Source: Roseimaritima ulvae (lineage in GTDB: Bacteria > Planctomycetota > Planctomycetia > Pirellulales > Pirellulaceae). Taken from it: a DNA stretch of 64,000 nucleotides. Under the pieces are notes generated by a model. The model did no database searches. It was given only the letters and a program-made list of their open reading frames with translations, and was not told where the DNA came from. The position numbers and the translations under genes were made by a program. Every line of letters starts with the position of its first letter. The stretch's first letter is position 1. Location: contig NZ_CP042914.1 of the NCBI RefSeq assembly GCF_008065135.1, positions 7,917,404 through 7,981,403 of the forward strand, in the 5' to 3' direction. This document shows, piece after piece, positions 1 through 64,000 of this stretch.

Positions 1-7
1 AGTAAAA

Positions 8-229
8 GTAGCATGGGTCCCCGGCCCGTGTAAAAGGAGCATGGGTGAGCGGCCCGTGTCCGCAAAACCCGCAAGCCACTCCACGGTTGCACACCGGCTG
101 TTCGTTCATGCTACGTGCGGTGCTTCTACACGGGCCGGGGACCCATGCTACGTACGCTGCGCTTCTACACGGGCCGGGGACCCATGCTACGTACGTTGCG
201 ATTCTACACGGGCCGGGGGCCCATGCTAC
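8..229. repeat. Dispersed repeat family B, four inverted/direct copies
   Basis: A unit of about 25 bp reading GTAGCATGGGTCCCCGGCCC then GTGTA lies at 8-32. Three reverse-complement copies follow at 127-151, 166-190 and 205-229, with a degenerate copy near 37-60. Further copies lie at 58693-58747 and 60104-60130. The first copy can pair with the later ones as long hairpins. Nothing else is recognisable in 1-324. The short reading frames across it merely translate the repeat. Confidence 0.85.
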
Positions 230-324
230 TTTTTTGGTCTCGATTGCTCTTCCCCCCGCGACCGCTTTTTTGAAACACTCGGCGCCGCAGTTTAGATCAT
301 CAAAATACAGACAGGGTTATTATT

Positions 325-861
325 ATGATGCGTAGCTTAATGGTATTGGGCGCGTTGGGCGTGGTGGGGTTCATGGCCGGCTGGTTTACGATCAACCGCG
401 ACGAGGGCCGTACGACGATTGAAATCAACCGTGATGAGATCCGCAACGATGCCCGGCAAGCGGTCGACCGCGGCAAGGAATATCTGGAGCAACGGCGGCA
501 GCAACAAGCCGCGGCTCAGCAAAACGCCGGCGGCCAACCGTCGCCCTGGAACCCACAAGCGGCTCCTTGGGATCAACAAGCCGGCACAGCGCCCCAACAA
601 CCCGCGCCGTGGAACCAACAAACCGGCACGTATCCACCGGCTGCGGTGCCCGGACCCTACGCCGCCGATCAGGGCCAATATCCTCAAGCCAACGGTTATC
701 AGGCGCCCGCCTACAACCAACCACCGGCTTACAACCAACCGGCCGGCTACACGCAACCTCCCGCTGCCGGTAGTGCTCCTTGGAATCCGGCGCCGCCGGC
801 CAACAACAACTGGCAAGCCATCCCCGCCGGATACCAGAACGGTCAGCCGAACGTACGTTAG
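325..861 (+). CDS. Small membrane-anchored Q/P/A/Y-rich protein, function unknown
   Basis: A 178-residue protein not recognised from any named family. Residues 4-22 (LMVLGALGVVGFMAGWFTI) form one N-terminal membrane segment. A charged, probably helical stretch follows to about residue 62 (repeated R/E/D and Q). From there to the end it is low complexity, rich in Gln, Pro, Ala, Asn and Tyr, with recurring PW(N/D)QQ and PAYNQP motifs. The likely topology is a membrane anchor with a disordered tail. The start is the first of two adjacent ATG codons, with AGGG about 11 bases upstream. The stop TAG sits in the sequence ACGTACGTTAG. That resembles the repeat that ends the gene at 1041, so the last residues may be repeat-derived. 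Confidence 0.7.
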   Translation: MMRSLMVLGALGVVGFMAGWFTINRDEGRTTIEINRDEIRNDARQAVDRGKEYLEQRRQQQAAAQQNAGGQPSPWNPQAAPWDQQAGTAPQQPAPWNQQTGTYPPAAVPGPYAADQGQYPQANGYQAPAYNQPPAYNQPAGYTQPPAAGSAPWNPAPPANNNWQAIPAGYQNGQPNVR

Positions 862-865
862 GGCT

Positions 866-1016
866 CGTAGCCGAAGTCGCCAAGACTTTGGAAACGCGGG
901 GCAAGCCTCCAAACTCTGGCGAGTTCGGCTACGGCAGAACGCAGCGTCCAAACTCTGGCGAGTTCGGCTACGGCGGAACGCAGCGTCCAAACTCTGGCGA
1001 GTTCGGCTACGGCGGA
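866..1016. repeat. Dispersed repeat family A cluster (one inverted, three direct copies)
   Basis: The family A unit is CGTAGCCGAAGTCGCCAGAC followed by TTTGGA, or its complement with an AACTC/AGTTC variant. Here one copy runs forward at 866-892 and three run in reverse at about 908-933, 947-972 and 986-1011. The opposed copies can fold into a hairpin. The same unit recurs in at least eight other intergenic spaces of this window. Confidence 0.85.
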
Positions 1017-1025
1017 GGGGACACA

Positions 1026-1052
1026 GTCAGGCTGGAAAGCCTAACGTACCTG
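1026..1052. repeat. 27-bp repeat overlapping the aldolase stop codon
   Basis: This 27-bp sequence is identical to 19212-19238 and is imperfectly inverted at 19102-19126. Read on the minus strand it contains CAG GTA CGT TAG, which supplies the last three codons and the stop of the aldolase gene ending at 1041. Confidence 0.8.
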
Positions 1053-1835
1053 CCGTAGTTGCTTGATGCCTTGCTCCAATGCGGCTCCGAATAGGCCGGC
1101 ATCGCTGCCGTAGAACATCAGCTGGATGCCCAGCTGCATGTATCGCTCGACCGATCCCAGCGGCGGCCACCAGGGCATGCCCGGAGCCACGTTCGCCGCT
1201 CGGCAGACCCGACAAACCTCGGCCACCGCATCGATAAAGCGTTGGTCGTCGTACTGCTCGGGGATGCCCATGTTGCAGGTCAGGTCATGCGGCCCTAACA
1301 ACGTTCCATCCACGCCTTCGACCGCAACCAACTGCGCCAAGTCATCCACCGCCCGCTGCGATTCCACTTGAATCAACAGCACATTGTTGCGGCAGCGCTG
1401 ACGGCTGTACGTCTCGAGCGCCGATTCAAACACTTGTCCGCCCAGTCGTTCGGCCAGACGGTGACCTTTGAGCGGTCGATGTTTGGTGGCTCCCACCAAT
1501 TGCCGCACCTGTTCGAGCGTTTCGATATAGGGCGCGATCACTCCCGTCGCCCCATCGTCAAGCGCCATGCAAGCCTGATAGGGATCCGGGGCAGGAATTC
1601 GCACCAACGACGCGATCCCAGCGGCCCCGAAAGCGCGACACATCCAAGCCACTTCGCGGCGATCAAGCGGCGTGTGTTCGGTATCGATAAACACCGCGTC
1701 GACGCCGGCCGCGGAAACCAGCGGCAGCCACTGCGGAGCGGCGGTGGTCAGCATCGTCCCCAGCAGCGTTTGCCCACCGCGAAGGCGGTCGGCAAACGAT
1801 TGCGAAGGTTGCGAATCAGCAGTGGAATCAGGCAT
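1041..1835 (-). CDS. HpcH/HpaI family aldolase (class II, metal-dependent)
   Basis: A 264-residue protein of the HpcH/HpaI family, which cleaves or forms 2-keto-3-deoxy or 4-hydroxy-2-oxo acids into pyruvate plus an aldehyde. Visible family features are DTEHTPLD with the catalytic-type His54, Arg79 in LVRIP, metal-ligand Glu158 in QVESQRAV and Asp184 in GPHDLTCNMG. The TIM-barrel length is normal. The substrate cannot be told from sequence. It is the last gene of a minus-strand operon and overlaps the end of the upstream permease gene by 8 bp, so translational coupling is likely. The last residues QVR and the stop come from a 27-bp dispersed repeat, which suggests the C-terminus was altered when the repeat arrived. 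Confidence 0.88.
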   Translation of the reverse strand: MPDSTADSQPSQSFADRLRGGQTLLGTMLTTAAPQWLPLVSAAGVDAVFIDTEHTPLDRREVAWMCRAFGAAGIASLVRIPAPDPYQACMALDDGATGVIAPYIETLEQVRQLVGATKHRPLKGHRLAERLGGQVFESALETYSRQRCRNNVLLIQVESQRAVDDLAQLVAVEGVDGTLLGPHDLTCNMGIPEQYDDQRFIDAVAEVCRVCRAANVAPGMPWWPPLGSVERYMQLGIQLMFYGSDAGLFGAALEQGIKQLRQVR

Positions 1836-3216
1836 TGAGGTTCGCCGTTACGTCGGTGCGATACGCCGCCACGGCGGGCAGCAGGCCGGCCAGGGCGGCC
1901 AAGCCCAACACCAGGGGTAGGATGACTAGTTCGTAGGGCGAAGTGGAAAACAAACCGGGTTGGACGCCGGTCTGCTCTTCGATGTAGCCACCGGAAAGCC
2001 AGATGCCCACGTGGGCCAGCATCCATCCCGCGGCGCCCCCGATGACGGCGATCAACAGGCTTTCCAACAGGATCACGCTGGTCACCGTATCGCGGCGGGC
2101 GCCCAGGGCTCGCATCACCGCGATATCGCGTTTTCGATCGTTCATCGAGTTGTAGATACTGACCAGAATGCCCACGGCCGCAACGATGCAGGTGATCACC
2201 GTGATGATCATCAGCGCGGTCAGCAACGGCGCCACGATCAGGTTCATCAACTTATTGATCTCCAGCACCGGCGCGGCGGCTTGCGCGTAGATATCTTCGT
2301 TGACCACATTCTGGATCTGCGGACCGAACAGCGGGTTGCCGGTTCGGATCAGGATGCTGGTGACTTCACGTTGCCGGATCGACAGCGGTTTAAACTTCGC
2401 CGGCCCCTCGGCGGACTCATCGGCTTCCGCCTCCGCGTCGACTTTCTCCTGCTCGGTCAGCTCTTCTTCATCAATCGGTTTGGCGTGACCGCCCATCAGG
2501 TAAAAACCTTCCAGGTTGACGATCGCCACCCGGTCATTGGGCGTCCCGGTGGGTTCCATCACGCCCACGATGGTAAAGCCCAATTCGTGGCCGTGGCCGG
2601 TGGGATCGCCGTGGGTGGGAAAGAATTCATCGCCGATGCCGACGTTCATTTCCTGTGCCACTCGCGAACCGACGACGGCTTCGAAATATCCGTGCTCTTC
2701 GGAATGGTGCTCGATGGCGCGGCCGGCGGAAAATTTGAAAGGTTTGTCGACGTCCAAGCCATAGCGGAGTTCTTCGAAGAAAGCCGGCGTGGTACCCACG
2801 ACTCGGAATTGTCCAAAGTAATCGCCCAGAGCCAGCGGGATGGCAAACCCGCCCCGTACATAGGCGCTGTAGGCCCCGTCACGTTCGGCCAATTCAGCCG
2901 GTCCGCCGTAGCTCGCCACCTGCTCGGCGCGTTGTTCCTTGCTAAGGAACTCCATGTACTGCGTGTAGGGCAGGTTTTCGATGGGTTGGCTGAGGTAATA
3001 GACGCTGTTGAGCGTCAGTTGCAGCGGACTGCCCTTGGGACCAACGACCAGGTTATAGCCCACCGAAGCGTTGCGTTGGAAAGCGTCCGAGACGATCCCA
3101 TAGACGGCTAATACGGCCACCGTGAGGGCCACGCCCAGAGCCAGCGAGATGGTCGTCAGCACACTCGACAGCGAGCGTTGCTGAAAGTTTCGCCAGGCGA
3201 TTTGAAGAATATTCAT
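1828..3216 (-). CDS. FtsX/MacB-type ABC transporter permease
   Basis: A 462-residue permease. The first membrane helix is at about residues 18-45 (LSSVLTTISLALGVALTVAV). A large periplasmic MacB-PCD-like region of roughly 290 residues follows. Three C-terminal helices start near residue 335 (APLLTALMIITVITCIVAAV). The sequence NDRKRDIAVMRALGARR after the second helix is the typical FtsX-family coupling segment. The periplasmic part contains an acidic insert (EELTEQEKVDAEAEADESAE). With the ATPase next door it should form a LolCDE/MacB-like exporter that acts on envelope substrates. The substrate is unknown. The start ATG overlaps the stop of the ATPase gene by one base (TGATG). Confidence 0.9.
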   Translation of the reverse strand: MNILQIAWRNFQQRSLSSVLTTISLALGVALTVAVLAVYGIVSDAFQRNASVGYNLVVGPKGSPLQLTLNSVYYLSQPIENLPYTQYMEFLSKEQRAEQVASYGGPAELAERDGAYSAYVRGGFAIPLALGDYFGQFRVVGTTPAFFEELRYGLDVDKPFKFSAGRAIEHHSEEHGYFEAVVGSRVAQEMNVGIGDEFFPTHGDPTGHGHELGFTIVGVMEPTGTPNDRVAIVNLEGFYLMGGHAKPIDEEELTEQEKVDAEAEADESAEGPAKFKPLSIRQREVTSILIRTGNPLFGPQIQNVVNEDIYAQAAAPVLEINKLMNLIVAPLLTALMIITVITCIVAAVGILVSIYNSMNDRKRDIAVMRALGARRDTVTSVILLESLLIAVIGGAAGWMLAHVGIWLSGGYIEEQTGVQPGLFSTSPYELVILPLVLGLAALAGLLPAVAAYRTDVTANLNA

Positions 3217-3917
3217 CAGTGCGTCGCTCCCGCAGCCGCTTTGAAGGCCAGATTGATGTCGGCCAGATTTTCCACGCGATCAAACTGATCCGCGACGTCC
3301 ATGGTATGGGTCACCAACAACAATCCGATCTGCTCGTCCCGGCAGGTTTCTCGGATCAAGTCGATGACCTGTTGTTGGCTGGCCGGATCGACATTCGCCG
3401 TCGGCTCGTCGGCCAACAGCAGCCGCGGCTTGGAAGACAAAGCGCGAGCGATGGCGACGCGTTGCTGTTGTCCGACGGATAACTGTGAGGGTCGGTAGTC
3501 GGCGCGATCGGCCAAGCCCACACGATCGAGCAATTCATGCGCTCGCGCCAAATCGTGCCGGCCGCTGGCGAAGCTCATCCCCAGCCGCACGTTTTCCAAC
3601 GCGGTAAAGCCGGACAGCAAGTTGAAGGTTTGAAACACGTACCCCAACATCGATGCACGATAGCGGTCGCGGCCCGCTTCGCTCAATTCGGTCAGTTCGA
3701 TGTCGCCCACACGGATCGAACCCTCGTCGGGGGTGGTCAAACCCGCGATCAGGTGCAACAGGGTCGTTTTGCCGCCCCCGCTGCGTCCGATCAATACGGC
3801 TTGTTCGCCGGCGGCGATATCAAATTGGGGAACGTCCAGCACCGGCAGCCGACCGCCACCGGGCTGCGCGAAGGACTTTTTCACCGCGCGGATATTTAGT
3901 AAAGCTGGGGTACTCAT
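3216..3917 (-). CDS. ABC transporter ATP-binding protein (LolD/MacB type)
   Basis: A 233-residue ATPase subunit, the normal length for LolD-like proteins. Walker A is GRSGGGKT at 44-51, the signature is LSVGQ at 146-150 (Val instead of the common Gly), Walker B is LLLADE ending at Glu171, and the switch His is in LLVTHT near 206. It should energise the FtsX-type permease encoded immediately downstream. The gene sits between smpB (4-bp ATGA overlap) and the permease gene (1-bp overlap). This tight coupling to a ribosome-rescue gene is odd in function but clear in sequence. Confidence 0.93.
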   Translation of the reverse strand: MSTPALLNIRAVKKSFAQPGGGRLPVLDVPQFDIAAGEQAVLIGRSGGGKTTLLHLIAGLTTPDEGSIRVGDIELTELSEAGRDRYRASMLGYVFQTFNLLSGFTALENVRLGMSFASGRHDLARAHELLDRVGLADRADYRPSQLSVGQQQRVAIARALSSKPRLLLADEPTANVDPASQQQVIDLIRETCRDEQIGLLLVTHTMDVADQFDRVENLADINLAFKAAAGATH

Positions 3918-4441
3918 TTGCGACCTCTCATCGCGCGTTGCAGGCCGCGTTGGGTATCACGATCTTTGATGGCTTGACGTTTATCATGCAGTTGCTTTCC
4001 TTTGACCAACCCCATCACACATTTGGCGATGCCGCGAGCGTTGAAGTACACACGCAGTGGAATCAGGGTCAGGCCACGTTCTTTCGCCTTTAATCCAAAG
4101 GCATCCAGTTCACGTTTATGGACCAACAGTTTGCGGGGCCGACGGGGGTCATGGTTCCACATTCCCGCATTGGCGTAGTGGCTGATATCGGCGCCGATCA
4201 ACCACAACTCGTCTTTTTGAAAGCGAATGTAGGCTTCGTCGAGCGACAGTTTGCCATCCCGCATGGCTTTGACCTCGCTGCCCATCAACATCATGCCACA
4301 TTCCAGCGAATCGATGATCTCGTAGCGATGACGAGCCTTACGATTCTCCGAAACGATGGTCGTGGTCGGCTCTTTGGCCTTGTTGCCCTTCTTGGATTTT
4401 TCCGACTTCTTGGATTTTTTTGACTTGTTCTTTTTTGGCAT
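3914..4441 (-). CDS. smpB: SsrA-binding protein SmpB
   Basis: SmpB binds tmRNA and delivers it to stalled ribosomes for trans-translation. After the start at 4441 the protein has 175 residues. It carries the family hallmarks: ENRKARHRYEI near the start of the beta-barrel, GMMLMGSEVKAMRDGK with its conserved GSEVK, the ISHYANAGMWNHDPRR block, and a basic helical tail KQLHDKRQAIKDRD. The upstream in-frame extension to 4525 is not family-like and was left out. Unusual is an extra N-terminal Lys/Ser-rich tail of about 25 residues (MPKKNKSKKSKKSEKSKKGN). It leads a four-gene operon with ABC transporter and aldolase genes. Confidence 0.95.
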   Translation of the reverse strand: MPKKNKSKKSKKSEKSKKGNKAKEPTTTIVSENRKARHRYEIIDSLECGMMLMGSEVKAMRDGKLSLDEAYIRFQKDELWLIGADISHYANAGMWNHDPRRPRKLLVHKRELDAFGLKAKERGLTLIPLRVYFNARGIAKCVMGLVKGKQLHDKRQAIKDRDTQRGLQRAMRGRK

Positions 4442-4637
4442 TAGCGGCAAACCGGCTGCGGAGGTGACGGCAGAGGGGCGTTGATTGTAGCCTGCCAGGC
4501 CGCTAACGCCGACCGCCGCAACCACAACACCGAGCCGCGAACTGCAGGTACTTCGCCCCGGCAGGCGTTTTGGTTCGCTGGATTCGACAACTAACGCAAA
4601 ACGCTGAGGGTTACTACAATGGGAGCTGCCGTTCTAC

Positions 4638-4757
4638 TCGTGCCCAGGCTCCGCCTGGACACGCATTGCAAGGGAGGCTCTGCCTCCCAGCGGTCGCGGA
4701 GCAGGCGGAGCCTGCAAGACAGTGGGTTACCAGGCGGAGCCTGGGAACCAGTTGACT
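4638..4757. repeat. Dispersed repeat family D (AGGCTCCGCCTGG palindromes)
   Basis: A run of short palindromes containing CCAGGCTCCGCCTGG, GGAGGCTCTGCCTCC and CAGGCGGAGCCTG, about 120 bp in total between the divergent smpB and lipA genes. The same composite is present at 60140-60257. It can fold into several adjacent hairpins. Confidence 0.8.
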
Positions 4758-4805
4758 GAGTGTCCCTAGGCTACGTTTTTACCAATTTCCTTCATAGAGG
4801 TTTTG

Positions 4806-5723
4806 ATGGCTTTTCGCTTGCCCGTCGTCGCCGAACCCGAGATGCCCACCGGCACGGTCACCACCGCTAGCGGCCGCTTGCCGCGGTGGCTGAAGCGGCC
4901 CGTGCCCAAAGGCAATGTCAATCACCTGACATCGGAATTGCTGGAAGAACTGCGGCTGGAAACGGTTTGCGAGAACGCCAAGTGCCCCAACCGCATGGAG
5001 TGTTACAGCCAACAGACGGCCACCTTCATGATCTTGGGCAACGTTTGCACGCGGCCCTGCGGATTTTGTGCCGTGCATCGCGGGCGTCCGCCTCAATTGC
5101 CCGAAGCCGACGAACCGCAGCGGGTGGCCGAAGCGGCCGCGCGGCTGGGCCTGAAACATGTGGTCATCACCAGTGTGACCCGTGACGACCTGCCCGATGG
5201 GGGTGCCGATCATTTCTACCAATGCATCCTGGCCGTCCGCGAGCGGACCGGAGCCAGCGTGGAAGTGCTAACGCCCGACTTCGTACAGTGCAAAGACGCG
5301 TTGGCGCGGGTCGTGGAAGCGGAACCGGAAGTTTTTAATCACAACATGGAAACGGTCAGCCGGCTGTATCGCCGCGTCCGGGGTCCCAAGAGCGACTACA
5401 GCTGGACCCTGGAAATGCTCCGCCGGGTCCGCGAAATGAACCCCGCGGTCCGCACCAAGAGCGGCTTGATGCTGGGTTTGGGCGAACAGCGCGACGAGTT
5501 GCTTGATGCCCTGGCCGACCTTCGCAGCCACAACGTCGACTTCCTCACCCTGGGCCAATACCTGCAGCCGGGCGACAAGTATTTGCCGGTCGTGCGCTAT
5601 GTCCCGCCGGAAGAATTTGAGGAACTGGGCGAGATCGCCAAGCAGATGGGATTCAAAAAAGTTGCCAGCGGCCCCTTCGTCCGCAGCAGCTACCACGCCC
5701 GCGACATGGCCGAAACCGACTGA
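4806..5723 (+). CDS. lipA: Lipoyl synthase
   Basis: A radical-SAM enzyme that inserts two sulfurs into protein-bound octanoyl groups to form lipoyl groups. The protein has 305 residues. The auxiliary cluster motif has Cys55, Cys60 and Cys66 (CENAKCPNRMEC). The radical-SAM motif has Cys81, Cys85 and Cys88 (CTRPCGFC). The conserved RSSYHA near the C-terminus (Arg293-Tyr296) supplies the serine ligand of the auxiliary cluster. The ATG at 4806 has GAGG upstream. A TTG three bases earlier is possible but unnecessary. No lipB lies beside it. The next gene is unrelated. Confidence 0.97.
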   Translation: MAFRLPVVAEPEMPTGTVTTASGRLPRWLKRPVPKGNVNHLTSELLEELRLETVCENAKCPNRMECYSQQTATFMILGNVCTRPCGFCAVHRGRPPQLPEADEPQRVAEAAARLGLKHVVITSVTRDDLPDGGADHFYQCILAVRERTGASVEVLTPDFVQCKDALARVVEAEPEVFNHNMETVSRLYRRVRGPKSDYSWTLEMLRRVREMNPAVRTKSGLMLGLGEQRDELLDALADLRSHNVDFLTLGQYLQPGDKYLPVVRYVPPEEFEELGEIAKQMGFKKVASGPFVRSSYHARDMAETD

Positions 5724-5855
5724 CTCGCTTCCCCTCTATCGCCTGGACGTTTATCTTAGCGAGCTGGGCCTGTCAAGTTTTTGGCGCGAATTGGATGCTG
5801 ACGTGTCGTCAATGCCGTTCGCCTAGGGGACACTATTCGGTCCTTCACCGGTGCG

Positions 5856-7322
5856 ATGAGCGAAATTCTGTTCCATTACAAACGGCCCGACCCAGCAACC
5901 TGGGTTTACCTATCGTCATTTCTGACGATCGGGCTGTTCTTCGTGTTCCATCGCTTCTGGAGCATCCGTAACCTCGACATCCTGCTGCTGTTGCTGCTGG
6001 CTCCGGGGCTACTGATGGTGCACGACGGTCGCCGCGCCGAATTCCAGGCCTCCGAAGCCAAGGCGGCCGCCGAAGTTCTACTGCCGACGACCGACGAAGC
6101 CGGCGCCGCCATCGACTTTGCCGATCCCGACGCTGACCAGGTGCCGGCCGAATTGAGCGGCCCGCTACGTCAGCGACGCGACGCGATCGAGGCTGTCGAA
6201 GATGCCCGCGGGCTGCAACTCCGCGGCTTTATCTGGTTGCTGGGGATCCAAATCCTGATTCTCCTGCGATTATTGCTCGACGCCGCCATGGTGCGCCGAC
6301 CGCTGCTGGCTCCCAACCTGACCACCGGTGGGCTGTTCTTCATCGGCGTCTCGCTGCTGATTTTCCTGATGGCGAATGTCATCACCAGCACGGCTCGGCA
6401 ACAACTGGAACAGGGCCCGGAACTGAGTCGCGCCGGATATCCGTTGATGCAAGCCCTGCCGGCCCTGCCCACCCGCACCGAATCATACGGTCACCTGACG
6501 CCCGCAGCGGCGAACGAGCCAGCCACCGCGGAAGCGACGCCGCCACGAGCCGGCGCCGTGATCGCTCGCATCCTGGTGATTGCCGCCCATATCGCCGTAT
6601 TGGTCGGCATCGTGCTGATCGGCTACCGGCATTTTGGCAACCTGCGAGCTGGAGCGGGTTGTGCGCTGCTGTATTTAATGTTGCCCTATACGGCTCAGAT
6701 GACCGGCCGTGTCGATCACGTCATGCCGGCGGCGATGCTGGTGTGGGCGGTATTGATGTATCGTCGCCCGCTGATTGCCGGCATCTTTTTGGGCTTGGCC
6801 GCCGGCCTGGTTTATTACCCGCTGTTCCTGCTGCCGCTGTGGATCAGTTTCTATTGGCAGCGGGGACTGAAACGCTTCAACATCGGCGTCCTGGTGACGA
6901 TCGGCGTGCTGATGCTGTGCCTCAGCCTGGGCGGATCCGAAGAACTGGGCACCCGGCTTCGACAGATGTTCGGACTGTGGTTACCGCGCAGCGAAAACCT
7001 GCAAGGCGTCTGGGGGCTGGGCTGGTTTGCGATTTGGCGACTGCCGGTACTGGTCGCCTTCCTGTTGCTGGCGGGCTTCTATTCGGTCTGGCCGGCGCAG
7101 AAAAACCTGGGCACCCTGATCAGCTGCTCGGCCGCCCTGATGGTGGCCGCGCAGTTCTGGCACGGCTACGGCGGTGGTTTGTACATCGCTTGGTTCCTGC
7201 CCTTGTTGCTGTTAACTATCTTCCGTCCCAACCTCGAAGATCGTGTGGCGTTGAAAGTGATTGGTGGCAGTTCCTTGCCCAGCGGTCGGCGCGCGCCTGA
7301 TTCCCAGACCGAGGCTGCTTAG
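5856..7322 (+). CDS. Polytopic membrane protein, unknown function
   Basis: A 488-residue integral membrane protein with about ten hydrophobic segments. They start near residues 16, 37 and 125, with a long series from about 235 to the end. A soluble stretch follows the second segment (about 60-120). A GRVDHVMPAAMLVWAVLMYRR-like segment and LAAGLVYYPLFLLPLWISFY are reminiscent of GT-C glycosyltransferase or mannosyltransferase folds. However, no acidic catalytic loop is obvious near the N-terminus, so no activity is assigned. It is followed 25 bases later by the MutS-like gene on the same strand. Confidence 0.75.
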   Translation: MSEILFHYKRPDPATWVYLSSFLTIGLFFVFHRFWSIRNLDILLLLLLAPGLLMVHDGRRAEFQASEAKAAAEVLLPTTDEAGAAIDFADPDADQVPAELSGPLRQRRDAIEAVEDARGLQLRGFIWLLGIQILILLRLLLDAAMVRRPLLAPNLTTGGLFFIGVSLLIFLMANVITSTARQQLEQGPELSRAGYPLMQALPALPTRTESYGHLTPAAANEPATAEATPPRAGAVIARILVIAAHIAVLVGIVLIGYRHFGNLRAGAGCALLYLMLPYTAQMTGRVDHVMPAAMLVWAVLMYRRPLIAGIFLGLAAGLVYYPLFLLPLWISFYWQRGLKRFNIGVLVTIGVLMLCLSLGGSEELGTRLRQMFGLWLPRSENLQGVWGLGWFAIWRLPVLVAFLLLAGFYSVWPAQKNLGTLISCSAALMVAAQFWHGYGGGLYIAWFLPLLLLTIFRPNLEDRVALKVIGGSSLPSGRRAPDSQTEAA

Positions 7323-7347
7323 ATGCGGCCTTTGCGAGAGAGCTTCC

Positions 7348-9270
7348 GTGCCTGACACTGCCCCTGCGCCTCCCTCTGCCGATCAACCTGACGCGGGTTG
7401 CCAAGCGGCGATGCAACGATACACCGCCAGACTGGACGAACTGAGCCGGCAACGCGACCAGTGTAAACAAGTCGACCGACGCTGGCACATGGCTCGCCTG
7501 GCGGCCTTTTTCATCGCCGGCGGATGCCTGTTTTTCGGTTACGTCAACGCCGACCTTGTGGGCCTGGTGTACATCGGCTGGCTGGGCGTGCTGGCTTTCC
7601 TGGTCGCAATCACGGTCCATCAACGCGTCCGCGATCAGCTGGAAGAAATCCGTCGCGCCCGTTCGATTCAACGACGCCTGCTGTCACGGCTGCAACGACG
7701 TTGGGATCGGCTGCCGCTGTGGCACCCCAGCGAACAGTGGATGGCGGAAAATGATGTCTCGGCCGACGTCGCGGATGACCTAGACCTGTTCGGCCGCGGT
7801 TCGCTGTTCCAATTGGCTTCCCTGGCCTCGACCGGCCCGGGACTGAGAACCCTGGCGCAGTGGTTGGGCGGCCCGGCCGAAAGCGAATCGGCCGATGCCC
7901 GCGCCGAAGCCATCGACGCGATGGCACCGCTGCGCGAGGAACGCGAGGCGTTTTACTTGCTGGCCAAACGCGCGGCCGACGGCACGGCCGAACCGGACCG
8001 ATTTGTCGAGTGGGCCGGTGGCGGAACTTATCTGGACAGCCGATCCTGGCTGCGGACCTGGGCTCGCCTCTCGCCGATCGTGCTGCTGGCCGGGGTAATC
8101 ATCGGGGTTGTCACCGCCAGCCTCCCCACACTGCTTGTGTTGGGCGGCGGAGTGGTACTGATCAATGTGCTGCTGACGGTGCTGCATCTGGGCCCGATCC
8201 ACGACATCTTTTCGGTCGCGCTCAGCGGCCGCGGAGACGTGGAAGGTTACACCCAACTGTTCGGCACCGCCGAACATCTGCCCGATCACCCCGACAGCCT
8301 GCGAGCGATCAAACAAACGCTCGTTGACGACCCAGACCATAGCGCCGTGGTCGCCCTGCGGCAGTTGCAGTCGGCCGCCACGATGGCATCGCTGCGTCAT
8401 TCCGGACTGCTGTTTATCCTGTATGTGATCCTGCAAGCGGTAGCCCTGTGGGACATCCATGTCCTGGCCGCTTTGGAAAAATGGCAAAACCGTCACGGCG
8501 ACAACGCGGCTCGCTGGTTCAAAGCCCTGGGATCCCTGGAAGCCTTCATGTCGCTGGCAGCGCTTCGCGACGAGTACCCCAACTGGGCACGAGCTACCTG
8601 GATGGATTCGAGCGACGATTGCCAGGTCACAGCCACGCGGATGGGACACCCCTTGCTGACCGACGCCGAACGCGTGCTGAACGATGTCTCGGTCGGACCG
8701 CCCGGCACGGTGCTGCTGGTAACCGGATCGAACATGTCGGGTAAAAGCACAATGCTGCGGTCGGTGGGCTTGAACGTGATGCTGGCCTCGGCCGGCGCAC
8801 CGGTCTGTGCCGCGGCCCTGCAACTACCGTCCCTGGAACTGTCGACCAGTATCCGCGTCCGCGACAGCGTGCGTGAAGGCGTGTCGTTCTACATGGCCGA
8901 ACTCAAACGCCTCCGCATCGTCGTCGAACACGCCCGCGCCCTGCGGTCGCGCCAGGACCGCCGCGTGCTGTACCTGCTGGACGAAATCCTCCAAGGCACC
9001 AACAACCGCGAACGCCAAATTGCCGTCGCGCGAGTGCTGGGCCACCTGATCGACACCGGCGCGATCGGCGCCATCAGCACCCACGATCTGGACCTGGCCG
9101 ACGACCCCTTGTTGCAGAGCGTCGCGCATCCGGTGCACTTCCGTGAAACCATCCAGCAAGACGCCGAGGGCCGCGACACGATGACCTTCGACTACGTGAT
9201 GCGAGAGGGCGTGACGCCCACCACCAATGCCCTGCGCCTGCTGGAAATGGTCGGTTTGGGCGAAGAGTAG
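7348..9270 (+). CDS. Membrane-anchored MutS-like ATPase
   Basis: A 640-residue protein whose C-terminal third is a MutS-family ATPase. Walker A is GSNMSGKST at 460-468, Walker B is YLLDE with Asp545/Glu546, and STHDLDLA follows. It lacks the mismatch-recognition domain I of true MutS. Instead it has two membrane segments at about 51-66 and 70-90 and further hydrophobic segments near 242-280 and 355-375. The middle has MutS-III-like helical character. Such membrane MutS relatives are known as uncharacterised families. The GTG at 7348 has a GAGAGAG SD and avoids the long overlap that the earlier frame extension (7261) would need. A role in DNA repair is not supported by sequence alone. Confidence 0.85.
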   Translation: MPDTAPAPPSADQPDAGCQAAMQRYTARLDELSRQRDQCKQVDRRWHMARLAAFFIAGGCLFFGYVNADLVGLVYIGWLGVLAFLVAITVHQRVRDQLEEIRRARSIQRRLLSRLQRRWDRLPLWHPSEQWMAENDVSADVADDLDLFGRGSLFQLASLASTGPGLRTLAQWLGGPAESESADARAEAIDAMAPLREEREAFYLLAKRAADGTAEPDRFVEWAGGGTYLDSRSWLRTWARLSPIVLLAGVIIGVVTASLPTLLVLGGGVVLINVLLTVLHLGPIHDIFSVALSGRGDVEGYTQLFGTAEHLPDHPDSLRAIKQTLVDDPDHSAVVALRQLQSAATMASLRHSGLLFILYVILQAVALWDIHVLAALEKWQNRHGDNAARWFKALGSLEAFMSLAALRDEYPNWARATWMDSSDDCQVTATRMGHPLLTDAERVLNDVSVGPPGTVLLVTGSNMSGKSTMLRSVGLNVMLASAGAPVCAAALQLPSLELSTSIRVRDSVREGVSFYMAELKRLRIVVEHARALRSRQDRRVLYLLDEILQGTNNRERQIAVARVLGHLIDTGAIGAISTHDLDLADDPLLQSVAHPVHFRETIQQDAEGRDTMTFDYVMREGVTPTTNALRLLEMVGLGEE

Positions 9271-9312
9271 CTGGTTAACTGGCGTCTCCTGCGGAGAGAC
9301 CTGGACTTAGCA

Positions 9313-9369
9313 GCACTGCACCCTCCCCGCTCGTTCCTCGCGACCCTCCCGGGGGGAGGGTGCAATGCT
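9313..9369. repeat. Hairpin repeat family G
   Basis: GCACTGCACCCTCCCC at 9313-9328 pairs with GGGGAGGGTGCAATGCT at 9353-9369. Related CACCCTCCCCC/GGGAGGGTGCAATGCTA arms flank 52187-52341, and a short relative is at 40070-40090. The strong stem lies just after the MutS-like gene and could act as a terminator-like structure, but there is no T-run. Confidence 0.65.
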
Positions 9370-9418
9370 ACGAGGTCAGGCGTCTCCTGCGGCAACGAGT
9401 TAAACTAGGGCGAAATCT

Positions 9419-9481
9419 CAAATCTCAAATCTCAAATCTCAAATCTCAAATCTCAAATCTCAAATCTCAAATCTCAAATCT
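9419..9481. repeat. Heptamer microsatellite (CAAATCT), nine copies
   Basis: Nine exact head-to-tail copies of CAAATCT with partial copies on both sides (9413-9494). The array ends immediately before the ATG of the PQQ-type gene at 9498, so it forms the whole proximal leader. Similar arrays lie at 12537-12592 and 14632-14764, with a remnant at 43900-43918. Confidence 0.95.
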
Positions 9482-9497
9482 CAAATCCAAATCTGCC

Positions 9498-10811
9498 ATG
9501 CCCCTCCGCCCCGCCCTGCTGGCTGCGTTTGTTTGTCTCTGCCCGCTGCTTGCCGTTGCCGAGGACTGGCCGCAATGGATGGGTCCGCAACGCGACAATG
9601 TGTGGCGTGAGTCGGGCATCATCGACGCGTTTCCGGCCGAGGGACCTCGCATCCTGTGGCGGACACCGGTCGCCGGCGGCTACTCCGGACCGGCGGTCGC
9701 CAACGGACGCGTCTACCTGACCGACTACGTCACCGACGATGAAGTCCAAGTGGACAACTTTAATCGCGGATCGTTCTCGGGCAGCGAGCGCGTGCTCTGC
9801 CTGGACCAGGCCACCGGCAAAGTGCTGTGGAAACACGAGTATCCGGTGACCTACGGTATCTCCTACCCCAGCGGCCCGCGGTGCACGCCCACGATCAGTG
9901 AGGGCAAAGTTTATACGCTGGGCGCCGAAGGCCATCTGTTCTGTTTCGACGCCATGTCGGGGGCCGTGCAATGGTCCCAGAATTTGCCGCAGACCTACAA
10001 CGCAAAAACGCCGCTGTGGGGCTACGCCGCGCATCCGCTGATCGATGGCCCGCAACTGATCGTGATCGCCGGCGGCAACGGCAGTCACGCCGTGGCTTTG
10101 AACAAACAGACCGGCAAGGAAATCTGGCGCCACGGCAACGCTTCCGAACAAGGCTACTCCCCGCCCTCGATCATCGAAGCGGGAGGCGTGCGGCAGCTGA
10201 TCCTGCTGCACCCTTCAGCACTCGAATCGGTCAATCCCGAAACCGGCGAAGCTTACTGGTCGTTCGATTACGAAGCCACCAACGGCTCGGTGATCATGAC
10301 CCCGGTGCACCATGGCAACCTGTTATACGGAGGCGGGTTCAAGCAGAAAAACATTTTGGTCGAACTAGACCAGTCGACACCAACGGCCGAGGTGTTATGG
10401 CAGGATGAACGCAAGATGGGGCTCTCACCGGTCAACGTGCAACCGTTTGTGGAAGCCGGCACGATGTACGGGTTCGATGAAGACGGCGCGTTGTACGGCG
10501 TCGAACTGAGCAGCGGCAAACGCTTATGGAAGTCGACCGCTCCGTTGCAGACCGAACGACCGCTGCGAACCGGCACCGCGTTTATGGTCCGCAATGGCAA
10601 GAACGTGTGGATGTTTACCGAACAGGGCGACCTGCTGATCACCCGCCTGACAAGCGAAGGCTATGAAGAAATCGATCGGGCCAAAGTGATCGAGCCGACG
10701 AATGTCGCTTTCGGCCGCCGCGTCGTCTGGGCGGCTCCGGCCTGGGCCGGCGGCCGAGCCTATCTTCGCAATGATAAAGAATGCATCTGCGTCGAACTGT
10801 CGACGCGGTAG
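9498..10811 (+). CDS. Secreted PQQ-type beta-propeller protein
   Basis: A 437-residue protein with an N-terminal signal peptide (ALLAAFVCLCPLLAVA, cleavage near AVAED) and the DWPQWMGPQRDNVWRESG motif that opens many planctomycete PQQ-like beta-propellers. Repeated blades show RVLCLDQATGKVLWKHEY, GHLFCFDAMSGAVQWSQN, HAVALNKQTGKEIWRHG and ALYGVELSSGKRLWKS. These match the PQQ-binding-like WD40-type repeat, where the W-docking residues recur. It probably lies in the periplasm or on the cell surface. Whether PQQ is bound is unknown. The start is the ATG before the signal peptide; the frame upstream only translates the CAAATCT repeat. Confidence 0.88.
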   Translation: MPLRPALLAAFVCLCPLLAVAEDWPQWMGPQRDNVWRESGIIDAFPAEGPRILWRTPVAGGYSGPAVANGRVYLTDYVTDDEVQVDNFNRGSFSGSERVLCLDQATGKVLWKHEYPVTYGISYPSGPRCTPTISEGKVYTLGAEGHLFCFDAMSGAVQWSQNLPQTYNAKTPLWGYAAHPLIDGPQLIVIAGGNGSHAVALNKQTGKEIWRHGNASEQGYSPPSIIEAGGVRQLILLHPSALESVNPETGEAYWSFDYEATNGSVIMTPVHHGNLLYGGGFKQKNILVELDQSTPTAEVLWQDERKMGLSPVNVQPFVEAGTMYGFDEDGALYGVELSSGKRLWKSTAPLQTERPLRTGTAFMVRNGKNVWMFTEQGDLLITRLTSEGYEEIDRAKVIEPTNVAFGRRVVWAAPAWAGGRAYLRNDKECICVELSTR

Positions 10812-10822
10812 CGCGAGACCAG

Positions 10823-10918
10823 AAAGGACGGAAGGGACAAAAAGGACTTAAGGGACAGCGCAAGCGATGACCGGCATCCACTTGTCCCTTAAGTCCTTTT
10901 TGTCCCTTCCGTCCCTTT
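10823..10918. terminator. Long hairpin (family E), possible bidirectional terminator
   Basis: The left arm at 10823-10857 begins AAAGGACGGAAGGGACAAAA. It is complementary to the right arm at 10883-10918 over about 33 bp with one bulged base. The loop is 25 nt (GCGCAAGCGATGACCGGCAT then CCACT). The right arm runs into CTTTTTACG, giving a T-tract on the plus strand after the PQQ-type gene. A related hairpin with a similar loop is at 58581-58677. Its terminator role is inferred from structure only. Confidence 0.6.
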
Positions 10919-10924
10919 TTACGC

Positions 10925-11035
10925 TCACACGGCCAAACCAAAGCGGCGAGTAAACCGCAACGCTCGGTAGTGGGCGTACCACATGCGTTTCGCTACGTTA
11001 GCACTGTGTCGGCGTTTTCGTTGTCCATCGGGCAT
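10925..11035 (-). CDS. Possible 36-residue basic peptide
   Basis: On the minus strand an ATG at 11035 follows AAGGAGAGCAATC, a near-perfect SD at good spacing that is rare in this window. It opens a 36-codon frame starting MPDGQRKRRHSANVAKR and ending FTRRFGLAV before TGA. It is strongly basic (about ten Arg/Lys plus three His) with an aromatic centre (MWYAHYRAL). It matches no ribosomal protein I can recall. It lies between the convergent PQQ-gene hairpin and the divergent flavoprotein gene. A second ATG 8 bases downstream in another frame gives only 11 codons. Coding is inferred from the SD and composition. Confidence 0.45.
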   Translation of the reverse strand: MPDGQRKRRHSANVAKRMWYAHYRALRFTRRFGLAV

Positions 11036-11148
11036 GATTGCTCTCCTTGGTTTTCTGTCCTTAGTTTCCTAAGCGAAGACGCGGGGAAAATGTTACCAAC
11101 CCGCAGTCTTGGGTTTCCATAAAAGTAGAAACGCATTTCGCATTCCAA

Positions 11149-12661
<1,513 letters not shown>

Positions 12662-12662
12662 C

Positions 12663-12705
12663 CCAATACCAATACCAATACCAATAACAACCAACAACCA
12701 ACTCC
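12663..12705 (+). promoter_or_regulatory. CA-rich leader without SD
   Basis: The 43 bases before the cyclase ATG contain only A, C and T. They are built from CAATAC and CAAC repeats and have no purine-rich SD. Such unstructured CA leaders can promote initiation without SD pairing; that role here is inferred from similar leaders before three other genes of the window. Confidence 0.5.
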
Positions 12706-14556
12706 ATGGATCGCAGCATGCCCGACCTGATCGCCCAAGGCCCACGTATGAGTGATCGTTGGCGGCGTGCGCTGCCGGTGGCCAACGAGGCCGATCAGCC
12801 GGCGCCGAGTGTTTGTTTGGGCCGCGCCGAGGGCACTTGGCAAATCGACTGGGACGATCGCATTTCTCGGCGGCATGCATTGGTGACGCTGCAGAGCGAC
12901 GGCAAGGTGCTGATCGAAAGACTGGAATCGGGACGCAACCCGATCTTTCATTCCGGTCAACGCCGCGACCGCTTTACGCTCGGCGCCGGCGAGCACTTCG
13001 TGATCGGACGGACCACCTTCACGCTGGCCCAGCGGCCGGTCGTCAACGCCGATTCGGCCGAACCGCTGGGCGTCACCGAACACGCCTTTGATCGCGCGGC
13101 GCTGCGCCGCCAAGGCTTCCGCGACGCCGCAAGACGGATCGATGTGCTGAGCCGACTGCCCGACCTGATCGCCGGCAGCAGCACCGATACGGAACTGTTG
13201 GTCCGCGTCGCCGGAGTGCTATTGCAAGCCACCCCGGACGCGTCAGCTGTGGCCATCCTGCAGGTCCTGGACCAGGACGCTGACCCCGATGACGGCGGCG
13301 CCGTTGACGTGCTGCACTACGACAGTCGATCGGCGGACTCACAGGGCCCCAACCCCAGCGCGCGGCTGGCCCGCCGCGCCGTGCGGTCGGGCGAAAGCGT
13401 GCTGCATCTGTGGGGCAGTGGCTCGCGACGCGGAAGCGGCGGCGGCACGGCTTACACCGCCAGCGAAGACGTCGACTGGGCGTTCTGCGTGCCCATCCGT
13501 TCGGACGCCTGCCGCGGCTGGGCGCTGTACATCACCGGCCAACTGGGAATCCATGGCGGTGCCAGCCTGGAGCAATCCCTGCAAGCGGCGCCCACCGACT
13601 TGCAAGACGATGTCAAATTCACCGAGCTGGTCGCCACCACGCTTGGCAACCTGAGACAAGTCCGTTCGCTGCAACGACGCCAAGCCGGGCTGCGACGGTT
13701 CTTTGCACCGGTGGTGATGGAAGCCCTGGCGACGCGCGACGCGGACGAGGTCCTGGAGCCGCGGGAAGCCGACGTGTCGGTGCTGTTTTGCGACCTTCGT
13801 GGCTTCTCTCGTCGCAGCGAAGAAGCCTCCGATCAACTGCTCGACCTGCTGACCCGGGTCAGCGAAGCGTTGGGCGTGATGACCCGCCATATCCTCGACC
13901 GCGACGGCGTCGTGGGCGACTTCCACGGCGACGCCGCGATGGGATTCTGGGGCTGGCCGCTGGACCAGGACGACGCGCCCGGACGCGCTTGCCGGGCGGC
14001 GATCGCGATCAACGAAGAATTTCTGACGGCCGCCACCGGAGCGAATCGGCCGATGAGCGGGTTTCGCTGTGGCATCGGCATCGCCACCGGCCGCGCCGTG
14101 GCCGGGCGGATCGGCACGATCGATCAAGTTAAAGTCACCGCGTTTGGGCCGGTCGTGAATCTGGCCAGTCGATTGGAAGGCATGACGCGGCCCCTGTCCG
14201 CCGAAATCCTGATCGACGAAGCGACCGCGGATTTCGTACGTCACTCGCTGCCGCCCAGCGTGGCCCGCGTCCGCCGACTGCTGCGAGTCCGCCCGGCGGG
14301 TTTTCAAGCGGCCATCGATGTCTGCCAATTGCTGCCCCCGGCCGGCCCCCAATCGCCGCTGGCCGACGCCGATCTGCTGCGCTACGAAGCGGCTTTGGAT
14401 GCGCTGATTCTGGGTCGCTGGGATGAAGCCTTTGCGGCCCTGCACGAAGTCCCCGCGGCGGACCGCGCCAAAGATTTTTTAACCGCCACCATCGCCCGCC
14501 ACGGCCGCGTCCCGCCGCCCGGCTGGGACGGAGTCATCGACCTGCCGAAAGGATAG
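12706..14556 (+). CDS. FHA - GAF-like - adenylate/guanylate cyclase protein
   Basis: A 616-residue soluble signalling protein. Residues about 30-110 resemble an FHA phosphothreonine-binding domain ([20 protein letters not shown], with S/RRH and a late FVIGRTTF strand). Residues about 140-310 look like a GAF sensor domain. A class III cyclase domain starts at 356 ([18 protein letters not shown]) with metal ligand Asp363, then [17 protein letters not shown] and [17 protein letters not shown]. The usual GD before VN is GP here, so ATP/GTP choice cannot be read. The C-terminal 100 residues form a TPR-like helical tail. It probably makes cAMP in response to phosphoprotein binding. The upstream leader lacks an SD. 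Confidence 0.88.
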
Positions 14557-14563
14557 GTGGTTG

Positions 14564-14820
14564 CGAGTAGCGAGTAGCGAGTAGCGAGTAGCGCGGTCGG
14601 AGGACGGGAGGGACAAGAAGCTTCGCTGACTCAAATCTCAAATCTCAAATCTCAAATCTCAAATCTCAAATCTCAAATCTCAAGTCTCAAGTCTCAAGTC
14701 TCAAGTCTCAAGTCTCAAGTCTCAAGTCTCAAGTCTCAAGTCTCAAGTCTCAAGTCTCAAGTCTCGCGCCTCACTGCCTCACTGCCCTACTGCCTCCAAA
14801 GTCTGGCGACTTCGGCTACG
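14564..14820. repeat. Mosaic intergenic element, second copy
   Basis: GCGAGTA heptamers at 14564-14593 are followed by the GGTCGGAGGACGG...CTTCGCTG spacer. Then come exactly seven CAAATCT copies (14632-14680) and twelve CAAGTCT copies (14681-14764). The element ends with an ACTGCC-rich stretch and a family A unit at 14795-14820. The switch from CAAATCT to CAAGTCT is abrupt, which points to expansion of a single point variant. The order matches 12451-12661. Confidence 0.93.
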
Positions 14821-14822
14821 TT

Positions 14823-14845
14823 CAACTAACAACTAACAACCAACC
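14823..14845 (+). promoter_or_regulatory. CA-rich leader without SD
   Basis: CAACTAACAACTAACAACCA followed by ACC directly precedes the ATG of the epimerase gene. It has no G and no SD, as at 12663, 25587 and 62263. Confidence 0.5.
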
Positions 14846-15844
14846 ATGCACATCCTCGTCACCGGCTGCGGCGGATTTTTAGGTTCGCATATCGTGCGAC
14901 AATTACTCCGACGCGGCGATACCGTTCGCGGGCTCGGCCGCAGCGACTACCCTTCGCTGACCGACGCCGGCATGCAGCCGGTTCGCGGTGACGTCCGCGA
15001 TGCCGATTGTGTTCAAGCTGCTTGCCGCGGGGTCGATGCGGTGATCCATACGGCGGCCAAAGCCGGCGTATGGGGCGACTGGAAATCGTATTACGAAATC
15101 AACACAGTGGGCACCGAAAACGTGATCCGCGGTTGCCAGACCGAACAGGTCGGCACGCTGGTCTACACCAGCAGCCCCAGCGTGACGTTTGACGGCAGCG
15201 ACCAAACCAACATCGACGAATCGGCGTCCTACCCCACACGCTGGCTGTGCCATTACCCGCACACCAAAGCTCTCGGCGAACAAGCTGTCCTGGCCGCGCA
15301 TGCCCCGGGCAAACTGCAAACGGTCTCGCTGCGACCACACTTGATTTGGGGCGAACAGGATCCGCACCTGTTTCCACGGCTGATCGCGCGAGCTCGATCG
15401 GGTCGGTTGCGGATCGTCGGCGACGGGCAGAACCGCATCGACACCGTACACGTCGAAAACGCCGCCGCCGCCCACCTGAATGCACTCGATCGATTGTCCG
15501 CCACTGACGATTCGGCCGCCGGCGGCCGCGCCTATTTCATCACCCAAGACGAACCGGTGAACTGCTGGCAGTGGATCCGTGACGTGTTGGAAGTGGCCGG
15601 AGTCGAACCGCCACGCAAACGCATCAGCTTCAAAGCTGCCTGGCGATTGGGAGCGATGTTGGAGACCGTGTATCGACTGACCGGCCGGGCAAACGAACCG
15701 CCGATGACTCGCTTCGTCGCCGCTCAATTGGCCAAAGACCATTTTTTCGACATCACGGCCGCCAGAGAATTGCTGGGTTATCAACCCACAGTCAGCAACC
15801 AGCAAGGACTAGAGCGGCTAAGGGATAGTTGGGGGGAGGGCTGA
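14846..15844 (+). CDS. NAD-dependent epimerase/3-beta-HSD-type dehydrogenase
   Basis: A 332-residue extended short-chain dehydrogenase. The Rossmann motif is TGCGGFLG at 6-13. The HTAAKAGVWGD block at 68-78 and the catalytic pair Tyr137/Lys141 (YPHTK) are in place. The ensemble, including VSLRPHLIWGEQDPHLFPRL, resembles 3-beta-hydroxysteroid dehydrogenase/isomerase-like and OleD-like proteins that act on 2-alkyl-3-hydroxy or 3-keto acids. The substrate is not provable. It lies upstream of the KS-ACP-CrtI operon on the same strand, separated by 275 bp of repeats, so membership in that pathway is a hypothesis. Confidence 0.85.
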   Translation: MHILVTGCGGFLGSHIVRQLLRRGDTVRGLGRSDYPSLTDAGMQPVRGDVRDADCVQAACRGVDAVIHTAAKAGVWGDWKSYYEINTVGTENVIRGCQTEQVGTLVYTSSPSVTFDGSDQTNIDESASYPTRWLCHYPHTKALGEQAVLAAHAPGKLQTVSLRPHLIWGEQDPHLFPRLIARARSGRLRIVGDGQNRIDTVHVENAAAAHLNALDRLSATDDSAAGGRAYFITQDEPVNCWQWIRDVLEVAGVEPPRKRISFKAAWRLGAMLETVYRLTGRANEPPMTRFVAAQLAKDHFFDITAARELLGYQPTVSNQQGLERLRDSWGEG

Positions 15845-15845
15845 G

Positions 15846-16017
15846 GGGGAGAAGGACGAAAGGGACGAAGGGACGTAAGGGACCAATACGGTCTCCTGCA
15901 CCACCGTCCCTTTGGTCCCTTATGTCCATTGCGTCCATTGCGTCCATTGCGTCCTTTCCCACTGCCTCACTCCCCCCCACTGCCTACTGCCTCCAAAGTC
16001 TGGCGACTTCGGCTACG
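15846..16017. repeat. Imperfect family E hairpin, nonamers and family A unit
   Basis: A purine-rich arm (GGACGAAAGGGACGAAGGGA, from about 15854) faces a pyrimidine-rich arm (CCGTCCCTTTGGTCCCTTAT, from about 15904). Three to four TGCGTCCAT nonamers follow at about 15925-15955, then ACTGCC runs and a family A unit at 15992-16017. This is a third variant of the mosaic seen at 12451 and 14564. Confidence 0.8.
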
Positions 16018-16119
16018 CCAGCGGACAACCTGCAAAAAACCTGCTGGTTGCCAATTCCGTATAAACCTAGTAGCTTCACAGATGATTTTCGATGTATCCC
16101 TCCCCCTTAAAGACCCCCT

Positions 16120-17394
16120 GTGATCGCACCGGATTCTTCGTCTCTACCGACGTCGCACAGTTTGCCGGACCACCAACGGGTCGTGATCACTGGCGTCGGC
16201 TTGACCGCCCCCAATGGTAACGACTGGGCTTCGTATCGCGCTGCGCTGCTGGAGCGGCAAAGTGGCGTGCAGCCTTATGAAATCCGTTATTTTGGCAAAA
16301 CCCTGGCCGGCGTCTGCGACTTCGACACACGTAAGTACCAGACTCGCAAAGACATCCGTCGCGGCACCCGCGCCGGCAGCGTGGGCGTGTACGCGGCCAA
16401 CGAAGCGGTCGCGCACAGCGGCCTGGACTGGCCCAATGTCGATCCTGCCCGCGTCGGCATCTACATCGGCGTGACCGAACACGGCAACGTGGAAACCGAA
16501 CACGAGATCCACGAAATCAAGGGCTACGACTACAACACCGACTTCTGGTCGCATCACCACAACCCCCGCACGGTGGCCAACAACCCCGCCGGCGAGATCG
16601 CGCTCAACATGGGCATCACCGGGCCGCATTACACCATCGGCGCCGCCTGTGCCGCCGGCAATGCGGGCTTGATCCAAGGCGCCCAGATGCTGCGGCTGGA
16701 GGAATGTGACGTGGCCTTGGCCGGTGGAACGAGCGAATCGATTCACACCTTTGGGATCTTCGCCGCCTTCAACAGCCAGGGAGCCCTGGCCAAACACGAC
16801 GATCCGGCTCAGGCCTCGCGGCCCTTCGACACCGACCGCAACGGGATCGTGGTGGCCGAAGGCGGTTGCGTGTACGTGCTGGAACGGCTCAGCGACGCCA
16901 AGGCCCGCGGCGCCGAAATCCACGGCGAACTGGTCGGCTATGCGATCAACACCGACGCCACCGACTTTGTGCTGCCCAACCCCGAACGGCAAGCCCAATG
17001 CGTCCGTCTGGCGCTTAAACGAGCCGGCTTGCAGGCCGAGCAGATGGACATCGTCAGCACCCACGCGACCGGCACCAGCAGTGGCGACAAGCAGGAGTGT
17101 ACGGCGCTGCGGGAGGTGTTTGGGGACTGCGAGACGGTGCGATTTAACAACACCAAGAGCTACATCGGCCACGCCATGGGAGCCGCCGGAGCGTTGGAAT
17201 TGGCCGGCAATTTGTCTGCCTTCCGCGATAGGGTTTGCCATCCCACGATCAATGTTGACAATCTAGATCCAGACTGTGCCCTGCCCGGCTTGGTCCTGAA
17301 TGAGCCGCAAGAGGTTCCCCAGGTCGACTATGTGTTGAACAATTCCTTTGGAATGCTGGGAATCAACTCGGTCGTCATCATCCGCCGCTTCTAA
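16120..17394 (+). CDS. Beta-ketoacyl-ACP synthase (FabF-like ketosynthase)
   Basis: A 424-residue thiolase-fold condensing enzyme that would extend an acyl chain on an acyl carrier protein. The active-site triad is visible: Cys177 in TIGAACAAGNAG, His315 in STHATGTSSGD and His351 in SYIGHAMGAAG. FabF-like landmarks include VVITGVGLTAPNG near the start and LNNSFGMLGINSVVI at the end (normally FGFGG.N). The start is GTG at 16120, with no strong SD. It begins a tight operon: ACP 33 bases later, then a CrtI-like oxidoreductase. As the partners are not the usual fatty-acid genes, a specialised lipid or polyene product is more likely than bulk fatty acids. Confidence 0.92.
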   Translation: MIAPDSSSLPTSHSLPDHQRVVITGVGLTAPNGNDWASYRAALLERQSGVQPYEIRYFGKTLAGVCDFDTRKYQTRKDIRRGTRAGSVGVYAANEAVAHSGLDWPNVDPARVGIYIGVTEHGNVETEHEIHEIKGYDYNTDFWSHHHNPRTVANNPAGEIALNMGITGPHYTIGAACAAGNAGLIQGAQMLRLEECDVALAGGTSESIHTFGIFAAFNSQGALAKHDDPAQASRPFDTDRNGIVVAEGGCVYVLERLSDAKARGAEIHGELVGYAINTDATDFVLPNPERQAQCVRLALKRAGLQAEQMDIVSTHATGTSSGDKQECTALREVFGDCETVRFNNTKSYIGHAMGAAGALELAGNLSAFRDRVCHPTINVDNLDPDCALPGLVLNEPQEVPQVDYVLNNSFGMLGINSVVIIRRF

Positions 17395-17427
17395 ACACTT
17401 TTACGTATCGCAAAGCACAACCGAACC

Positions 17428-17688
17428 ATGACCAACGAAGAAATTCGCGAAGAGATCATCGATATCCTGGAAGACATCGCTCCGGACGAGGAACTCGATG
17501 ACCTGGAAGACGAGAAATCTTTTCGCGATCAACTGGAACTCGACAGCATGGATTTCCTGGATATCGTGATGGAATTGCGTAAGCGGCATCGCGTCCAGGT
17601 CCCCGAAGAGGACTACGGACACCTGGCCAGCATGGCCAGCACGGTGGCCTATCTCGAGCCCAAAATGCGTGACATCGTCAAAAATTGA
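17428..17688 (+). CDS. Acyl carrier protein
   Basis: An 86-residue acidic helical protein with the phosphopantetheine attachment motif LELDSMDFLDIV, the modified serine being Ser40. The strong negative charge (DEELDDLEDEK) is typical. As it lies between a ketosynthase and a CrtI-like oxidoreductase with short gaps, it probably carries the intermediate of that dedicated pathway rather than serving general fatty-acid synthesis. The ATG follows a CA-rich stretch (GCACAACCGAACC) with no SD. The stop TGA overlaps a possible TTG start of the next gene. Confidence 0.93.
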   Translation: MTNEEIREEIIDILEDIAPDEELDDLEDEKSFRDQLELDSMDFLDIVMELRKRHRVQVPEEDYGHLASMASTVAYLEPKMRDIVKN

Positions 17689-17705
17689 CGGAAGTTGAGC
17701 AGCCG

Positions 17706-19100
17706 ATGTACGACACGATCATTATCGGCGCGGGGATGAGCGGTTTGGCCGCCGGAATTCGGTTGGCCCATTTCGATCAGCGTGTGTGCATCCTCGAACG
17801 CCACTACACGATCGGAGGACTGAACTCCTTCTATCGCATGAATGGTCGCGACTACGACGTCGGCCTGCACGCCATGACCAACTTCTCCCGCAAAGGCAGC
17901 AAACGCGGGCCGCTGGCCAAGCTGCTGCGGCAGCTGCGACTGCGGTGGGACGATTTCCAATTGGCCGAACAGCTGGGATCGGAAATCCGCTTCCCCGGCG
18001 TGTCGCTGCAGTTTGGCAACGACGCCGAATTGCTGCGCAGCGAAATCGCCGAACACTTCCCTTCCCAGGTCGACGGCTACGATCGCCTGGTCGGCAGCTT
18101 GCTGGGCTACGACGACCTCGATGGCGACGACCCCAACTTCCTGCGTTCCTCGCGAGAGGTACTGAGCGAATGCATCAGCGAACCGCTGCTGGTCGAGATG
18201 CTACTGTGCCCGCTGATGTGGTACGGCAACGCGCGGCAAAACGACATGGACTTCGGCCAGTTCTGCATCATGTTCCGGGCCTGTTACCTGGAAGGTTTTG
18301 CCCGTCCGTTTAAAGGTGTGCGGCTGATCCTGAAAAACCTGGTCCGCAAGTTTCGTGGGCTGGGCGGCGAATTAAAACTCCGCAGCGGCGTATCGCGGAT
18401 CCATGTCGAAGACGGTCGCGCTGTTGGCGTGGTGCTGGACGACGGCACCGAACTGCAAGCTCGCCGCATTTTGTCTTCGGCCGGCGCGATCGAAACCATG
18501 CGGATGTGCGACGACATCACCGAAGTGGAAGTCGCCAAAGCCGGCCAGCTGTCGTTTATCGAATCGATTTCGATCCTCGATAAACAACCGCGAGAACTCG
18601 GCTTCGAACGCACGATTTTGTTCTACAACGACAGTCCGCGATTTCACTGGCAGCGGCCCGAGGATTCGCTCTGCGACGTCCGCACCGGCGTGGTCTGCTC
18701 CCCCAACAATTACTCTTATGCCCCCGACGAGGGCAACCTGCCCGACGGCATCGTGCGGATCACCACACTGGCCAATCACGACCGTTGGTGCAGCCTGTCG
18801 GACAACCAATACCGTGCCGAGAAGGTCGCCCAGCATGACGCGGCGATCGAATCGGCCGTCCGCTTCATGCCCGATTTCCGCCGCCATGTAATCGACACCG
18901 ACGTGTTTACGCCCAAAACCATTCGGCGGTTTACCTGGCACGATAACGGCGCGGTGTACGGCGCCCCGAATAAGCAGCTGGACGGCACCACGCACCTGGA
19001 AAACCTGTACCTGTGCGGCACTGACCAGGGTTTTGTAGGCATCGTCGGCGCGATCGTCTCGGGCATCAGCATGGCGAACCGGTACTGCCTGCAGCCCTAA
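17706..19100 (+). CDS. Phytoene-desaturase (CrtI)-like FAD/NAD(P) oxidoreductase
   Basis: A 464-residue amine-oxidase/CrtI-superfamily flavoprotein. The FAD-binding N-terminus is [18 protein letters not shown], with the acidic end of strand two in CILERH and the GGLNSFY loop typical of CrtI-like enzymes. The C-terminal FAD motif is [20 protein letters not shown]. CrtI homologues desaturate or isomerise long polyenes. Its partners here are a ketosynthase and an ACP, so the substrate may be an ACP-bound acyl chain (inference). I chose ATG 17706, with GGAAG upstream; a TTG at 17685 would overlap the ACP stop. A long repeat-rich inverted structure follows the stop. Confidence 0.87.
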
Positions 19101-19101
19101 C

Positions 19102-19238
19102 CGTACGCCAGCCTTTCCAGGCTGACATCCTCGTAGCCGAAGTCGCCAGACTTTGGATATGCAGCCAGGCGTCCAAACTCTGGCGAGTTCGGCTACGAAC
19201 GGAGCATTCGCGTCAGGCTGGAAAGCCTAACGTACCTG
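19102..19238. repeat. Nested inverted repeat (137 bp)
   Basis: The outer arms at 19102-19126 and 19212-19238 are imperfect complements (CAGCCTTTCCAGGCTGAC against GTCAGGCTGGAAAGCC). Inside them, family A arms at 19132-19157 and 19172-19197 also pair. The whole span can form one long cruciform between the CrtI-like gene and pyrH. The right outer arm is identical to 1026-1052. Confidence 0.85.
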
Positions 19239-19324
19239 ACCACACCTGGGATCAAATCGGCGGATCTCGTACCATACCGTTCTGCCCCAACCTGATCTTC
19301 ACGCCCCGCGCCCCCGAGCCTCCG

Positions 19325-20092
19325 ATGCCAGCCGCCTCCGACAGTGGGTCCGCCCAACCCTCGAACTTGCGATACAAACGCGTCATTTTGAAGCTCAGCG
19401 GCGAAAGCCTGTCGGCGGCCGGTGACCGCGGCATCAGCGGCGCGGAAGTCGCCCAGATCGCCGCTCAGGTCAAATCCGCGCTCGACACCGGCTGCGAAAT
19501 CGCCGTCGTCATCGGTGGTGGCAATATTCTCCGGGGAGCTCAGTTTTCCGGACGCACCAACAGCGTGCAGGAAGCCACGGCTCACTATATGGGCATGCTA
19601 GCGACCACCATCAACGCCCTGGCCCTGCAGGACGCCCTGGAAGCCGCCGGATGCCAGACGCGGGTCATGTCGGCGCTCAGCATGGACACCATCTGCGAAC
19701 GCTTCATCCGCCGCCGGGCCGACCGGCACCTGTCCAAGGGCCGTGTGGTGGTGCTGGCGGCCGGAATCGGCAGCCCCTTTGTGACCACCGACACCGCAGC
19801 GGCTCAGCGGGCGTTAGAATTAAACGCCGACGTGGTGCTCAAGGCCACTCGAGTCGACGGCGTGTACAGTGAAGACCCCGAGAAGAACCCGCACGCCGTG
19901 ATGTATGAATCGCTGGACTACGCGGAAGTCATGGAGAAGAATCTTCGCGTCATGGATGCCACCGCGATCGCCCTTTGTCGCGAACATGGCACCCCGATTT
20001 TAGTGTTTAATTTCAATAAGGAAGGGAATATCGTCAAAGCCGTCGCGGGAGAAAGCGTCGGCACCTGGATCGGCCCCAAGCCTGCTCAGTAA
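19325..20092 (+). CDS. pyrH: UMP kinase
   Basis: Bacterial UMP kinase of the amino-acid-kinase fold, phosphorylating UMP to UDP with ATP. Family motifs are [46 protein letters not shown] and [12 protein letters not shown]. The length is 255 residues, slightly longer than usual because of about 16 extra N-terminal residues ([16 protein letters not shown]). An initiation point nearer the core cannot be excluded, but no better in-frame ATG is present. Frr follows 64 bases later, the common bacterial pyrH-frr order. Confidence 0.96.
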
Positions 20093-20156
20093 CTGAACCT
20101 CCACTGGTAAACTCTCCACTGGTACCCCTCACCCACTGGTAACAAGGAATACACCT

Positions 20157-20723
20157 ATGTCGATGTCCACCGCGGAAATCCTGATGGATGCCGAAGAACG
20201 GATGGAGAAAGCCGTCAGCGTTTTGACCCACAACCTGTCGGGCATCCGCACCGGACGCGCCAACCCCGGACTGGTCGATTCGCTGCGAGTCGAGGTCTAC
20301 GGATCGCAAACGCCTCTGAAACAGCTGGCTTCCATCGGCACTCCGGAACCCCAGCAAATTGTGATCCGGCCCTACGACACCAGCGTCATCAAAGAAATCG
20401 AAAAAGCGATTGTGGCCGGCGACCTGGGACTGAACCCGCAGAGCGACGGACGGCTGATCCGACTGAACGTGCCCCCGCTGTCGACCGAAGTTCGCAAGAA
20501 AATGGTCGCCCGCATCAAGGAATTGGCCGAAGAAGCCAAGGTCTCGATCCGCAACATCCGCCGCGATGCCAACAAGGCCGCCGACACGGCCGAAAAAGAA
20601 AAAAACCTCTCCGAAGACGATCGAGATAAACTGAAGGAAGAGGTCCAAGAACTGACCAAAAAGTTCGAAACCCAGGTCACCGAGGCGGCTAAGGGACGCG
20701 AAGCCGAAGTCCTCGAACAATAA
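20157..20723 (+). CDS. frr: Ribosome recycling factor
   Basis: A 188-residue RRF that splits post-termination ribosomes together with EF-G. Typical sequences are MEKAVSVLTHNLSGIRTGRA at the start of the long helix, LRVEVYGSQTPLKQLA, RLNVPPLSTEVRKKM and DKLKEEVQELTKKFE near the end. The SD AAGGA lies upstream of ATG 20157. It is co-directional with pyrH and followed after 33 bases by a zinc-ribbon membrane protein gene. Confidence 0.97.
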   Translation: MSMSTAEILMDAEERMEKAVSVLTHNLSGIRTGRANPGLVDSLRVEVYGSQTPLKQLASIGTPEPQQIVIRPYDTSVIKEIEKAIVAGDLGLNPQSDGRLIRLNVPPLSTEVRKKMVARIKELAEEAKVSIRNIRRDANKAADTAEKEKNLSEDDRDKLKEEVQELTKKFETQVTEAAKGREAEVLEQ

Positions 20724-20756
20724 CAAGCATCCTCTTGTGCAAATGGCGGACAACCG

Positions 20757-22346
20757 TTGAGCGACACCGAAACGTTACAACTGAATTGTCCCAAGTGTGA
20801 AGGCGCCGTACGCGTACGTGCCTCGGCCGTCGGACGCCGCGTCCGCTGCCCGCGATGCCAAGCGGATTTCAAAGTTCCCGGAGTCGCGGCGGCGGCCCCG
20901 GAGGACGACGACGATTGGCTGAACTTGGACCAACCTCTGCCGGCACCCAAACCGCCAGCAGCGTCCAAACCACCGGCCCAATCCAGCCCATCGGCAACGC
21001 CCCCCGCGACGTCGGCAACGCCATCGTCCCCCGCGTCGTCATCCCCCGCGTCTGCCTCCCCAGCCGACGTCGACGAGTTCGGCTTTGCCCCGGATTCCCC
21101 GGGCGCACCGACTTTGGGCGGGAACCCTCTGGGTGGTGACCTATTTGGCGGCGACCTGCCTCCCGCACCCAGCGGTCCTACCGCCGGCAACGGCTCTTCC
21201 AATGCCGGTTCAGGCGACTTTAACAATCAGGATTGGGCGGCGTTGCAAAGCGTTCTCGGTCCAACCGCGGGGAACGCTTCGAGCAACGACACGGCCGACG
21301 TCGCCGATGTGTTAAGCGACGAAGACGTGGTCAGCGAATTCCGCGTCACCTGCCATATCTGTGGATCGATCACCTACGCTCGGCCGGACCAGGTTGGCAA
21401 GCAGGTCAAATGCCACGACTGCTACACGCCGATCACCGTCCCGCCGCCGCCCAAGCCCAAGAAGGTCTACAAGCCGGACATCGCCAACGCCGAGGAATTC
21501 GGCATGTTCGACCACGGCGAACCGCCCCCACAATATGACGGCCCGGTCGTCAAATCGGCGGCGGAGTACTTGCGCGAAGCCGAAGAGGCGGACGAAGAAG
21601 AAGAAAATAATTACGAGAACCCGGACGTCCGCAACTGGGCCGTCGGCGTGTTTAAGATTTTCTTAGATCCGCAAGTCGCCGTGCACTGGATGCTGCTGTC
21701 GATCCTCGGCTCGCTGCTCGGCGGCGCCTCGGTGCTACTGTCGGCCGTGGGTCTGATCATCCCCTTGATGATCATCACCCTGCTGTACTGGGGATTCACG
21801 TTCTCGTGCGGCTTCTCGATCATGGAGTCGGTATCCACCAACGCCAAACGCGTTGAGGGTTGGCCTTACATGGCCCCGACCGAATGGTTCGGAGAATTAT
21901 TGGTGGTCGGAGCAGCGGCGGGGATCTGCATGGGGCCGCCGGCGATTCTGGGAGGGATGGTTTTTGGGCTGCATCCGATCACCGTCATGATGACGATGTT
22001 CGCGTTGTTTTTGCTGTTCCCCTTTGTGCTGATCTCGATCCTGGATTCGGAAAGCATCTTGGTACCGTTTTCGGCCGAGGTCACCAAGTCGGTAACGCGT
22101 TGCCAAGAGCAATGGGGCGTGCTGTACCTGACCTCGGGCGTACTGTTCTTTGGCATGTTCATGTTCTACATCGTGTGCTTCATGCTGCCACCGTTGCTGG
22201 CCGTGGTCATGGTTTACACCACCACGATCGCGGCGTTGTTTCTATACTTTTCGATGATCGGCCGTCTGGCATACGCCATCGGCCACGCCGTCAACGCCCC
22301 GCCCGCCAGCCAAGCCGTTGAGCGTGAACGGCGGGGAAGTTATTAG
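20757..22346 (+). CDS. Double zinc-ribbon, polytopic membrane protein
   Basis: A 529-residue protein with unknown function. The N-terminal zinc ribbon has Cys11, Cys14, Cys31 and Cys34 (MJ0042-type, CPKC...CPRC). After about 150 residues of Pro/Ala/Ser-rich linker, a second ribbon has Cys199, Cys202, Cys219 and Cys222 (CHIC...CHDC). An acidic stretch (EEADEEEENN) precedes five to six membrane helices starting near residue 315, with repeated Met/Phe-rich segments. Zinc-ribbon/membrane fusions are common in planctomycetes. The start is TTG at 20757 with only a weak GGCGG SD; it is fixed by the position of the first CPKC motif. It is probably co-transcribed with frr. Confidence 0.82.
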   Translation: MSDTETLQLNCPKCEGAVRVRASAVGRRVRCPRCQADFKVPGVAAAAPEDDDDWLNLDQPLPAPKPPAASKPPAQSSPSATPPATSATPSSPASSSPASASPADVDEFGFAPDSPGAPTLGGNPLGGDLFGGDLPPAPSGPTAGNGSSNAGSGDFNNQDWAALQSVLGPTAGNASSNDTADVADVLSDEDVVSEFRVTCHICGSITYARPDQVGKQVKCHDCYTPITVPPPPKPKKVYKPDIANAEEFGMFDHGEPPPQYDGPVVKSAAEYLREAEEADEEEENNYENPDVRNWAVGVFKIFLDPQVAVHWMLLSILGSLLGGASVLLSAVGLIIPLMIITLLYWGFTFSCGFSIMESVSTNAKRVEGWPYMAPTEWFGELLVVGAAAGICMGPPAILGGMVFGLHPITVMMTMFALFLLFPFVLISILDSESILVPFSAEVTKSVTRCQEQWGVLYLTSGVLFFGMFMFYIVCFMLPPLLAVVMVYTTTIAALFLYFSMIGRLAYAIGHAVNAPPASQAVERERRGSY

Positions 22347-22867
22347 GGGTGCACCCGTTCCTACCGCGGAGCGGTTAAAGCCAATAGCCGGCGGTCGAGC
22401 GCAGCGACCACCGCCGGAAAAGACGCGACGAAAATCGGGCTCCCCTCTCCCCTAAGCAAGCTTGGGGTGGTGCGGTGGATATCGAATAGACAGCCAGCTC
22501 TCCCCATCTCTTCGCGTTGTTTCCCGGAGCTTGCTTGGGGGAGAGGGGCTGGGGGTGAGGGGGAATTCCACGAGGCGATTTCTGCGCGGGCGTGCTGGTT
22601 TGCCGCCAGTCTGTCAGCTCTCAACCGGCTCACCTGGACTGCGCGGTCGCCCCCTCACCCCCAGCCCCTCTCCCCCCAAACAAGCCTTTGCAGCGGTGTC
22701 GATTGACCTAGAAAACGAGCGGTAGCGTTGGAATCAACGCTGTTATTTTCAAGCTTGTTTTGGGGGAGAGGGGGGCCCGATTTTGCCGCTTCTTTCCGGT
22801 GGTGGCGCTGCGCTGACCACCGGCTGTTGGCTGGCAATCCCTTCGGGATAAAAAAGTCCCGCCCCCC
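22347..22867. repeat. Intergenic region with GGGGGAGAGGGGCTGGGGGT repeats
   Basis: No gene is visible in these 521 bases. A 35-bp unit (GGGGGAGAGGGGCTGGGGGT core) lies at 22529-22563 and is inverted at 22650-22685. Partial copies lie at 22440-22466 and 22752-22775, each joined to AAGCTTG or AAGCAAGC. The inverted pair can form a long stem between the convergent zinc-ribbon and YpdA-like genes. Similar C-rich repeats are widespread in bacterial genomes. Confidence 0.8.
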
Positions 22868-23962
22868 TCAACTCTCCGGCTGGGCCTCGATTTGGCGTTC
22901 GTATTCCGCGCTGCGGACATCGACCGCTTGGCCGGTCAGATGGGCCACGATGCGGTCGATGTGCTGATGACAGTTCTCTAAAAAGATCTTGTAGCTGCTG
23001 TTCTGCGTGCCCGCGACGGCGGTGCCGGCGACGTAGATCCCCGGCACACTGCTTTGCATCGTCTGCTCATCGATCCGCGGCCGCTGCGAGTCGTCGATCA
23101 ATTCAATTCCCGCCACCTTGAACAACGTCTTGTCCTGTTCGTACCCGATCAGGCTGAGCACATCGTCGGTCGGTACGGTCGTGGTCTGCCCGGCGTTCGA
23201 CGTTGATTCCAAGACCACATGATCGGGATGGATCTCAACGGCTCTTGTGCCCAGATACGGCGTGATCCGTCCGGCGTTACACAGCCCCCGAATCTCCGGC
23301 AACAGCCAGTACTTGATGCCGTCTTCGGGCAACGCCTCGCCGCGATAGCTGATACTGACATTTGCACCGGCATGATGCAAACGCAGCGCCGCTTCGACCG
23401 CGCTGTTGCGGCCGCCGATGATCAACACCCGGCGACCTACATAACGATGGGGTTCGCGGAGGTAGCCATCGACGTGCGGCAGGTCTTCACCGGGGATGCC
23501 CAACCGTCGCGGCGTGTCGGTGCCGCCGCAGGCCAGCACCACGGCTTGGCACGCGAGCACCTGCTGTCGGCCCGCGGCTTGGGTGATCACACGAAAACCC
23601 TCATCCCGCGAAACGATGTCGACAACCGGTTGGTAGCTGCGGACGCGGAGCCCGAACTGGGCGACGATTCCCCGCAGGTAGGTCAGATACTGTTCGCGGG
23701 TTGCTTTGGCTTGATCGTTAGTCAGCAGGGGCACGCCGGCGATGGCGATGCGTTCGTTGCTGCTGAACCAGCGTGTTTCGGGCGCCCACCAGGAAATGGT
23801 TTGTCCGATCGCGCCGGCTTCGACGATTTCAAACGGAATCTGCTGACGCTGCAGCGCCACGGCCAGCTCCAAGCCGATCGGTCCGGCTCCCACGATCACG
23901 ACGCGGGTCCGCAGCAGGGCGGCTTGAGTGTCGGCGGGAGGGGTTGGTTGACGATTCATCAC
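22868..23962 (-). CDS. YpdA-like FAD/NAD(P) oxidoreductase
   Basis: A 364-residue two-dinucleotide-domain flavoprotein. The first fold is VVIVGAGPIGLELAVALQR and the second is VLIIGGRNSAVEAALRLHHAG. Its layout, with ISWWAPETRWFSSNERIAIAG, resembles YpdA (putative bacillithiol-disulfide reductase). However, the conserved Cys of the YpdA motif GGGPCG is Ile here (GAGPIG), so the known Cys-dependent mechanism would not apply. The ATG overlaps the stop of the upstream cobA-hemD gene by 4 bp, so the two are translationally coupled. The reductase could serve sulfur or thiol metabolism near sirohaem synthesis, but this is inference. Confidence 0.82.
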   Translation of the reverse strand: MMNRQPTPPADTQAALLRTRVVIVGAGPIGLELAVALQRQQIPFEIVEAGAIGQTISWWAPETRWFSSNERIAIAGVPLLTNDQAKATREQYLTYLRGIVAQFGLRVRSYQPVVDIVSRDEGFRVITQAAGRQQVLACQAVVLACGGTDTPRRLGIPGEDLPHVDGYLREPHRYVGRRVLIIGGRNSAVEAALRLHHAGANVSISYRGEALPEDGIKYWLLPEIRGLCNAGRITPYLGTRAVEIHPDHVVLESTSNAGQTTTVPTDDVLSLIGYEQDKTLFKVAGIELIDDSQRPRIDEQTMQSSVPGIYVAGTAVAGTQNSSYKIFLENCHQHIDRIVAHLTGQAVDVRSAEYERQIEAQPES

Positions 23963-25476
23963 GATCCTCCTTGGCAGTGTTCGAGGATGGCCTGGGTCAG
24001 CCCATCCATGGTGTACTCGCTGGCTTCGGCGTCGACGTCCAGCCCGTGAGACCGCAGGGCTTCGCTGGTGATCGGGCTGATGCTGGCCAGCTTGGCGGTT
24101 TTCAGGTCGTCACCAAACAGGCGAACCAACGAATGGGCGATGGCGCTGCTGGTCACGGCCACCCAATCCAGTTCGCCGGCCTGTAGTCGAGCGGCGGTGT
24201 CGGGGTCCGCCGCGGTCACGTCTTGATTGCGATAAGCCACCACGCGGATAACTTCGCCGCCGGCATCGTTCAGCGCGTTGTCCAAGGTGTCGCGGCCACG
24301 GCTGGCACGGACCAGCCAGAAGCGACGCTCGCGGGCATCGGGAGCCAAGCGGGCGGCCAACGCATCGGCGTCAAAGCGATCGGGAACGATGTCGGCACGG
24401 AGCCCATAGCCTTGCAACGCCTCGGCCGTGCGGCGGCCCACCGCGGCGATCCGCACACCCGCCAGGCGGCGCCCGTCACCGCCAAGTGTCGCCAATCGAT
24501 CGAGAAAAAATTGCACCCCGTTCGTACTGGCAAATACTAATGTATCGCCCGCCGCGATCGCTCCCCACGCATCATCGACGGCCGTCCAGGATTCGGGGGG
24601 CGCGATTTCGATAGCCGGTTGCAAGCAGACCTCGGCGCCCTGTTCGCGGAGCTCGGCGGCCAGTGATTCAGCTTGGCCCTCGGGCCGGGCCACCAGAATT
24701 CGCTGCCCAAACAGGGGGCGGTCCTCAAACCAGCGAAACGTGGCCTGCAACTGCGTCACGGGGCCGAGAATCACGATCACCGGCGGTCGAAATTTCGACG
24801 CCGGGGTCAGGTGGCTGGCGATTTCGTCCAAGCGGCAATGGATGCGTTGTTGATCGGACAAGCTACAGCGTCGCACGATGGCGGCCGGCGTATCGGCAGG
24901 TTTGCCGGCGGCCAGCAGCGCGCCCGTCCAGGTTTCGACCGTGGTCACGCCCATATAGATCACCAGGGTGCCGGGAAAACGTGCCAGCGCGTCCCAGTCC
25001 AGCGCCGATTCGCTCTTGCCGGGTTCCTCGTGACCGGTGACCAGGGCCACGGCCGAAGCCAATTTGCGGTGGGTCACGGGGATCCCCGCATAGCTGCCCG
25101 CGGCCAGAGCGGCGGTGATCCCGGGAACGATTTCGAAGGGAATCGCGGCCGCTTTCAGCGCTTCGGCCTCCTCGGCCGTGCGAGCAAACACCGCCGGATC
25201 CCCCCCTTTCAGGCGAGCGACCACCCTGCCCTGGCGAACGTGCCGCAACATTTCCTCAATAATTTCCTCCTGCGTCCAAATCCGGCTCTGCCCGTGTTTG
25301 CCCACGCAGATATGTTCGGCGCCGGCCGCGTGCGCGAGCAACGCCCGGTTGCTCAGCCCGTCATACAGCACCACGTCCGCATTTCGCAGGCATTCGGCGC
25401 CTCGCAGCGTCAGCAGGCCGGGGTCACCAGGGCCCGCACCAATCAGATAAACCAGGGCATAATTCAAACCAAACAA
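23959..25476 (-). CDS. CobA-HemD fusion (uroporphyrinogen-III methyltransferase/synthase)
   Basis: A 505-residue bifunctional protein. Residues 1-245 form the SAM-dependent uroporphyrinogen-III C-methyltransferase (VYLIGAGPGDPGLLTLRG, DVVLYDGLSN, RLKGGDPAVFARTAEE, GIPVTHRKLASAVALVTGHE). Residues about 255-505 form uroporphyrinogen-III synthase (RILVARPEGQAESLAAELRE, VFASTNGVQFFLDRL, VAVTSSAIAHSLVRLFG). Together they cyclise hydroxymethylbilane and methylate the ring to precorrin-2, the branch to sirohaem and cobalamin. Such fusions are known in other bacteria. The start ATG at 25476 has no clear SD. It is divergent from rpsT. Confidence 0.93.
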   Translation of the reverse strand: MFGLNYALVYLIGAGPGDPGLLTLRGAECLRNADVVLYDGLSNRALLAHAAGAEHICVGKHGQSRIWTQEEIIEEMLRHVRQGRVVARLKGGDPAVFARTAEEAEALKAAAIPFEIVPGITAALAAGSYAGIPVTHRKLASAVALVTGHEEPGKSESALDWDALARFPGTLVIYMGVTTVETWTGALLAAGKPADTPAAIVRRCSLSDQQRIHCRLDEIASHLTPASKFRPPVIVILGPVTQLQATFRWFEDRPLFGQRILVARPEGQAESLAAELREQGAEVCLQPAIEIAPPESWTAVDDAWGAIAAGDTLVFASTNGVQFFLDRLATLGGDGRRLAGVRIAAVGRRTAEALQGYGLRADIVPDRFDADALAARLAPDARERRFWLVRASRGRDTLDNALNDAGGEVIRVVAYRNQDVTAADPDTAARLQAGELDWVAVTSSAIAHSLVRLFGDDLKTAKLASISPITSEALRSHGLDVDAEASEYTMDGLTQAILEHCQGGS

Positions 25477-25586
25477 CCTTAACGGTAAAATAGGAACAGC
25501 AAACCGGATCGCCTCGGCAGGTAGCCCTGGACAGAATCGCGACTCAGCGGCATACTTTGAGGTCCTGTTAGCTTGACCAAGATAGC

Positions 25587-25608
25587 CTTACCTAACCAAA
25601 CAACCAGT
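25587..25608 (+). promoter_or_regulatory. CA-rich leader of rpsT without SD
   Basis: CTTACCTAACCAAACAACCA followed by GT precedes the rpsT ATG. Only one G is present and no SD is visible, although S20 is a highly expressed protein. This favours the idea that CA leaders are functional initiation signals in this organism. Confidence 0.5.
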
Positions 25609-25881
25609 ATGCCTAATTCATCGAGTGCAAAGAAGCGACTACGTCAGAACGAAAAGCGTCGTTTGGCCAACCGCACCATTAAGAGTGCAATGCGTACTCA
25701 AATCCGTAAAGTCCGCGAAGCGGTCGACCAGGGAAACTTTGATCTGGCCGAAACCGAAGCTCGCGTAGCCGCCAAACGCTTGGACCGTGCCGGTTCGAAG
25801 GGTGTGATTCACCGCAATACCGCCGCTCGTACCAAGAGCCGCCTGCAACACCTGATTAAAACAGCGAAAACCGCGAAGTAA
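25609..25881 (+). CDS. rpsT: Small ribosomal subunit protein bS20
   Basis: A 90-residue basic helical protein: MPNSSSAKKRLRQNEKRRLA, then NRTIKSAMRTQIRKVREAV, a spacer, and AAKRLDRAGSKGVIHRNTAA with the near-invariant GVIHRNTAARTKSRL end. The size fits bS20, which binds 16S rRNA helices 9 and 44. ATG 25609 gives the standard N-terminus; the upstream TTG (25573) adds 12 atypical residues. McsA and mcsB follow on the same strand after 75 bp. Confidence 0.96.
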   Translation: MPNSSSAKKRLRQNEKRRLANRTIKSAMRTQIRKVREAVDQGNFDLAETEARVAAKRLDRAGSKGVIHRNTAARTKSRLQHLIKTAKTAK

Positions 25882-25956
25882 TTCGGCTGAGGCCTGCCCC
25901 TCGATCCGTTTGCGCTTCGCACTTGTCCTGTTGAACTACTTTCAGAGACCTCCACG

Positions 25957-26502
25957 GTGAAGTGCCAACACTGCGAAAAACCAGCCACCTTCCATATCAC
26001 CGAATTGACCGGTGCGGACGGTCCCAAGGTGTTGCACCTGTGTGAAGAACACGCCCGGGGCTTTTTGTCGCAGGATTCGCCAACTCCGATGGCGTCGGTC
26101 GCTAGTGCGCTGGCCAAACAGCTGAAACTGGGCCAGACCAAAGAAGAGCTGGCCGAACTGGATCGCAAAGCCTGTCCGGTTTGCGGGATCACCTTTTACG
26201 AATTCCGCAACGCCGGTCGATTGGGCTGCCCCTACGACTACACCCATTTCCAAAAAGACCTCGAGCCGTTGTTGAGCAACATCCACGACTCGCTCGAACA
26301 CCACGGGAAACGCCCCAAACGTATGGCTCCCAACGCCGACTTACAGGCCCAAGCGATCCAGTTGCGGCGAGAAATGGACGAAGCCGTCGAGCGGGAGGAT
26401 TACGAACGGGCGTCGGAAATCCGTGACCAGCTGCGCGGACTCGAAGCCAACGAGAATCAGGATCCCCCTGCCGATTCGTCGTCCGAGTCGAAGGAATCCT
26501 AG
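25957..26502 (+). CDS. mcsA: McsA-like protein arginine kinase activator
   Basis: A 181-residue zinc-binding partner of the arginine kinase McsB. The first metal site has Cys3, Cys6, Cys29 and His32 (CQHC...CEEH). The second has Cys73 and Cys76 (CPVC) and Cys91, but the expected fourth cysteine is Asp94 (GCPYDY). The C-terminal UvrB/UvrC motif is IQLRREMDEAVEREDYERAS, followed by EIRDQL, then an acidic tail. It stimulates McsB in Firmicutes. The GTG start begins the first zinc motif almost at once; an SD is weak. McsB starts 2 bases after its stop, so the pair is tightly coupled. Confidence 0.92.
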   Translation: MKCQHCEKPATFHITELTGADGPKVLHLCEEHARGFLSQDSPTPMASVASALAKQLKLGQTKEELAELDRKACPVCGITFYEFRNAGRLGCPYDYTHFQKDLEPLLSNIHDSLEHHGKRPKRMAPNADLQAQAIQLRREMDEAVEREDYERASEIRDQLRGLEANENQDPPADSSSESKES

Positions 26503-26504
26503 TC

Positions 26505-27593
26505 GTGCAACAGAATGAGAAACTAGACGAGCTGGCCGGTCGCTGCGGCGAGTGGTTGCGGGGCACGGGCCCCGAGTCCGATATCGTGATCAGCAGCCGC
26601 ATCCGCTTGGCTCGCAACCTGGGCGATTTCCCCTTCATCCGCCGCTGCACCAACGAGGATCGCCTGGCGATCGAACGTACCGTCGCAGCCCGCATGAACA
26701 AGCTGGAAGACTGGAACGATGTCCGCTACATCAACGTCGACGAACTCTCCGAAGTCGATCGCCAATTCCTCGTCGAACGCCAGCTGATCAGCCGCGAATT
26801 GTCGGAATCCGAAGGCGCCCGAGCCGTCGCTGTCGACCCCGAAGAACAATTCAGCGTGATGATCAACGAAGAAGATCATCTGCGACTACAGGTCATGCAT
26901 AGCGGCCTGGACCTGACCAAAGCCTGGCAACAGATCAATCACCTGGATGACCTGATCGAAGGCGCCATCACCTACGCCTTCCATCCCAAATACGGCTACC
27001 TAACGGCCTGCCCGACCAACGTCGGTACCGGCCTGCGAGTCAGCGTGATGATGCACCTGCCGGCCCTGGTAATCACGCGTCAGATCGACAAGGTGTTCCG
27101 CAGTTTGCAGAAGATCAGCGTTACCGTCCGCGGCTTGTACGGTGAAGGCTCGCAGTTCACCGGCGACTTCTACCAGGTCAGCAACCAGATCACGCTGGGC
27201 AAAAGTGAATCCGAACTGGTCGAACAGGTCGGCGAAGTTGTCCCGGTGCTGATCGATTACGAACGCCGCGCCCGCCAGTTTTTGGTCGACCAGAACGAAC
27301 AGGACCTGCACGACGACGTCAGCCGCGCGCTGGGCATCCTCTGCACGGCCAAGAAGATCAGCAGCGAAGAAACCATGCACTACCTTTCCAAGGTGCGGAT
27401 GGGCGTCAATCTGGGGCTGATCGAATCGGTAGCCGTCAAGAAGATCAACGAGCTGTTCATCCACACCCAACCCGCGCATCTGCAAAAACTGCACGGCCGC
27501 TTGCTGGGTTCTTCCGACCGCAACGTGCAACGCGCCAGCTACCTGCAGCGGCACCTGAGCGGCGAAGACGGCGGCCCCGCCGAGTTGAACTAA
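26505..27593 (+). CDS. mcsB: Protein arginine kinase McsB
   Basis: A 362-residue phosphagen-kinase homologue that phosphorylates protein arginines, marking them for ClpC in Bacillus. Motifs are SSRIRLARN at 30-38, NEEDHLRLQ at 121-129 with the catalytic NEEDH, CPTNVGTGLR at 169-178 with active-site-type Cys169, RGLYGEGS near 209-216 and YQVSNQITLG. Near the C-terminus, RNVQRA at 339-344 corresponds to the RDxxRA phosphoarginine-docking motif with Asp replaced by Asn. The GTG start is directly after the mcsA stop. No ctsR or clpC is adjacent, unlike the ctsR-mcsA-mcsB-clpC order of Firmicutes. Confidence 0.95.
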   Translation: MQQNEKLDELAGRCGEWLRGTGPESDIVISSRIRLARNLGDFPFIRRCTNEDRLAIERTVAARMNKLEDWNDVRYINVDELSEVDRQFLVERQLISRELSESEGARAVAVDPEEQFSVMINEEDHLRLQVMHSGLDLTKAWQQINHLDDLIEGAITYAFHPKYGYLTACPTNVGTGLRVSVMMHLPALVITRQIDKVFRSLQKISVTVRGLYGEGSQFTGDFYQVSNQITLGKSESELVEQVGEVVPVLIDYERRARQFLVDQNEQDLHDDVSRALGILCTAKKISSEETMHYLSKVRMGVNLGLIESVAVKKINELFIHTQPAHLQKLHGRLLGSSDRNVQRASYLQRHLSGEDGGPAELN

Positions 27594-27627
27594 AACACGT
27601 AACCAAAATCGCCGTGGCCGAACTCGC

Positions 27628-27715
27628 CGTAGCCGAACTCGCCAGAGTTTGGAGGACCCGGCGTTTGGACGAACGCGATGCCCTCCCCGTCCAAAGTCTG
27701 GCGACTTCGGCTACG
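27628..27715. repeat. Family A inverted pair
   Basis: Opposed family A units at 27628-27653 and 27690-27715 lie between the convergent mcsB and parvulin genes. The right unit begins 9 bases after the parvulin stop codon. The pair can form a 24-26 bp hairpin. Confidence 0.85.
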
Positions 27716-27723
27716 AGCTTTGC

Positions 27724-28710
27724 TTACGGGATCACCGCCGCCTCAGCCGGCGGCGTCAACGATTCGTCCAACCATTGCACGTCCGCATCGCGTTGCCGGC
27801 GGACCAGGGCCGTGAACATGGCGGCCGCCGCATCGCGCCGCAAACCGGCTTGATCGGGCATCTGTTCACGACTCAACTGCCCGTCGCGGCGCTGCTGCAC
27901 GTACAGCAGATGCAGGCCCAAGGGCGAGCGAATCGGACCGACCACCTGCCCGACCTTGGCCGCCATCACCGCTTCACTGACCGCCGGCGGCAGATCGCCC
28001 TGCCCGCCGACCCAGCCCAGGTCGCCGTCGTTGTCGGCCGAGGTGGATTGCGAGTGCTCGCGGACCGCGGCGGCAAACTCCGTCGCCACATCGTCGGCCG
28101 CTGCGATTCGCGCTGCCAACGCTTGCAGATTTTCCATCGACTGACGGACCGCCTCCGGATCGCCGGCGGCAAGCGGCACAAACAGATGCGATACCCGCAC
28201 CTTGGTACCGTCGTACTTGGCCCGGTTGGCATCAAAAAACCGCTGCAGGTTTTCTTCCGTAAGACGACTGCGCAGATATTGAGCCCAGCCGATCTTCCAC
28301 ACCAAATCCCGTCCCAACGATCGCATGTCACTGCCCGCCCGTTCGGCGACCTGATCCAGCGAATCCCCGCGTCGCTCGGCTTGCTGCGCCGCCTGCTGCG
28401 TGCCCTGCTTGAGCTGTGCCTTGAAAGACTCCCCGCCCAGCTCCAACAGCGACCTCATGGCCAGATGCCGCCGCACCAACGTCAACGCGATGGCTTGCCG
28501 CATCGCCGCGCTCGCCGTGTCGGTCGATTTGCCAGCCAATTGCTCGGCCAGCATCAAATTAAATTCGCCGCGGTAAATCGGTTGCTCATCGACCGTGCAG
28601 ATGACTTCCGCGGGATCGCCGCCAGCCGGCACGGGACTCTGCGCCGCGACGGGACTTAGCCCCCACAGGATCAATCCGCAAACACAGCAAACCAGACGAA
28701 CCATAACCAT
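27724..28710 (-). CDS. Secreted parvulin-type peptidyl-prolyl isomerase
   Basis: A protein of about 328 residues with a signal peptide (VRLVCCVCGLILWGLSPVAA). The N-terminal half is a helical SurA/PrsA-like chaperone region. The parvulin domain covers about 185-290: VRVSHLFVPL, then a helix, NDGDLGWVGGQGDLPPAVSE and VGPIRSPLGLHLLYVQQ, matching the family's VSHILV, GDLG and SPFG motifs. It should assist folding of exported proteins outside the cytoplasm. ATG 28710 and ATG 28704 are both possible; GAGAGA lies 6 bases before the second. It is the downstream gene of a two-gene minus-strand unit with the following secreted protein. Confidence 0.9.
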   Translation of the reverse strand: MVMVRLVCCVCGLILWGLSPVAAQSPVPAGGDPAEVICTVDEQPIYRGEFNLMLAEQLAGKSTDTASAAMRQAIALTLVRRHLAMRSLLELGGESFKAQLKQGTQQAAQQAERRGDSLDQVAERAGSDMRSLGRDLVWKIGWAQYLRSRLTEENLQRFFDANRAKYDGTKVRVSHLFVPLAAGDPEAVRQSMENLQALAARIAAADDVATEFAAAVREHSQSTSADNDGDLGWVGGQGDLPPAVSEAVMAAKVGQVVGPIRSPLGLHLLYVQQRRDGQLSREQMPDQAGLRRDAAAAMFTALVRRQRDADVQWLDESLTPPAEAAVIP

Positions 28711-28770
28711 TCTCTCGGAGCGACGGAGCGGATCAAACGACGGCAGCAGTTCCACCGGCGACCGGGCGAG

Positions 28771-30108
28771 CTACGGCAGCAGGATATCGGAGATCACAAA
28801 GGCGACTTCGTTGGGCACCACGCCGGTCGGGGTTTCGTAGTGAAAGTCAAAGCCATCAGGATTCTCGCCCAGATCAAACAGGTATCCGACACCGACTTCG
28901 TTGGCCGTTTGACGATACACCTGGTAGCCCAAATGTTCGCCCCGCGTCCCATCGGCGGCCGTCACGTAAGCCGGGTTATCGAAGACCCACTGCCGATGGC
29001 TTTCGAGCGATCGATTGGCATCTTCCAGCACCAAACGGACGCGAATTTCGTGCAGGGGTCCGTTGGCGCGGATGGCTTCCAGTTTGACGGTCACCGAACC
29101 GTTTTGGGTTTCCGCCGCGCCGTCCTTCAGCGGAAACTTAAACGCCGCGCTGGGTCCTGGAATCAGAGCCCGCACGATGCCGCTGAGCGATTCAATTTTT
29201 CGCGGCCGGCCGTCGGGCAACTGCAGCGGCAAACCAATCTCGGAAAACGACAACCCGGCATTGGTGGCCACGTTGATGTCGCCTTCGGTGGACAGCGGCG
29301 TCAATACCGCTCCGTCATCCAGCTCGGCCCGCAATTGATCCAGCGGCAGCGTCAAGCCGATGGGCGTCAGCCGCGGTTCCCAGGCGATCTGGATGGAAAC
29401 GTTCATGCCGCTTTGCGCCGGATTGTTCAGCACACGGCGGGCGCTGACCGTCATCGGTTCCAATCGATAGACGCCGGCGTAGGCGCCCGAATCGATACGG
29501 TCCGGTCGTTCTTCGGCACGGGGCACCAGAGCCAACTCGCCGTCGCCGCCCCCATAGAAATCCACATCTAAGGAAGCCGCATCCAACACCGTGTCGAGTG
29601 CCTGCCAAAACGAAAGCGGTCCCACGGTGCCTAGAGCCAGCGGCGTGTTGCCATCGACCGGCACCTCAAACTCCACTCCGCTGGCCGCGCTGATTTTCTC
29701 CAACGCCGCGTCAAGTGTTTCCGCGCCGGCCAGACGGATCACGATCGTATCAGTCTGGACTTTGGCTTTCTCTTTTTCCAACGCCATTCGCACCCGCGAC
29801 AACCGCATCCGCGCTTCAGCCGACAAGGGGCTGCGTTCGGTAGGCAGAAAGGGCAGCGCCTCGGGCCCCTTGTCGATCAGCTGACGCTCGGCCCGCTGCC
29901 GCTTGAGCAACTGCGAGGCATCCAATTGGTCGACCAATTCACGGACATCGGCTTCGAAATCCTCATCATTGGGCTTCGGCACCTCTTCATCGGAAGACGG
30001 CGCCGCTTCATCGGGAGCTTGAGCCACCGCCGAACTGTAGTGCAGCGGAACCAGGCCGATCAAACACCACAACATTAAAGTCAAGGAAAACGTCCGCATT
30101 TTCGACAT
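28771..30108 (-). CDS. Secreted protein of unknown function with secretin-like short domain
   Basis: A 445-residue exported protein. The signal peptide is MRTFSLTLMLWCLIGLVPLH with a late AVAQA cleavage site. An acidic segment (SSDEEVPKPNDEDFEADVRE) and a helical region precede IVIRLAGAETLDAALEKISA. That segment resembles the short STN-like domain found before secretins and TonB receptors. The rest is beta-rich and has no catalytic motif I can name. Similar long secreted proteins are common in planctomycetes. The start at 30108 avoids an N-terminal extension lacking export features; 30099 is a close alternative. The gene is divergent from the HExxH protein gene (143-bp gap) and lies 60 bases upstream of the parvulin gene. 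Confidence 0.72.
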   Translation of the reverse strand: MSKMRTFSLTLMLWCLIGLVPLHYSSAVAQAPDEAAPSSDEEVPKPNDEDFEADVRELVDQLDASQLLKRQRAERQLIDKGPEALPFLPTERSPLSAEARMRLSRVRMALEKEKAKVQTDTIVIRLAGAETLDAALEKISAASGVEFEVPVDGNTPLALGTVGPLSFWQALDTVLDAASLDVDFYGGGDGELALVPRAEERPDRIDSGAYAGVYRLEPMTVSARRVLNNPAQSGMNVSIQIAWEPRLTPIGLTLPLDQLRAELDDGAVLTPLSTEGDINVATNAGLSFSEIGLPLQLPDGRPRKIESLSGIVRALIPGPSAAFKFPLKDGAAETQNGSVTVKLEAIRANGPLHEIRVRLVLEDANRSLESHRQWVFDNPAYVTAADGTRGEHLGYQVYRQTANEVGVGYLFDLGENPDGFDFHYETPTGVVPNEVAFVISDILLP

Positions 30109-30251
30109 TCCACGCTGATAGAAACCCGCACAACAGGCCAGCTCGAGCGGCTGTTTTGCGGTCGATGTGGGTGAAACACTCCGAGCCCCAGTCGATTCTA
30201 ACCTATCCTTGTAACTGTATGGATCAAGAAAAATACACCACGGGTGCGCCA

Positions 30252-31310
30252 ATGCTTCGCTTCACCACCATCGTATCCGCCCTGGTTTTCGCGTCCTCGC
30301 TGTGGGCTCAGTCTCCCAGCATGGTGCAGTTTCAAGTCGCCGGCCAAAGCCAATCCGGCCTGCAACTGATCAACGTGCCTCAGCGTTTGGTGATTCTCGG
30401 TCGCGATGGCTGGCTGCACGACACCATCGATGGCGTCCGCCCGCGCGTGCTGGCGGAGATCCCCGGCGGCTTCCGCGCCGCCACGGCCGCCGACATCCGC
30501 GGCGATCTGAGGAACGAATTCGGCCGCGATTTTGAAGTGGTCGCGACCACACATTACTTAGTCGTCCAGCCGGTCGGTCGCGGCGATCGCTGGCCGCAAT
30601 TGTTTGAAGGGCTGTATCGCGAATTCGTACGGTACATGGACGTTCGCGGCGTCAAGGTTCGCACCGGTCGCTTCCCCCTGGTCGCCGTCGTGATGCCCGA
30701 TCAACAAGCCATGCAAGACGAATTCGATCGCCTGGATATCAAGGTGTCGCGAGTTGCCGGCGTGTACCACTTGGCGTCCAATCGTGTGATCATGCATGAC
30801 CAGGGACATGCCGGGTATGTAGCCGAAACGGTCCGCCATGAAACGGCTCACCAAACCGCCTACAACGTCGGCGTCCACAGTCGCGTCAGCGAAACGCCGC
30901 GGTGGGTGGTGGAAGGCATCGGTGGTTTATTTGAACCCGCCGCCATGCAGGGCCGTCAGGCCGGTCGCTCGATCCAAGACCGCCAACAACCTCAACACAC
31001 GGCGAGGTTCATTCGACAGTATCAAGTCGACGGGCAACTGGCCACGGACCTGCAGCGGATCATCGCCGACGACAGCATGTTTCGCGACGAGCGACAGATC
31101 ACGGGCGCCTACAGTCTCAGCTGGGCGATGACGTTTTATCTGGCTGAACGGCAACCGCAAGCGTTCGCCAAGATCGTCCAACACACCGGACGTCGAGCGC
31201 CCTTTCGCGCTTACCCTCGAGACCAACGATTGGAAGATTTTGAACGCTTGACCGGGACCAACGTGCAAACGTTCGCCAAACAGTTGAACTGGTTCATGCA
31301 GTCGTTGTAA
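30252..31310 (+). CDS. Secreted HExxH protein (DUF1570-like putative metallopeptidase)
   Basis: A 352-residue secreted protein. The signal peptide is MLRFTTIVSALVFASSLWAQ. The metal-binding motif is HETAH at 196-200, and Glu221 in RWVVEGIGGLFEP is placed like the third ligand of gluzincin peptidases. Residues about 80-110 (FEVVATTHYLVVQPVG) match the DUF1570 family start. Function would be hydrolysis of an extracellular or periplasmic protein substrate; this is inferred from the motif and is not shown. ATG 30252 is chosen because it directly precedes the signal peptide; ATG 30219 is less likely. It converges on the TPR gene. Confidence 0.85.
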   Translation: MLRFTTIVSALVFASSLWAQSPSMVQFQVAGQSQSGLQLINVPQRLVILGRDGWLHDTIDGVRPRVLAEIPGGFRAATAADIRGDLRNEFGRDFEVVATTHYLVVQPVGRGDRWPQLFEGLYREFVRYMDVRGVKVRTGRFPLVAVVMPDQQAMQDEFDRLDIKVSRVAGVYHLASNRVIMHDQGHAGYVAETVRHETAHQTAYNVGVHSRVSETPRWVVEGIGGLFEPAAMQGRQAGRSIQDRQQPQHTARFIRQYQVDGQLATDLQRIIADDSMFRDERQITGAYSLSWAMTFYLAERQPQAFAKIVQHTGRRAPFRAYPRDQRLEDFERLTGTNVQTFAKQLNWFMQSL

Positions 31311-31311
31311 C

Positions 31312-31414
31312 GCAGCGCCGCCATCAGCCGCATCGCGCTAGCGACCGGTTCCCGCGAGCATCGTCAGCGGTGAAAACCATGGACTAGCGCCCCGCGGCTG
31401 ATGGAGCGCCGCCG
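31312..31414. repeat. Inverted repeat overlapping the end of the TPR gene
   Basis: The left arm at 31312-31343 contains CCATCAGCCGCATCGCGCTA. The right arm at 31384-31414 contains its imperfect complement CTAGCGCCCCGCGGCTGATG. The right arm encodes the last residues (AAGR) and the TAG stop of the TPR gene on the minus strand. Confidence 0.75.
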
Positions 31415-32685
31415 TCGGCGGCTAACTCTTTTTCCACGGCCTCGGCATCGTAGGCCTGACGAGCCTGGTAGCGGTCGAGCATGCGTTTGGCGAACGGCTG
31501 GTATTGCTCGTCGGCCATTTCGATGACTTTCTCCTGCCAGCCGATGGCCTTGTCGAAAGCTTCGTTGGCGGCCAGGGCGGCGGCCAACGCCGACAGATCG
31601 GAAATGTCCTTGTATTCGCTTAACTCACAAGCCGCTTTGGCCGCCTCGATGGCCGCGGCCGGATCCCGCAGCGAATCATCTTTGGTGGTGGCCAGCAACC
31701 AGGCGCGGTTCTGATGGGCGAGCCCGTAGTTCGGCGCTAACTCGATGGCTTTGTCATAGTCCTTCAAGGCCGCGGCCGGTTTATCCAGCATCTGATAGTT
31801 AAAGCCCCGGTTGTTGTAGGCCACCGCGGCTTGAGGGTTCCGTTTGATCGCCGAGGAAAAATCGGCCACCGCGGCTTGATGGTTCTGTTGTTGGAAATGC
31901 AAGAAGCCGCGTCCCATCCGCGCCGCCACGTCATCGGGGTTCAGCTCAATGGCTTTGTCGAAATCATCCACGGCCGCCTGCAGTTGGCCAGCGGCTTTCA
32001 GCGCCACGGCGCGTTGTTGGTAGAACGCCGGATTGTCGGGATGTCCTTCGATGGCCGCGGTGTAGTCGGCGATGGCGTCGGCAAACTTGCCGCTTGCCAA
32101 GTAGGCGGCCGCGCGATTGATGCGGGGTCCGGTGTCCTCGGCATCTTTCTCGATAGCGACCGTGTAGTCGGCAATCGCTTGATCAAAATTTCCGGCCGCG
32201 GCGTGGTACAGCCCGCGACTGGAATAGGCATGCGCCGCGTCATACCCCAGCTCGATGGCTTTATCAAAATCCGCCAAGGCCTGATCGTTTTTCTCCAACG
32301 CCCACCAAGCCCCGGCGCGAAGTGTATACAGCCGGCCCTCTTCCGGCCGTTGCTTAATCAAGTCCGAATAGATGTCCACCGACTCGGCCAACCGCACCGC
32401 GTTCACCTTGGCAACTGCCCCGCGGTGGCCGTTGAAGGTCACGATCACATACGCGTCCTCACGCTCTTCCAGGACCGTCAACAAGTCGCCCTTCTCGATC
32501 GTGTCGAGCAGTTCATCGCCGACGGCCAGCTGCATTTCCACCCGCGCTACCACCGGTTCGTGAGCCGGCGACTGGGCCCAAGTGGTCCGCGGAGACCAAG
32601 AAATCAACATCAACAGCAGCCCCGCCGCCGTCCACTGCGGCACAGTTCGACAGACAGAAAACGAGTAAGAATAAATGTTCATCAA
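31384..32685 (-). CDS. Secreted TPR-repeat protein
   Basis: A 433-residue exported protein. A signal peptide (LLLMLISWSPRTTWAQ) is followed by an SH3-like segment at about 45-95 (GDLLTVLEEREDAYVIVTFN). At least seven TPR-type repeats then follow at about 105-340, with the DFDKAIEL(N/G)PDDA pattern and recurring DYTAAIE/DYTVAIE. TPRs bind protein partners, so this is probably a periplasmic scaffold. The C-terminus (GGAPSAAGR) and stop lie in one arm of an inverted repeat. The start at 32685 has a second ATG directly after it (MM). No enzymatic motif is present. Confidence 0.85.
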   Translation of the reverse strand: MMNIYSYSFSVCRTVPQWTAAGLLLMLISWSPRTTWAQSPAHEPVVARVEMQLAVGDELLDTIEKGDLLTVLEEREDAYVIVTFNGHRGAVAKVNAVRLAESVDIYSDLIKQRPEEGRLYTLRAGAWWALEKNDQALADFDKAIELGYDAAHAYSSRGLYHAAAGNFDQAIADYTVAIEKDAEDTGPRINRAAAYLASGKFADAIADYTAAIEGHPDNPAFYQQRAVALKAAGQLQAAVDDFDKAIELNPDDVAARMGRGFLHFQQQNHQAAVADFSSAIKRNPQAAVAYNNRGFNYQMLDKPAAALKDYDKAIELAPNYGLAHQNRAWLLATTKDDSLRDPAAAIEAAKAACELSEYKDISDLSALAAALAANEAFDKAIGWQEKVIEMADEQYQPFAKRMLDRYQARQAYDAEAVEKELAADGGAPSAAGR

Positions 32686-32959
32686 TTCGGTATCGGAAAG
32701 GGAAAGGCTGCGGAATCGCGCTCCGCAAACCAGCCAGCGTATTCACTGCGAGCCGTCGCCAAGCTGTGGTCCGGGCAAAATTCGTTAAAAAACCAGCCGC
32801 CGGTTGCCTTTCCAGCCTAAACCAGCCACCGGCTCAGCCGGGCGACACAACCGGCAAATTTTGCACAATTTGCGCATCCAGTCTATTTAACGCCTTCCCC
32901 CAAACACTTACACTGACAACCCCCAGAGGGACGTGAATTTACTTCCAGGAGTTCGGAAC

Positions 32960-34717
32960 ATGATCCAACAAATGACAATGTGGGTGCTGACACCTGCCGT
33001 GCTGCTTTCTGCCGCAGTGGCCCAGGCACAGTGCTGTATCCCGCGAGGCGGATGCAGTGATCCCTGTTTGACCGGCAACTGCGGGGTGGCGGTATCAAGC
33101 ACCGGCATGCCGGGAAGTGTCGTGGTTGGAGGCATCGTCGCGGGGACCCCGCAGACGCCCGCCGTGCAATCGCTGTGCGGTCCGGTGTCGTCGTACAAGG
33201 TGGTCATGCGGCCTCAGTACGTGACCGAAACGCGAGCGCAATGCGCTACCGAATATCGCGAAGAAAAACGCTACCGCACTTCCACCGTGTACAACACCGT
33301 GCCGGTTGTCGAGGAACGGTATCGCGTCAAAACCATCAACGTTGCCAAGACCGAAACCAAGACGGTGGAGTACACCGAACTGGTCGCGGAGAAAAAGGAG
33401 CGGACCGTCGAAACCACGGTCTCGGTCCCGCAGTGGAACGAGGTCACCGAAACCTACATGGTTAAGGTTCCGACCCTGGTCGACGTGCCCGAAACCTATA
33501 CCGTCCAAGTGCCTCAGCTGCGTGACGAGACCTTTACCTACACCGCGAACGTCCCCTACACGTACACCGAGACGAAATTAAAAACCGTCAACAACGCGGT
33601 TCCGGTGACCAAATCGCGGGTCGTCAAAGTCTGTGTGCCGACCACCAAAACGCAAACCGTTACCAAGGACTACGGCCACTGGGAAACCCGCGTCGAAGAA
33701 GTCTACGTGGGCCGCAGTTACGGCTCCGCGTCCGGCCACCACTACGCTTCCAGAGGATACGGTTCGGCCAGCTGTGGTGGCTGCGCTACCCGCTGCGGTT
33801 CAAGCTCTTGCTGTGGTGGCTGCGGTTCGCGCCACGGCTGTGGTTCGCACGCTCGCTACGCGGGTTGTGGCAGCTCCTACGCTGGTTGTGGCGTGGGTCA
33901 GCGAGTCGGCGGCGGCACGCAAACGGTTACCCGCCGCGTGTGGGTGCCGAATGTTCGCACCGAAACGGTCACCGTGCCATCCAGCGAAACGCAAGAACAT
34001 ATCGTCAACTACACCGTGTTCGAACAGCAAGTCGAACAGGTGCCCTACGAGTGCACCTATGTTGCCTACCGTCCGGAAACCCGCACCGGCACCAAGAAGG
34101 TGGTGCACTACGTACCGGAGGAACGCACGCGAATGCGCAAAGCCGTGCAGTACAGCGAAGAACCACGCACCCGCACGCGGCGCGAATTGAGCTACCGCCA
34201 GGAAACCAAGACGGAAACCTATCCGTACGTCAGCTACCGCCCCGAAACCCGCACCAAAGAAATCAGTTACACGGTCAATGAGCCGCAGTCGGTCGTGGAA
34301 CCCTACACCACCACGCGCTACGATCGGGTACCAGAAGAACGGGTCGAAACCTACATCGTCCGCGTCCCGGTGACGGTGATGAAAGAGGTCCAGGTGCAAG
34401 TCTGCCGGATGGTGCCCCAACTGGTGCCGGAGACGATTTACCCCTGCCAACCGGGCTGGTCCAATGTCGGTCCCGCGTCGGTGCATTCCTCCGGCGGCTC
34501 GATCCTGCTGCACGGCAACACCGGCTGCCAGGGTTGCGGCGGCTGCAGCGACTGCGCGCCGGCGAGCCCCAGCGCCGCGGTCCCACACTCGGCTCCGCAG
34601 CAACAGGTGGTTCCCGCGTCAGAGGCCACGCAGAGCGACGAGCAATCCGCCGCACCGGTTCCCCCGGCACCGGTAGAAGCGGAAGAAGTACCCGCCGCGC
34701 CGCCGATCGAAGCCTAA
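32960..34717 (+). CDS. YTV-repeat cysteine-rich exported protein
   Basis: A 585-residue secreted protein of the planctomycete YTV type. The signal peptide (VLTPAVLLSAAVAQA) precedes a Cys-rich start (CCIPRGGCSDPC). Repeats of the kind YTVQVP, YTANVPYTYTET, TRRELSYRQETKT and YVSYRPETRTK cover about 90-255 and 325-500, rich in Thr, Val, Tyr, Arg and Glu. Between them is a Gly/Cys/Ser-rich stretch (about 260-310, with CGGCATRCGSSSCCGGCGSR), and a second Cys patch (CQGCGGCSDC) lies near 525. Family knowledge places YTV proteins in the cell envelope, where disulfide cross-linking is plausible. ATG 32960 has CAGGAG 8 bases upstream, one of the best SDs of the window. Confidence 0.9.
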   Translation: MIQQMTMWVLTPAVLLSAAVAQAQCCIPRGGCSDPCLTGNCGVAVSSTGMPGSVVVGGIVAGTPQTPAVQSLCGPVSSYKVVMRPQYVTETRAQCATEYREEKRYRTSTVYNTVPVVEERYRVKTINVAKTETKTVEYTELVAEKKERTVETTVSVPQWNEVTETYMVKVPTLVDVPETYTVQVPQLRDETFTYTANVPYTYTETKLKTVNNAVPVTKSRVVKVCVPTTKTQTVTKDYGHWETRVEEVYVGRSYGSASGHHYASRGYGSASCGGCATRCGSSSCCGGCGSRHGCGSHARYAGCGSSYAGCGVGQRVGGGTQTVTRRVWVPNVRTETVTVPSSETQEHIVNYTVFEQQVEQVPYECTYVAYRPETRTGTKKVVHYVPEERTRMRKAVQYSEEPRTRTRRELSYRQETKTETYPYVSYRPETRTKEISYTVNEPQSVVEPYTTTRYDRVPEERVETYIVRVPVTVMKEVQVQVCRMVPQLVPETIYPCQPGWSNVGPASVHSSGGSILLHGNTGCQGCGGCSDCAPASPSAAVPHSAPQQQVVPASEATQSDEQSAAPVPPAPVEAEEVPAAPPIEA

Positions 34718-34743
34718 GCAGGCCGCTAGGCTCCGGTTCCCTC

Positions 34744-34767
34744 GACAAATTTCTGAATGAATTTGTC
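34744..34767. terminator. Small hairpin, possible terminator
   Basis: GACAAATT at 34744-34751 pairs perfectly with AATTTGTC at 34760-34767 around an 8-base loop. It is followed by the T-rich TGCTTTGCGTTTG, 27 bases after the YTV gene. The stem is AT-rich and weak, so termination is only a suggestion. Confidence 0.35.
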
Positions 34768-34865
34768 TGCTTTGCGTTTGTTCGCCGCACAATTGGACTA
34801 TTCTCGGACTTTGTACCCCCCCGAACTTGGGAACCGAGACCGAACCCTCCATAGAGCGATCCAAG

Positions 34866-35444
34866 ATGAAGAACCGATGTCTGTTGGCTGTGGTTGCGCT
34901 TTGCTGCACCGCTACGTTATCAACGGCCCTGGCACAGGAACTGCCGCTGGCTCAACCCGCCAAACCGGCCGTGGCCAAGCCCGCCGAAACGCCCGTCGCC
35001 AAACCCGCCGTGCGGCCGCTGAGCGCCAACGTCGAATTGACGCGTGGCAATCCGATCGAAGGCACGTTGACCGATACCACGCAACTGCAAATGAAAACGT
35101 CGTTTGGAGCGATTGAGATCCCGCTATCGGAAGTCGCGGGCGTGCGGTTTGCCACGGCCGAAGAAGCCACCACCACCGTCATCATGCTCAACGGCGACTC
35201 CGTCACCGGAGCCACCAATGTCGAACGCATGACGGTCGAAACCGAATGGGGCGTGGCCCAGATCAACGGTTCGGCGATCGCTGGCATCCTGTTGGTGCCC
35301 AATCTGGAATGGTCTTCCTATGACGGCCTGAACGGCAAGCGTTGGAGCCTGGTGGAGAAGAAGGCCGCCGCCTCGAGCGCCGCCGGCACGCCCACCACTC
35401 GCCCCTTCAACCCGCAGAGCCGCGGCACGATCATCAGGAACTAG
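34866..35444 (+). CDS. Small secreted protein of unknown function
   Basis: A 192-residue exported protein with signal peptide LLAVVALCCTATLSTALAQ. A repetitive KPAVAKPAETPVAKPAV linker leads to a compact beta-rich core: VELTRGNPIEGTLTDTTQLQ, MKTSFGAIEIPLSEVAGVRF and VIMLNGDSVTGATNVERM. These are two repeats of an Lsm/SH3-like barrel motif often found in planctomycete secreted proteins. No function can be given. The start ATG at 34866 has AAG upstream and directly precedes the export signal. Its stop overlaps the stop of the convergent mobA-moeA gene by 4 bp, so there is no room for a terminator between them. Confidence 0.75.
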   Translation: MKNRCLLAVVALCCTATLSTALAQELPLAQPAKPAVAKPAETPVAKPAVRPLSANVELTRGNPIEGTLTDTTQLQMKTSFGAIEIPLSEVAGVRFATAEEATTTVIMLNGDSVTGATNVERMTVETEWGVAQINGSAIAGILLVPNLEWSSYDGLNGKRWSLVEKKAAASSAAGTPTTRPFNPQSRGTIIRN

Positions 35445-37366
35445 ACGGTCTGCCAGGACCAAAACGGCCAGGGACCTGTGGCGGGTGTCTCGGCCTGCTG
35501 TTCCGCTGGCGGCGTTTCAATAAAGCCGTCGCTGGCGGCCAACGCCACCAAATCTCCTGAACCTTTGCTGGGCACCAACCGAGCTTGACCGCGTTCGTCG
35601 ATGTGGACCAACTGCATCCACCACAGCGGCAGCTGCTTTGCCGGCGGATCGACCAACGTCACCCGCGGGCAGACTTGTTCGCTGCGTCCCGCCAGCCGGC
35701 CCAGCAAGGGCATCAAAAACCGCCGGCCACAAACTGTCGCACTGACCGGGTTGCCGGGCAGTCCCAGGATCAGTTTTCCGTCCCCGCTGGCGGCTCCCAA
35801 AATCGGCTTGCCCGGCCGCAGCGGCAGTCGATGGAAAAGGATTTCGCCGCCGCATGCAGTGACCGCGGCCGGCACGTGATCGTAATCGCCCATCGATACC
35901 CCACCGGTCAACACCACCGCATCGGACGCAGCCACGGCTTGCCGCAGCCGCTCCGTTAAATCGGTTAACGTGTCGCGACAGTCGTGCGTGGCGAGGTGCT
36001 CGATCCAGGGCTGGCCGCTGAACATCGCGGCCAGCGAGTAGCCGTTGGAATCGCGCAGCTGCCAGGGCTCGACCGCTTGATCCACCGACCGCAACTCGTC
36101 GCCGGTTACGATCACGCTGACCCGCACCGGGCGGGTGACCAGCGGATCGGTGACGCCAAAGTTAGCCGCCGCCGCCACCGCGGCCGTGTTCAGCAGCGTC
36201 CCGGCCGGCAGCACTTCGCTGCCTCGTCGACTGTTCTCTCCCTGGCGGCGAATGTTCAATCCCGCGGCGGCCGTTTTCGCCGCGGCGAGCATCCGCACCG
36301 AGTGTTCGTCTTCCTCGGTATCTTCGCGACGGATGACGGCCTCGAAGCCCGCCGGCACGATTCCGCCGGTAAACACTCGCAGCACCGCCCCCTCGCGAGG
36401 TTGCGGCGGCGGATGTCCGGGACGGCTTTCCCCGCTGACCAGCAGCGGCTGCGAGGACTGCAGGTCGGCCATCCGAATCGCGTAACCATCCATCGCCGAT
36501 ACATCGGCCGCCGGGCTATCGCGGTCGGCCACAATCGCTTGTCGCAGGACTCGACCGGACGCCTCGCTGATCGGCACCGCGGCGCTATCAAGCGTCTGCA
36601 GCGCGGCGGCTAGATGAGTGATGGCCGCATCGGGCGACTCAGGCGAGGAGGACTCAGGCGATGGTGTCGGGAGAGGCGGCGAAGTCATGGCGTGTTCTGG
36701 CGTCGATGTTGATGTTGGTGTGGATTCGAATTCCGCCTGGGAGCGCCAAGCGTGGAACTGGTCGGGCGTATTGATATTGGGCAAGGCATCGGCGTCGAGC
36801 CGCACCAGGGTGGGCGTTTGTTGCTGTAACCACCGTGACAGGCTGCGGTCGCCCGCGTGCAATCGTGCGATCAACGTATCGGCGAACCGCAGCGGGTAGA
36901 TCGCCAGCAGCGGTTCGGCAAACGCACCGTCGAAGCTGACCGAGATCAATTCGCCGGGAGACCGCTGATAGGCGTGCAGCAGGGTTTCCAGATGTTCGGC
37001 TTGCAGGCCCGGCATGTCGACCGGGATCGCCAACACGGCCTCGGCGGTCGGGCAGCGGGCGGCCCATTGCATGGTGGCTGCCAACCCGGCGATCGGCCCT
37101 TGCGGCGGCGGCGGTTCGACCAGCCAGATCACGCGGTCGTCCGAGCGGCCGGCCGCATCCGCAGCGCGGCCGGCGACCACCACTCGCTGACAAACCCTCG
37201 CCAACACTTCGATGGCGTGCCCCAAGAACGTGGTTCCGCTGGGGTGGGGCAACTGAGCCTTGTCGGTTCCCATCCGCTGCGAACGGCCGCCGGCCAGCAC
37301 CATGCCCACCAGATTGTCCAATGGGGTCGATGCGTTCGGCCGGGGCGGGGGGATATCAATCGGCAT
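35441..37366 (-). CDS. MobA-MoeA fusion for molybdenum cofactor synthesis
   Basis: A 641-residue fusion. Residues about 18-205 are a MobA-type nucleotidyltransferase (LAGGRSQRMGTDKAQL at 24-39) that would attach GMP to molybdopterin. A Ser/Pro/Thr-rich linker covers about 208-250. Residues about 250-641 are MoeA, the molybdotransferase (VSAMDGYAIRMADLQ, RREDTEEDEHSVRM, VIVTGDELRSV, VVLTGGVSMGDYDHVPAAVT, LPGNPVSATVCGRRFL). Thus molybdate insertion and dinucleotide formation sit on one chain. No other moa/moe gene is nearby. The start overlaps the upstream small decarboxylase-like gene by 11 bp. Confidence 0.93.
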   Translation of the reverse strand: MPIDIPPPRPNASTPLDNLVGMVLAGGRSQRMGTDKAQLPHPSGTTFLGHAIEVLARVCQRVVVAGRAADAAGRSDDRVIWLVEPPPPQGPIAGLAATMQWAARCPTAEAVLAIPVDMPGLQAEHLETLLHAYQRSPGELISVSFDGAFAEPLLAIYPLRFADTLIARLHAGDRSLSRWLQQQTPTLVRLDADALPNINTPDQFHAWRSQAEFESTPTSTSTPEHAMTSPPLPTPSPESSSPESPDAAITHLAAALQTLDSAAVPISEASGRVLRQAIVADRDSPAADVSAMDGYAIRMADLQSSQPLLVSGESRPGHPPPQPREGAVLRVFTGGIVPAGFEAVIRREDTEEDEHSVRMLAAAKTAAAGLNIRRQGENSRRGSEVLPAGTLLNTAAVAAAANFGVTDPLVTRPVRVSVIVTGDELRSVDQAVEPWQLRDSNGYSLAAMFSGQPWIEHLATHDCRDTLTDLTERLRQAVAASDAVVLTGGVSMGDYDHVPAAVTACGGEILFHRLPLRPGKPILGAASGDGKLILGLPGNPVSATVCGRRFLMPLLGRLAGRSEQVCPRVTLVDPPAKQLPLWWMQLVHIDERGQARLVPSKGSGDLVALAASDGFIETPPAEQQAETPATGPWPFWSWQTV

Positions 37367-37682
37367 CGCCTTCCGTCTTGTTGACCACGTCCTCCACCCA
37401 GGAAAGTCCCCGCATCATGGTGGGAAAGCCGATCGTGGGCGCCGACAGCATGGCCACGTGTCGCAGGTCATCGGCCGTGCAACCGGCTTCGCGGGCCTTG
37501 CGACAATGCGAATGGGCGGCGCCTTCGAGCCCCGCGCCCAACGAGATCGCCAGCTTGACCAGCGCGACCTCGCGGTCGCTTAACGGCCCCGCCCGTCGGG
37601 CCGCATGGCCCATCGCTTCGTAGGCCTGCATGAACTCGGGATAGCGGTCATGCATCCGCTGATAACGTTTAGGGATCATCAC
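37356..37682 (-). CDS. Carboxymuconolactone decarboxylase/AhpD-like protein
   Basis: A 108-residue all-helical protein of the CMD family. ALVKLAISLGAGLEGAAHSH, then CRKAREAGCT, with the typical DLRHVAMLSAPTIGFPTMM, gives the family fold. The peroxidase-type CxxC of AhpD is missing: only Cys in HSHCRKA is at the site. A redox role is therefore uncertain. The gene ends inside the start of mobA-moeA (11-bp overlap), so the pair is translated together. A functional link to molybdenum cofactor is not obvious. The start could be either of two adjacent ATG codons. Confidence 0.85.
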   Translation of the reverse strand: MMIPKRYQRMHDRYPEFMQAYEAMGHAARRAGPLSDREVALVKLAISLGAGLEGAAHSHCRKAREAGCTADDLRHVAMLSAPTIGFPTMMRGLSWVEDVVNKTEGDAD

Positions 37683-37959
37683 TCAGCCCAGCTTCGGGGG
37701 AATAGTCCATTGGATGCCCCCATTATGGTCCCTGGCCGGTTCGGGTGCGACACCGGCCGCTACCGCCGCACGACGAACATGTCTGGAACCGGTTTGCGAA
37801 GTTCTGTAACCTCGCCACTAGACTTGTCCGAGCGTGCAGCAGTTCGCCGCTAGGTGCCACAACGCCGCACGAGTGTGCTAGGAGCCTACATAAACCGCGT
37901 CGGTTCGGTACACTGGGCCCACAACCACTCTCCCCTACCCTGCCCTTACCGAGCGACCC

Positions 37960-39984
37960 ATGAGCACGCCATCCTCCTCGCCCGACACGGCTGCTTCAGA
38001 GCAATTGATTTTGCATCACCAACCGGGACTGTTTGTCCTGTTTTTCACGGAGATGTGGGAGCGATTTTCGTACTATGGGATGCGGGCTCTGTTGGTCCTG
38101 TTCCTGACCGCCAGCTTGTTCGAAGAAGGTTGGGGCTGGGGCCGCGCCGAAGCGCTTCAGCTGTACGCGTTTTACACCGGCTTGGTCTATGTCACCCCGA
38201 TCTTGGGTGGTTTCCTAGCTGACAAATTGTTCGGCTATCGGTTGGCCGTGATCTTGGGGGCCCTGATCATGACCTTGGGCCACGCCAGCATGGCCCTGGA
38301 AACCGTCAGCACATTTTACATCGGGCTGATATGTCTGATCCTCGGCAACGGCCTGTTCAAACCTAACATCTCGTCGATCGTCGGCCAGTTATACGACAAG
38401 GAAAAACATAAACGCGACGCGGCCTATACGATCTTTTACATGGGCATCAATGCCGGAGCATTCCTGGGCATCCTGCTATGCGGCTACATCGGCGAAAAAG
38501 TGGGTTGGCGATACGGCTTTGGCTTGGCCGGTGTGTTCATGTTCTTGGGCATGGTGCAGTTCTACTTTGCTCAAAACATTTTTGGTGACCTGGGAAAACG
38601 ACCGCAGAACGCCGCCGACCGCCAAGCCGCCGAACAGGCCGCCGTGGCGGACGGTGGCGAACCGCCGGTGGAAGCGCACGTCGAACGCGACCGCATCATC
38701 GTGATCATGGTCTTCGCCTTCTTCACGATCTTCTTCTGGTGGGCCTTCGAGCAGGCCGGCGGATCGATGACGATCTTTGCCAACGATTACACCGACCGGG
38801 TGCTGGAAGGCGGCCAAGCGACGGCCTACAAAATCGCCAATACGCTGCTGACCGTGATGCCGCTGTTGGTCGTCACCTGGGTGCTGGCCATGCTGTTCCG
38901 CGTCACCTTCTCACGCTACCCGCTATCCAATCTGTGCCTGGGTCTGAGTTTCGTCGTGATCTGGGGGATCGCCATCTGGCTGATCCAAAATGACTTCCGC
39001 ACCAAGAGCTATCAGGTCAGCTACACCGACATCACCGGCATCGACCAAACCACCAAAATCCGCTCCAGCGATGCCCTCCAGCCCGGCGAAAAGATCGAGC
39101 TGGTCTACAACAAACAAGTCGAACTGTACGACCCCAGCGATGAGGCCCACAAAGACCATCGCGTCGAAGACGGCATGGTTCGCGACGCCGAGGGCAACCG
39201 CATCGGAGCCCACTTCAAGACCGTGGTCGCCCCGATCGTCGAATTCCAATCGCCCGGCCTGTTCTGGAAAACCAGCCGCCTCACCAAACTGCAGTACCAA
39301 ACCCTGGACGGCTCCAACCTAACCCACTCCCTGACGCTTGCCGAAGACAGTTCCCTCAAAGAGGGCGATTCGGTGGAACTGCTGGTCACCGACGATTTGG
39401 TGTTGCCCAATCATTCCGAAGCCGAAACCGTCGAAGCCCAAGTCGAAAAACTGCAAGACGACGAGGTGGTAGTGCCGGCGTCCTGGTTCGGGATCCTCAA
39501 CTCGTTCTTCATCATCGTGTTCGCGCCCTTCTTTTCCCGCTTCTGGGAAATGAACATCATCCGTTCGGGCCCCATCAAGTTTGCTCTGGGACTGGTCCTG
39601 TTGGGCATTGGCTTCGCGGCGCTGGCCTTCGGGTCGCTCAGCATCGAAGCCGGAGCCAAGGTGGCCCAAGTCAGCATGGTGTGGCTGATCCTGGCCTACC
39701 TGTTCCATACCCTGGGCGAATTGTGCCTGTCCCCGGTAGGACTGTCCTACGTCAGTAAACTGGCTCCCGCACGCTTGGTCGGCTTGATGTTTGGCGTCTG
39801 GTTTGTCGCCACCTTTATCGCCAATCTAGCGGCCGGATTGACCGGCAGTTTCATCGACGCCATCGCCGACACGTACTCCATGTCGGTGTTCTTCTTGATC
39901 TTTACCTTGATCCCGATCGGTGCCGGCGTGGTGCTGGTGCTGCTCAATGGCGTTCTGCACCGCATGATGCATGGCGTCGATTAA
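37960..39984 (+). CDS. POT/PTR2-family peptide transporter with large insert
   Basis: A 674-residue proton-coupled oligopeptide transporter of the major facilitator superfamily. The PTR2 signature FFTEMWERFSYYGMRALLVL is at 28-47, with the conserved ExxERFxYY. GNGLFKPNISSIVGQLY is at 129-145 and FAFFTIFFWWAFEQAGGSM near 252-270. Bacterial POTs usually have about 450-500 residues. Here about 160 extra residues (345-505) form a soluble beta-rich segment between membrane helices. Peptide uptake driven by the proton gradient is the expected role. ATG 37960 lies after a C-rich leader without a clear SD. Confidence 0.92.
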   Translation: MSTPSSSPDTAASEQLILHHQPGLFVLFFTEMWERFSYYGMRALLVLFLTASLFEEGWGWGRAEALQLYAFYTGLVYVTPILGGFLADKLFGYRLAVILGALIMTLGHASMALETVSTFYIGLICLILGNGLFKPNISSIVGQLYDKEKHKRDAAYTIFYMGINAGAFLGILLCGYIGEKVGWRYGFGLAGVFMFLGMVQFYFAQNIFGDLGKRPQNAADRQAAEQAAVADGGEPPVEAHVERDRIIVIMVFAFFTIFFWWAFEQAGGSMTIFANDYTDRVLEGGQATAYKIANTLLTVMPLLVVTWVLAMLFRVTFSRYPLSNLCLGLSFVVIWGIAIWLIQNDFRTKSYQVSYTDITGIDQTTKIRSSDALQPGEKIELVYNKQVELYDPSDEAHKDHRVEDGMVRDAEGNRIGAHFKTVVAPIVEFQSPGLFWKTSRLTKLQYQTLDGSNLTHSLTLAEDSSLKEGDSVELLVTDDLVLPNHSEAETVEAQVEKLQDDEVVVPASWFGILNSFFIIVFAPFFSRFWEMNIIRSGPIKFALGLVLLGIGFAALAFGSLSIEAGAKVAQVSMVWLILAYLFHTLGELCLSPVGLSYVSKLAPARLVGLMFGVWFVATFIANLAAGLTGSFIDAIADTYSMSVFFLIFTLIPIGAGVVLVLLNGVLHRMMHGVD

Positions 39985-40129
39985 AGCCAACGTCGCCTAT
40001 CCATAGCTGCCGAGCAGCGGTCGTAGAGCCGTTATCCGCAGCCGAACAACCCTCCCCTCGCTAGGGCTCGACCCTCCCAGGGGGAGGATGAAGTGCCGTC
40101 TGCCCTGAACAAGCTTTGCAGAATGCCTG

Positions 40130-41005
40130 CTAGAGCCGGCTGAGCAGCTCGGCTTTCTTAGCAGCAAACTCGTCGTCCGTCACATACCCCTTGTCGTGCA
40201 AGGCACCGAGTCGCTCGAGTTTGTCCAGCACATCCGCTTCGGCCGCGGTTCCTGCGGCCGAAGTTCCCGGCTCAGGCTGCGGGTTGTTGGATTGCGAATT
40301 GTTGTTTGAGGAGGCGTCGGGGACCGGAGCAGACGTGATCGACTGCGGCATGGCGGCGGGCGGGGCGGGGGCAACTTCGTTCGTCACCGGCACGCCGCCG
40401 CGGGACACCACCGGCAGCGTGGAGAGATTGACCGTGCCGTACTGGCTGGTAAACGTGATCGATCCGCCACTGCCCTGCTGCTGGGCAAAGCCGCCGATGT
40501 TGTGGTCCAGGGTGTCGTACACCCACACATCGCCGCCGGTCGTCACCGCCAGGCGATGGCTATTGGCAAAGTAGGCGTAACGTGTGTTGTTCTGTGCCCC
40601 CACCGCGTTAGGAACCCCCAAATCCTGTGGCCACCAATTCGTCGCCGGATCGGGCTCGAACAAACTGGACGACTGCCCCGACCCCATGCTGCCCCCACCT
40701 TGGCTTTGCGATTGAAACGAACTCGGGAAAGGGCTGGTCTGGTGATTCGCCAATTGCGAAGCGATATCACTACACAGATTGTTGACCAGCGACTTGAGCT
40801 GGTGGTTGAACAAATCGCTGACCATCGTCATCCCGCCCTGCATCCATTGCCCGGAACCACCGAATTCGGGATGGCAGAACTGAGCCATCGAGCCATTGCC
40901 ATTGTTAACGGCAACCAGCATATGCATGACCGCGTCCTCGGACACGCCATGACGTTGCGCCAAATTCTGAACGAGTTGTTGGCCAGCGGAAGTTAGATTA
41001 GGCAC
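40130..41005 (-). CDS. SHOCT-domain protein
   Basis: A 291-residue cytoplasmic protein with no signal peptide. The C-terminal 35 residues are a SHOCT motif (LDKLERLGALHDKGYVTDDE, then FAAKKAELLSRL), a short helical oligomerisation domain. The N-terminal part (VPNLTSAGQQLVQNLAQRHG, AQFCHPEFGGSGQWMQGGMT) is a conserved but unnamed module I recall from other bacteria. A Gln/Ser/Pro-rich linker separates them. I chose GTG at 41005 because it matches the conserved MPNLT start. The frame runs open to 41365, but that part is not protein-like. Function unknown. Confidence 0.75.
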   Translation of the reverse strand: MPNLTSAGQQLVQNLAQRHGVSEDAVMHMLVAVNNGNGSMAQFCHPEFGGSGQWMQGGMTMVSDLFNHQLKSLVNNLCSDIASQLANHQTSPFPSSFQSQSQGGGSMGSGQSSSLFEPDPATNWWPQDLGVPNAVGAQNNTRYAYFANSHRLAVTTGGDVWVYDTLDHNIGGFAQQQGSGGSITFTSQYGTVNLSTLPVVSRGGVPVTNEVAPAPPAAMPQSITSAPVPDASSNNNSQSNNPQPEPGTSAAGTAAEADVLDKLERLGALHDKGYVTDDEFAAKKAELLSRL

Positions 41006-41189
41006 GGTTAGAAAGAATCCGATTGGGGAAGCGTACAAGGAGTCTTCATTATTCGTGCTGCCCACCGATCGGGGAAGCGGAAACCACCAAGATCTATCGC
41101 ATTGGGTGCGTCTGGCCTTGTAATGTGCCAATCGGCCCCTGCAACGGTTACAATTCCCTCTTCCCACTCCTCCTCCCCGGAACCCGATC

Positions 41190-42041
41190 ATGAAACCGCT
41201 GCTCAGCCTCTGCTTCTTGCTGCTTGCCTCCCCTGGTTTTGCCGACGATGCGGCGACCGACAAACGGATTCCGCTGTGGGACGGACCGGCTCCGACCGGG
41301 GATGGCAAAACGGATCCGGCCAATGCTTGGATCACCGTGCACCAGCCCGAGCAAACCAACGGCACGGCGATCGTGATCTGTCCCGGCGGTGGCTACGGCG
41401 GCCTGGTAATGGGGGGCGAAGGCCACAAGATCGCCGCTTGGCTGAATCAGCACGGCATTACTGGTGTGGTGCTCGAGTACCGCCTGCCCGCCGGTCGACA
41501 CGCCGTGCCCCTGCTCGATGCCCAGCGGGCCATCCGTACCGTACGAGCTCGAGCCGACCAGTGGAAACTGAACCCGGACCGCATCGGCATCATGGGATTC
41601 TCCGCCGGCGGACACCTGGCTTCCACCGCCGCCACTCACTTCGACGCCGGCACTACTGACGCACCCAACCCCATCGAGCGCGTCAGCTGCCGGCCCGATT
41701 TTGCCATCCTGGTATACCCGGTCGTGACCATGGGCCAGCACACTCATCAAGGCTCCAAACGCAACTTGCTGGGGCAAGATCCCTCACCGGAATTGGTCGA
41801 GCTGTATTCGAACGAACGCCAGGTCAGCGACAACACGCCACCCGTGTTCATCGCCCACGCCCTGGACGACAAACCGGTTCCGATCGCCAACAGCCGCCAG
41901 CTGTACGCGGCCCTACAACAACACGACATCCCATCAAAGCTGCTCGAACTACCCTCCGGCGGCCACGGCTTAAACGGCTACAAAGGCCCGATGTGGGACG
42001 CCTGGCAAGAACAATCGTTGACTTGGCTAGCCGAGCGGTAA
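41190..42041 (+). CDS. Secreted alpha/beta-hydrolase (acetyl-xylan-esterase-like)
   Basis: A 283-residue exported hydrolase. The signal peptide is MKPLLSLCFLLLASPGFADD. The oxyanion region is AIVICPGGGYGGLVMGGEG. The nucleophile Ser138 is in IGIMGFSAGGHLAS, and the catalytic His is in SGGHGLNGYKG near residue 260, with the acid in HALDDKPVPIANS. The architecture fits BD-FAE/acetyl-xylan-esterase-like enzymes that remove acetyl groups from polysaccharides. The substrate is inferred. ATG 41190 lies in the 184-bp divergent space with the SHOCT gene. Confidence 0.88.
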   Translation: MKPLLSLCFLLLASPGFADDAATDKRIPLWDGPAPTGDGKTDPANAWITVHQPEQTNGTAIVICPGGGYGGLVMGGEGHKIAAWLNQHGITGVVLEYRLPAGRHAVPLLDAQRAIRTVRARADQWKLNPDRIGIMGFSAGGHLASTAATHFDAGTTDAPNPIERVSCRPDFAILVYPVVTMGQHTHQGSKRNLLGQDPSPELVELYSNERQVSDNTPPVFIAHALDDKPVPIANSRQLYAALQQHDIPSKLLELPSGGHGLNGYKGPMWDAWQEQSLTWLAER

Positions 42042-42076
42042 GCCGGCGGATGCATCAGTTCTGATCGGCCAGCATT

Positions 42077-42285
42077 CTTAGGGAGCGTCCCCAAATAAGT
42101 TACCGAATCGAATTGTAGCGGCAGGGCGCAAGCCCTCCGGTTTTAGGAAGGGCGCAAGCCCTCCGGTTTTACGGCAGGGCGCAAGCCCTCCGGTTTTACG
42201 GCAGGGCGCAAGCCCTCCGGTTTTACGGCACCGGACGGCTTGCGCCGTTCCGCTAAGACGGTAACTTATTTGTGGGGTCCCTTAG
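42077..42285. mobile_element. MITE-like element: inverted arms around four 27-bp repeats
   Basis: The left arm at 42077-42105 (CCCCAAATAAGTTACCG) is inverted at 42259-42285 (CGGTAACTTATTTGTGGGG). Between them are four tandem units starting at 42123, 42149, 42176 and 42203. Each contains the palindrome GGGCGCAAGCCC and CTCCGGTTTTA. There is no coding capacity. Length, terminal inverted arms and internal repeats resemble a miniature non-autonomous element. The right arm encodes the last residues of the adjacent GNAT protein. No target duplication was established. Confidence 0.6.
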
Positions 42286-42762
42286 CTGCATCGAGACGCG
42301 TTTGCCACTTTCCAGCTCCCGCGTGCCCACCTGCACGAACCCGGCATGGTGATGAAACCGCAGCGAGCCTTCGTTTGGCGGCTCGATATCAATCTCCGCA
42401 CACACCGCTAGTTGCCCCGTCTGCTCAGCCCAGCCGAACAGTTCCGCGTACAACAAGCGGCCGATGCCCTGCCCCCGACAGGCATCCGACACAACGACTC
42501 GATCGATATAAACAAAGCGTTTCAGCCGCTCGGCGAACCAGCGATAGTTTCCATTATCGTAGTCGGCCCCATCGGTCATGCCGATCAGAAAAGCCACCAC
42601 TCGACCTTCGTGCTCAACGACCCAGCTCAGTTGAGAAATCCGCAACAGCTGCTCAAAGCGTGCCGCGTCCATGGGGCTGGTGACGGCCACGTTGGCTTGG
42701 TTCAACGACCGCACGGGCTCGGCGTCGCCGATTTGCATGGCACGTATTTCGGGAACGGACAT
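42253..42762 (-). CDS. GNAT-family N-acetyltransferase
   Basis: A 169-residue acyl-CoA N-acyltransferase. The acetyl-CoA loop motif is IDRVVVSDACRGQGIGRLLY, with the Q/RxxGxG/A pattern as RGQGIG. VVEHEGRVVAFLIGM forms the preceding beta hairpin, and GSLRFHHHAGFVQVG is the typical end strand. The acceptor is unknown. The last eight residues (DPTNKLPS) and stop are read from the right arm of a MITE-like element, so the original C-terminus was probably replaced. It is monocistronic by spacing. Confidence 0.9.
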   Translation of the reverse strand: MSVPEIRAMQIGDAEPVRSLNQANVAVTSPMDAARFEQLLRISQLSWVVEHEGRVVAFLIGMTDGADYDNGNYRWFAERLKRFVYIDRVVVSDACRGQGIGRLLYAELFGWAEQTGQLAVCAEIDIEPPNEGSLRFHHHAGFVQVGTRELESGKRVSMQLRDPTNKLPS

Positions 42763-42804
42763 GTTCGATTCTAATTTTTAACCGCGGGCAAGCTGAAACT
42801 CACT

Positions 42805-42907
42805 CGTGGCCGAACTCGCCAGAGTTTGGATCTTTCAGCGCGTCGTCCAAAGTCTGGCGACTTCGGCTACGGGCGGATTGGTCCAAAGTCTGGCGACTTC
42901 GGCTACG
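42805..42907. repeat. Family A cluster
   Basis: One forward unit at 42805-42830 and two reverse units at 42846-42871 and 42882-42907 lie between the GNAT gene and the diguanylate cyclase gene. The reverse units are separated by GGCGGATTGG, which recurs after the second as GAGCGGATTGG. Confidence 0.85.
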
Positions 42908-42927
42908 AGCGGATTGGTTGCGAAGGA

Positions 42928-43848
42928 TTAATCTCTACTGACGGCGATCTCCGGTGCGCCCAGCAACGTGGGGGCTTTGCCGTCGTGGTAATAGACGCGG
43001 TTGCGGCCCATGTTTTTGGCCGCGTATAAGGCTTCATCGGCGCGGCGGATGGGAGGCCCGCTGGTGGGATCGTCACGCAACTCGCTCAACCCCACGCTGA
43101 CCGATACCGCGATCGCTTCGCCATCGGCGTGCAAGGCTTCTTCGGCAATCGCCTTTCGCATCTTGTCGGCCCGTTCGGCGGCCAACCGCAGCGGAGTGGG
43201 CATGATCGCGGCAAACTCTTCGCCCCCAAACCGCGCCACCAGATAGCTGCCTTCCATCTGCTGCGCGATGGCATTGGCGACCTGCCGCAACACCTCGTCG
43301 CCGGCTTGGTGTCCAAATTGGTCATTGATGCGTTTGAAGTGATCGATGTCCACCAACGCGATCACGAAAGAGCGGCCGCCACCTTTGCGGTAAGCCGCAA
43401 ACATTTCTTCCAGCTGTTGATCAAAGGCGCGGCGATTGGCCAATCCCGTCAAGGCATCGGTGCGAGCTTCGGAAAGATAGCTTTCGATCTGCCTGGTCTG
43501 CTTGTCCAGCTGCATCTCGGCGGCATCCAAGCGTTTTTTCAAGTCCTGGTTGCTGCGCATGATCTGCTCGAGCAGTTCCATGACCTTGGGACTACTGGCT
43601 TTGGGATCGGCGCTAACGGATTTCGAGATCGCTCCCAACTGGTCCTGATAACGAGACACGTTGCCCGAATACTCGCTGGTCCAGGTCCCCAATTCCTGCA
43701 GCAAATGCAGCAAACGTTGCCGATCGATGCCGCCGTCGAGGGGCCGCCGCTTGGCAGCCATGCGAAACCCCACCGCAGCGCCGAGCGCTAACAGCAAGGC
43801 CGCCAGCGTCAAGCCGGCCGCAAACAGGACAACGTTGCCAGTAATCAC
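42928..43848 (-). CDS. Membrane-anchored diguanylate cyclase
   Basis: A 306-residue GGDEF protein that would make cyclic di-GMP from two GTP. One N-terminal membrane helix (VVLFAAGLTLAALLLALGAA) is followed by a helical, coiled-coil-like region to about 130 (LKKRLDAAEMQLDKQTRQIE). The GGDEF domain starts with DALTGLANRRAFDQQL and includes VDIDHFKRINDQFGHQAGDE. The active-site motif is ARFGGEEFAAIMP. The RxxD inhibitory site expected just before it is absent (EGSY), so c-di-GMP feedback through that site is unlikely. No sensor domain is visible outside the membrane. Confidence 0.92.
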   Translation of the reverse strand: MITGNVVLFAAGLTLAALLLALGAAVGFRMAAKRRPLDGGIDRQRLLHLLQELGTWTSEYSGNVSRYQDQLGAISKSVSADPKASSPKVMELLEQIMRSNQDLKKRLDAAEMQLDKQTRQIESYLSEARTDALTGLANRRAFDQQLEEMFAAYRKGGGRSFVIALVDIDHFKRINDQFGHQAGDEVLRQVANAIAQQMEGSYLVARFGGEEFAAIMPTPLRLAAERADKMRKAIAEEALHADGEAIAVSVSVGLSELRDDPTSGPPIRRADEALYAAKNMGRNRVYYHDGKAPTLLGAPEIAVSRD

Positions 43849-43914
43849 TTAACTCTCCTCAATCACAGCCCCCAAAATGGTACGCCCTGAGCCCATAATC
43901 TCAAATCTCAAATC

Positions 43915-45219
43915 TCAACCAACCGGCGTCGGCTGCGAAGCGGACTCGACCGGATCGTGGTCGACCCGCTCGCCGCGAGCGATCACCACGACACCGCCGG
44001 GGCTGATCACAAACCCGCGTTGCCGATCGAGTTCCAGGTCATAGCCGATCTGCATGCCCTGCGGGATGTGCACGCCTTTGTCGATGATCGCTCGACGAAT
44101 CTTGGCATGCCGACCGATGTTGACGCCTTCGAACAGGATGCTGTCTTCGACGCTGGCGAAGCTATTCACTCGGACTTCCGGACCGATGATGCTGCGTCGC
44201 ACGCTGCCGCCACTGCAGATCACGCCCTGGCAGACAATCGAATCCAGGGCTTCGCCACGGCGTTGTGGTTCGCCGCCCCCGCCGCCTTCGATTTCGCTGC
44301 CGAACACAAACTTGGGTGGCGGCACGTTGGGCTGAAAACCGCGGATCGGCCACGCTTGGTCGTACATATTCAGCTGCGGATCGACGTGGATCAGATCCAT
44401 ATTGGCTTCGAAGTAAGCGTCCAGCGTCCCCACGTCGCGCCAATACGCCTCGCGTTTGACGTCACCGGTAGCATCGCGATTTTCATCACGGAAAGGAAAT
44501 GCGAACACGCGATGGGTATCGATCGCCGACGGGATCAAGTCCGCTCCGAAATCGTGTCGGCTGTCTTCTAAAGTGGCGTCACGACACAGCTGTTCAAACA
44601 GAAAGCGAGCCTTAAAGACGTAGATGCCCATCGATGCCAAACACACACCGGGTTCGCCGGGGATGCATTGCGGCTGATCCGGTTTTTCTTGGAAGCCGAT
44701 GATTTGCTGCTGATCATTGATCTGCATGACGCCAAACTGTTTGGCTTCTTCCTCGCTCGCCCGCAGCGCCCCGACAGTGATATCGGCGTCCTGTTCGCGA
44801 TGGAAATCGACCATCGCCTTGTAGTTCATCTTATAAATATGGTCACCGGCCAGGACGACCACGTGTTCGGGTCGTTCGCGTTCGATGGCATAGATATTTT
44901 GGTAGACCGCATCGGCGGTACCTTGATACCAGGAATCGGCGATCCGCTGCTGAGGCGGAACGACGTCGATGAACTCATTCAGCTCGCGGCAAAAGTAGTT
45001 CCGCCAAGCGACACTGATATGACGGTCCAGACTTTGGGCTTTGTACTGCGTCAGGACCAGCAGCTTTCGCATCCCGCTGTTCAGACAATTGCTGAGCGCA
45101 AAGTCGATGATGCGATACAGTCCGCCAAAGGGGACGGCCGGTTTTGCCCGGTCTCTGGTGAGTGGTTCCAAGCGGGAGCCCCGTCCGCCCGCCAATATCA
45201 CCGTTACGGTATTCTGCAT
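43915..45219 (-). CDS. glgC: Glucose-1-phosphate adenylyltransferase
   Basis: A 434-residue enzyme making ADP-glucose for glycogen synthesis. Motifs are ILAGGRGSRLEPLTRDRAKP, FGGLYRIIDFALSNCLNSG, YQGTADAVYQNI, HVVVLAGDHIYKMNY and FQEKPDQP. The C-terminal left-handed beta-helix (SVRRSIIGPEVRVNSFASVE, then DSILFEGVNIGRHAKIRRAI) is complete. The N-terminal LTRDRAKPAVPF region holds the conserved allosteric lysine and arginine residues. No other glycogen gene is adjacent; the upstream gene on the same strand is asnB. Remnants of the CAAATCT heptamer lie just after its stop (43900-43918). Confidence 0.95.
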   Translation of the reverse strand: MQNTVTVILAGGRGSRLEPLTRDRAKPAVPFGGLYRIIDFALSNCLNSGMRKLLVLTQYKAQSLDRHISVAWRNYFCRELNEFIDVVPPQQRIADSWYQGTADAVYQNIYAIERERPEHVVVLAGDHIYKMNYKAMVDFHREQDADITVGALRASEEEAKQFGVMQINDQQQIIGFQEKPDQPQCIPGEPGVCLASMGIYVFKARFLFEQLCRDATLEDSRHDFGADLIPSAIDTHRVFAFPFRDENRDATGDVKREAYWRDVGTLDAYFEANMDLIHVDPQLNMYDQAWPIRGFQPNVPPPKFVFGSEIEGGGGGEPQRRGEALDSIVCQGVICSGGSVRRSIIGPEVRVNSFASVEDSILFEGVNIGRHAKIRRAIIDKGVHIPQGMQIGYDLELDRQRGFVISPGGVVVIARGERVDHDPVESASQPTPVG

Positions 45220-45309
45220 GGCCGTTCCTTGATCGATTTACGAGAGGATTCCTATTCAACCAACCCTCATTGATACCAGAAAACCGGCAACAAAACATCA
45301 CCATCCGGC

Positions 45310-47238
45310 TTACAGCTTGTTCGGCTGTTCAGCCGCCCAGCGCCGCAACCATTTTTCCAAGATCAGCAAATTCCATAAGCGATAGGCATGGTTTTGCTGA
45401 TTGGTCTCATGCTGGGTCACCAGTTGACGGACCACCTCAGGGCGGAAAAACCGTAGACTCCGCGCATTGGAATCAAGCAGTAAATCATGCACCATCGGTT
45501 TCAGCTCGTCACGGAACCAAGCGGAGATCGGTACGCCAAAGCCCATTTTGGGCCGCGTCCAGATGTTCGCGGGAATCTGTTTGCCAAACGCATCGCGTAG
45601 CAACAATTTGCCGCGGCGACCACGAAACTTCAGCTGCACGGGCAACGATGCCGCAAATTCGACCACCCGATAATCCAACATCGGCTGGCGAACTTCTAAC
45701 CCATGAGCCATCGACGCCACGTCCACCTTGGTCATCAGGTCGCAAGGAATGTAGGTCAACAGATCGGCCATCGAGGCCCGGGTGACCACGTCGCGGCCCG
45801 GCGTTCGCTGCCACGCCGCATGCAGGAATTCAAACGGATCCTCGCCGGGCAACTGCTGGACAAAGTCGTCGGCATACAACTCCGCCCGCAACGATTCGGG
45901 AAAGATCTGCAACCAGTTGAGGTATCGCCGACAAGCCGACTGGTTGATGGCTTCCAGAAAGCGTTTGCCGCGGCGGATCACGCTGCGGCGACGCGACGAA
46001 TCAGGCAACCGCTGGACCAACCCGATCCCAGGCAATTTGTGGATCGGAAAACATTGGTTAATTTTGCGGCTCAGCCACAACGCCCGATAGCGCTCATAGC
46101 CCGCAAACAATTCATCGCCACCATCGCCCGATAGCGCCACGGTGACTTCCCGCCGCGTCAGTTCCGAGAGGTACCAGGTGGGAATCGCGCTGGAATCGCC
46201 AAACGGCTCATCATAATGCCACACCAGTTTGTCGATAATGTCGACACCATCGGGGGTGACTTCAAAACGGGTGTGTTTAGTCTGCAAGCGATCGGCGACG
46301 GCTTGCGCGTAATGCGTCTCGTCGAAGTCTTTATTGGGAAACCCGATGCTAAAGGTCCGAATCGGATCGCTGCGTTGCTGCTGCGCCAGGGCCACCATCA
46401 AGGAGGAATCGATGCCCCCGGACAGGAACGCGCCCAGCGGCACGTCGGACTGCAGTCGCAACCGCACCGAATCGCCCAACAGCTCGCGGAGTCGCTCGAC
46501 CGCATCCGCTTTGGCGATCGGTTGCTCCCGCTCGGGATGAAAGTCCCAGTACGATTCAATCTTGATCTTGCCATCCTGGAACACCGCCACGTGACCAGGC
46601 GGCAGTTTATGGACGCCCTTCCAAATCGTGTTGGGATGGGGGACGTACTGATAGGTAAGGAATTCGTCGACCGCCGCCGGATCGATGGTTTCCAGAACAC
46701 CGGGCACCTGAGCCAAACATTTCAGCTCGCTGCCAAACAACAAGCGATCTTTGTGAACCGCGTAGTACAGTGGCTTCTGGCCCAAACGGTCACGAGCCAA
46801 CACCAGCCGCCGCCGCGTGGCGTCCCAGATGGCTACCGCAAACATTCCGTTCAGATGCGAGAAACATTCCGGGCCCAGGTCTTCATACAGATGCAGGATC
46901 GTCTCGCCATCGCCGTCGGTACGAAACCGGTGCCCGGCACCTTCCAACCGCCGCCGCAGCGTCAAATAGTTGTAGACCTCGCCATTGAACACCATCCACT
47001 TGGTTTGGTCTTCGTTGCACAGCGGCTGGCGAGCCCCGGCCAGGTCGATAATGCTCAACCGCCGAAACCCCAACGCCACGCCCGGCACATCTCCCGCCGG
47101 ATCGCGGCGAATGCCTTCGCTGAAAAATCCCTCGTCATCCGGGCCGCGATGACGAATCGCATCGGTCATCGCGCGCAGCCGCTCCGCTCCGATCGATGAT
47201 TCGGGCCGATTCCAAACCGCTCCGGTGATTCCGCACAT
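45310..47238 (-). CDS. asnB: Asparagine synthetase (glutamine-hydrolysing)
   Basis: A 642-residue AsnB-type enzyme. After the initiator Met, Cys2 (MCGITGAV) would be the N-terminal nucleophile of the class II glutamine amidotransferase domain. RHRGPDDEGFFS, LGFRRLSIIDL and VFNGEVYNY follow, with the synthetase domain after about residue 210: LGAFLSGGIDSSLMVALAQ with the PP-loop SGGIDSS, and ALSGDGGDELFAGYERYR. Family members make asparagine from aspartate and glutamine or amidate surface sugars. The class with 600-650 residues often sits in exopolysaccharide clusters; no such cluster is present here. The ATG at 47238 has no clear SD. Confidence 0.93.
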   Translation of the reverse strand: MCGITGAVWNRPESSIGAERLRAMTDAIRHRGPDDEGFFSEGIRRDPAGDVPGVALGFRRLSIIDLAGARQPLCNEDQTKWMVFNGEVYNYLTLRRRLEGAGHRFRTDGDGETILHLYEDLGPECFSHLNGMFAVAIWDATRRRLVLARDRLGQKPLYYAVHKDRLLFGSELKCLAQVPGVLETIDPAAVDEFLTYQYVPHPNTIWKGVHKLPPGHVAVFQDGKIKIESYWDFHPEREQPIAKADAVERLRELLGDSVRLRLQSDVPLGAFLSGGIDSSLMVALAQQQRSDPIRTFSIGFPNKDFDETHYAQAVADRLQTKHTRFEVTPDGVDIIDKLVWHYDEPFGDSSAIPTWYLSELTRREVTVALSGDGGDELFAGYERYRALWLSRKINQCFPIHKLPGIGLVQRLPDSSRRRSVIRRGKRFLEAINQSACRRYLNWLQIFPESLRAELYADDFVQQLPGEDPFEFLHAAWQRTPGRDVVTRASMADLLTYIPCDLMTKVDVASMAHGLEVRQPMLDYRVVEFAASLPVQLKFRGRRGKLLLRDAFGKQIPANIWTRPKMGFGVPISAWFRDELKPMVHDLLLDSNARSLRFFRPEVVRQLVTQHETNQQNHAYRLWNLLILEKWLRRWAAEQPNKL

Positions 47239-47324
47239 TCGCGTGCTCTAGCTGAAGACCATGGGCTAAAGCTGCGATTGTCGTTACTAGCGATGCCGGG
47301 CGAAACCCCAGACGCGTCGCATCT

Positions 47325-47427
47325 CGTAGCATGACTCTCCGAGTCGTGTAGACACCGAGCATCCCGTAGCATGACTCTCCGAGTCGTGTAAATAAACGAA
47401 ACACGACTCGGAGAGTCATGCTACGGG
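47325..47427. repeat. Dispersed repeat family C with perfect hairpin
   Basis: Forward copies of CGTAGCATGACTCTCCGAGT followed by CGTGTA lie at 47325-47350 and 47365-47390. A reverse copy is at 47401-47425. The second and third form a near-perfect stem of about 27 bp with a loop of about ten bases (AATAAACGAA). The start CGTAGCAT is shared with family B. It lies between the divergent asnB and PVC-type genes. Confidence 0.85.
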
Positions 47428-47499
47428 TTGTGCCCCATGCTACTAGACAACTTGTGTATCCTGGATACCGCCTCACTCCCCTCCCTTGCGGTACCCACA

Positions 47500-50400
47500 A
47501 TGCCCAGCATTTTCCGTTTATTGCTCCTCAGCGGGCTGCTCTCCTCCAGCCTCACAGCCGCTGACACCCACACCCTGCACTCCTTCGATCGCCAGCAGCT
47601 GACCGACCAGTACTACAGCGAAGGCGCGGCGGTGGGCGACCTGAACAACGATGGGCACATGGATGTGGTCTACGGGCCGCTGTGGTTTGCGGGTCCCGAT
47701 TTTCAACAACGCCACGAGATCGCCCCGGTGGTTCCGCAAAACCGCGATGGCTATGCCGATCGCTTCTTCCACTGGGTCTACGATTTCGATCGTGACGGCC
47801 ACCGCGACATCCTGACCGTGGGCTTCCCCGGCACTCCAGCCTTCGTCTACAAAAATCCCGGCAACCACTCCCAGACCACTGCCGATGGCTCGCCGAACCA
47901 CTGGCCACGGCACGAGGTGTTCGACTGGGTTTCCAATGAGTCGCCGCAGTTTGTGGATCTGGTCGGCGATGAGCGTCCCGAATTGGTTTGCACCCGCGAC
48001 GGCTTTTTTGGCTACGCCACGTTTGATCCCGACCGACCGCTGGACTCCTGGGACTTCCACCGCATCTCGCCGCAAGTCGCCGCGCGACGCTTCGGTCACG
48101 GCTTGGGCGTGGGCGACATCAACGGCGACGGTCGCCAGGACGTGATCACTCAAAACGGCTGGTATGAACAACCCACCAAACTTTCGGACACCGCGGGCTG
48201 GCAGTTTCACGAGTACCCGTTCTCTCGCCCCGGTGGCGCCGACATGTTCGCCTACGACGTCGACGGCGATGGCGATAACGACGTGATCACGAGCATCAAC
48301 GCCCACTCCTACGGGCTGGCTTGGTTCGAACAGATCGAAACCGACGGCCACATCGATTTCCGGCCCCACACCATCATGGGAGAAACGAGCAAAGATAATC
48401 CTTACGGCGTGCTGTTCACCGAACCCCATGCCGTCCAGTTGGTCGATATCGATGGCGACGGTTTAAAAGATATCTGCACCGGAAAAACCTATTGGTCTCA
48501 TCATCGCCAAAGTCCGTTGTGGGATGCCGGCGCGGTGGTGTATTGGTTCCAGTTAAAACGTGGCGAAGACGGCGTGGACTGGGTTCCTCATCAAGCCGAT
48601 GGTCAAGCCGGCATCGGTCGCGGACTGGTTGTGGCCGACGTCAACGGCGACGATTGGCCCGACATCGTGTCCGGCGGCATGAAGGGCTGTCACGTGTTGC
48701 AACAACAGCGTCAAACGGTCGATGAAGCCACCTGGAAATCCAGCCAACCGAAAAAACGCGTGCCCATGGCTGATGGTTTGCCGCCCGAAAAAGCAGCCGC
48801 CAAAATGACTGTGCCCGAAGGATTCCATGTCCAACTGGCCGCCGGCGAACCCCACGTGCATCAACCCGTGGCCATGACCATCGATCCCCGCGGACGGGTG
48901 TGGATCGCCGAAGCGTACACCTATCCGGTCCGCGCCCCTGATGGCCAGGGCCGCGACAAAATCATCATCCTGGAAGACGCCGATCAAGACGGCCGCTTCG
49001 AAACTCGCAAAGAATTCGCCACCGGGCTGAACCTAATCAGCGGCCTGGAAGTCGGTTTTGGCGGCGTCTGGGTCGGCGCCGCTCCGTACCTAATGTTCAT
49101 CCCCGACCGCGATGGCGACGATGTTCCCGACGCCGAGCCGCAGATCTTGCTGGACGGCTTTGGCTACCACGATACACACGAAGTTCTCAATGCATTTAAC
49201 TGGGGTCCCGACGGTTGGCTGTACGGTTGCCACGGCGTGTTTACGCATTCTCGCGTCGGTGCCCCAGGTACGCCCGATGACCAGCGGACGCCGTTGAATG
49301 CGGGCGTCTGGCGTTACCACCCCACCGAACATCGCTTCGAAGTCTTTGCCCACGGGACCAGCAATCCTTGGGGCGTCGATTTCGATGATCACGGTCACGC
49401 CTTTATCACCGCCTGCGTGATCCCGCACCTGTTCCACATCATTCCCGGTGCCCGCTATCACCGCCAAGCCGGTCAACATTTCAACCCGCACACCTACGAC
49501 GACATCAAAACCATCGCCGACCACGCCCACTTCAGCGGCAACATTCGCGACCACGCCTGGTGGGGCCATGAACCGGCCGATGTTCCCGATGCCACCAGCG
49601 CCGCCGGCGGTGGACACGCGCACTGTGGAGCGATGATTTATCTGGGGGATAACTGGCCCGAAGAATATCGCAACTCGATCTACTTCAACAACGTTCACGG
49701 CAATCGCGTCAACAACGATATTCTTAAACGGCAAGGCAGCGGTTTCGTCGGCCACCATGGCAAAGACCTACTGATGGCCAATGACCATTGGTATCGCGGC
49801 ATCAACCTTCGCTGCGGCCCCGACGGCGCGGTATACCTGATCGATTGGTACGACAAAAACGCATGCCATCGCTCCACGCCCGAACTCTGGGATCGCTCCA
49901 ACGGTCGCCTGTATCGCGTCCGCTATGGCGACCAACAACCGGTCCGAGTCGATCTCGAGCAACTGGACGATGCGCAACTGGTCGAACTGCAGTTACACCC
50001 CAACGACTGGTACGTGCGGACCGCGCGGCGACTGCTGCAGCACCGCGCGGTCGATCGCGATGTGTCGGCGGCACGGCAGGCTCTGACCGAGATGCTGCAA
50101 CACGCCTCCGCCACCCGGCGACTGCGAGCCCTCTGGTGTCTGCACGTGACCGGCGGCGTCGATCCGGCGGCGTTGGTCGAGCTGATGGACGACACCGACG
50201 AACACGTGCGTTACTGGGCCGTGCAACTTTCAGCTGCATCCACCCCCTCGCCGCTTGTCCAAAAAACTTGGCTGCGGTTGGCCGAACAGGACGACTCGGC
50301 CCTGGTCCGGCTGTCGGTCGCCTCGGCCCTGCAGCGTATCCCCCTGGACGATCGCTGGACGACCTTGACCGCGCTTTTGCAGCATCGCGAGGACGCTCTC

Positions 50401-52134
50401 GACCACAACCTGCCACTGATGATTTGGTACGCCGCCGAACCCTTGGTCACGCACGATCCAGCGCGAGCCATGCAGTTGGCGAAGCAAGCTCGGATCCCGC
50501 TGGTCGTCCAATACCTCACCCGTCGCGCCGCCAGTGACACCACGGCCATCAACGCTGTGGTGCAATCGTTGTTGGACGCCTCGGCCGATACTCAGCCGAT
50601 CATCCTGCATGAAATCCTGCAAGCCTTTGAAGGACAGGTCCAGGTGCCGATGCCCGATGCCTGGCAAGCCGCTTACGAAAAACTGCTTGCCAGCGGCGAT
50701 CCCGACGTGATTGAAAAAGCCGACAAGATCGCCTTGGTGATGGGTGACCGCCGCATCCTGCCACGGATGCGACGCGTGCTGTCCGACGCCCAGGCCGACA
50801 TCGCAGACCGCAAGCGGGCGATGGAAGCCCTGCTGCGCGGCCAGGACAGCGAAGCCGCCCCGGCGTTGTTGACCGCGCTCGACGCCCCACCACTTCGTTC
50901 CCAAGCGATCCGTGCACTGGCGGCCTACGAACACTCGGAAATTGCCCCGCGATTGATCGCACTGTATGCCTCGCTGTCGGCCGAACAGCAGCAGGACGCC
51001 ATCAACACGCTGGCCGCTCGCCCGACTTCAGCACTGCAACTGCTGGCCGCCATCGATACCAAACAAATCCCCGCGAGCGACGTGCATGCTTACACGATCC
51101 GTCAATTGCGCAGCTTTGAAAACGCGGAACTAAACGAACGCATCGCTGCCAGCTGGGGAACGGTGCGTGGATCGTCGAGCGATAAACGCCAGCGGATTGA
51201 AAACCTAAAAGCCGAACTGAGTAAAACGCAACTGGCCGCCGCGGACCTCTCTCACGGGCGCCAGCTGTTCGAAAAAACCTGTGCTTCCTGTCACGTGCTG
51301 TTTGGTAACGGCGGCAAGATCGGTCCCGATATCACGGGCTCCAACCGAGCCGACCTGAACTACTTGCTAGACACCATCGTCGACCCCAACGCCCTGGTCG
51401 GCAAGGACTACCAGATGTCGGTGATCCTGACCGTCGACGGCCGAGTCATCAACGGCTTGATTCAAAAAGAAACGGCTTCAGCACTAACCGTGCGGACCGT
51501 CAACGATACCGTGGTGATCGCCAAGGAAGACGTGGAATCGCGCGAACTGTCGCCTTCGTCATTAATGCCCGAAGCCCTGTTGGACACGCTTTCGGTCGAA
51601 CAACGCCGTGACCTGATCGCGTATCTGCAAAGCCCCACGCAGGTGCAGATTCGCGGCCCCGAAGCACCGATCGATGCCAACACCGGGCGGGTCGCCGGAG
51701 CGATCGAGGGTGAATCGCTAAAACCGATCGGCACCCCGCCCGGTCAAGCACGACCTCAGCCGATGGGCAACTTCCACGGTGGAAAGTGGAGCGGCAACAA
51801 TCAATTGTGGTGGACCGGCGGCAACCCCGGCGACCAATTGGATCTGCCTCTGCAAGTCAAAGCCGATGGTCGCTACCAACTAGAAATCGTGCTGACGCAA
51901 GCTCGCGACTACGGGGTCTTCCAAGTGTTACTGGACGATCAACCTCTGGGCGGACCGATCGATCTGTTTCATGCCGATGACGTGATCACCACCGGCGTGC
52001 TGACGCTGGACGCCGGGCCACTGATGCAAGGCGAGCACCGTCTGTCGTTCCGAGTCGTGGGTGCCAACGCCAAGGCCGTCAAGTCGTACATGCTGGGGCT
52101 GGATTTCGTGCGGCTGCAAGCGTCTACTCCGTAG
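47500..52134 (+). CDS. PVC-type cytochrome/dehydrogenase fusion with FG-GAP repeats
   Basis: A 1,544-residue exported protein. A signal peptide (SIFRLLLLSGLLSSSLTA) is followed by FG-GAP/VCBS-like repeats to about 420, with calcium-binding-type loops such as DLNNDGHMDVV, DVDGDGDNDVI and DIDGDGLKDI. A sorbosone/glucose-dehydrogenase-like propeller covers about 440-850 (GFHVQLAAGEPHVHQPVAMT). HEAT-like helices follow to about 1240. A cytochrome c motif has Cys1261, Cys1264 and His1265 (CASCH), followed by VDPNALVGKDYQ typical of PVC haem-binding domains. A beta-sandwich, carbohydrate-binding-like domain ends the protein. It probably oxidises sugars outside the cytoplasm. The ATG at 47500 precedes the signal peptide. 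Confidence 0.92.
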   Translation: MPSIFRLLLLSGLLSSSLTAADTHTLHSFDRQQLTDQYYSEGAAVGDLNNDGHMDVVYGPLWFAGPDFQQRHEIAPVVPQNRDGYADRFFHWVYDFDRDGHRDILTVGFPGTPAFVYKNPGNHSQTTADGSPNHWPRHEVFDWVSNESPQFVDLVGDERPELVCTRDGFFGYATFDPDRPLDSWDFHRISPQVAARRFGHGLGVGDINGDGRQDVITQNGWYEQPTKLSDTAGWQFHEYPFSRPGGADMFAYDVDGDGDNDVITSINAHSYGLAWFEQIETDGHIDFRPHTIMGETSKDNPYGVLFTEPHAVQLVDIDGDGLKDICTGKTYWSHHRQSPLWDAGAVVYWFQLKRGEDGVDWVPHQADGQAGIGRGLVVADVNGDDWPDIVSGGMKGCHVLQQQRQTVDEATWKSSQPKKRVPMADGLPPEKAAAKMTVPEGFHVQLAAGEPHVHQPVAMTIDPRGRVWIAEAYTYPVRAPDGQGRDKIIILEDADQDGRFETRKEFATGLNLISGLEVGFGGVWVGAAPYLMFIPDRDGDDVPDAEPQILLDGFGYHDTHEVLNAFNWGPDGWLYGCHGVFTHSRVGAPGTPDDQRTPLNAGVWRYHPTEHRFEVFAHGTSNPWGVDFDDHGHAFITACVIPHLFHIIPGARYHRQAGQHFNPHTYDDIKTIADHAHFSGNIRDHAWWGHEPADVPDATSAAGGGHAHCGAMIYLGDNWPEEYRNSIYFNNVHGNRVNNDILKRQGSGFVGHHGKDLLMANDHWYRGINLRCGPDGAVYLIDWYDKNACHRSTPELWDRSNGRLYRVRYGDQQPVRVDLEQLDDAQLVELQLHPNDWYVRTARRLLQHRAVDRDVSAARQALTEMLQHASATRRLRALWCLHVTGGVDPAALVELMDDTDEHVRYWAVQLSAASTPSPLVQKTWLRLAEQDDSALVRLSVASALQRIPLDDRWTTLTALLQHREDALDHNLPLMIWYAAEPLVTHDPARAMQLAKQARIPLVVQYLTRRAASDTTAINAVVQSLLDASADTQPIILHEILQAFEGQVQVPMPDAWQAAYEKLLASGDPDVIEKADKIALVMGDRRILPRMRRVLSDAQADIADRKRAMEALLRGQDSEAAPALLTALDAPPLRSQAIRALAAYEHSEIAPRLIALYASLSAEQQQDAINTLAARPTSALQLLAAIDTKQIPASDVHAYTIRQLRSFENAELNERIAASWGTVRGSSSDKRQRIENLKAELSKTQLAAADLSHGRQLFEKTCASCHVLFGNGGKIGPDITGSNRADLNYLLDTIVDPNALVGKDYQMSVILTVDGRVINGLIQKETASALTVRTVNDTVVIAKEDVESRELSPSSLMPEALLDTLSVEQRRDLIAYLQSPTQVQIRGPEAPIDANTGRVAGAIEGESLKPIGTPPGQARPQPMGNFHGGKWSGNNQLWWTGGNPGDQLDLPLQVKADGRYQLEIVLTQARDYGVFQVLLDDQPLGGPIDLFHADDVITTGVLTLDAGPLMQGEHRLSFRVVGANAKAVKSYMLGLDFVRLQASTP

Positions 52135-52344
52135 GCGGAGGCGACGACTGGACTTAATAGCATTGAATTGTCATGCGGCCACACTTCACCCTCCCCCTGG
52201 GAGTCCCCGGTTCCATGGGCTCGCGCCCATGGCTACATCAAGCCGCCGCTTCGCGGCTGATGCGGTTGTGCCGTCAGCGACCGATGCGTGCTAGGATCAC
52301 CATTTATAGATCGCCCTCTCTGGGAGGGTGCAATGCTACTAAGT
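52135..52344. repeat. Non-coding flank of the 201-bp array with family G arms
   Basis: CACCCTCCCCCTGGGAG near 52187 faces CTGGGAGGGTGCAATGCTAC ending near 52340. Inside is a perfect small hairpin (CCATGGGC TCGC GCCCATGG at about 52213-52232) and a GCCGCTTCGCGGC palindrome. No gene is seen. Confidence 0.6.
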
Positions 52345-53735
52345 CAGGCGTCGGCGTGGGCTGCCGCGGATGTTGGCGATTGCGCTGGATACAAATCACC
52401 TTTTCGCTTCGACTACAACGCTTCGGCGGACAACGCCTGCGCCTACGGAGCCTGTCACATGCGATGCTGCGGGCAATACGCATAGAGGCTCCTGCGGCTA
52501 CGGGTTAAACGATAGATGACGGCTAGTTCGTTTAACCCGTAGCCGCAGGCGTCGGCGTGGGCTGCCGCGGATGTTGGCGATTGCGCTGGATACAAATCAC
52601 CTTTTCGCTTCGACTACAACGCTTCGGCGGACAACGCCTGCGCCTACGGAGCCTGTCACATGCGATGCTGCGGGCAATACGCATAGAGGCTCCTGCGGCT
52701 ACGGGTTAAACGATAGATGACGGCTAGCTCGTTTAACCCGTAGCCGCAGGCGTCGGCGTGGGCTGCCGCGGATGTTGGCCAATACGCTTGATACGCATCA
52801 CCCTTTCGCGTCGACTACAACGCTTCGGCGGACAACGCCTGCGCCTGCGGAGCCTGTCACGTGCGATGATGCGGGCAATACGCATAGAGGCTCCTGCGGC
52901 TACGGGTTAAACGATCGATGACGGCTAGCTCGTTTAACCCGTAGCCGCAGGCGTCGGCGTGGGCTGCCGCGGATGTTGGCCAATACGCTTGATACGCATC
53001 ACCCTTTCGCGTCGACTACAACGCTTCGGCGGACAACGCCCGCGCCTACGGAGCCTGTCACGTGCGATGCTGCGGGCAATATGCATAGAGGCTCCTGCGG
53101 CTACGGGTTAAACGATAGATGACGGCTAGCTCGTTTAACCCGTAGCCGCAGGCGTCGGCGTGGGCTGCCGCGGATGTTGGCGATTGCGTTCGATACACAT
53201 CACCCTTTCGCTTCGACTACAACGCTTCGGCGGACAACGCCTGCGCCTACGGAGCCTGTCACGTGCAATGATGCGGGCAATACGCATAGAGGCTCCTGCG
53301 GCTACGGGTTAAACGATAGATGACGGCTAGCTCGTTTAACCCGTAGCCGCAGGCGTCGGCGTGGGCTGCCGCGGATGTTGGCGATTGCGCTCGATACGCA
53401 TCACCCTTTCGCTTCGACTACAACGCTTCGGCGGACAACGCCTGCGCCTACGGAGCCTGTCACGTGCAATGATGCGGGCAATACGCATAGAGGCTCCTGC
53501 GGCTACGGGTTAAACGATAGATGACGGCTAGCTCGTTTAACCCGTAGCCGCAGGCGTCGGCGTGGGCTGCCGCGGATGTTGGCGATTGCGTTCGATACAC
53601 ATCACCCTTTCGCTTCGACTACAACGCTTCGGCGGACAACGCCTGCGCCTACGGAGCCTGTCACGTGCAATGATGCGGGCAATACGCATAGAGGCTCCTG
53701 CGGCTACGGGTTAAACGATAGATGACGGCTAGCTC
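52345..53735. repeat. Tandem array of seven 201-bp units with internal hairpins
   Basis: Units start at 52345, 52546, 52747, 52948, 53149, 53350 and 53551, an exact 201-bp period. The seventh stops after about 185 bp at the stop codon of the RND gene. Each complete junction has 22-bp perfect arms (CCTGCGGCTACGGGTTAAAC then GA, and its complement; first at 52491-52512 and 52528-52549) with a 15-nt loop. Units 1 and 2 match each other most closely, as do 3 and 4, and 5 and 7. Although 201 is a multiple of three, no reading frame stays open across units, so the array is non-coding. It lies between convergent genes. Confidence 0.97.
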
Positions 53736-56700
53736 ACGTCGTGCCGAACAAGCGGTTGCGGGTGTCCATTAGGATGCGGAACAGGGCGGGCACAAAGAAC
53801 AGCGTAAAAATCGTTGATACCAACAGGCCGCCTAACAATACACTGCCCAGCCCGCGATACAGTTCGCTGCCCGCGCCAGGAAACAACACCAACGGACACA
53901 GCCCCAGCACGGTCGTGGCGGTGGTCATCGCGATTGGACGCACTCGCGTGCGGACACTTTCTTGAATCGCGGCCTGCACGTCCAACTGCTGCTCACGCAT
54001 CAGGTTCAATGACTGGTGTACGATCAAAATGGCATTGTTGACCACCGTGCCAATCAGGATCACAAACCCCAACATGGTCAGCACATCCAACGGTTGCGGC
54101 GGCATGCCTTGAGCTTGCAAGTACACGCCCAGAGCTCGCAATCCCAACACGCCACCCACCGCGCCCAGGGGCACACTGAGGATGATCACCAGCGGATAGA
54201 TCCAGCTTTCAAACAACGCCGCCATCAACAGGTAGGTGATCAACAAGGCCAGCAACACGTTCCATCGCAACGCCTCCCAGGTATCGCGCAGCTTGTCGGC
54301 CGTGCCGCTGAGGTTCACCTGGTAGCCACCGTCGAGCTGTCCCGAAGCGCGGAGCGGCGCGACGATTTCGGTTTCGATCGTCTCCAGAGCGTTCTCCAAG
54401 GGAATGCTGGGTGGCGGAGAGACTTCGATCGTGATCGCCCGTTGCCGTTCGCGATGGTTTACCTGTTCGGGTCCGCTGGACATCGACGGAGTGGCCAACG
54501 TCGAAACCGGCACCAACTGCCCGCCGGGCGTGGCGATCTGCAGCGTATCCACATCCTGAGAATGGCGGATCGAGGCCGGCGAGCCGATGATGGTCAAGTC
54601 GATTTTGTCGCCGCCAACAAAGTAGTCGGTGGCGTAGGCCCCATCGACCAACGCGTCGATGGTATAGCCCAACGACGTGGCGTCGACGCCCATTTGATCG
54701 TTCTGCAACAGCCGCGGCTTGAGATGATACTCCGGGCTGCTCAAGTCCAGACTGGGCACCGGACGAGCCTGAGCTTCAGGCATCAGCTGCATCGTTTTCC
54801 CCAACACCTGACCTCCGATCGACACCAACTGCTTAAGCTCCGGCCCGGTAATTTCAACGTCGATGGTTCGCCCGGCGGTCAAACCTTGCTCAAACAGACT
54901 GGACTGTTTGGCGACCACAAACGTGCCTTCCAACTTCTTACGGACCTCCTGGATCAACGGCACCAGTTCCGCGGCCCGCGTGGCATCCACTGCCCGCACA
55001 CCCAAAAATACCTGTCGACCGCGAGCGACGTAGAAGAAGTCAAAGATCGGCGGATACTTCAGTTGCTCGGCCGCCTCACTACCCGGTTCCACATCCCAAT
55101 AGGGCTGCAAATGGTCTTCGACCAATTCACCGATACCGCTCAGTTCGTCCAGGTTGTACCCGGCCGGCGGCAACAGAATGCCAAACACCAGATTGCGGTT
55201 TCCCGACGGTAGATATTCCACCTTGGGCCAAACCAAATAACTGACTCCCACAGCCACTCCCACCAACCCCACGACCACTCCCAACCGCAACAGCAGGCTG
55301 GATTGAATCAGCCGGTTGATGAGCACGATGCCTCGCACCATCCGCGTGTCGCGCGGTGAAACCTCGCGGACCTCGTCGGTGTTTGCCGAACCACCACGGT
55401 GGGTGCCCGCGAGCAAGCGAGCCGCGGCCGTGGGAATCAAGGTGATGCTGACGATCAGCGACAGGCCCACCGCGGCGCTGATTGCCAGCGCGATATCGCG
55501 GAACAGCTGCCCGGCTTCTTCCTCCACGAACAACACCGGCAGGAACACGGCCAACGTCGTCAGCGTCGAAGCCAGCACCGCACCCCAAACCTCTTGGCCG
55601 CCTTCAACAGCGGCTTGGCGAGCGGATTTGCCGTCCTGATAGTGACGATACACGTTTTCTAACACCACCACGGCATTATCGACCAACATCCCCACGGCAA
55701 AGGCCATGCCCGCCAAGCTGATCACGTTTAAGGATCGCCCCCACAGGTTCAACATCAAAAACGTACCGATGATACTGATCGGAATCGCCACCCCGACGAC
55801 CACGGCTCCCCGCGCGAACCAGAATCCCGACACCAAAATGCAGGCCAACGTGGCGGCGAAAAACCAAGGTGAGATAAAAATCGCCGCCAGAGTGGTTCCG
55901 ACGATGATCGGCACGGTTAATAACGACCGTCGCTGCCAATGCAAAAACAACATCAACACGATCATCGTCAGCGATCCGCCGATGATAATGTTCTGGTTGA
56001 CCAACCCCACCGACGCATAGATGTACTCGGTCTCGTCATAGACCTGCGTCAACTGCAGCTTTTTCTCACGCAGGATCTGGGTGTTTAATTCTTCCGCCCC
56101 CTCGCGCAAACCATCCATCACGTCCAGCACGTTGGCACCCGTTTCCCGCAACGCATTGATGGCGATCGCACTCTCGCCAAACCGCCGCACCATGCCGTCC
56201 GGTTTTTTGAACCCCATACGGACTTCGGCGACGTCGCGGATGTAGATCGGGATCCCGCCGCGAGTGGCCAGAATTTGGGCGCCGACTTCTTCGGGAGACT
56301 CAAACTGGTTGATCGTCCGCACCACATACCGCCGCTTGCCCTCCCAAAAATCGCCTCCCGATGTGTCCCGGTTCTGCTGCCGCAAGACGGCGCGAACATC
56401 GTCGATCGTCAGCTGACGGAATGCTAAGCGATCGGGATCGACCACGACCTGTAATTCTTCCTCCAACCCGCCCAGCACGTTGGCATTGGAGACCCCGCCG
56501 ACGCGTTCCAATCGAGCTTCGATGGTGTCTTCGGCAAACCGTCGCATCCCAGGCACGTTCAAATCCGGCGGCAACAACGGCGCCACCTGCGGATACTGGC
56601 CGGCTAATTTCCGCAACCGCAACAACCGCAAACCGGGGTTGTCGGTATCGGCGATCTTTCGCAGCTGAGCACTCAGGGACGAGGGATCGGCGTTGTCGGC

Positions 56701-57195
56701 CGCAGCCGCCCCAGCCGATTGCTCCTCGGCCAACTGCCGAATCTCCCCCGGCGTGGGCTGTAGGGCGCTGAGGATAAACCAAGCGATGGGCCGGTCCGAT
56801 GCGTTGCTGGTCGAGATCACCGGTTGATCGGCGTCTTCGGGATACTCGCGGACCTGCTGCAACCGACTGTTAACCTTCAACAGCGATTCTTCCATGTCCG
56901 TGCCGACGGCGAACTCCAGGGTGATCGAGGCTCGCGAGTCCATCGATTCGCTGCTCAACTTGGTCAGCCCCTCGACGCTCTTCAGTTGTTCTTCTTGCTC
57001 CTGGGTGATTTCGCGTTCGACTTCCTGCGGGCTGGCACCCGGCCAAATCGTATCGACCGTCAGCGTCGGTGTTTGCACTTCGGGGATTAACTGCATCGGC
57101 ATGCGGAACAACGCAATGCAACCAAACAAGATGACCAGCAGCGCCCCGACGCTGACCTTGACCGGGTTGTTCACGCAAGCTTCGATAAATGTCAC
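53734..57195 (-). CDS. RND-family efflux transporter, inner-membrane subunit
   Basis: A protein of about 1,153 residues of the AcrB/HAE-1 type. The N-terminus FIEACVNNPVKVSVGALLVI and PEVQTPTLTVDTIWPGASPQ is typical. The fourth-helix motif GMAFAVGMLVDNAVVVLENV, with the proton-relay-type Asp, and the C-terminal LLITYLLMAALFESWIYPLV and MLGFVILIGTVVNNAILIVH are in place. An extra segment of about 70 residues (about 145-215) lies in the first periplasmic half. It should export drugs or lipids using the proton gradient, together with the adaptor encoded upstream. GTG 57195 gives a normal start; the open frame to 57303 would overlap the adaptor gene. Its TGA stop abuts the 201-bp array. Confidence 0.93.
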   Translation of the reverse strand: MTFIEACVNNPVKVSVGALLVILFGCIALFRMPMQLIPEVQTPTLTVDTIWPGASPQEVEREITQEQEEQLKSVEGLTKLSSESMDSRASITLEFAVGTDMEESLLKVNSRLQQVREYPEDADQPVISTSNASDRPIAWFILSALQPTPGEIRQLAEEQSAGAAAADNADPSSLSAQLRKIADTDNPGLRLLRLRKLAGQYPQVAPLLPPDLNVPGMRRFAEDTIEARLERVGGVSNANVLGGLEEELQVVVDPDRLAFRQLTIDDVRAVLRQQNRDTSGGDFWEGKRRYVVRTINQFESPEEVGAQILATRGGIPIYIRDVAEVRMGFKKPDGMVRRFGESAIAINALRETGANVLDVMDGLREGAEELNTQILREKKLQLTQVYDETEYIYASVGLVNQNIIIGGSLTMIVLMLFLHWQRRSLLTVPIIVGTTLAAIFISPWFFAATLACILVSGFWFARGAVVVGVAIPISIIGTFLMLNLWGRSLNVISLAGMAFAVGMLVDNAVVVLENVYRHYQDGKSARQAAVEGGQEVWGAVLASTLTTLAVFLPVLFVEEEAGQLFRDIALAISAAVGLSLIVSITLIPTAAARLLAGTHRGGSANTDEVREVSPRDTRMVRGIVLINRLIQSSLLLRLGVVVGLVGVAVGVSYLVWPKVEYLPSGNRNLVFGILLPPAGYNLDELSGIGELVEDHLQPYWDVEPGSEAAEQLKYPPIFDFFYVARGRQVFLGVRAVDATRAAELVPLIQEVRKKLEGTFVVAKQSSLFEQGLTAGRTIDVEITGPELKQLVSIGGQVLGKTMQLMPEAQARPVPSLDLSSPEYHLKPRLLQNDQMGVDATSLGYTIDALVDGAYATDYFVGGDKIDLTIIGSPASIRHSQDVDTLQIATPGGQLVPVSTLATPSMSSGPEQVNHRERQRAITIEVSPPPSIPLENALETIETEIVAPLRASGQLDGGYQVNLSGTADKLRDTWEALRWNVLLALLITYLLMAALFESWIYPLVIILSVPLGAVGGVLGLRALGVYLQAQGMPPQPLDVLTMLGFVILIGTVVNNAILIVHQSLNLMREQQLDVQAAIQESVRTRVRPIAMTTATTVLGLCPLVLFPGAGSELYRGLGSVLLGGLLVSTIFTLFFVPALFRILMDTRNRLFGTT

Positions 57196-57226
57196 AACGG
57201 AAACCGTAGCGGAAGGAGGAAGTACG

Positions 57227-58501
57227 TTAAGGACCGTCGAATAGGGCGGCGGAGTCCAGCGTCGAACGAACAGCGACGGCTTGTCCGGGACGCAAGCGTT
57301 CATTGCCGCGGACGACCACGGCGTCCCCGGCAGCCAAACTGGCGGGGACGGCCGGGAACACTTGGATCAGACCTCCAAACGAAGCGCCTTTGCGGACCTT
57401 GACCGGCGCCGCCTTGCCGCCCACCACCTTGATCAACGTGGCAGCATCCCCGGCCAGATTAAGCGCGTCTTTGGGGACCAACAGCGCCAGTTCCGTTTCT
57501 CCCACAGGCAGGGCCACGCGAGCCATCATGCCGGGCAACAAGCGTGGCTGGCCTTCACGCTGCGGATTGGGAACGCGGATTCTGACGGGAAAAGAACGCG
57601 CCCGCACATCGCCTTCGGGAACGATCGCGGCGATCTGTCCTTCGACCACCCGCCCCGGCAAGGCCTCGATCCGCACCGTACAGCTCTCCCCCATGCTCAC
57701 AAACGGGATACTCGCTTCGGGCACATTCACCACCACTTCCAGTGGATCGATTTCGATCACTTCCGCCACCGCATCGCCCTGACTAACCCAAGCTCCAACC
57801 TCGGTATGTTCGCGGGAAACGAAGCCATCGAAGGGCGCTCGTAGCGTGTATTTCTTGATCCGGTCGTCGATGCCGGCGACCACCTGCTTTTGCATTTCCA
57901 ACCGCGCCTTGGCCTGAGCGATTTTTTCCGGCCGCGGACCATCCCGCACCAGTTTCAGCTGATTGCGAGCCTGCTCCAACGTGGCGGCCGCTCGCAGGGA
58001 TTCGCTTCGCGCGGCTTCGAATTCTTCCTGCGACAACCCGGCACTATCGCGGAACAGTTTCTCGGCGCGTTGGAATCGCGACAGCGTGTACTTCGCAGCT
58101 GCTTCGGCCGCCGCCATTTGGGCTTCGGCCAAAGCGATCTCTTCGTCCAACGAACCGTTCTGCAGCTCGGCCAATTCCGCGGCCCGCAATTCCTTTTCCG
58201 CCTCCGCAGCGGCTAGTTCGATATTGATCGTGGCGGTTCGAATTAAAGCCAGTGTGTCTCCCGCACTGACGGCTTGGCCGGCATCGACGGGATAATCTTC
58301 CACACGGCCATCGACCGCGCTACCGATCACCGCTCGGCGATGCGGAAACACATTGGCCACGTAGGTCGCTTCGGCCATCACCGACCGCTGCAGTACCTCG
58401 GCCGTGCTCACTCCCGCCGCTTCACCCGGCTGAGCCGCGCTGCGCGTGGGCAGCCCCACCAGCAAGAAACAGCCCACTGCCGCTGCCACAATCCTGATCA
58501 T
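57227..58501 (-). CDS. RND efflux periplasmic adaptor (membrane fusion protein)
   Basis: A 424-residue HlyD/AcrA-type adaptor. After a signal peptide (VAAAVGCFLLVGLPTRSAA) comes a lipoyl half-motif (GSAVDGRVEDYPVDAGQAVS). A long alpha-hairpin covers about 95-200 (AEKELRAAELAELQNGSLDE). The second lipoyl half is YTLRAPFDGFVSREHTEVGA, followed by beta-barrel and membrane-proximal domains. It links the inner-membrane pump to an outer channel. No TolC-like gene is nearby. The order adaptor then pump, 31 bp apart on the minus strand, is the usual RND operon layout. Confidence 0.93.
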   Translation of the reverse strand: MIRIVAAAVGCFLLVGLPTRSAAQPGEAAGVSTAEVLQRSVMAEATYVANVFPHRRAVIGSAVDGRVEDYPVDAGQAVSAGDTLALIRTATINIELAAAEAEKELRAAELAELQNGSLDEEIALAEAQMAAAEAAAKYTLSRFQRAEKLFRDSAGLSQEEFEAARSESLRAAATLEQARNQLKLVRDGPRPEKIAQAKARLEMQKQVVAGIDDRIKKYTLRAPFDGFVSREHTEVGAWVSQGDAVAEVIEIDPLEVVVNVPEASIPFVSMGESCTVRIEALPGRVVEGQIAAIVPEGDVRARSFPVRIRVPNPQREGQPRLLPGMMARVALPVGETELALLVPKDALNLAGDAATLIKVVGGKAAPVKVRKGASFGGLIQVFPAVPASLAAGDAVVVRGNERLRPGQAVAVRSTLDSAALFDGP

Positions 58502-58580
58502 TAATCACCGCCTGCCTACCGAGAGTTAGGAACATACCCCCTATAGACTAGTTTAAAAAAGCGTGGAAGGTTGGCGCGGA

Positions 58581-58747
58581 CGTAAAGGACAGAAGGGACG
58601 GAAAGGACCAAAGGGACGGCGCAAGCTATCGCCGGCGTCCATCTGTCCTTTTGGTCTCTACCGTCCTTTTGATCCGGCGAAGCAGGGATTCCTACACGGG
58701 CCGGGGGCCCATGCTACGAATACACACGGGCCGGGGGCCAATGCTAC
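58581..58747. repeat. Family E hairpin followed by two family B units
   Basis: A purine arm (GTAAAGGACAGAAGGGACGG, from about 58581) and an imperfectly complementary pyrimidine arm (ending near 58672) flank a loop similar to that at 10858-10882 (GCGCAAGC-AT-GCCGGCGTCCA). Two direct family B units follow at 58693-58717 and 58723-58747. The last overlaps the stop codon of mtaB. Confidence 0.8.
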
Positions 58748-60090
58748 TGGGTTTCCACGGTGCCGGAGAGCCGCTCGGCGTCGGCGGCGGTGACCTGGAC
58801 GTCCAGCAAGGTGCCGGGCGGCGAGGGTTCGGCGGCAAAGACTTCCACCGGAGCGTAGCGGCAGGAGGTGCCGCGCATCACATATTCGCTTGACGGGGCC
58901 GCGTTGGACGAAGAACCAATGCCGGTTCCGATTTCGGTTCCGGTTGCAAAAAACCCTCGAGCCGTTTCGACCAACAACTGCACGCGGCGGCCGATCAGGG
59001 TTTGAAAGTAGTCTTCGCGAAGCTGCGTTTCCAGCTCGATCAGCCGCGCCACTCGCTCGGCCTGAACGCCCTTGTCGACCTGATCTTCGTACTCCGCCGC
59101 CGGCGTGCCGCGACGCTGGCTGTAGGGGAACACGTGCACTTTCGAAAACCGAGCTTGCCGACAGGTTTCCATCGTTTGCTCGAACTCTTCGTCACTCTCG
59201 CCCGGGAAACCGACGATTACATCGGTGGTCAGCGCGGGGTTGTCGAGCGCTTCGCGAAGCATTTCGCAGCGGTCCAAAAACATCTTGGTGCCCCAGCGAC
59301 GACGCATCCGCCGCAACACCGAATCACTGCCGCTTTGCAAACAGACGTGCATATGCGGCACGATCCGCTGCGGAAACTCACGCAACACGCCGATCAATTC
59401 CCGCGTCACTTCGGTGGCTTCGATACTGCTCAGCCGAATTCGGAACTCGCCGGGCAATTCCGCCAGTTGCCGGACCAAATGCGCCAGCCGCACCCAATCC
59501 TCTCGCGGCTTGGAACGGTTCCAGTCGACGCCGTAGTGCCCCAGATGAATGCCGGTCAATACAACTTCGCGATGCCCGGCGGCGACCAATCGCTGGACCT
59601 CGTCGACAATATGCTGCGGATTGCGACTGGTCAGCTCAGGACGAACCATGGGGATGATGCAATAGCTGCAGCGGAGCAGACAACCGTCCTGGACTTTTAC
59701 ATACGCCCGCTGCCGACCGGAAAACCCATCCAGCCCGGTGGGCACATCGACGACGCCAAAACGAGTCAGCAAATCCGGCAACTCACGTTTGTCGGTCACG
59801 ACTTCGCTAACGCCCGGCAGCTCCGCGACTTCTTCGGGGGCGCGGGTTGCGTAACAGCCCATGACAACGATCCGGGCATCGGGATTTTTCCGTGCCAAGC
59901 GGCGGATCATCTGGCGGCTTTTCGAATCGCCCTCGGCCGTCACCGTACATGTGTTGACGACGCAGACGTCGGCGGCTTCTTGCTTCTGCGCATCGGTGAA
60001 GCCAATACGAGTCAGCCCCTGGCGAACCAGTTCGGTTTCGTATTGATTGACTTTACACCCCAGGGTGACCGTGCGAATCTTGGCCGACAT
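58744..60090 (-). CDS. mtaB: tRNA t6A methylthiotransferase MtaB
   Basis: A 448-residue radical-SAM enzyme converting t6A37 to ms2t6A in tRNAs that read ANN codons. The N-terminal methylthiotransferase cluster has Cys12, Cys48 and Cys79 (TLGCKVNQYETE, VVNTCTV, VMGCYA). The radical-SAM motif has Cys137, Cys141 and Cys144 (CLLRCSYC). A TRAM-like end (LLVETARGFFATG) follows, but its final part is short. The GCKVNQ motif favours MtaB over MiaB or RimO. ATG 60090 is chosen; the open frame beyond it runs through dispersed repeats. The stop TAG and the last Gln codon lie at the edge of a family B repeat. Confidence 0.94.
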   Translation of the reverse strand: MSAKIRTVTLGCKVNQYETELVRQGLTRIGFTDAQKQEAADVCVVNTCTVTAEGDSKSRQMIRRLARKNPDARIVVMGCYATRAPEEVAELPGVSEVVTDKRELPDLLTRFGVVDVPTGLDGFSGRQRAYVKVQDGCLLRCSYCIIPMVRPELTSRNPQHIVDEVQRLVAAGHREVVLTGIHLGHYGVDWNRSKPREDWVRLAHLVRQLAELPGEFRIRLSSIEATEVTRELIGVLREFPQRIVPHMHVCLQSGSDSVLRRMRRRWGTKMFLDRCEMLREALDNPALTTDVIVGFPGESDEEFEQTMETCRQARFSKVHVFPYSQRRGTPAAEYEDQVDKGVQAERVARLIELETQLREDYFQTLIGRRVQLLVETARGFFATGTEIGTGIGSSSNAAPSSEYVMRGTSCRYAPVEVFAAEPSPPGTLLDVQVTAADAERLSGTVETQ

Positions 60091-60103
60091 AAATGGCTTT
60101 CTC

Positions 60104-60257
60104 GTAGCATGGGCCCCTCGGCCCGTGTGTCTTTTACCTCGTTCCCAGGCTCCCGCCTGGGAACGCACTGCGCCGGAGGCTCCGCCTCCCCTCTCCACAC
60201 CCCCGGCAGGCAGAGCCTGCAGAGCAGCCGGTTCCAGGCGGAGCCTGGAACCAGGGA
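60104..60257. repeat. Family B and family D repeats
   Basis: A family B unit at 60104-60130 (GTAGCATGGGCCCCTCGGCC) is followed by family D palindromes at 60140-60257, the same composite as at 4638-4757. They fill the whole gap between the clpS-like and mtaB genes, both on the minus strand. Confidence 0.85.
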
Positions 60258-60267
60258 CCAGGGAAAC

Positions 60268-60627
60268 TTAACTGTCGCCGGGGACCGGCTCGATTGTGGC
60301 GCTCATGCTGCCCTTGCAGCGAGTGATACCGTCGTCCGAACCATAAGCGTGAATTTGATCTCGCTTTAGTTCAGCGTGTTCCATCGTTGTCGTCAAGCAG
60401 ATCACTCGGCCCGTGGTATCCACTTCGAGGGCCATCTGCATGCCGCGTTCCCTCGGGTGGCCGAACAGCTCTTTCATCATCATGATCACGTAATCAAAGG
60501 AATGATCGCTATCATCCCACAGGATTACGTTGTAACGGGGCTGCCGCTTGGGTGGCGTGCGCCGTTGTTTGCTGTCTTGTTCTGGGCGTGTGGTGGGCTC
60601 TAGAACCGCCGATTGAACATCTGCCAT
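60268..60627 (-). CDS. clpS: ClpS-like adaptor protein
   Basis: A 119-residue protein with the ClpS fold signature: YNVILWDDSDHSFDYVIMMM, then KELFGHPRERGMQMALEVD, TTGRVICLTTTMEHAELKRD and QIHAYG. ClpS delivers N-degron proteins to ClpA or ClpC. Compared with E. coli, the pocket residues Asn34, Asp36 and His66 appear replaced (Asp, Ser and Asp), so recognition may differ. A longer disordered N-terminus (about 30 residues, Thr/Arg/Lys-rich) precedes the fold. ATG 60627 has AGAGGA upstream at good spacing; the open frame to 61194 runs antisense to the dipeptidase gene and is not real. Confidence 0.88.
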   Translation of the reverse strand: MADVQSAVLEPTTRPEQDSKQRRTPPKRQPRYNVILWDDSDHSFDYVIMMMKELFGHPRERGMQMALEVDTTGRVICLTTTMEHAELKRDQIHAYGSDDGITRCKGSMSATIEPVPGDS

Positions 60628-60804
60628 CCGACTGAATCCTCTAACGTAACAACGAAAACTGATTTCATGGCTATATTGTAGCGCGGCTAGGACCATCGAA
60701 GCCAGCATGAACCCTCTTTTCCGCGCCTTCGATATCCAGAAAATAACCGCTCGACGGCCTACTTCCATCAAATTCCGCACTGTTTTCCCAAACGGCAGAC
60801 TCCC

Positions 60805-62187
60805 GTGACTTCCTCTTCTATCGACACCCTTCTGGACCAGCACGAACAACCCCACACGGACGACTTGATCGAGTGGTTGCGGATTGCCAGCATTAGCAGC
60901 GATCCCGATGCCAACGAGCAGACTCACCAGGCCGGTCGGTGGGTCGCCGATCGCCTGCAAGCCGCCGGGCTGAAGGTCGAATGGATCGAAACCGACGGGC
61001 ATCCACTGGTCTACGCCGAAACCCCTGCGGTCCCTGGCGCGCCCGTAGCCCTGGTGTACGGGCACTATGACGTCCAACCCGTCGAGCCGCTCGACCAATG
61101 GATCACGCCGCCCTTCGAACCGGCCATCCGCGACGGCAACCTCTACGCTCGCGGCGCCACCGACGACAAAGGACAGGTGCTGACGCACGTCCAAGCCGTG
61201 ATTCGGCTGCTGGAGACCGGCCAGCCACTGCCGCTGCAGATCAAATTCATGATCGAGGGCGAGGAGGAAGTCGGCAGCGAGAACCTGGAACGCCGGCTAC
61301 CGGAATTGGCCCAAAAACTGGCCTGCGACGTAGTCGTGATCAGCGATAGCAGCCAATTCGCAAAAAATCAGCCAGCGATCACATATGGTTTGCGTGGCAT
61401 TGCGACATTTGAGTTAACCGTCACGGGTCCCCGCCAGGACCTGCACAGCGGTTCATTTGGCGGCGCGGTGAAAAATCCCGGCATCGCCCTGTGCCAATTG
61501 ATCGCCTCGATCATCGACGCCGACGGCCGCATCCAGTTGCCTGGCTTCTACGACGACGTACTGCCGCTCAGCGATGAAGAACGCGCCCAGTTCGCCGCCC
61601 TGCCCTACAGCGACGAGGCCTTTGCCGAGTCGATTGGCGTGGATGCTTTGGCGGGCGAAACCGGCTACACCTCCCTGGAACGTAAATGGGCGCGGCCCAC
61701 GTTCGAGGTCAACGGGCTGACTTGCGGGCACCAAGGCGCGGGCGTCAAGACGATCGTGCCGGCGGTCGCCTCGGCAAAGCTCAGCTGCCGCCTGGTGCCC
61801 AACCAAGACCCTGAAAAAATTGCTCAGGCCCTGGAACAACACATCGCCCAGCACTGCCCGGTGGGCGTGAAAGCGAGCGTCGAACGAGATCACGGCGCGC
61901 CCGGCATGGTCGCCAACTTCAACAGCCCCTTCGTCGCCGCCGCCAAACAAGCGATCGCCGATGCCTTTGGCACCGAGCCGGTGATGATTCGCGAAGGCGG
62001 CTCGATTCCGATCGTGCAGAAGTTCCAAGAGACGCTCGGCGCCGATTGCCTGCTGCTGGGTTGGGGCCTGAACGACGACAACGCACACAGCCCCAACGAA
62101 AAGTTCTGCCTCGCCGACTACCACCGAGGCATCAAAGCCAGCGCCTACCTCTGGCAACAAATCGCAGCGATGAACCAAGACGCCTAA
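60805..62187 (+). CDS. M20-family dipeptidase
   Basis: A 460-residue metallopeptidase. Zinc-ligand regions are visible: His87 in VYGHYDVQP, Asp120/Asp121 in YARGATDDKGQ, and the EGEEEVGS block at 151-158 with the catalytic glutamate. The dimerisation domain starts near FELTVTGPRQDLHSGSFGGA. This arrangement fits M20 dipeptidases that act on dipeptides or small N-acyl peptides in the cytoplasm. No signal peptide is present. GTG 60805 is the start, with GGCAGACTCCC just upstream. The gene is divergent from clpS. Confidence 0.92.
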   Translation: MTSSSIDTLLDQHEQPHTDDLIEWLRIASISSDPDANEQTHQAGRWVADRLQAAGLKVEWIETDGHPLVYAETPAVPGAPVALVYGHYDVQPVEPLDQWITPPFEPAIRDGNLYARGATDDKGQVLTHVQAVIRLLETGQPLPLQIKFMIEGEEEVGSENLERRLPELAQKLACDVVVISDSSQFAKNQPAITYGLRGIATFELTVTGPRQDLHSGSFGGAVKNPGIALCQLIASIIDADGRIQLPGFYDDVLPLSDEERAQFAALPYSDEAFAESIGVDALAGETGYTSLERKWARPTFEVNGLTCGHQGAGVKTIVPAVASAKLSCRLVPNQDPEKIAQALEQHIAQHCPVGVKASVERDHGAPGMVANFNSPFVAAAKQAIADAFGTEPVMIREGGSIPIVQKFQETLGADCLLLGWGLNDDNAHSPNEKFCLADYHRGIKASAYLWQQIAAMNQDA

Positions 62188-62198
62188 AGGCGCGCCGC

Positions 62199-62262
62199 CG
62201 TAGCCGAACTCGCCAGAGTTTGGAAACGACGCGTCCTCCAAAGCCTGGCGACTTCGGCTACA
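62199..62262. repeat. Family A inverted pair
   Basis: Opposed units at 62199-62224 and 62237-62262, 12 bases apart, make a compact hairpin between the dipeptidase gene and serS. Confidence 0.85.
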
Positions 62263-62314
62263 GACAATCCCCTCACCAACAACTAACAAACAAACCAACA
62301 ACCAACCAACCAGC
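62263..62314 (+). promoter_or_regulatory. CA-rich leader of serS without SD
   Basis: The 52 bases before the serS ATG are almost all A and C, with repeated AACAAACAAACCAACAACCA blocks and two G residues in total. There is no SD. The pattern copies those before the cyclase, epimerase and rpsT genes. Confidence 0.55.
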
Positions 62315-63589
62315 ATGCTTGACCGTAAGTACATTGTCGAAAACGCCGACGCCGTCCGTGAAAACTGTATCCGCCGAGGCGTCGATTGCGACGTGGCCCA
62401 ACTCGTGCAGTGGGAACAGCAACGGCTGGCGAAATTGCAGGAAGCTCAAGAGCTGAACCGGCAGGCCAACGAGGTCAGCAAACAGATCGGCAAAGCCAAA
62501 GACAACGACGAGCGTCAGCAGTTCATCAGCAAGGGCCGTGAACTGCGCGAAGCCAAAGACGCGGCGCAAAAAGAACACGACTCGCTGGACGCACAGATCC
62601 TCGACATCCAGCGTCTGATTCCCAACCTCACCCACGCCGACGCTCCGACCGGTGGCGAAGACGATGCCAAAGAATTGGGCTTCGGCAAAACGCCCGTGCC
62701 CAGCTTCGACTTCACGCCGCTGGACCACCTGGAACTGGGTGAGAAGCACGACTTGTTTGATTTCGAAGCCGGCGCCCGCGTGGCCGGTGCCGGATTCTAC
62801 TTCCTCAAAAACGATGCCGTGCGGTTGGACTTGGCGCTGCAACAGTTCGCCGTCTCCATGCTCAGCGAACGCGGCTTCACCCCCGTCTCCACGCCCGACT
62901 TGGCGCTGACCGAAATCCTGCACGGCACGGGCTTCAATCCCCGCGGTCCGGAAACGCAGATTTACACGATCGAAAACACCGAGCTAAACCTGGTCGCCAC
63001 GGCCGAAATCACGCTCGGCGGGATGATGGCCGGACAGACCTTCGACGCCACTGAACTGCCGCTGAAACTGTGTGGGTTAAGCCACTGTTTTCGCACCGAA
63101 GCCGGTGCGGCGGGGCGAGCTTCGAAGGGCCTATATCGCGTGCACCAGTTCAGCAAAGTTGAAATGTTCGCCTTCACCTCGCCCGAAGACAGCGACGCGA
63201 TTCACGAACAGATGCGGCAGATCGAATGCGACCTGTTTGACGCTCTGGAAGTCCCCTACCGCGTCGTCGATACCGCCAGCGGCGACCTGGGCGGTCCGGC
63301 CTATCGCAAATACGACCTGGAAGCCTGGATGCCCGGTCGCGGCGACGGCGGCCAGTGGGGTGAAGTCACCAGCACCAGCAACTGCACCGACTACCAGGCT
63401 CGCCGCTTGGACGTGCGTTTCAAGACCGCCGGTCAAAAGGGCACCCAGTTCGTCCACACGCTCAACGGCACCGCCGTGGCCACCGGGCGAGCCATGATCG
63501 CGATCCTGGAAAACCACCAAACCGCCGACGGCAGCATCACGGTCCCCAAAGTCCTCCAGCCCTGGATGGGCAAAGAGAAAATCGGCTAA
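62315..63589 (+). CDS. serS: Seryl-tRNA synthetase
   Basis: A 424-residue class II synthetase. The N-terminal tRNA-binding coiled coil covers about 30-100 (ELNRQANEVSKQIGKAKDND). The catalytic core shows HDLFDFEAGARVAGAGFYFL, FRTEAGAAGRASKGLYRVHQ (motif 2) and NGTAVATGRAMIAILENHQ (motif 3). TSTSNCTDYQARRLDVRF is the usual serine-binding region. It charges tRNA-Ser. The full length is standard. The leader is CA-rich and lacks an SD. Confidence 0.97.
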   Translation: MLDRKYIVENADAVRENCIRRGVDCDVAQLVQWEQQRLAKLQEAQELNRQANEVSKQIGKAKDNDERQQFISKGRELREAKDAAQKEHDSLDAQILDIQRLIPNLTHADAPTGGEDDAKELGFGKTPVPSFDFTPLDHLELGEKHDLFDFEAGARVAGAGFYFLKNDAVRLDLALQQFAVSMLSERGFTPVSTPDLALTEILHGTGFNPRGPETQIYTIENTELNLVATAEITLGGMMAGQTFDATELPLKLCGLSHCFRTEAGAAGRASKGLYRVHQFSKVEMFAFTSPEDSDAIHEQMRQIECDLFDALEVPYRVVDTASGDLGGPAYRKYDLEAWMPGRGDGGQWGEVTSTSNCTDYQARRLDVRFKTAGQKGTQFVHTLNGTAVATGRAMIAILENHQTADGSITVPKVLQPWMGKEKIG

Positions 63590-63601
63590 AAGCCGAATTC
63601 C

Positions 63602-63735
63602 CGTAGCCGAACTCGCCAGAGTTTGGACCACACCGCGCGCTACCGTAGCCGAACTCACCAGAGTTTGGACGCGCCGTCCTCCAAAGTCTGGCGACGCTCG
63701 GCTACGACTGTCCAAAGTCTGGCGACTTCGGCTAC
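63602..63735. repeat. Family A cluster of four units
   Basis: Two forward units (63602-63627 and 63643-63668) are followed by two reverse units (63680-63706 and 63711-63735). They fill the gap between the convergent serS and helicase genes; one reverse unit has a GCTC insertion variant. Confidence 0.85.
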
Positions 63736-63744
63736 TACGGGCGA

Positions 63745-64000
63745 TTACGCGAACAACATCTTCAGATCTTCGCTGCTCAGATTGCTGATCAAACTCTTCT
63801 CTTGCGAGATGATCGCATCGGCTAGCTTGCGTTTGGAAGCTTGCAGTTCGACGATCTTTTCTTCGACCGTGCCGCGGCAGATCATTCGATAAGCCATTAC
63901 CGGCTTGGTCTGGCCCATGCGGTGCGCGCGGTCGATCGCTTGGGCTTCGACGGCTGGGTTCCACCAGGGATCCAAGATAAACACGTAATCGGCGGCGGTC
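63745..64000 (-). CDS. Snf2-type DEAD/DEAH-box helicase, C-terminal part (cut by window)
   Basis: The last 84 codons of a Swi2/Snf2-family helicase gene, whose start lies beyond the window end. The motif [20 protein letters not shown], followed by [18 protein letters not shown], is the characteristic helicase motif V-VI region with the arginine finger in HRMGQ. Then [35 protein letters not shown] and the stop follow. Such proteins remodel nucleic-acid-protein complexes or RNA polymerase (RapA-like). The exact subfamily cannot be set from this piece. Confidence 0.9.

Follow-up and report, generated by a model that had tools for sequence, protein, structure and literature searches.

A seven-copy hairpin array of Roseimaritima ulvae is one of many tandem clusters of a probably mobile, RAYT-associated palindromic repeat

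Between two convergent genes of Roseimaritima ulvae, in a stretch of 64,000 nucleotides referred to here as the window, lies a non-coding tandem array with a strong hairpin at each complete unit boundary, and the question it raises is whether such an array serves the genes beside it or has an origin of its own. The initial annotation had described seven exact units of 201 bp with no open frame through them and a perfect 22-bp stem with a 15-nt loop at each complete junction, and had offered a bidirectional transcription barrier, a source of repeated small RNAs or a protein-binding array as possible roles. The described anatomy is borne out: Tandem Repeats Finder, applied to the window, returned a period of 201, 6.9 copies, 97% matches, 0% indels and a score of 2544, the first copy being incomplete (Table 1). 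The repeating entity is an element of 186 nt with inverted ends, TCGTTTAACCCGTAGCCGCAGG...CCTGCGGCTACGGGTTAAACGA, which occurs both singly and in tandem. Copy 1 starts where a neighbouring repeat (52151-52345) ends and lacks the first 18 nt of the left end, and the seven copies thus make 6 complete junctions. The hairpin noticed at first is the junction between adjacent element copies, in which a 15-nt spacer of flank origin separates the right end of one copy from the left end of the copy that follows, and its perfect 22-bp stem CCTGCGGCTACGGGTTAAACGA / TCGTTTAACCCGTAGCCGCAGG with the 15-nt loop is present in all six. The majority spacer in the window is identical to the first 15 nt of the 3' flank (TAGATGACGGCTAGC), and since this is the sequence adjoining the last copy, the flank was duplicated together with the element. 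Folded as single-stranded DNA, junction 1 reaches -28.2 kcal/mol (z = -10.9 against dinucleotide shuffles), while copy 5 as a single strand forms an outer stem of both ends with two inner arms (-57.1 kcal/mol, z = -7.4), and the consensus of 35 copies has a similar fold outline. The RND gene has its stop codon at 53734-53736, and the final two bases of the array fall within it. Among open reading frames of at least 80 aa, one (52173-52508) extends into copy 1 and none spans the array units.

Table 1. Coordinates of the array, its element copies, the neighbouring genes and the RAYT gene (window positions unless a locus is named)
Feature	Position	Strand	Basis
Whole array, seven element copies in one orientation	52345..53735	+	TRF, nhmmer
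Copy 1, left end truncated, model positions 19-186	52345..52512	+	nhmmer
Copy 2, full 186-nt element, TCGTTTAACCCGTAGCC...GGCTACGGGTTAAACGA	52528..52713	+	nhmmer
Copy 3, full element	52729..52914	+	nhmmer
Copy 4, full element	52930..53115	+	nhmmer
Copy 5, full element	53131..53316	+	nhmmer, folding
Copy 6, full element	53332..53517	+	nhmmer
Copy 7, full element	53533..53718	+	nhmmer
Junction hairpin 1 of six, from the right end of copy 1 through the 15-nt spacer to the left end of copy 2	52491..52549	.	
Starts of all six junctions	52491, 52692, 52893, 53094, 53295, 53496		
Flank TAGATGACGGCTAGCTC beside copy 7	53719..53735	+	sequence and copy map
Convergent neighbour, FG-GAP / DUF7133 / cytochrome c domain protein	47428..52134	+	
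Convergent neighbour, AcrB/RND-family transporter	53734..57303	-	
RAYT open reading frame, 207 aa	L041 2737-3357	-	PF01797, NF047646 matches

Sequence changes among the window copies fall outside the stem, as had been claimed, with 0 of 44 columns variable in the arms as compared with 17 of 157 elsewhere (Fisher p = 0.027), and this invariance is weak evidence of selection. The annotation had left the choice between selection on structure and recent homogenisation, and it is homogenisation that gains support, as the mean identity amounts to 95% for copies inside one array (26 of 31 arrays) and to 77% for representatives of different clusters. Compensatory changes in the arms, named at the outset as the sign of a functional stem, did not emerge: in an alignment of 35 of 42 representative copies (six truncated copies and one of two full copies of L036 being left out), both-sided change was found in 1 of 38 consensus pairs with a covariation term of +0.29, and the ends are near-invariant in sequence. 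A functional RNA was rejected as a candidate on these figures.

Tandem clusters of this kind are numerous in the genome, and the small palindromic repeat that forms them, this array included, is probably mobile. A BLAST search with one unit against the 8.2-Mb genome gave 261 matches, partial ones counted, and the end motif CGTTTAACCCGTAGCCG, with one mismatch allowed, occurs at 452 genome sites as compared with 1 for its reversed control. In 34 regions taken from the BLAST matches listed, at least 182 whole or partial copies are found in at least 50 clusters, of which 31 contain two or more copies and 24 three or more, with a maximum of 11 whole or partial copies; these cluster counts are lower bounds, and end-motif sites at, for example, 103-105 kb and 2063-2065 kb lie outside the 34 regions. 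Both ends are complete in 63 of the 182 copies. Single-unit periods lie between 160 and 220, most of them at 175-178, and composite periods, 274 for example, also occur. No target-site duplication was noticed among the copies in an inspection short of a systematic search. A dispersed repeat with decayed stems was what the annotation had set against a functional array: the dispersal is indeed present, but the stems are intact. Among named genomes, an exact 50-base scan gave no match, and a shorter pattern gave 71 stretches in nine assemblies, all with planctomycete titles; Rhodopirellula maiorica and R. sallentina both contain the longer motif and a RAYT homolog.

Directly next to the array, at 52151-52345, lies a second small repeat, whose inverted ends read GACTTAATAGCATTG / CAATGCTACTAAGTC. 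Its end motif, which several clusters of the main repeat have at their 5' edge, occurs, with one mismatch allowed, at 81 genome sites as compared with 0 for the reversed control, and some inverted pairs span about 181 bp. The sole Rfam match in the window, Acido-Lenti-1 (47.5 bits, 52213-52258), lies inside this second repeat, and at gathering score no Rfam family matches within the array.

Hairpins of this strength at a convergent site, the arrangement of the two neighbours being as annotated, invite the reading that the array ends transcription from both sides or gives rise to structured small RNA. The folding of the junction agrees with such a role, and so does the small number of divergent sites: by a codon-usage gene call, 46 of 50 clusters were classified as 22 convergent, 22 same-strand and 2 divergent, with four left unclassified as a scored gene is absent on one side, and these counts are not independent, several clusters sharing one intergenic region. 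The clusters sit between called genes, in a gene call that skips genes overlapping a cluster by >60 bp and is hence blind to copies inside genes. However, terminator-like sites with a T-run number 0 as compared with 1.6 expected by chance, nearly half of the classified clusters (22 of 46) have same-strand gene neighbours, and the covariation expected of a structured RNA is not seen. The comparison with a related genome, which the annotation had recommended, also goes against this role, as in the congeneric genome G001 the same two genes, with proteins 71% and 89% identical, also converge and zero units lie between them. There, at most about 530 bp separates the aligned ends, and the intergenic stretch (L190) contains repeats of other kinds, whereas neither an array nor GTTTAAC in either orientation is present. 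Since this congener keeps the gene pair without the array, the array is not needed by the gene pair, and no role for the flanking genes is indicated. A terminator or small-RNA source is therefore held to be improbable, while a secondary effect of the array on transcripts may still occur. Other short tandem repeats, with CCAAAGTCTGGCGACTTCGGCTACG-like units, are present at window positions 904-1016 and 42845-42918, with similar sequence in the array-free site of the congener, and are perhaps another REP-like family. The window also has near-perfect heptamer tandem repeats, CTCAAGT, CTCAAAT and AAATCTC (14630-14765, 12535-12594 and 9413-9494, respectively), with up to 19 copies.

The repeat was most likely spread by a single-copy transposase gene. 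RAYTs are REP-associated tyrosine transposases, single-strand nucleases of the HuH/tyrosine type. The genome has 13 matches to Y1 transposases, and one of these, at 6.434 Mb, lies between element arrays. Its product matches PF01797 Y1_Tnp above the cut-off and NF047646 REP_Tyr_transpos at 1e-13, under the cut-off of that model. Upstream of this gene are element positions 1-49, positions 94-172 begin 9 bp past its stop codon, and more element copies follow further out on both sides. The gene is present as a single copy, with one strong self-match and otherwise a weak match (E = 0.0025), and in 10 regions around the 12 other Y1_Tnp matches neither the element nor the GTTTAAC motif was found. Comparison of its sequence with solved structures gave weak matches only, the best at E 0.0027 and with chains named transposase, and a structure model from three sequences was too poor for use (pLDDT 43). 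The proposal of a protein-binding array survives in a broad sense only, the element being a probable RAYT substrate.

Inverted ends with such a tag could also suggest that the units are attC-like integron sites. The attC core consensus is RYYYAAC / GTTRRRY, and GTTTAAC and GTTAAAC, found at both element ends, match it; moreover, two integron integrases score above the TIGR02249 cut-off (424 and 372 bits). These integrases are located at G000:C1 2880760-2881710 and 3002368-3003309, and the repeat is absent at both. Against integron sites, no element was found in 8 integrase-match loci (L055-L062, about 1.5 kb each side), and the units, which lack cassettes, hardly differ within an array, occur at scattered places along the chromosome and have a RAYT linked to them. 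An integron cassette array was rejected on the ground that the element is absent from the 8 loci and that the units are non-coding and near identical, and attC-like sites must be regarded as highly improbable.

The linkage of the RAYT to a tagged repeat extends across genera. A RAYT match at E <= 1e-10 was found in 20 of 149 genomes of the family, with exactly one match in 17 of the 20, and in 14 distinct homologs (aligned in 16 rows) HxH and Y..NP are invariant. Close RAYT loci (L093-L106) were collected from this genome and from 13 other genera, one per genus, at 51-67% identity, and in all 14 the pattern GTTTAAC-N3-7-GCC-N3-5-GGC flanks the gene on either side at a distance of at most 400 bp, although the motif was framed on the same loci and the 14 of 14 is no independent test. 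As the motif was framed from the tested loci, controls matter: it is missing from the 10 Y1_Tnp regions of this genome and present in 2 of 7 loci that had been chosen in other genomes for a different purpose, and one of the two, L193, comes from the repeat-rich genome G009. Six distant or broken homologs have the motif on both sides in L111 (a broken gene), on one side in L108 and on neither in four. The bases between the tag and the hairpin vary by lineage (CCGTA, GGCAA, GCCAA, CGCGT, CGCAAT and others). GTTTAAC, usually in the form TCGTTTAAC, is what stays constant, and the commonest mini-hairpin is GCC-GNA-GGC (12 of 15 loci). In this genome GTAG follows the tag, but GTAG as the defining tag was dropped, being present in 4 and absent from 11 of the 15 related loci that carry the GTTTAAC motif. 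The short tag-hairpin taken alone is in its canonical case no stabler than shuffles, with L104 somewhat stabler and L106 not. Some RAYT genes of other genera are situated inside tandem arrays of their own repeats, namely L104 (905-2960), L111 (432-3467) and L095 (1215-1482), with a repeat spacing of about 132 bp, 80 bp (the broken gene) and 34 bp, respectively.

The tag is also associated with the gene at the level of whole genomes. Of 14 genomes carrying a close RAYT, 12 have a ratio of TCGTTTAAC to its reversed control of at least 0.95, a line chosen after the ratios were known, as compared with 4 of 34 without RAYT (rank test p = 4.5e-5), where the close set excludes six distant or broken homologs from the 20 positive genomes and the 34 are a subset of 129 negatives. 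With all 20 RAYT genomes set against the 34, the rank test gives p = 0.0016. Two genomes with a close RAYT, G076 and G130, fall below 0.95, and four others, at 0.96 to 1.44, are hardly enriched. A 16-row profile, which detected two positive controls, found no RAYT of the studied clade in the 34 genomes, and four of these (G009, G017, G019 and G027, one of them a single contig) are nevertheless tag-rich. Repeats can thus exist without that gene, and these four genomes suggest repeats that outlive the gene or the use of another enzyme. In all three congeners examined, both the RAYT of this clade and the tag excess are absent.

The 132 junctions in the fetched regions were sorted by the tags that they keep. 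The left tag alone survives in 64, the right tag alone in 54 and both tags in 14, with 0 keeping neither, and all six junctions of the window keep both. All 21 arrays with shortened right ends have the end at model positions 171-176, within a base of CTAC (GTAG on the other strand), and shortened left ends are looser, starting at 12-35 in 18 of 20 arrays and at 96-98 in 2; the arrays in these counts may not be mutually independent. As in the window, junction spacers are often copied from the flank. Tested on those of the 31 arrays with a complete outer end, 23 for the 3' and 10 for the 5' side, spacers share a mean of 3.9 nt with their own 3' flank versus 1.2 nt with the flanks of other arrays (0 of 10000 permutations as good), and 2.5 versus 0.8 nt for the 5' flank (p = 0.012). 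No spacer base is shared with the flank in 7 of the 23 arrays on the 3' side and in 4 of the 10 on the 5' side.

Such arrays could also have grown with the RAYT uninvolved, by replication slippage and unequal recombination of a dispersed palindrome at end repeats or look-alike flanks. Some flanks do resemble the element end, with GCTAGCCGC past the right end in several arrays and GCTGCGGCTACA ahead of the left end in L030, and this likeness is enough for short-homology joining; the 95% likeness inside arrays is likewise as expected of unequal exchange. On the other side, the retention of at least one tag in 132 of 132 junctions and the confinement of shortened right ends to a 6-nt interval in 21 of 21 arrays are judged tighter than free slippage, yet short homology at the stem foot could also focus joints, and the arrays are perhaps not independent. 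Plain short-homology recombination explains array growth almost as well as RAYT action and leaves the identity of the repeat unaffected; as an account of array growth only, we give it a chance just short of even.

With regard to that identity, the repeat is well supported as a RAYT-associated repeat of the REPIN type, and we consider it very probable that the units of the array are clustered tandem copies of a non-autonomous palindromic element that belongs with the REPINs and BIMEs and is linked to a RAYT whose action we infer. In this scheme the RAYT would recognise the tag and hairpin in single-stranded DNA, would cut at the foot of the palindrome and would rejoin the ends, by which the element moves. 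Rejoining would also seed tandem units that carry a few bases of flank, and ordinary unequal recombination may then alter the copy number and homogenise the copies. At the window locus, the element is situated between another repeat and the RND stop codon and has expanded to seven copies.

Likeness to known systems was judged from parts of the papers cited below. With the REPINs and BIMEs of Pseudomonas fluorescens SBW25 and E. coli, as far as the parts drawn upon describe them, the element shares inverted doublets of a tagged palindrome at high copy, a RAYT with the repeat beside its gene, and tandem clusters that include flanking sequence (PMC3116915, PMC8266576), the last being described for REPINs in PMC3116915. 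However, the unit is about 186 nt here as compared with the 71 and 110 bp used in the consulted part of PMC3116915, the element has two inner arms and a constant GTTTAAC rather than GTAG tag, and 31 arrays of at least two copies, with a maximum of 11 whole or partial copies, are present in the fetched regions. The available part of PMC3733652 defines GTAG and CGTC superfamilies of REPs, one-side-tagged palindromes with a RAYT association for GTAG and with families in Rhodopirellula baltica among them, and describes both a bias to convergent and same-strand sites and clusters with flanking DNA, all of which are features shared here. In contrast to the GTAG superfamily, GTAG is not the constant foot in 11 of 15 loci, and in contrast to the CGTC superfamily, for which that part of PMC3733652 gives no dedicated transposase, the GTTTAAC tag has a linked RAYT. 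The TIRYT/TIRtrons, also in that part of PMC3733652, resemble the present locus in having a gene between long inverted repeats that are also found elsewhere, as dimers or clusters; they differ in that GGGGWSAS, reported there for some TIRs, is missing from the end motif here, and in that families called moderately abundant there compare with 452 end motifs. According to the consulted part of PMC6006769, class 3 TnpA-Y1 enzymes occur mainly in Planctomycetes, with atypical flanking structures of REPtron-like character, a distinct Y motif and a CnGA foot. The present enzyme is likewise a planctomycete Y1 protein, but it has YV..NP with N and P invariant, closer to class 2, in place of the YV[VI][AENY]EQ given there, and a foot motif different from CnGA. 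MITEs and miniatures of the IS200/IS605 kind are similar in being non-coding with inverted ends, and the RAYT unit corresponds on its two sides to element positions 1-49 and 94-172, but the linked RAYT gene is here a single copy. In the parts covered of the literature on RAYTs and REPs in Planctomycetes, no description of the repeat was found; PMC3733652 states in its consulted part that Rhodopirellula baltica is rich in tyrosine transposases with flanking repeats, and the R. baltica families drawn in its figures lie outside this comparison.

Relative to known REPINs, the new features are the different constant tag, the long unit and a tag kept in 132 of 132 junctions. From these a wider proposal can be drawn, which we put forward tentatively and at somewhat less than an even chance: planctomycetes of the Pirellulaceae type may possess a separate GTTTAAC REP superfamily (usually TCGTTTAAC, ahead of a mini-hairpin that in most cases is GCC-GNA-GGC) and their own YV..NP clade of RAYTs, and in this genome the RAYT may build arrays by site-specific joining at the foot, always with one tag per junction, so that the arrays would record RAYT-made circles or rolling joints.

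As a caution for annotation, hairpins that are strong, conserved and placed between convergent genes can belong to mobile repeats, and regulation of the neighbours does not follow from them. The growth of REP clusters becomes directly testable through the large number of arrays, of which the fetched part by itself offers 132 readable junctions. Recognition by RAYTs, which are puzzling domesticated transposases, has so far been tied to GTAG; in the part of PMC8266576 drawn upon, the E. coli TnpA-REP cuts at CT and has GTAG as a requirement, changes in which are tolerated in part by two other RAYTs. The constant GTTTAAC with a variable GTAG in these planctomycetes thus provides a natural test of which bases are read by the enzyme.
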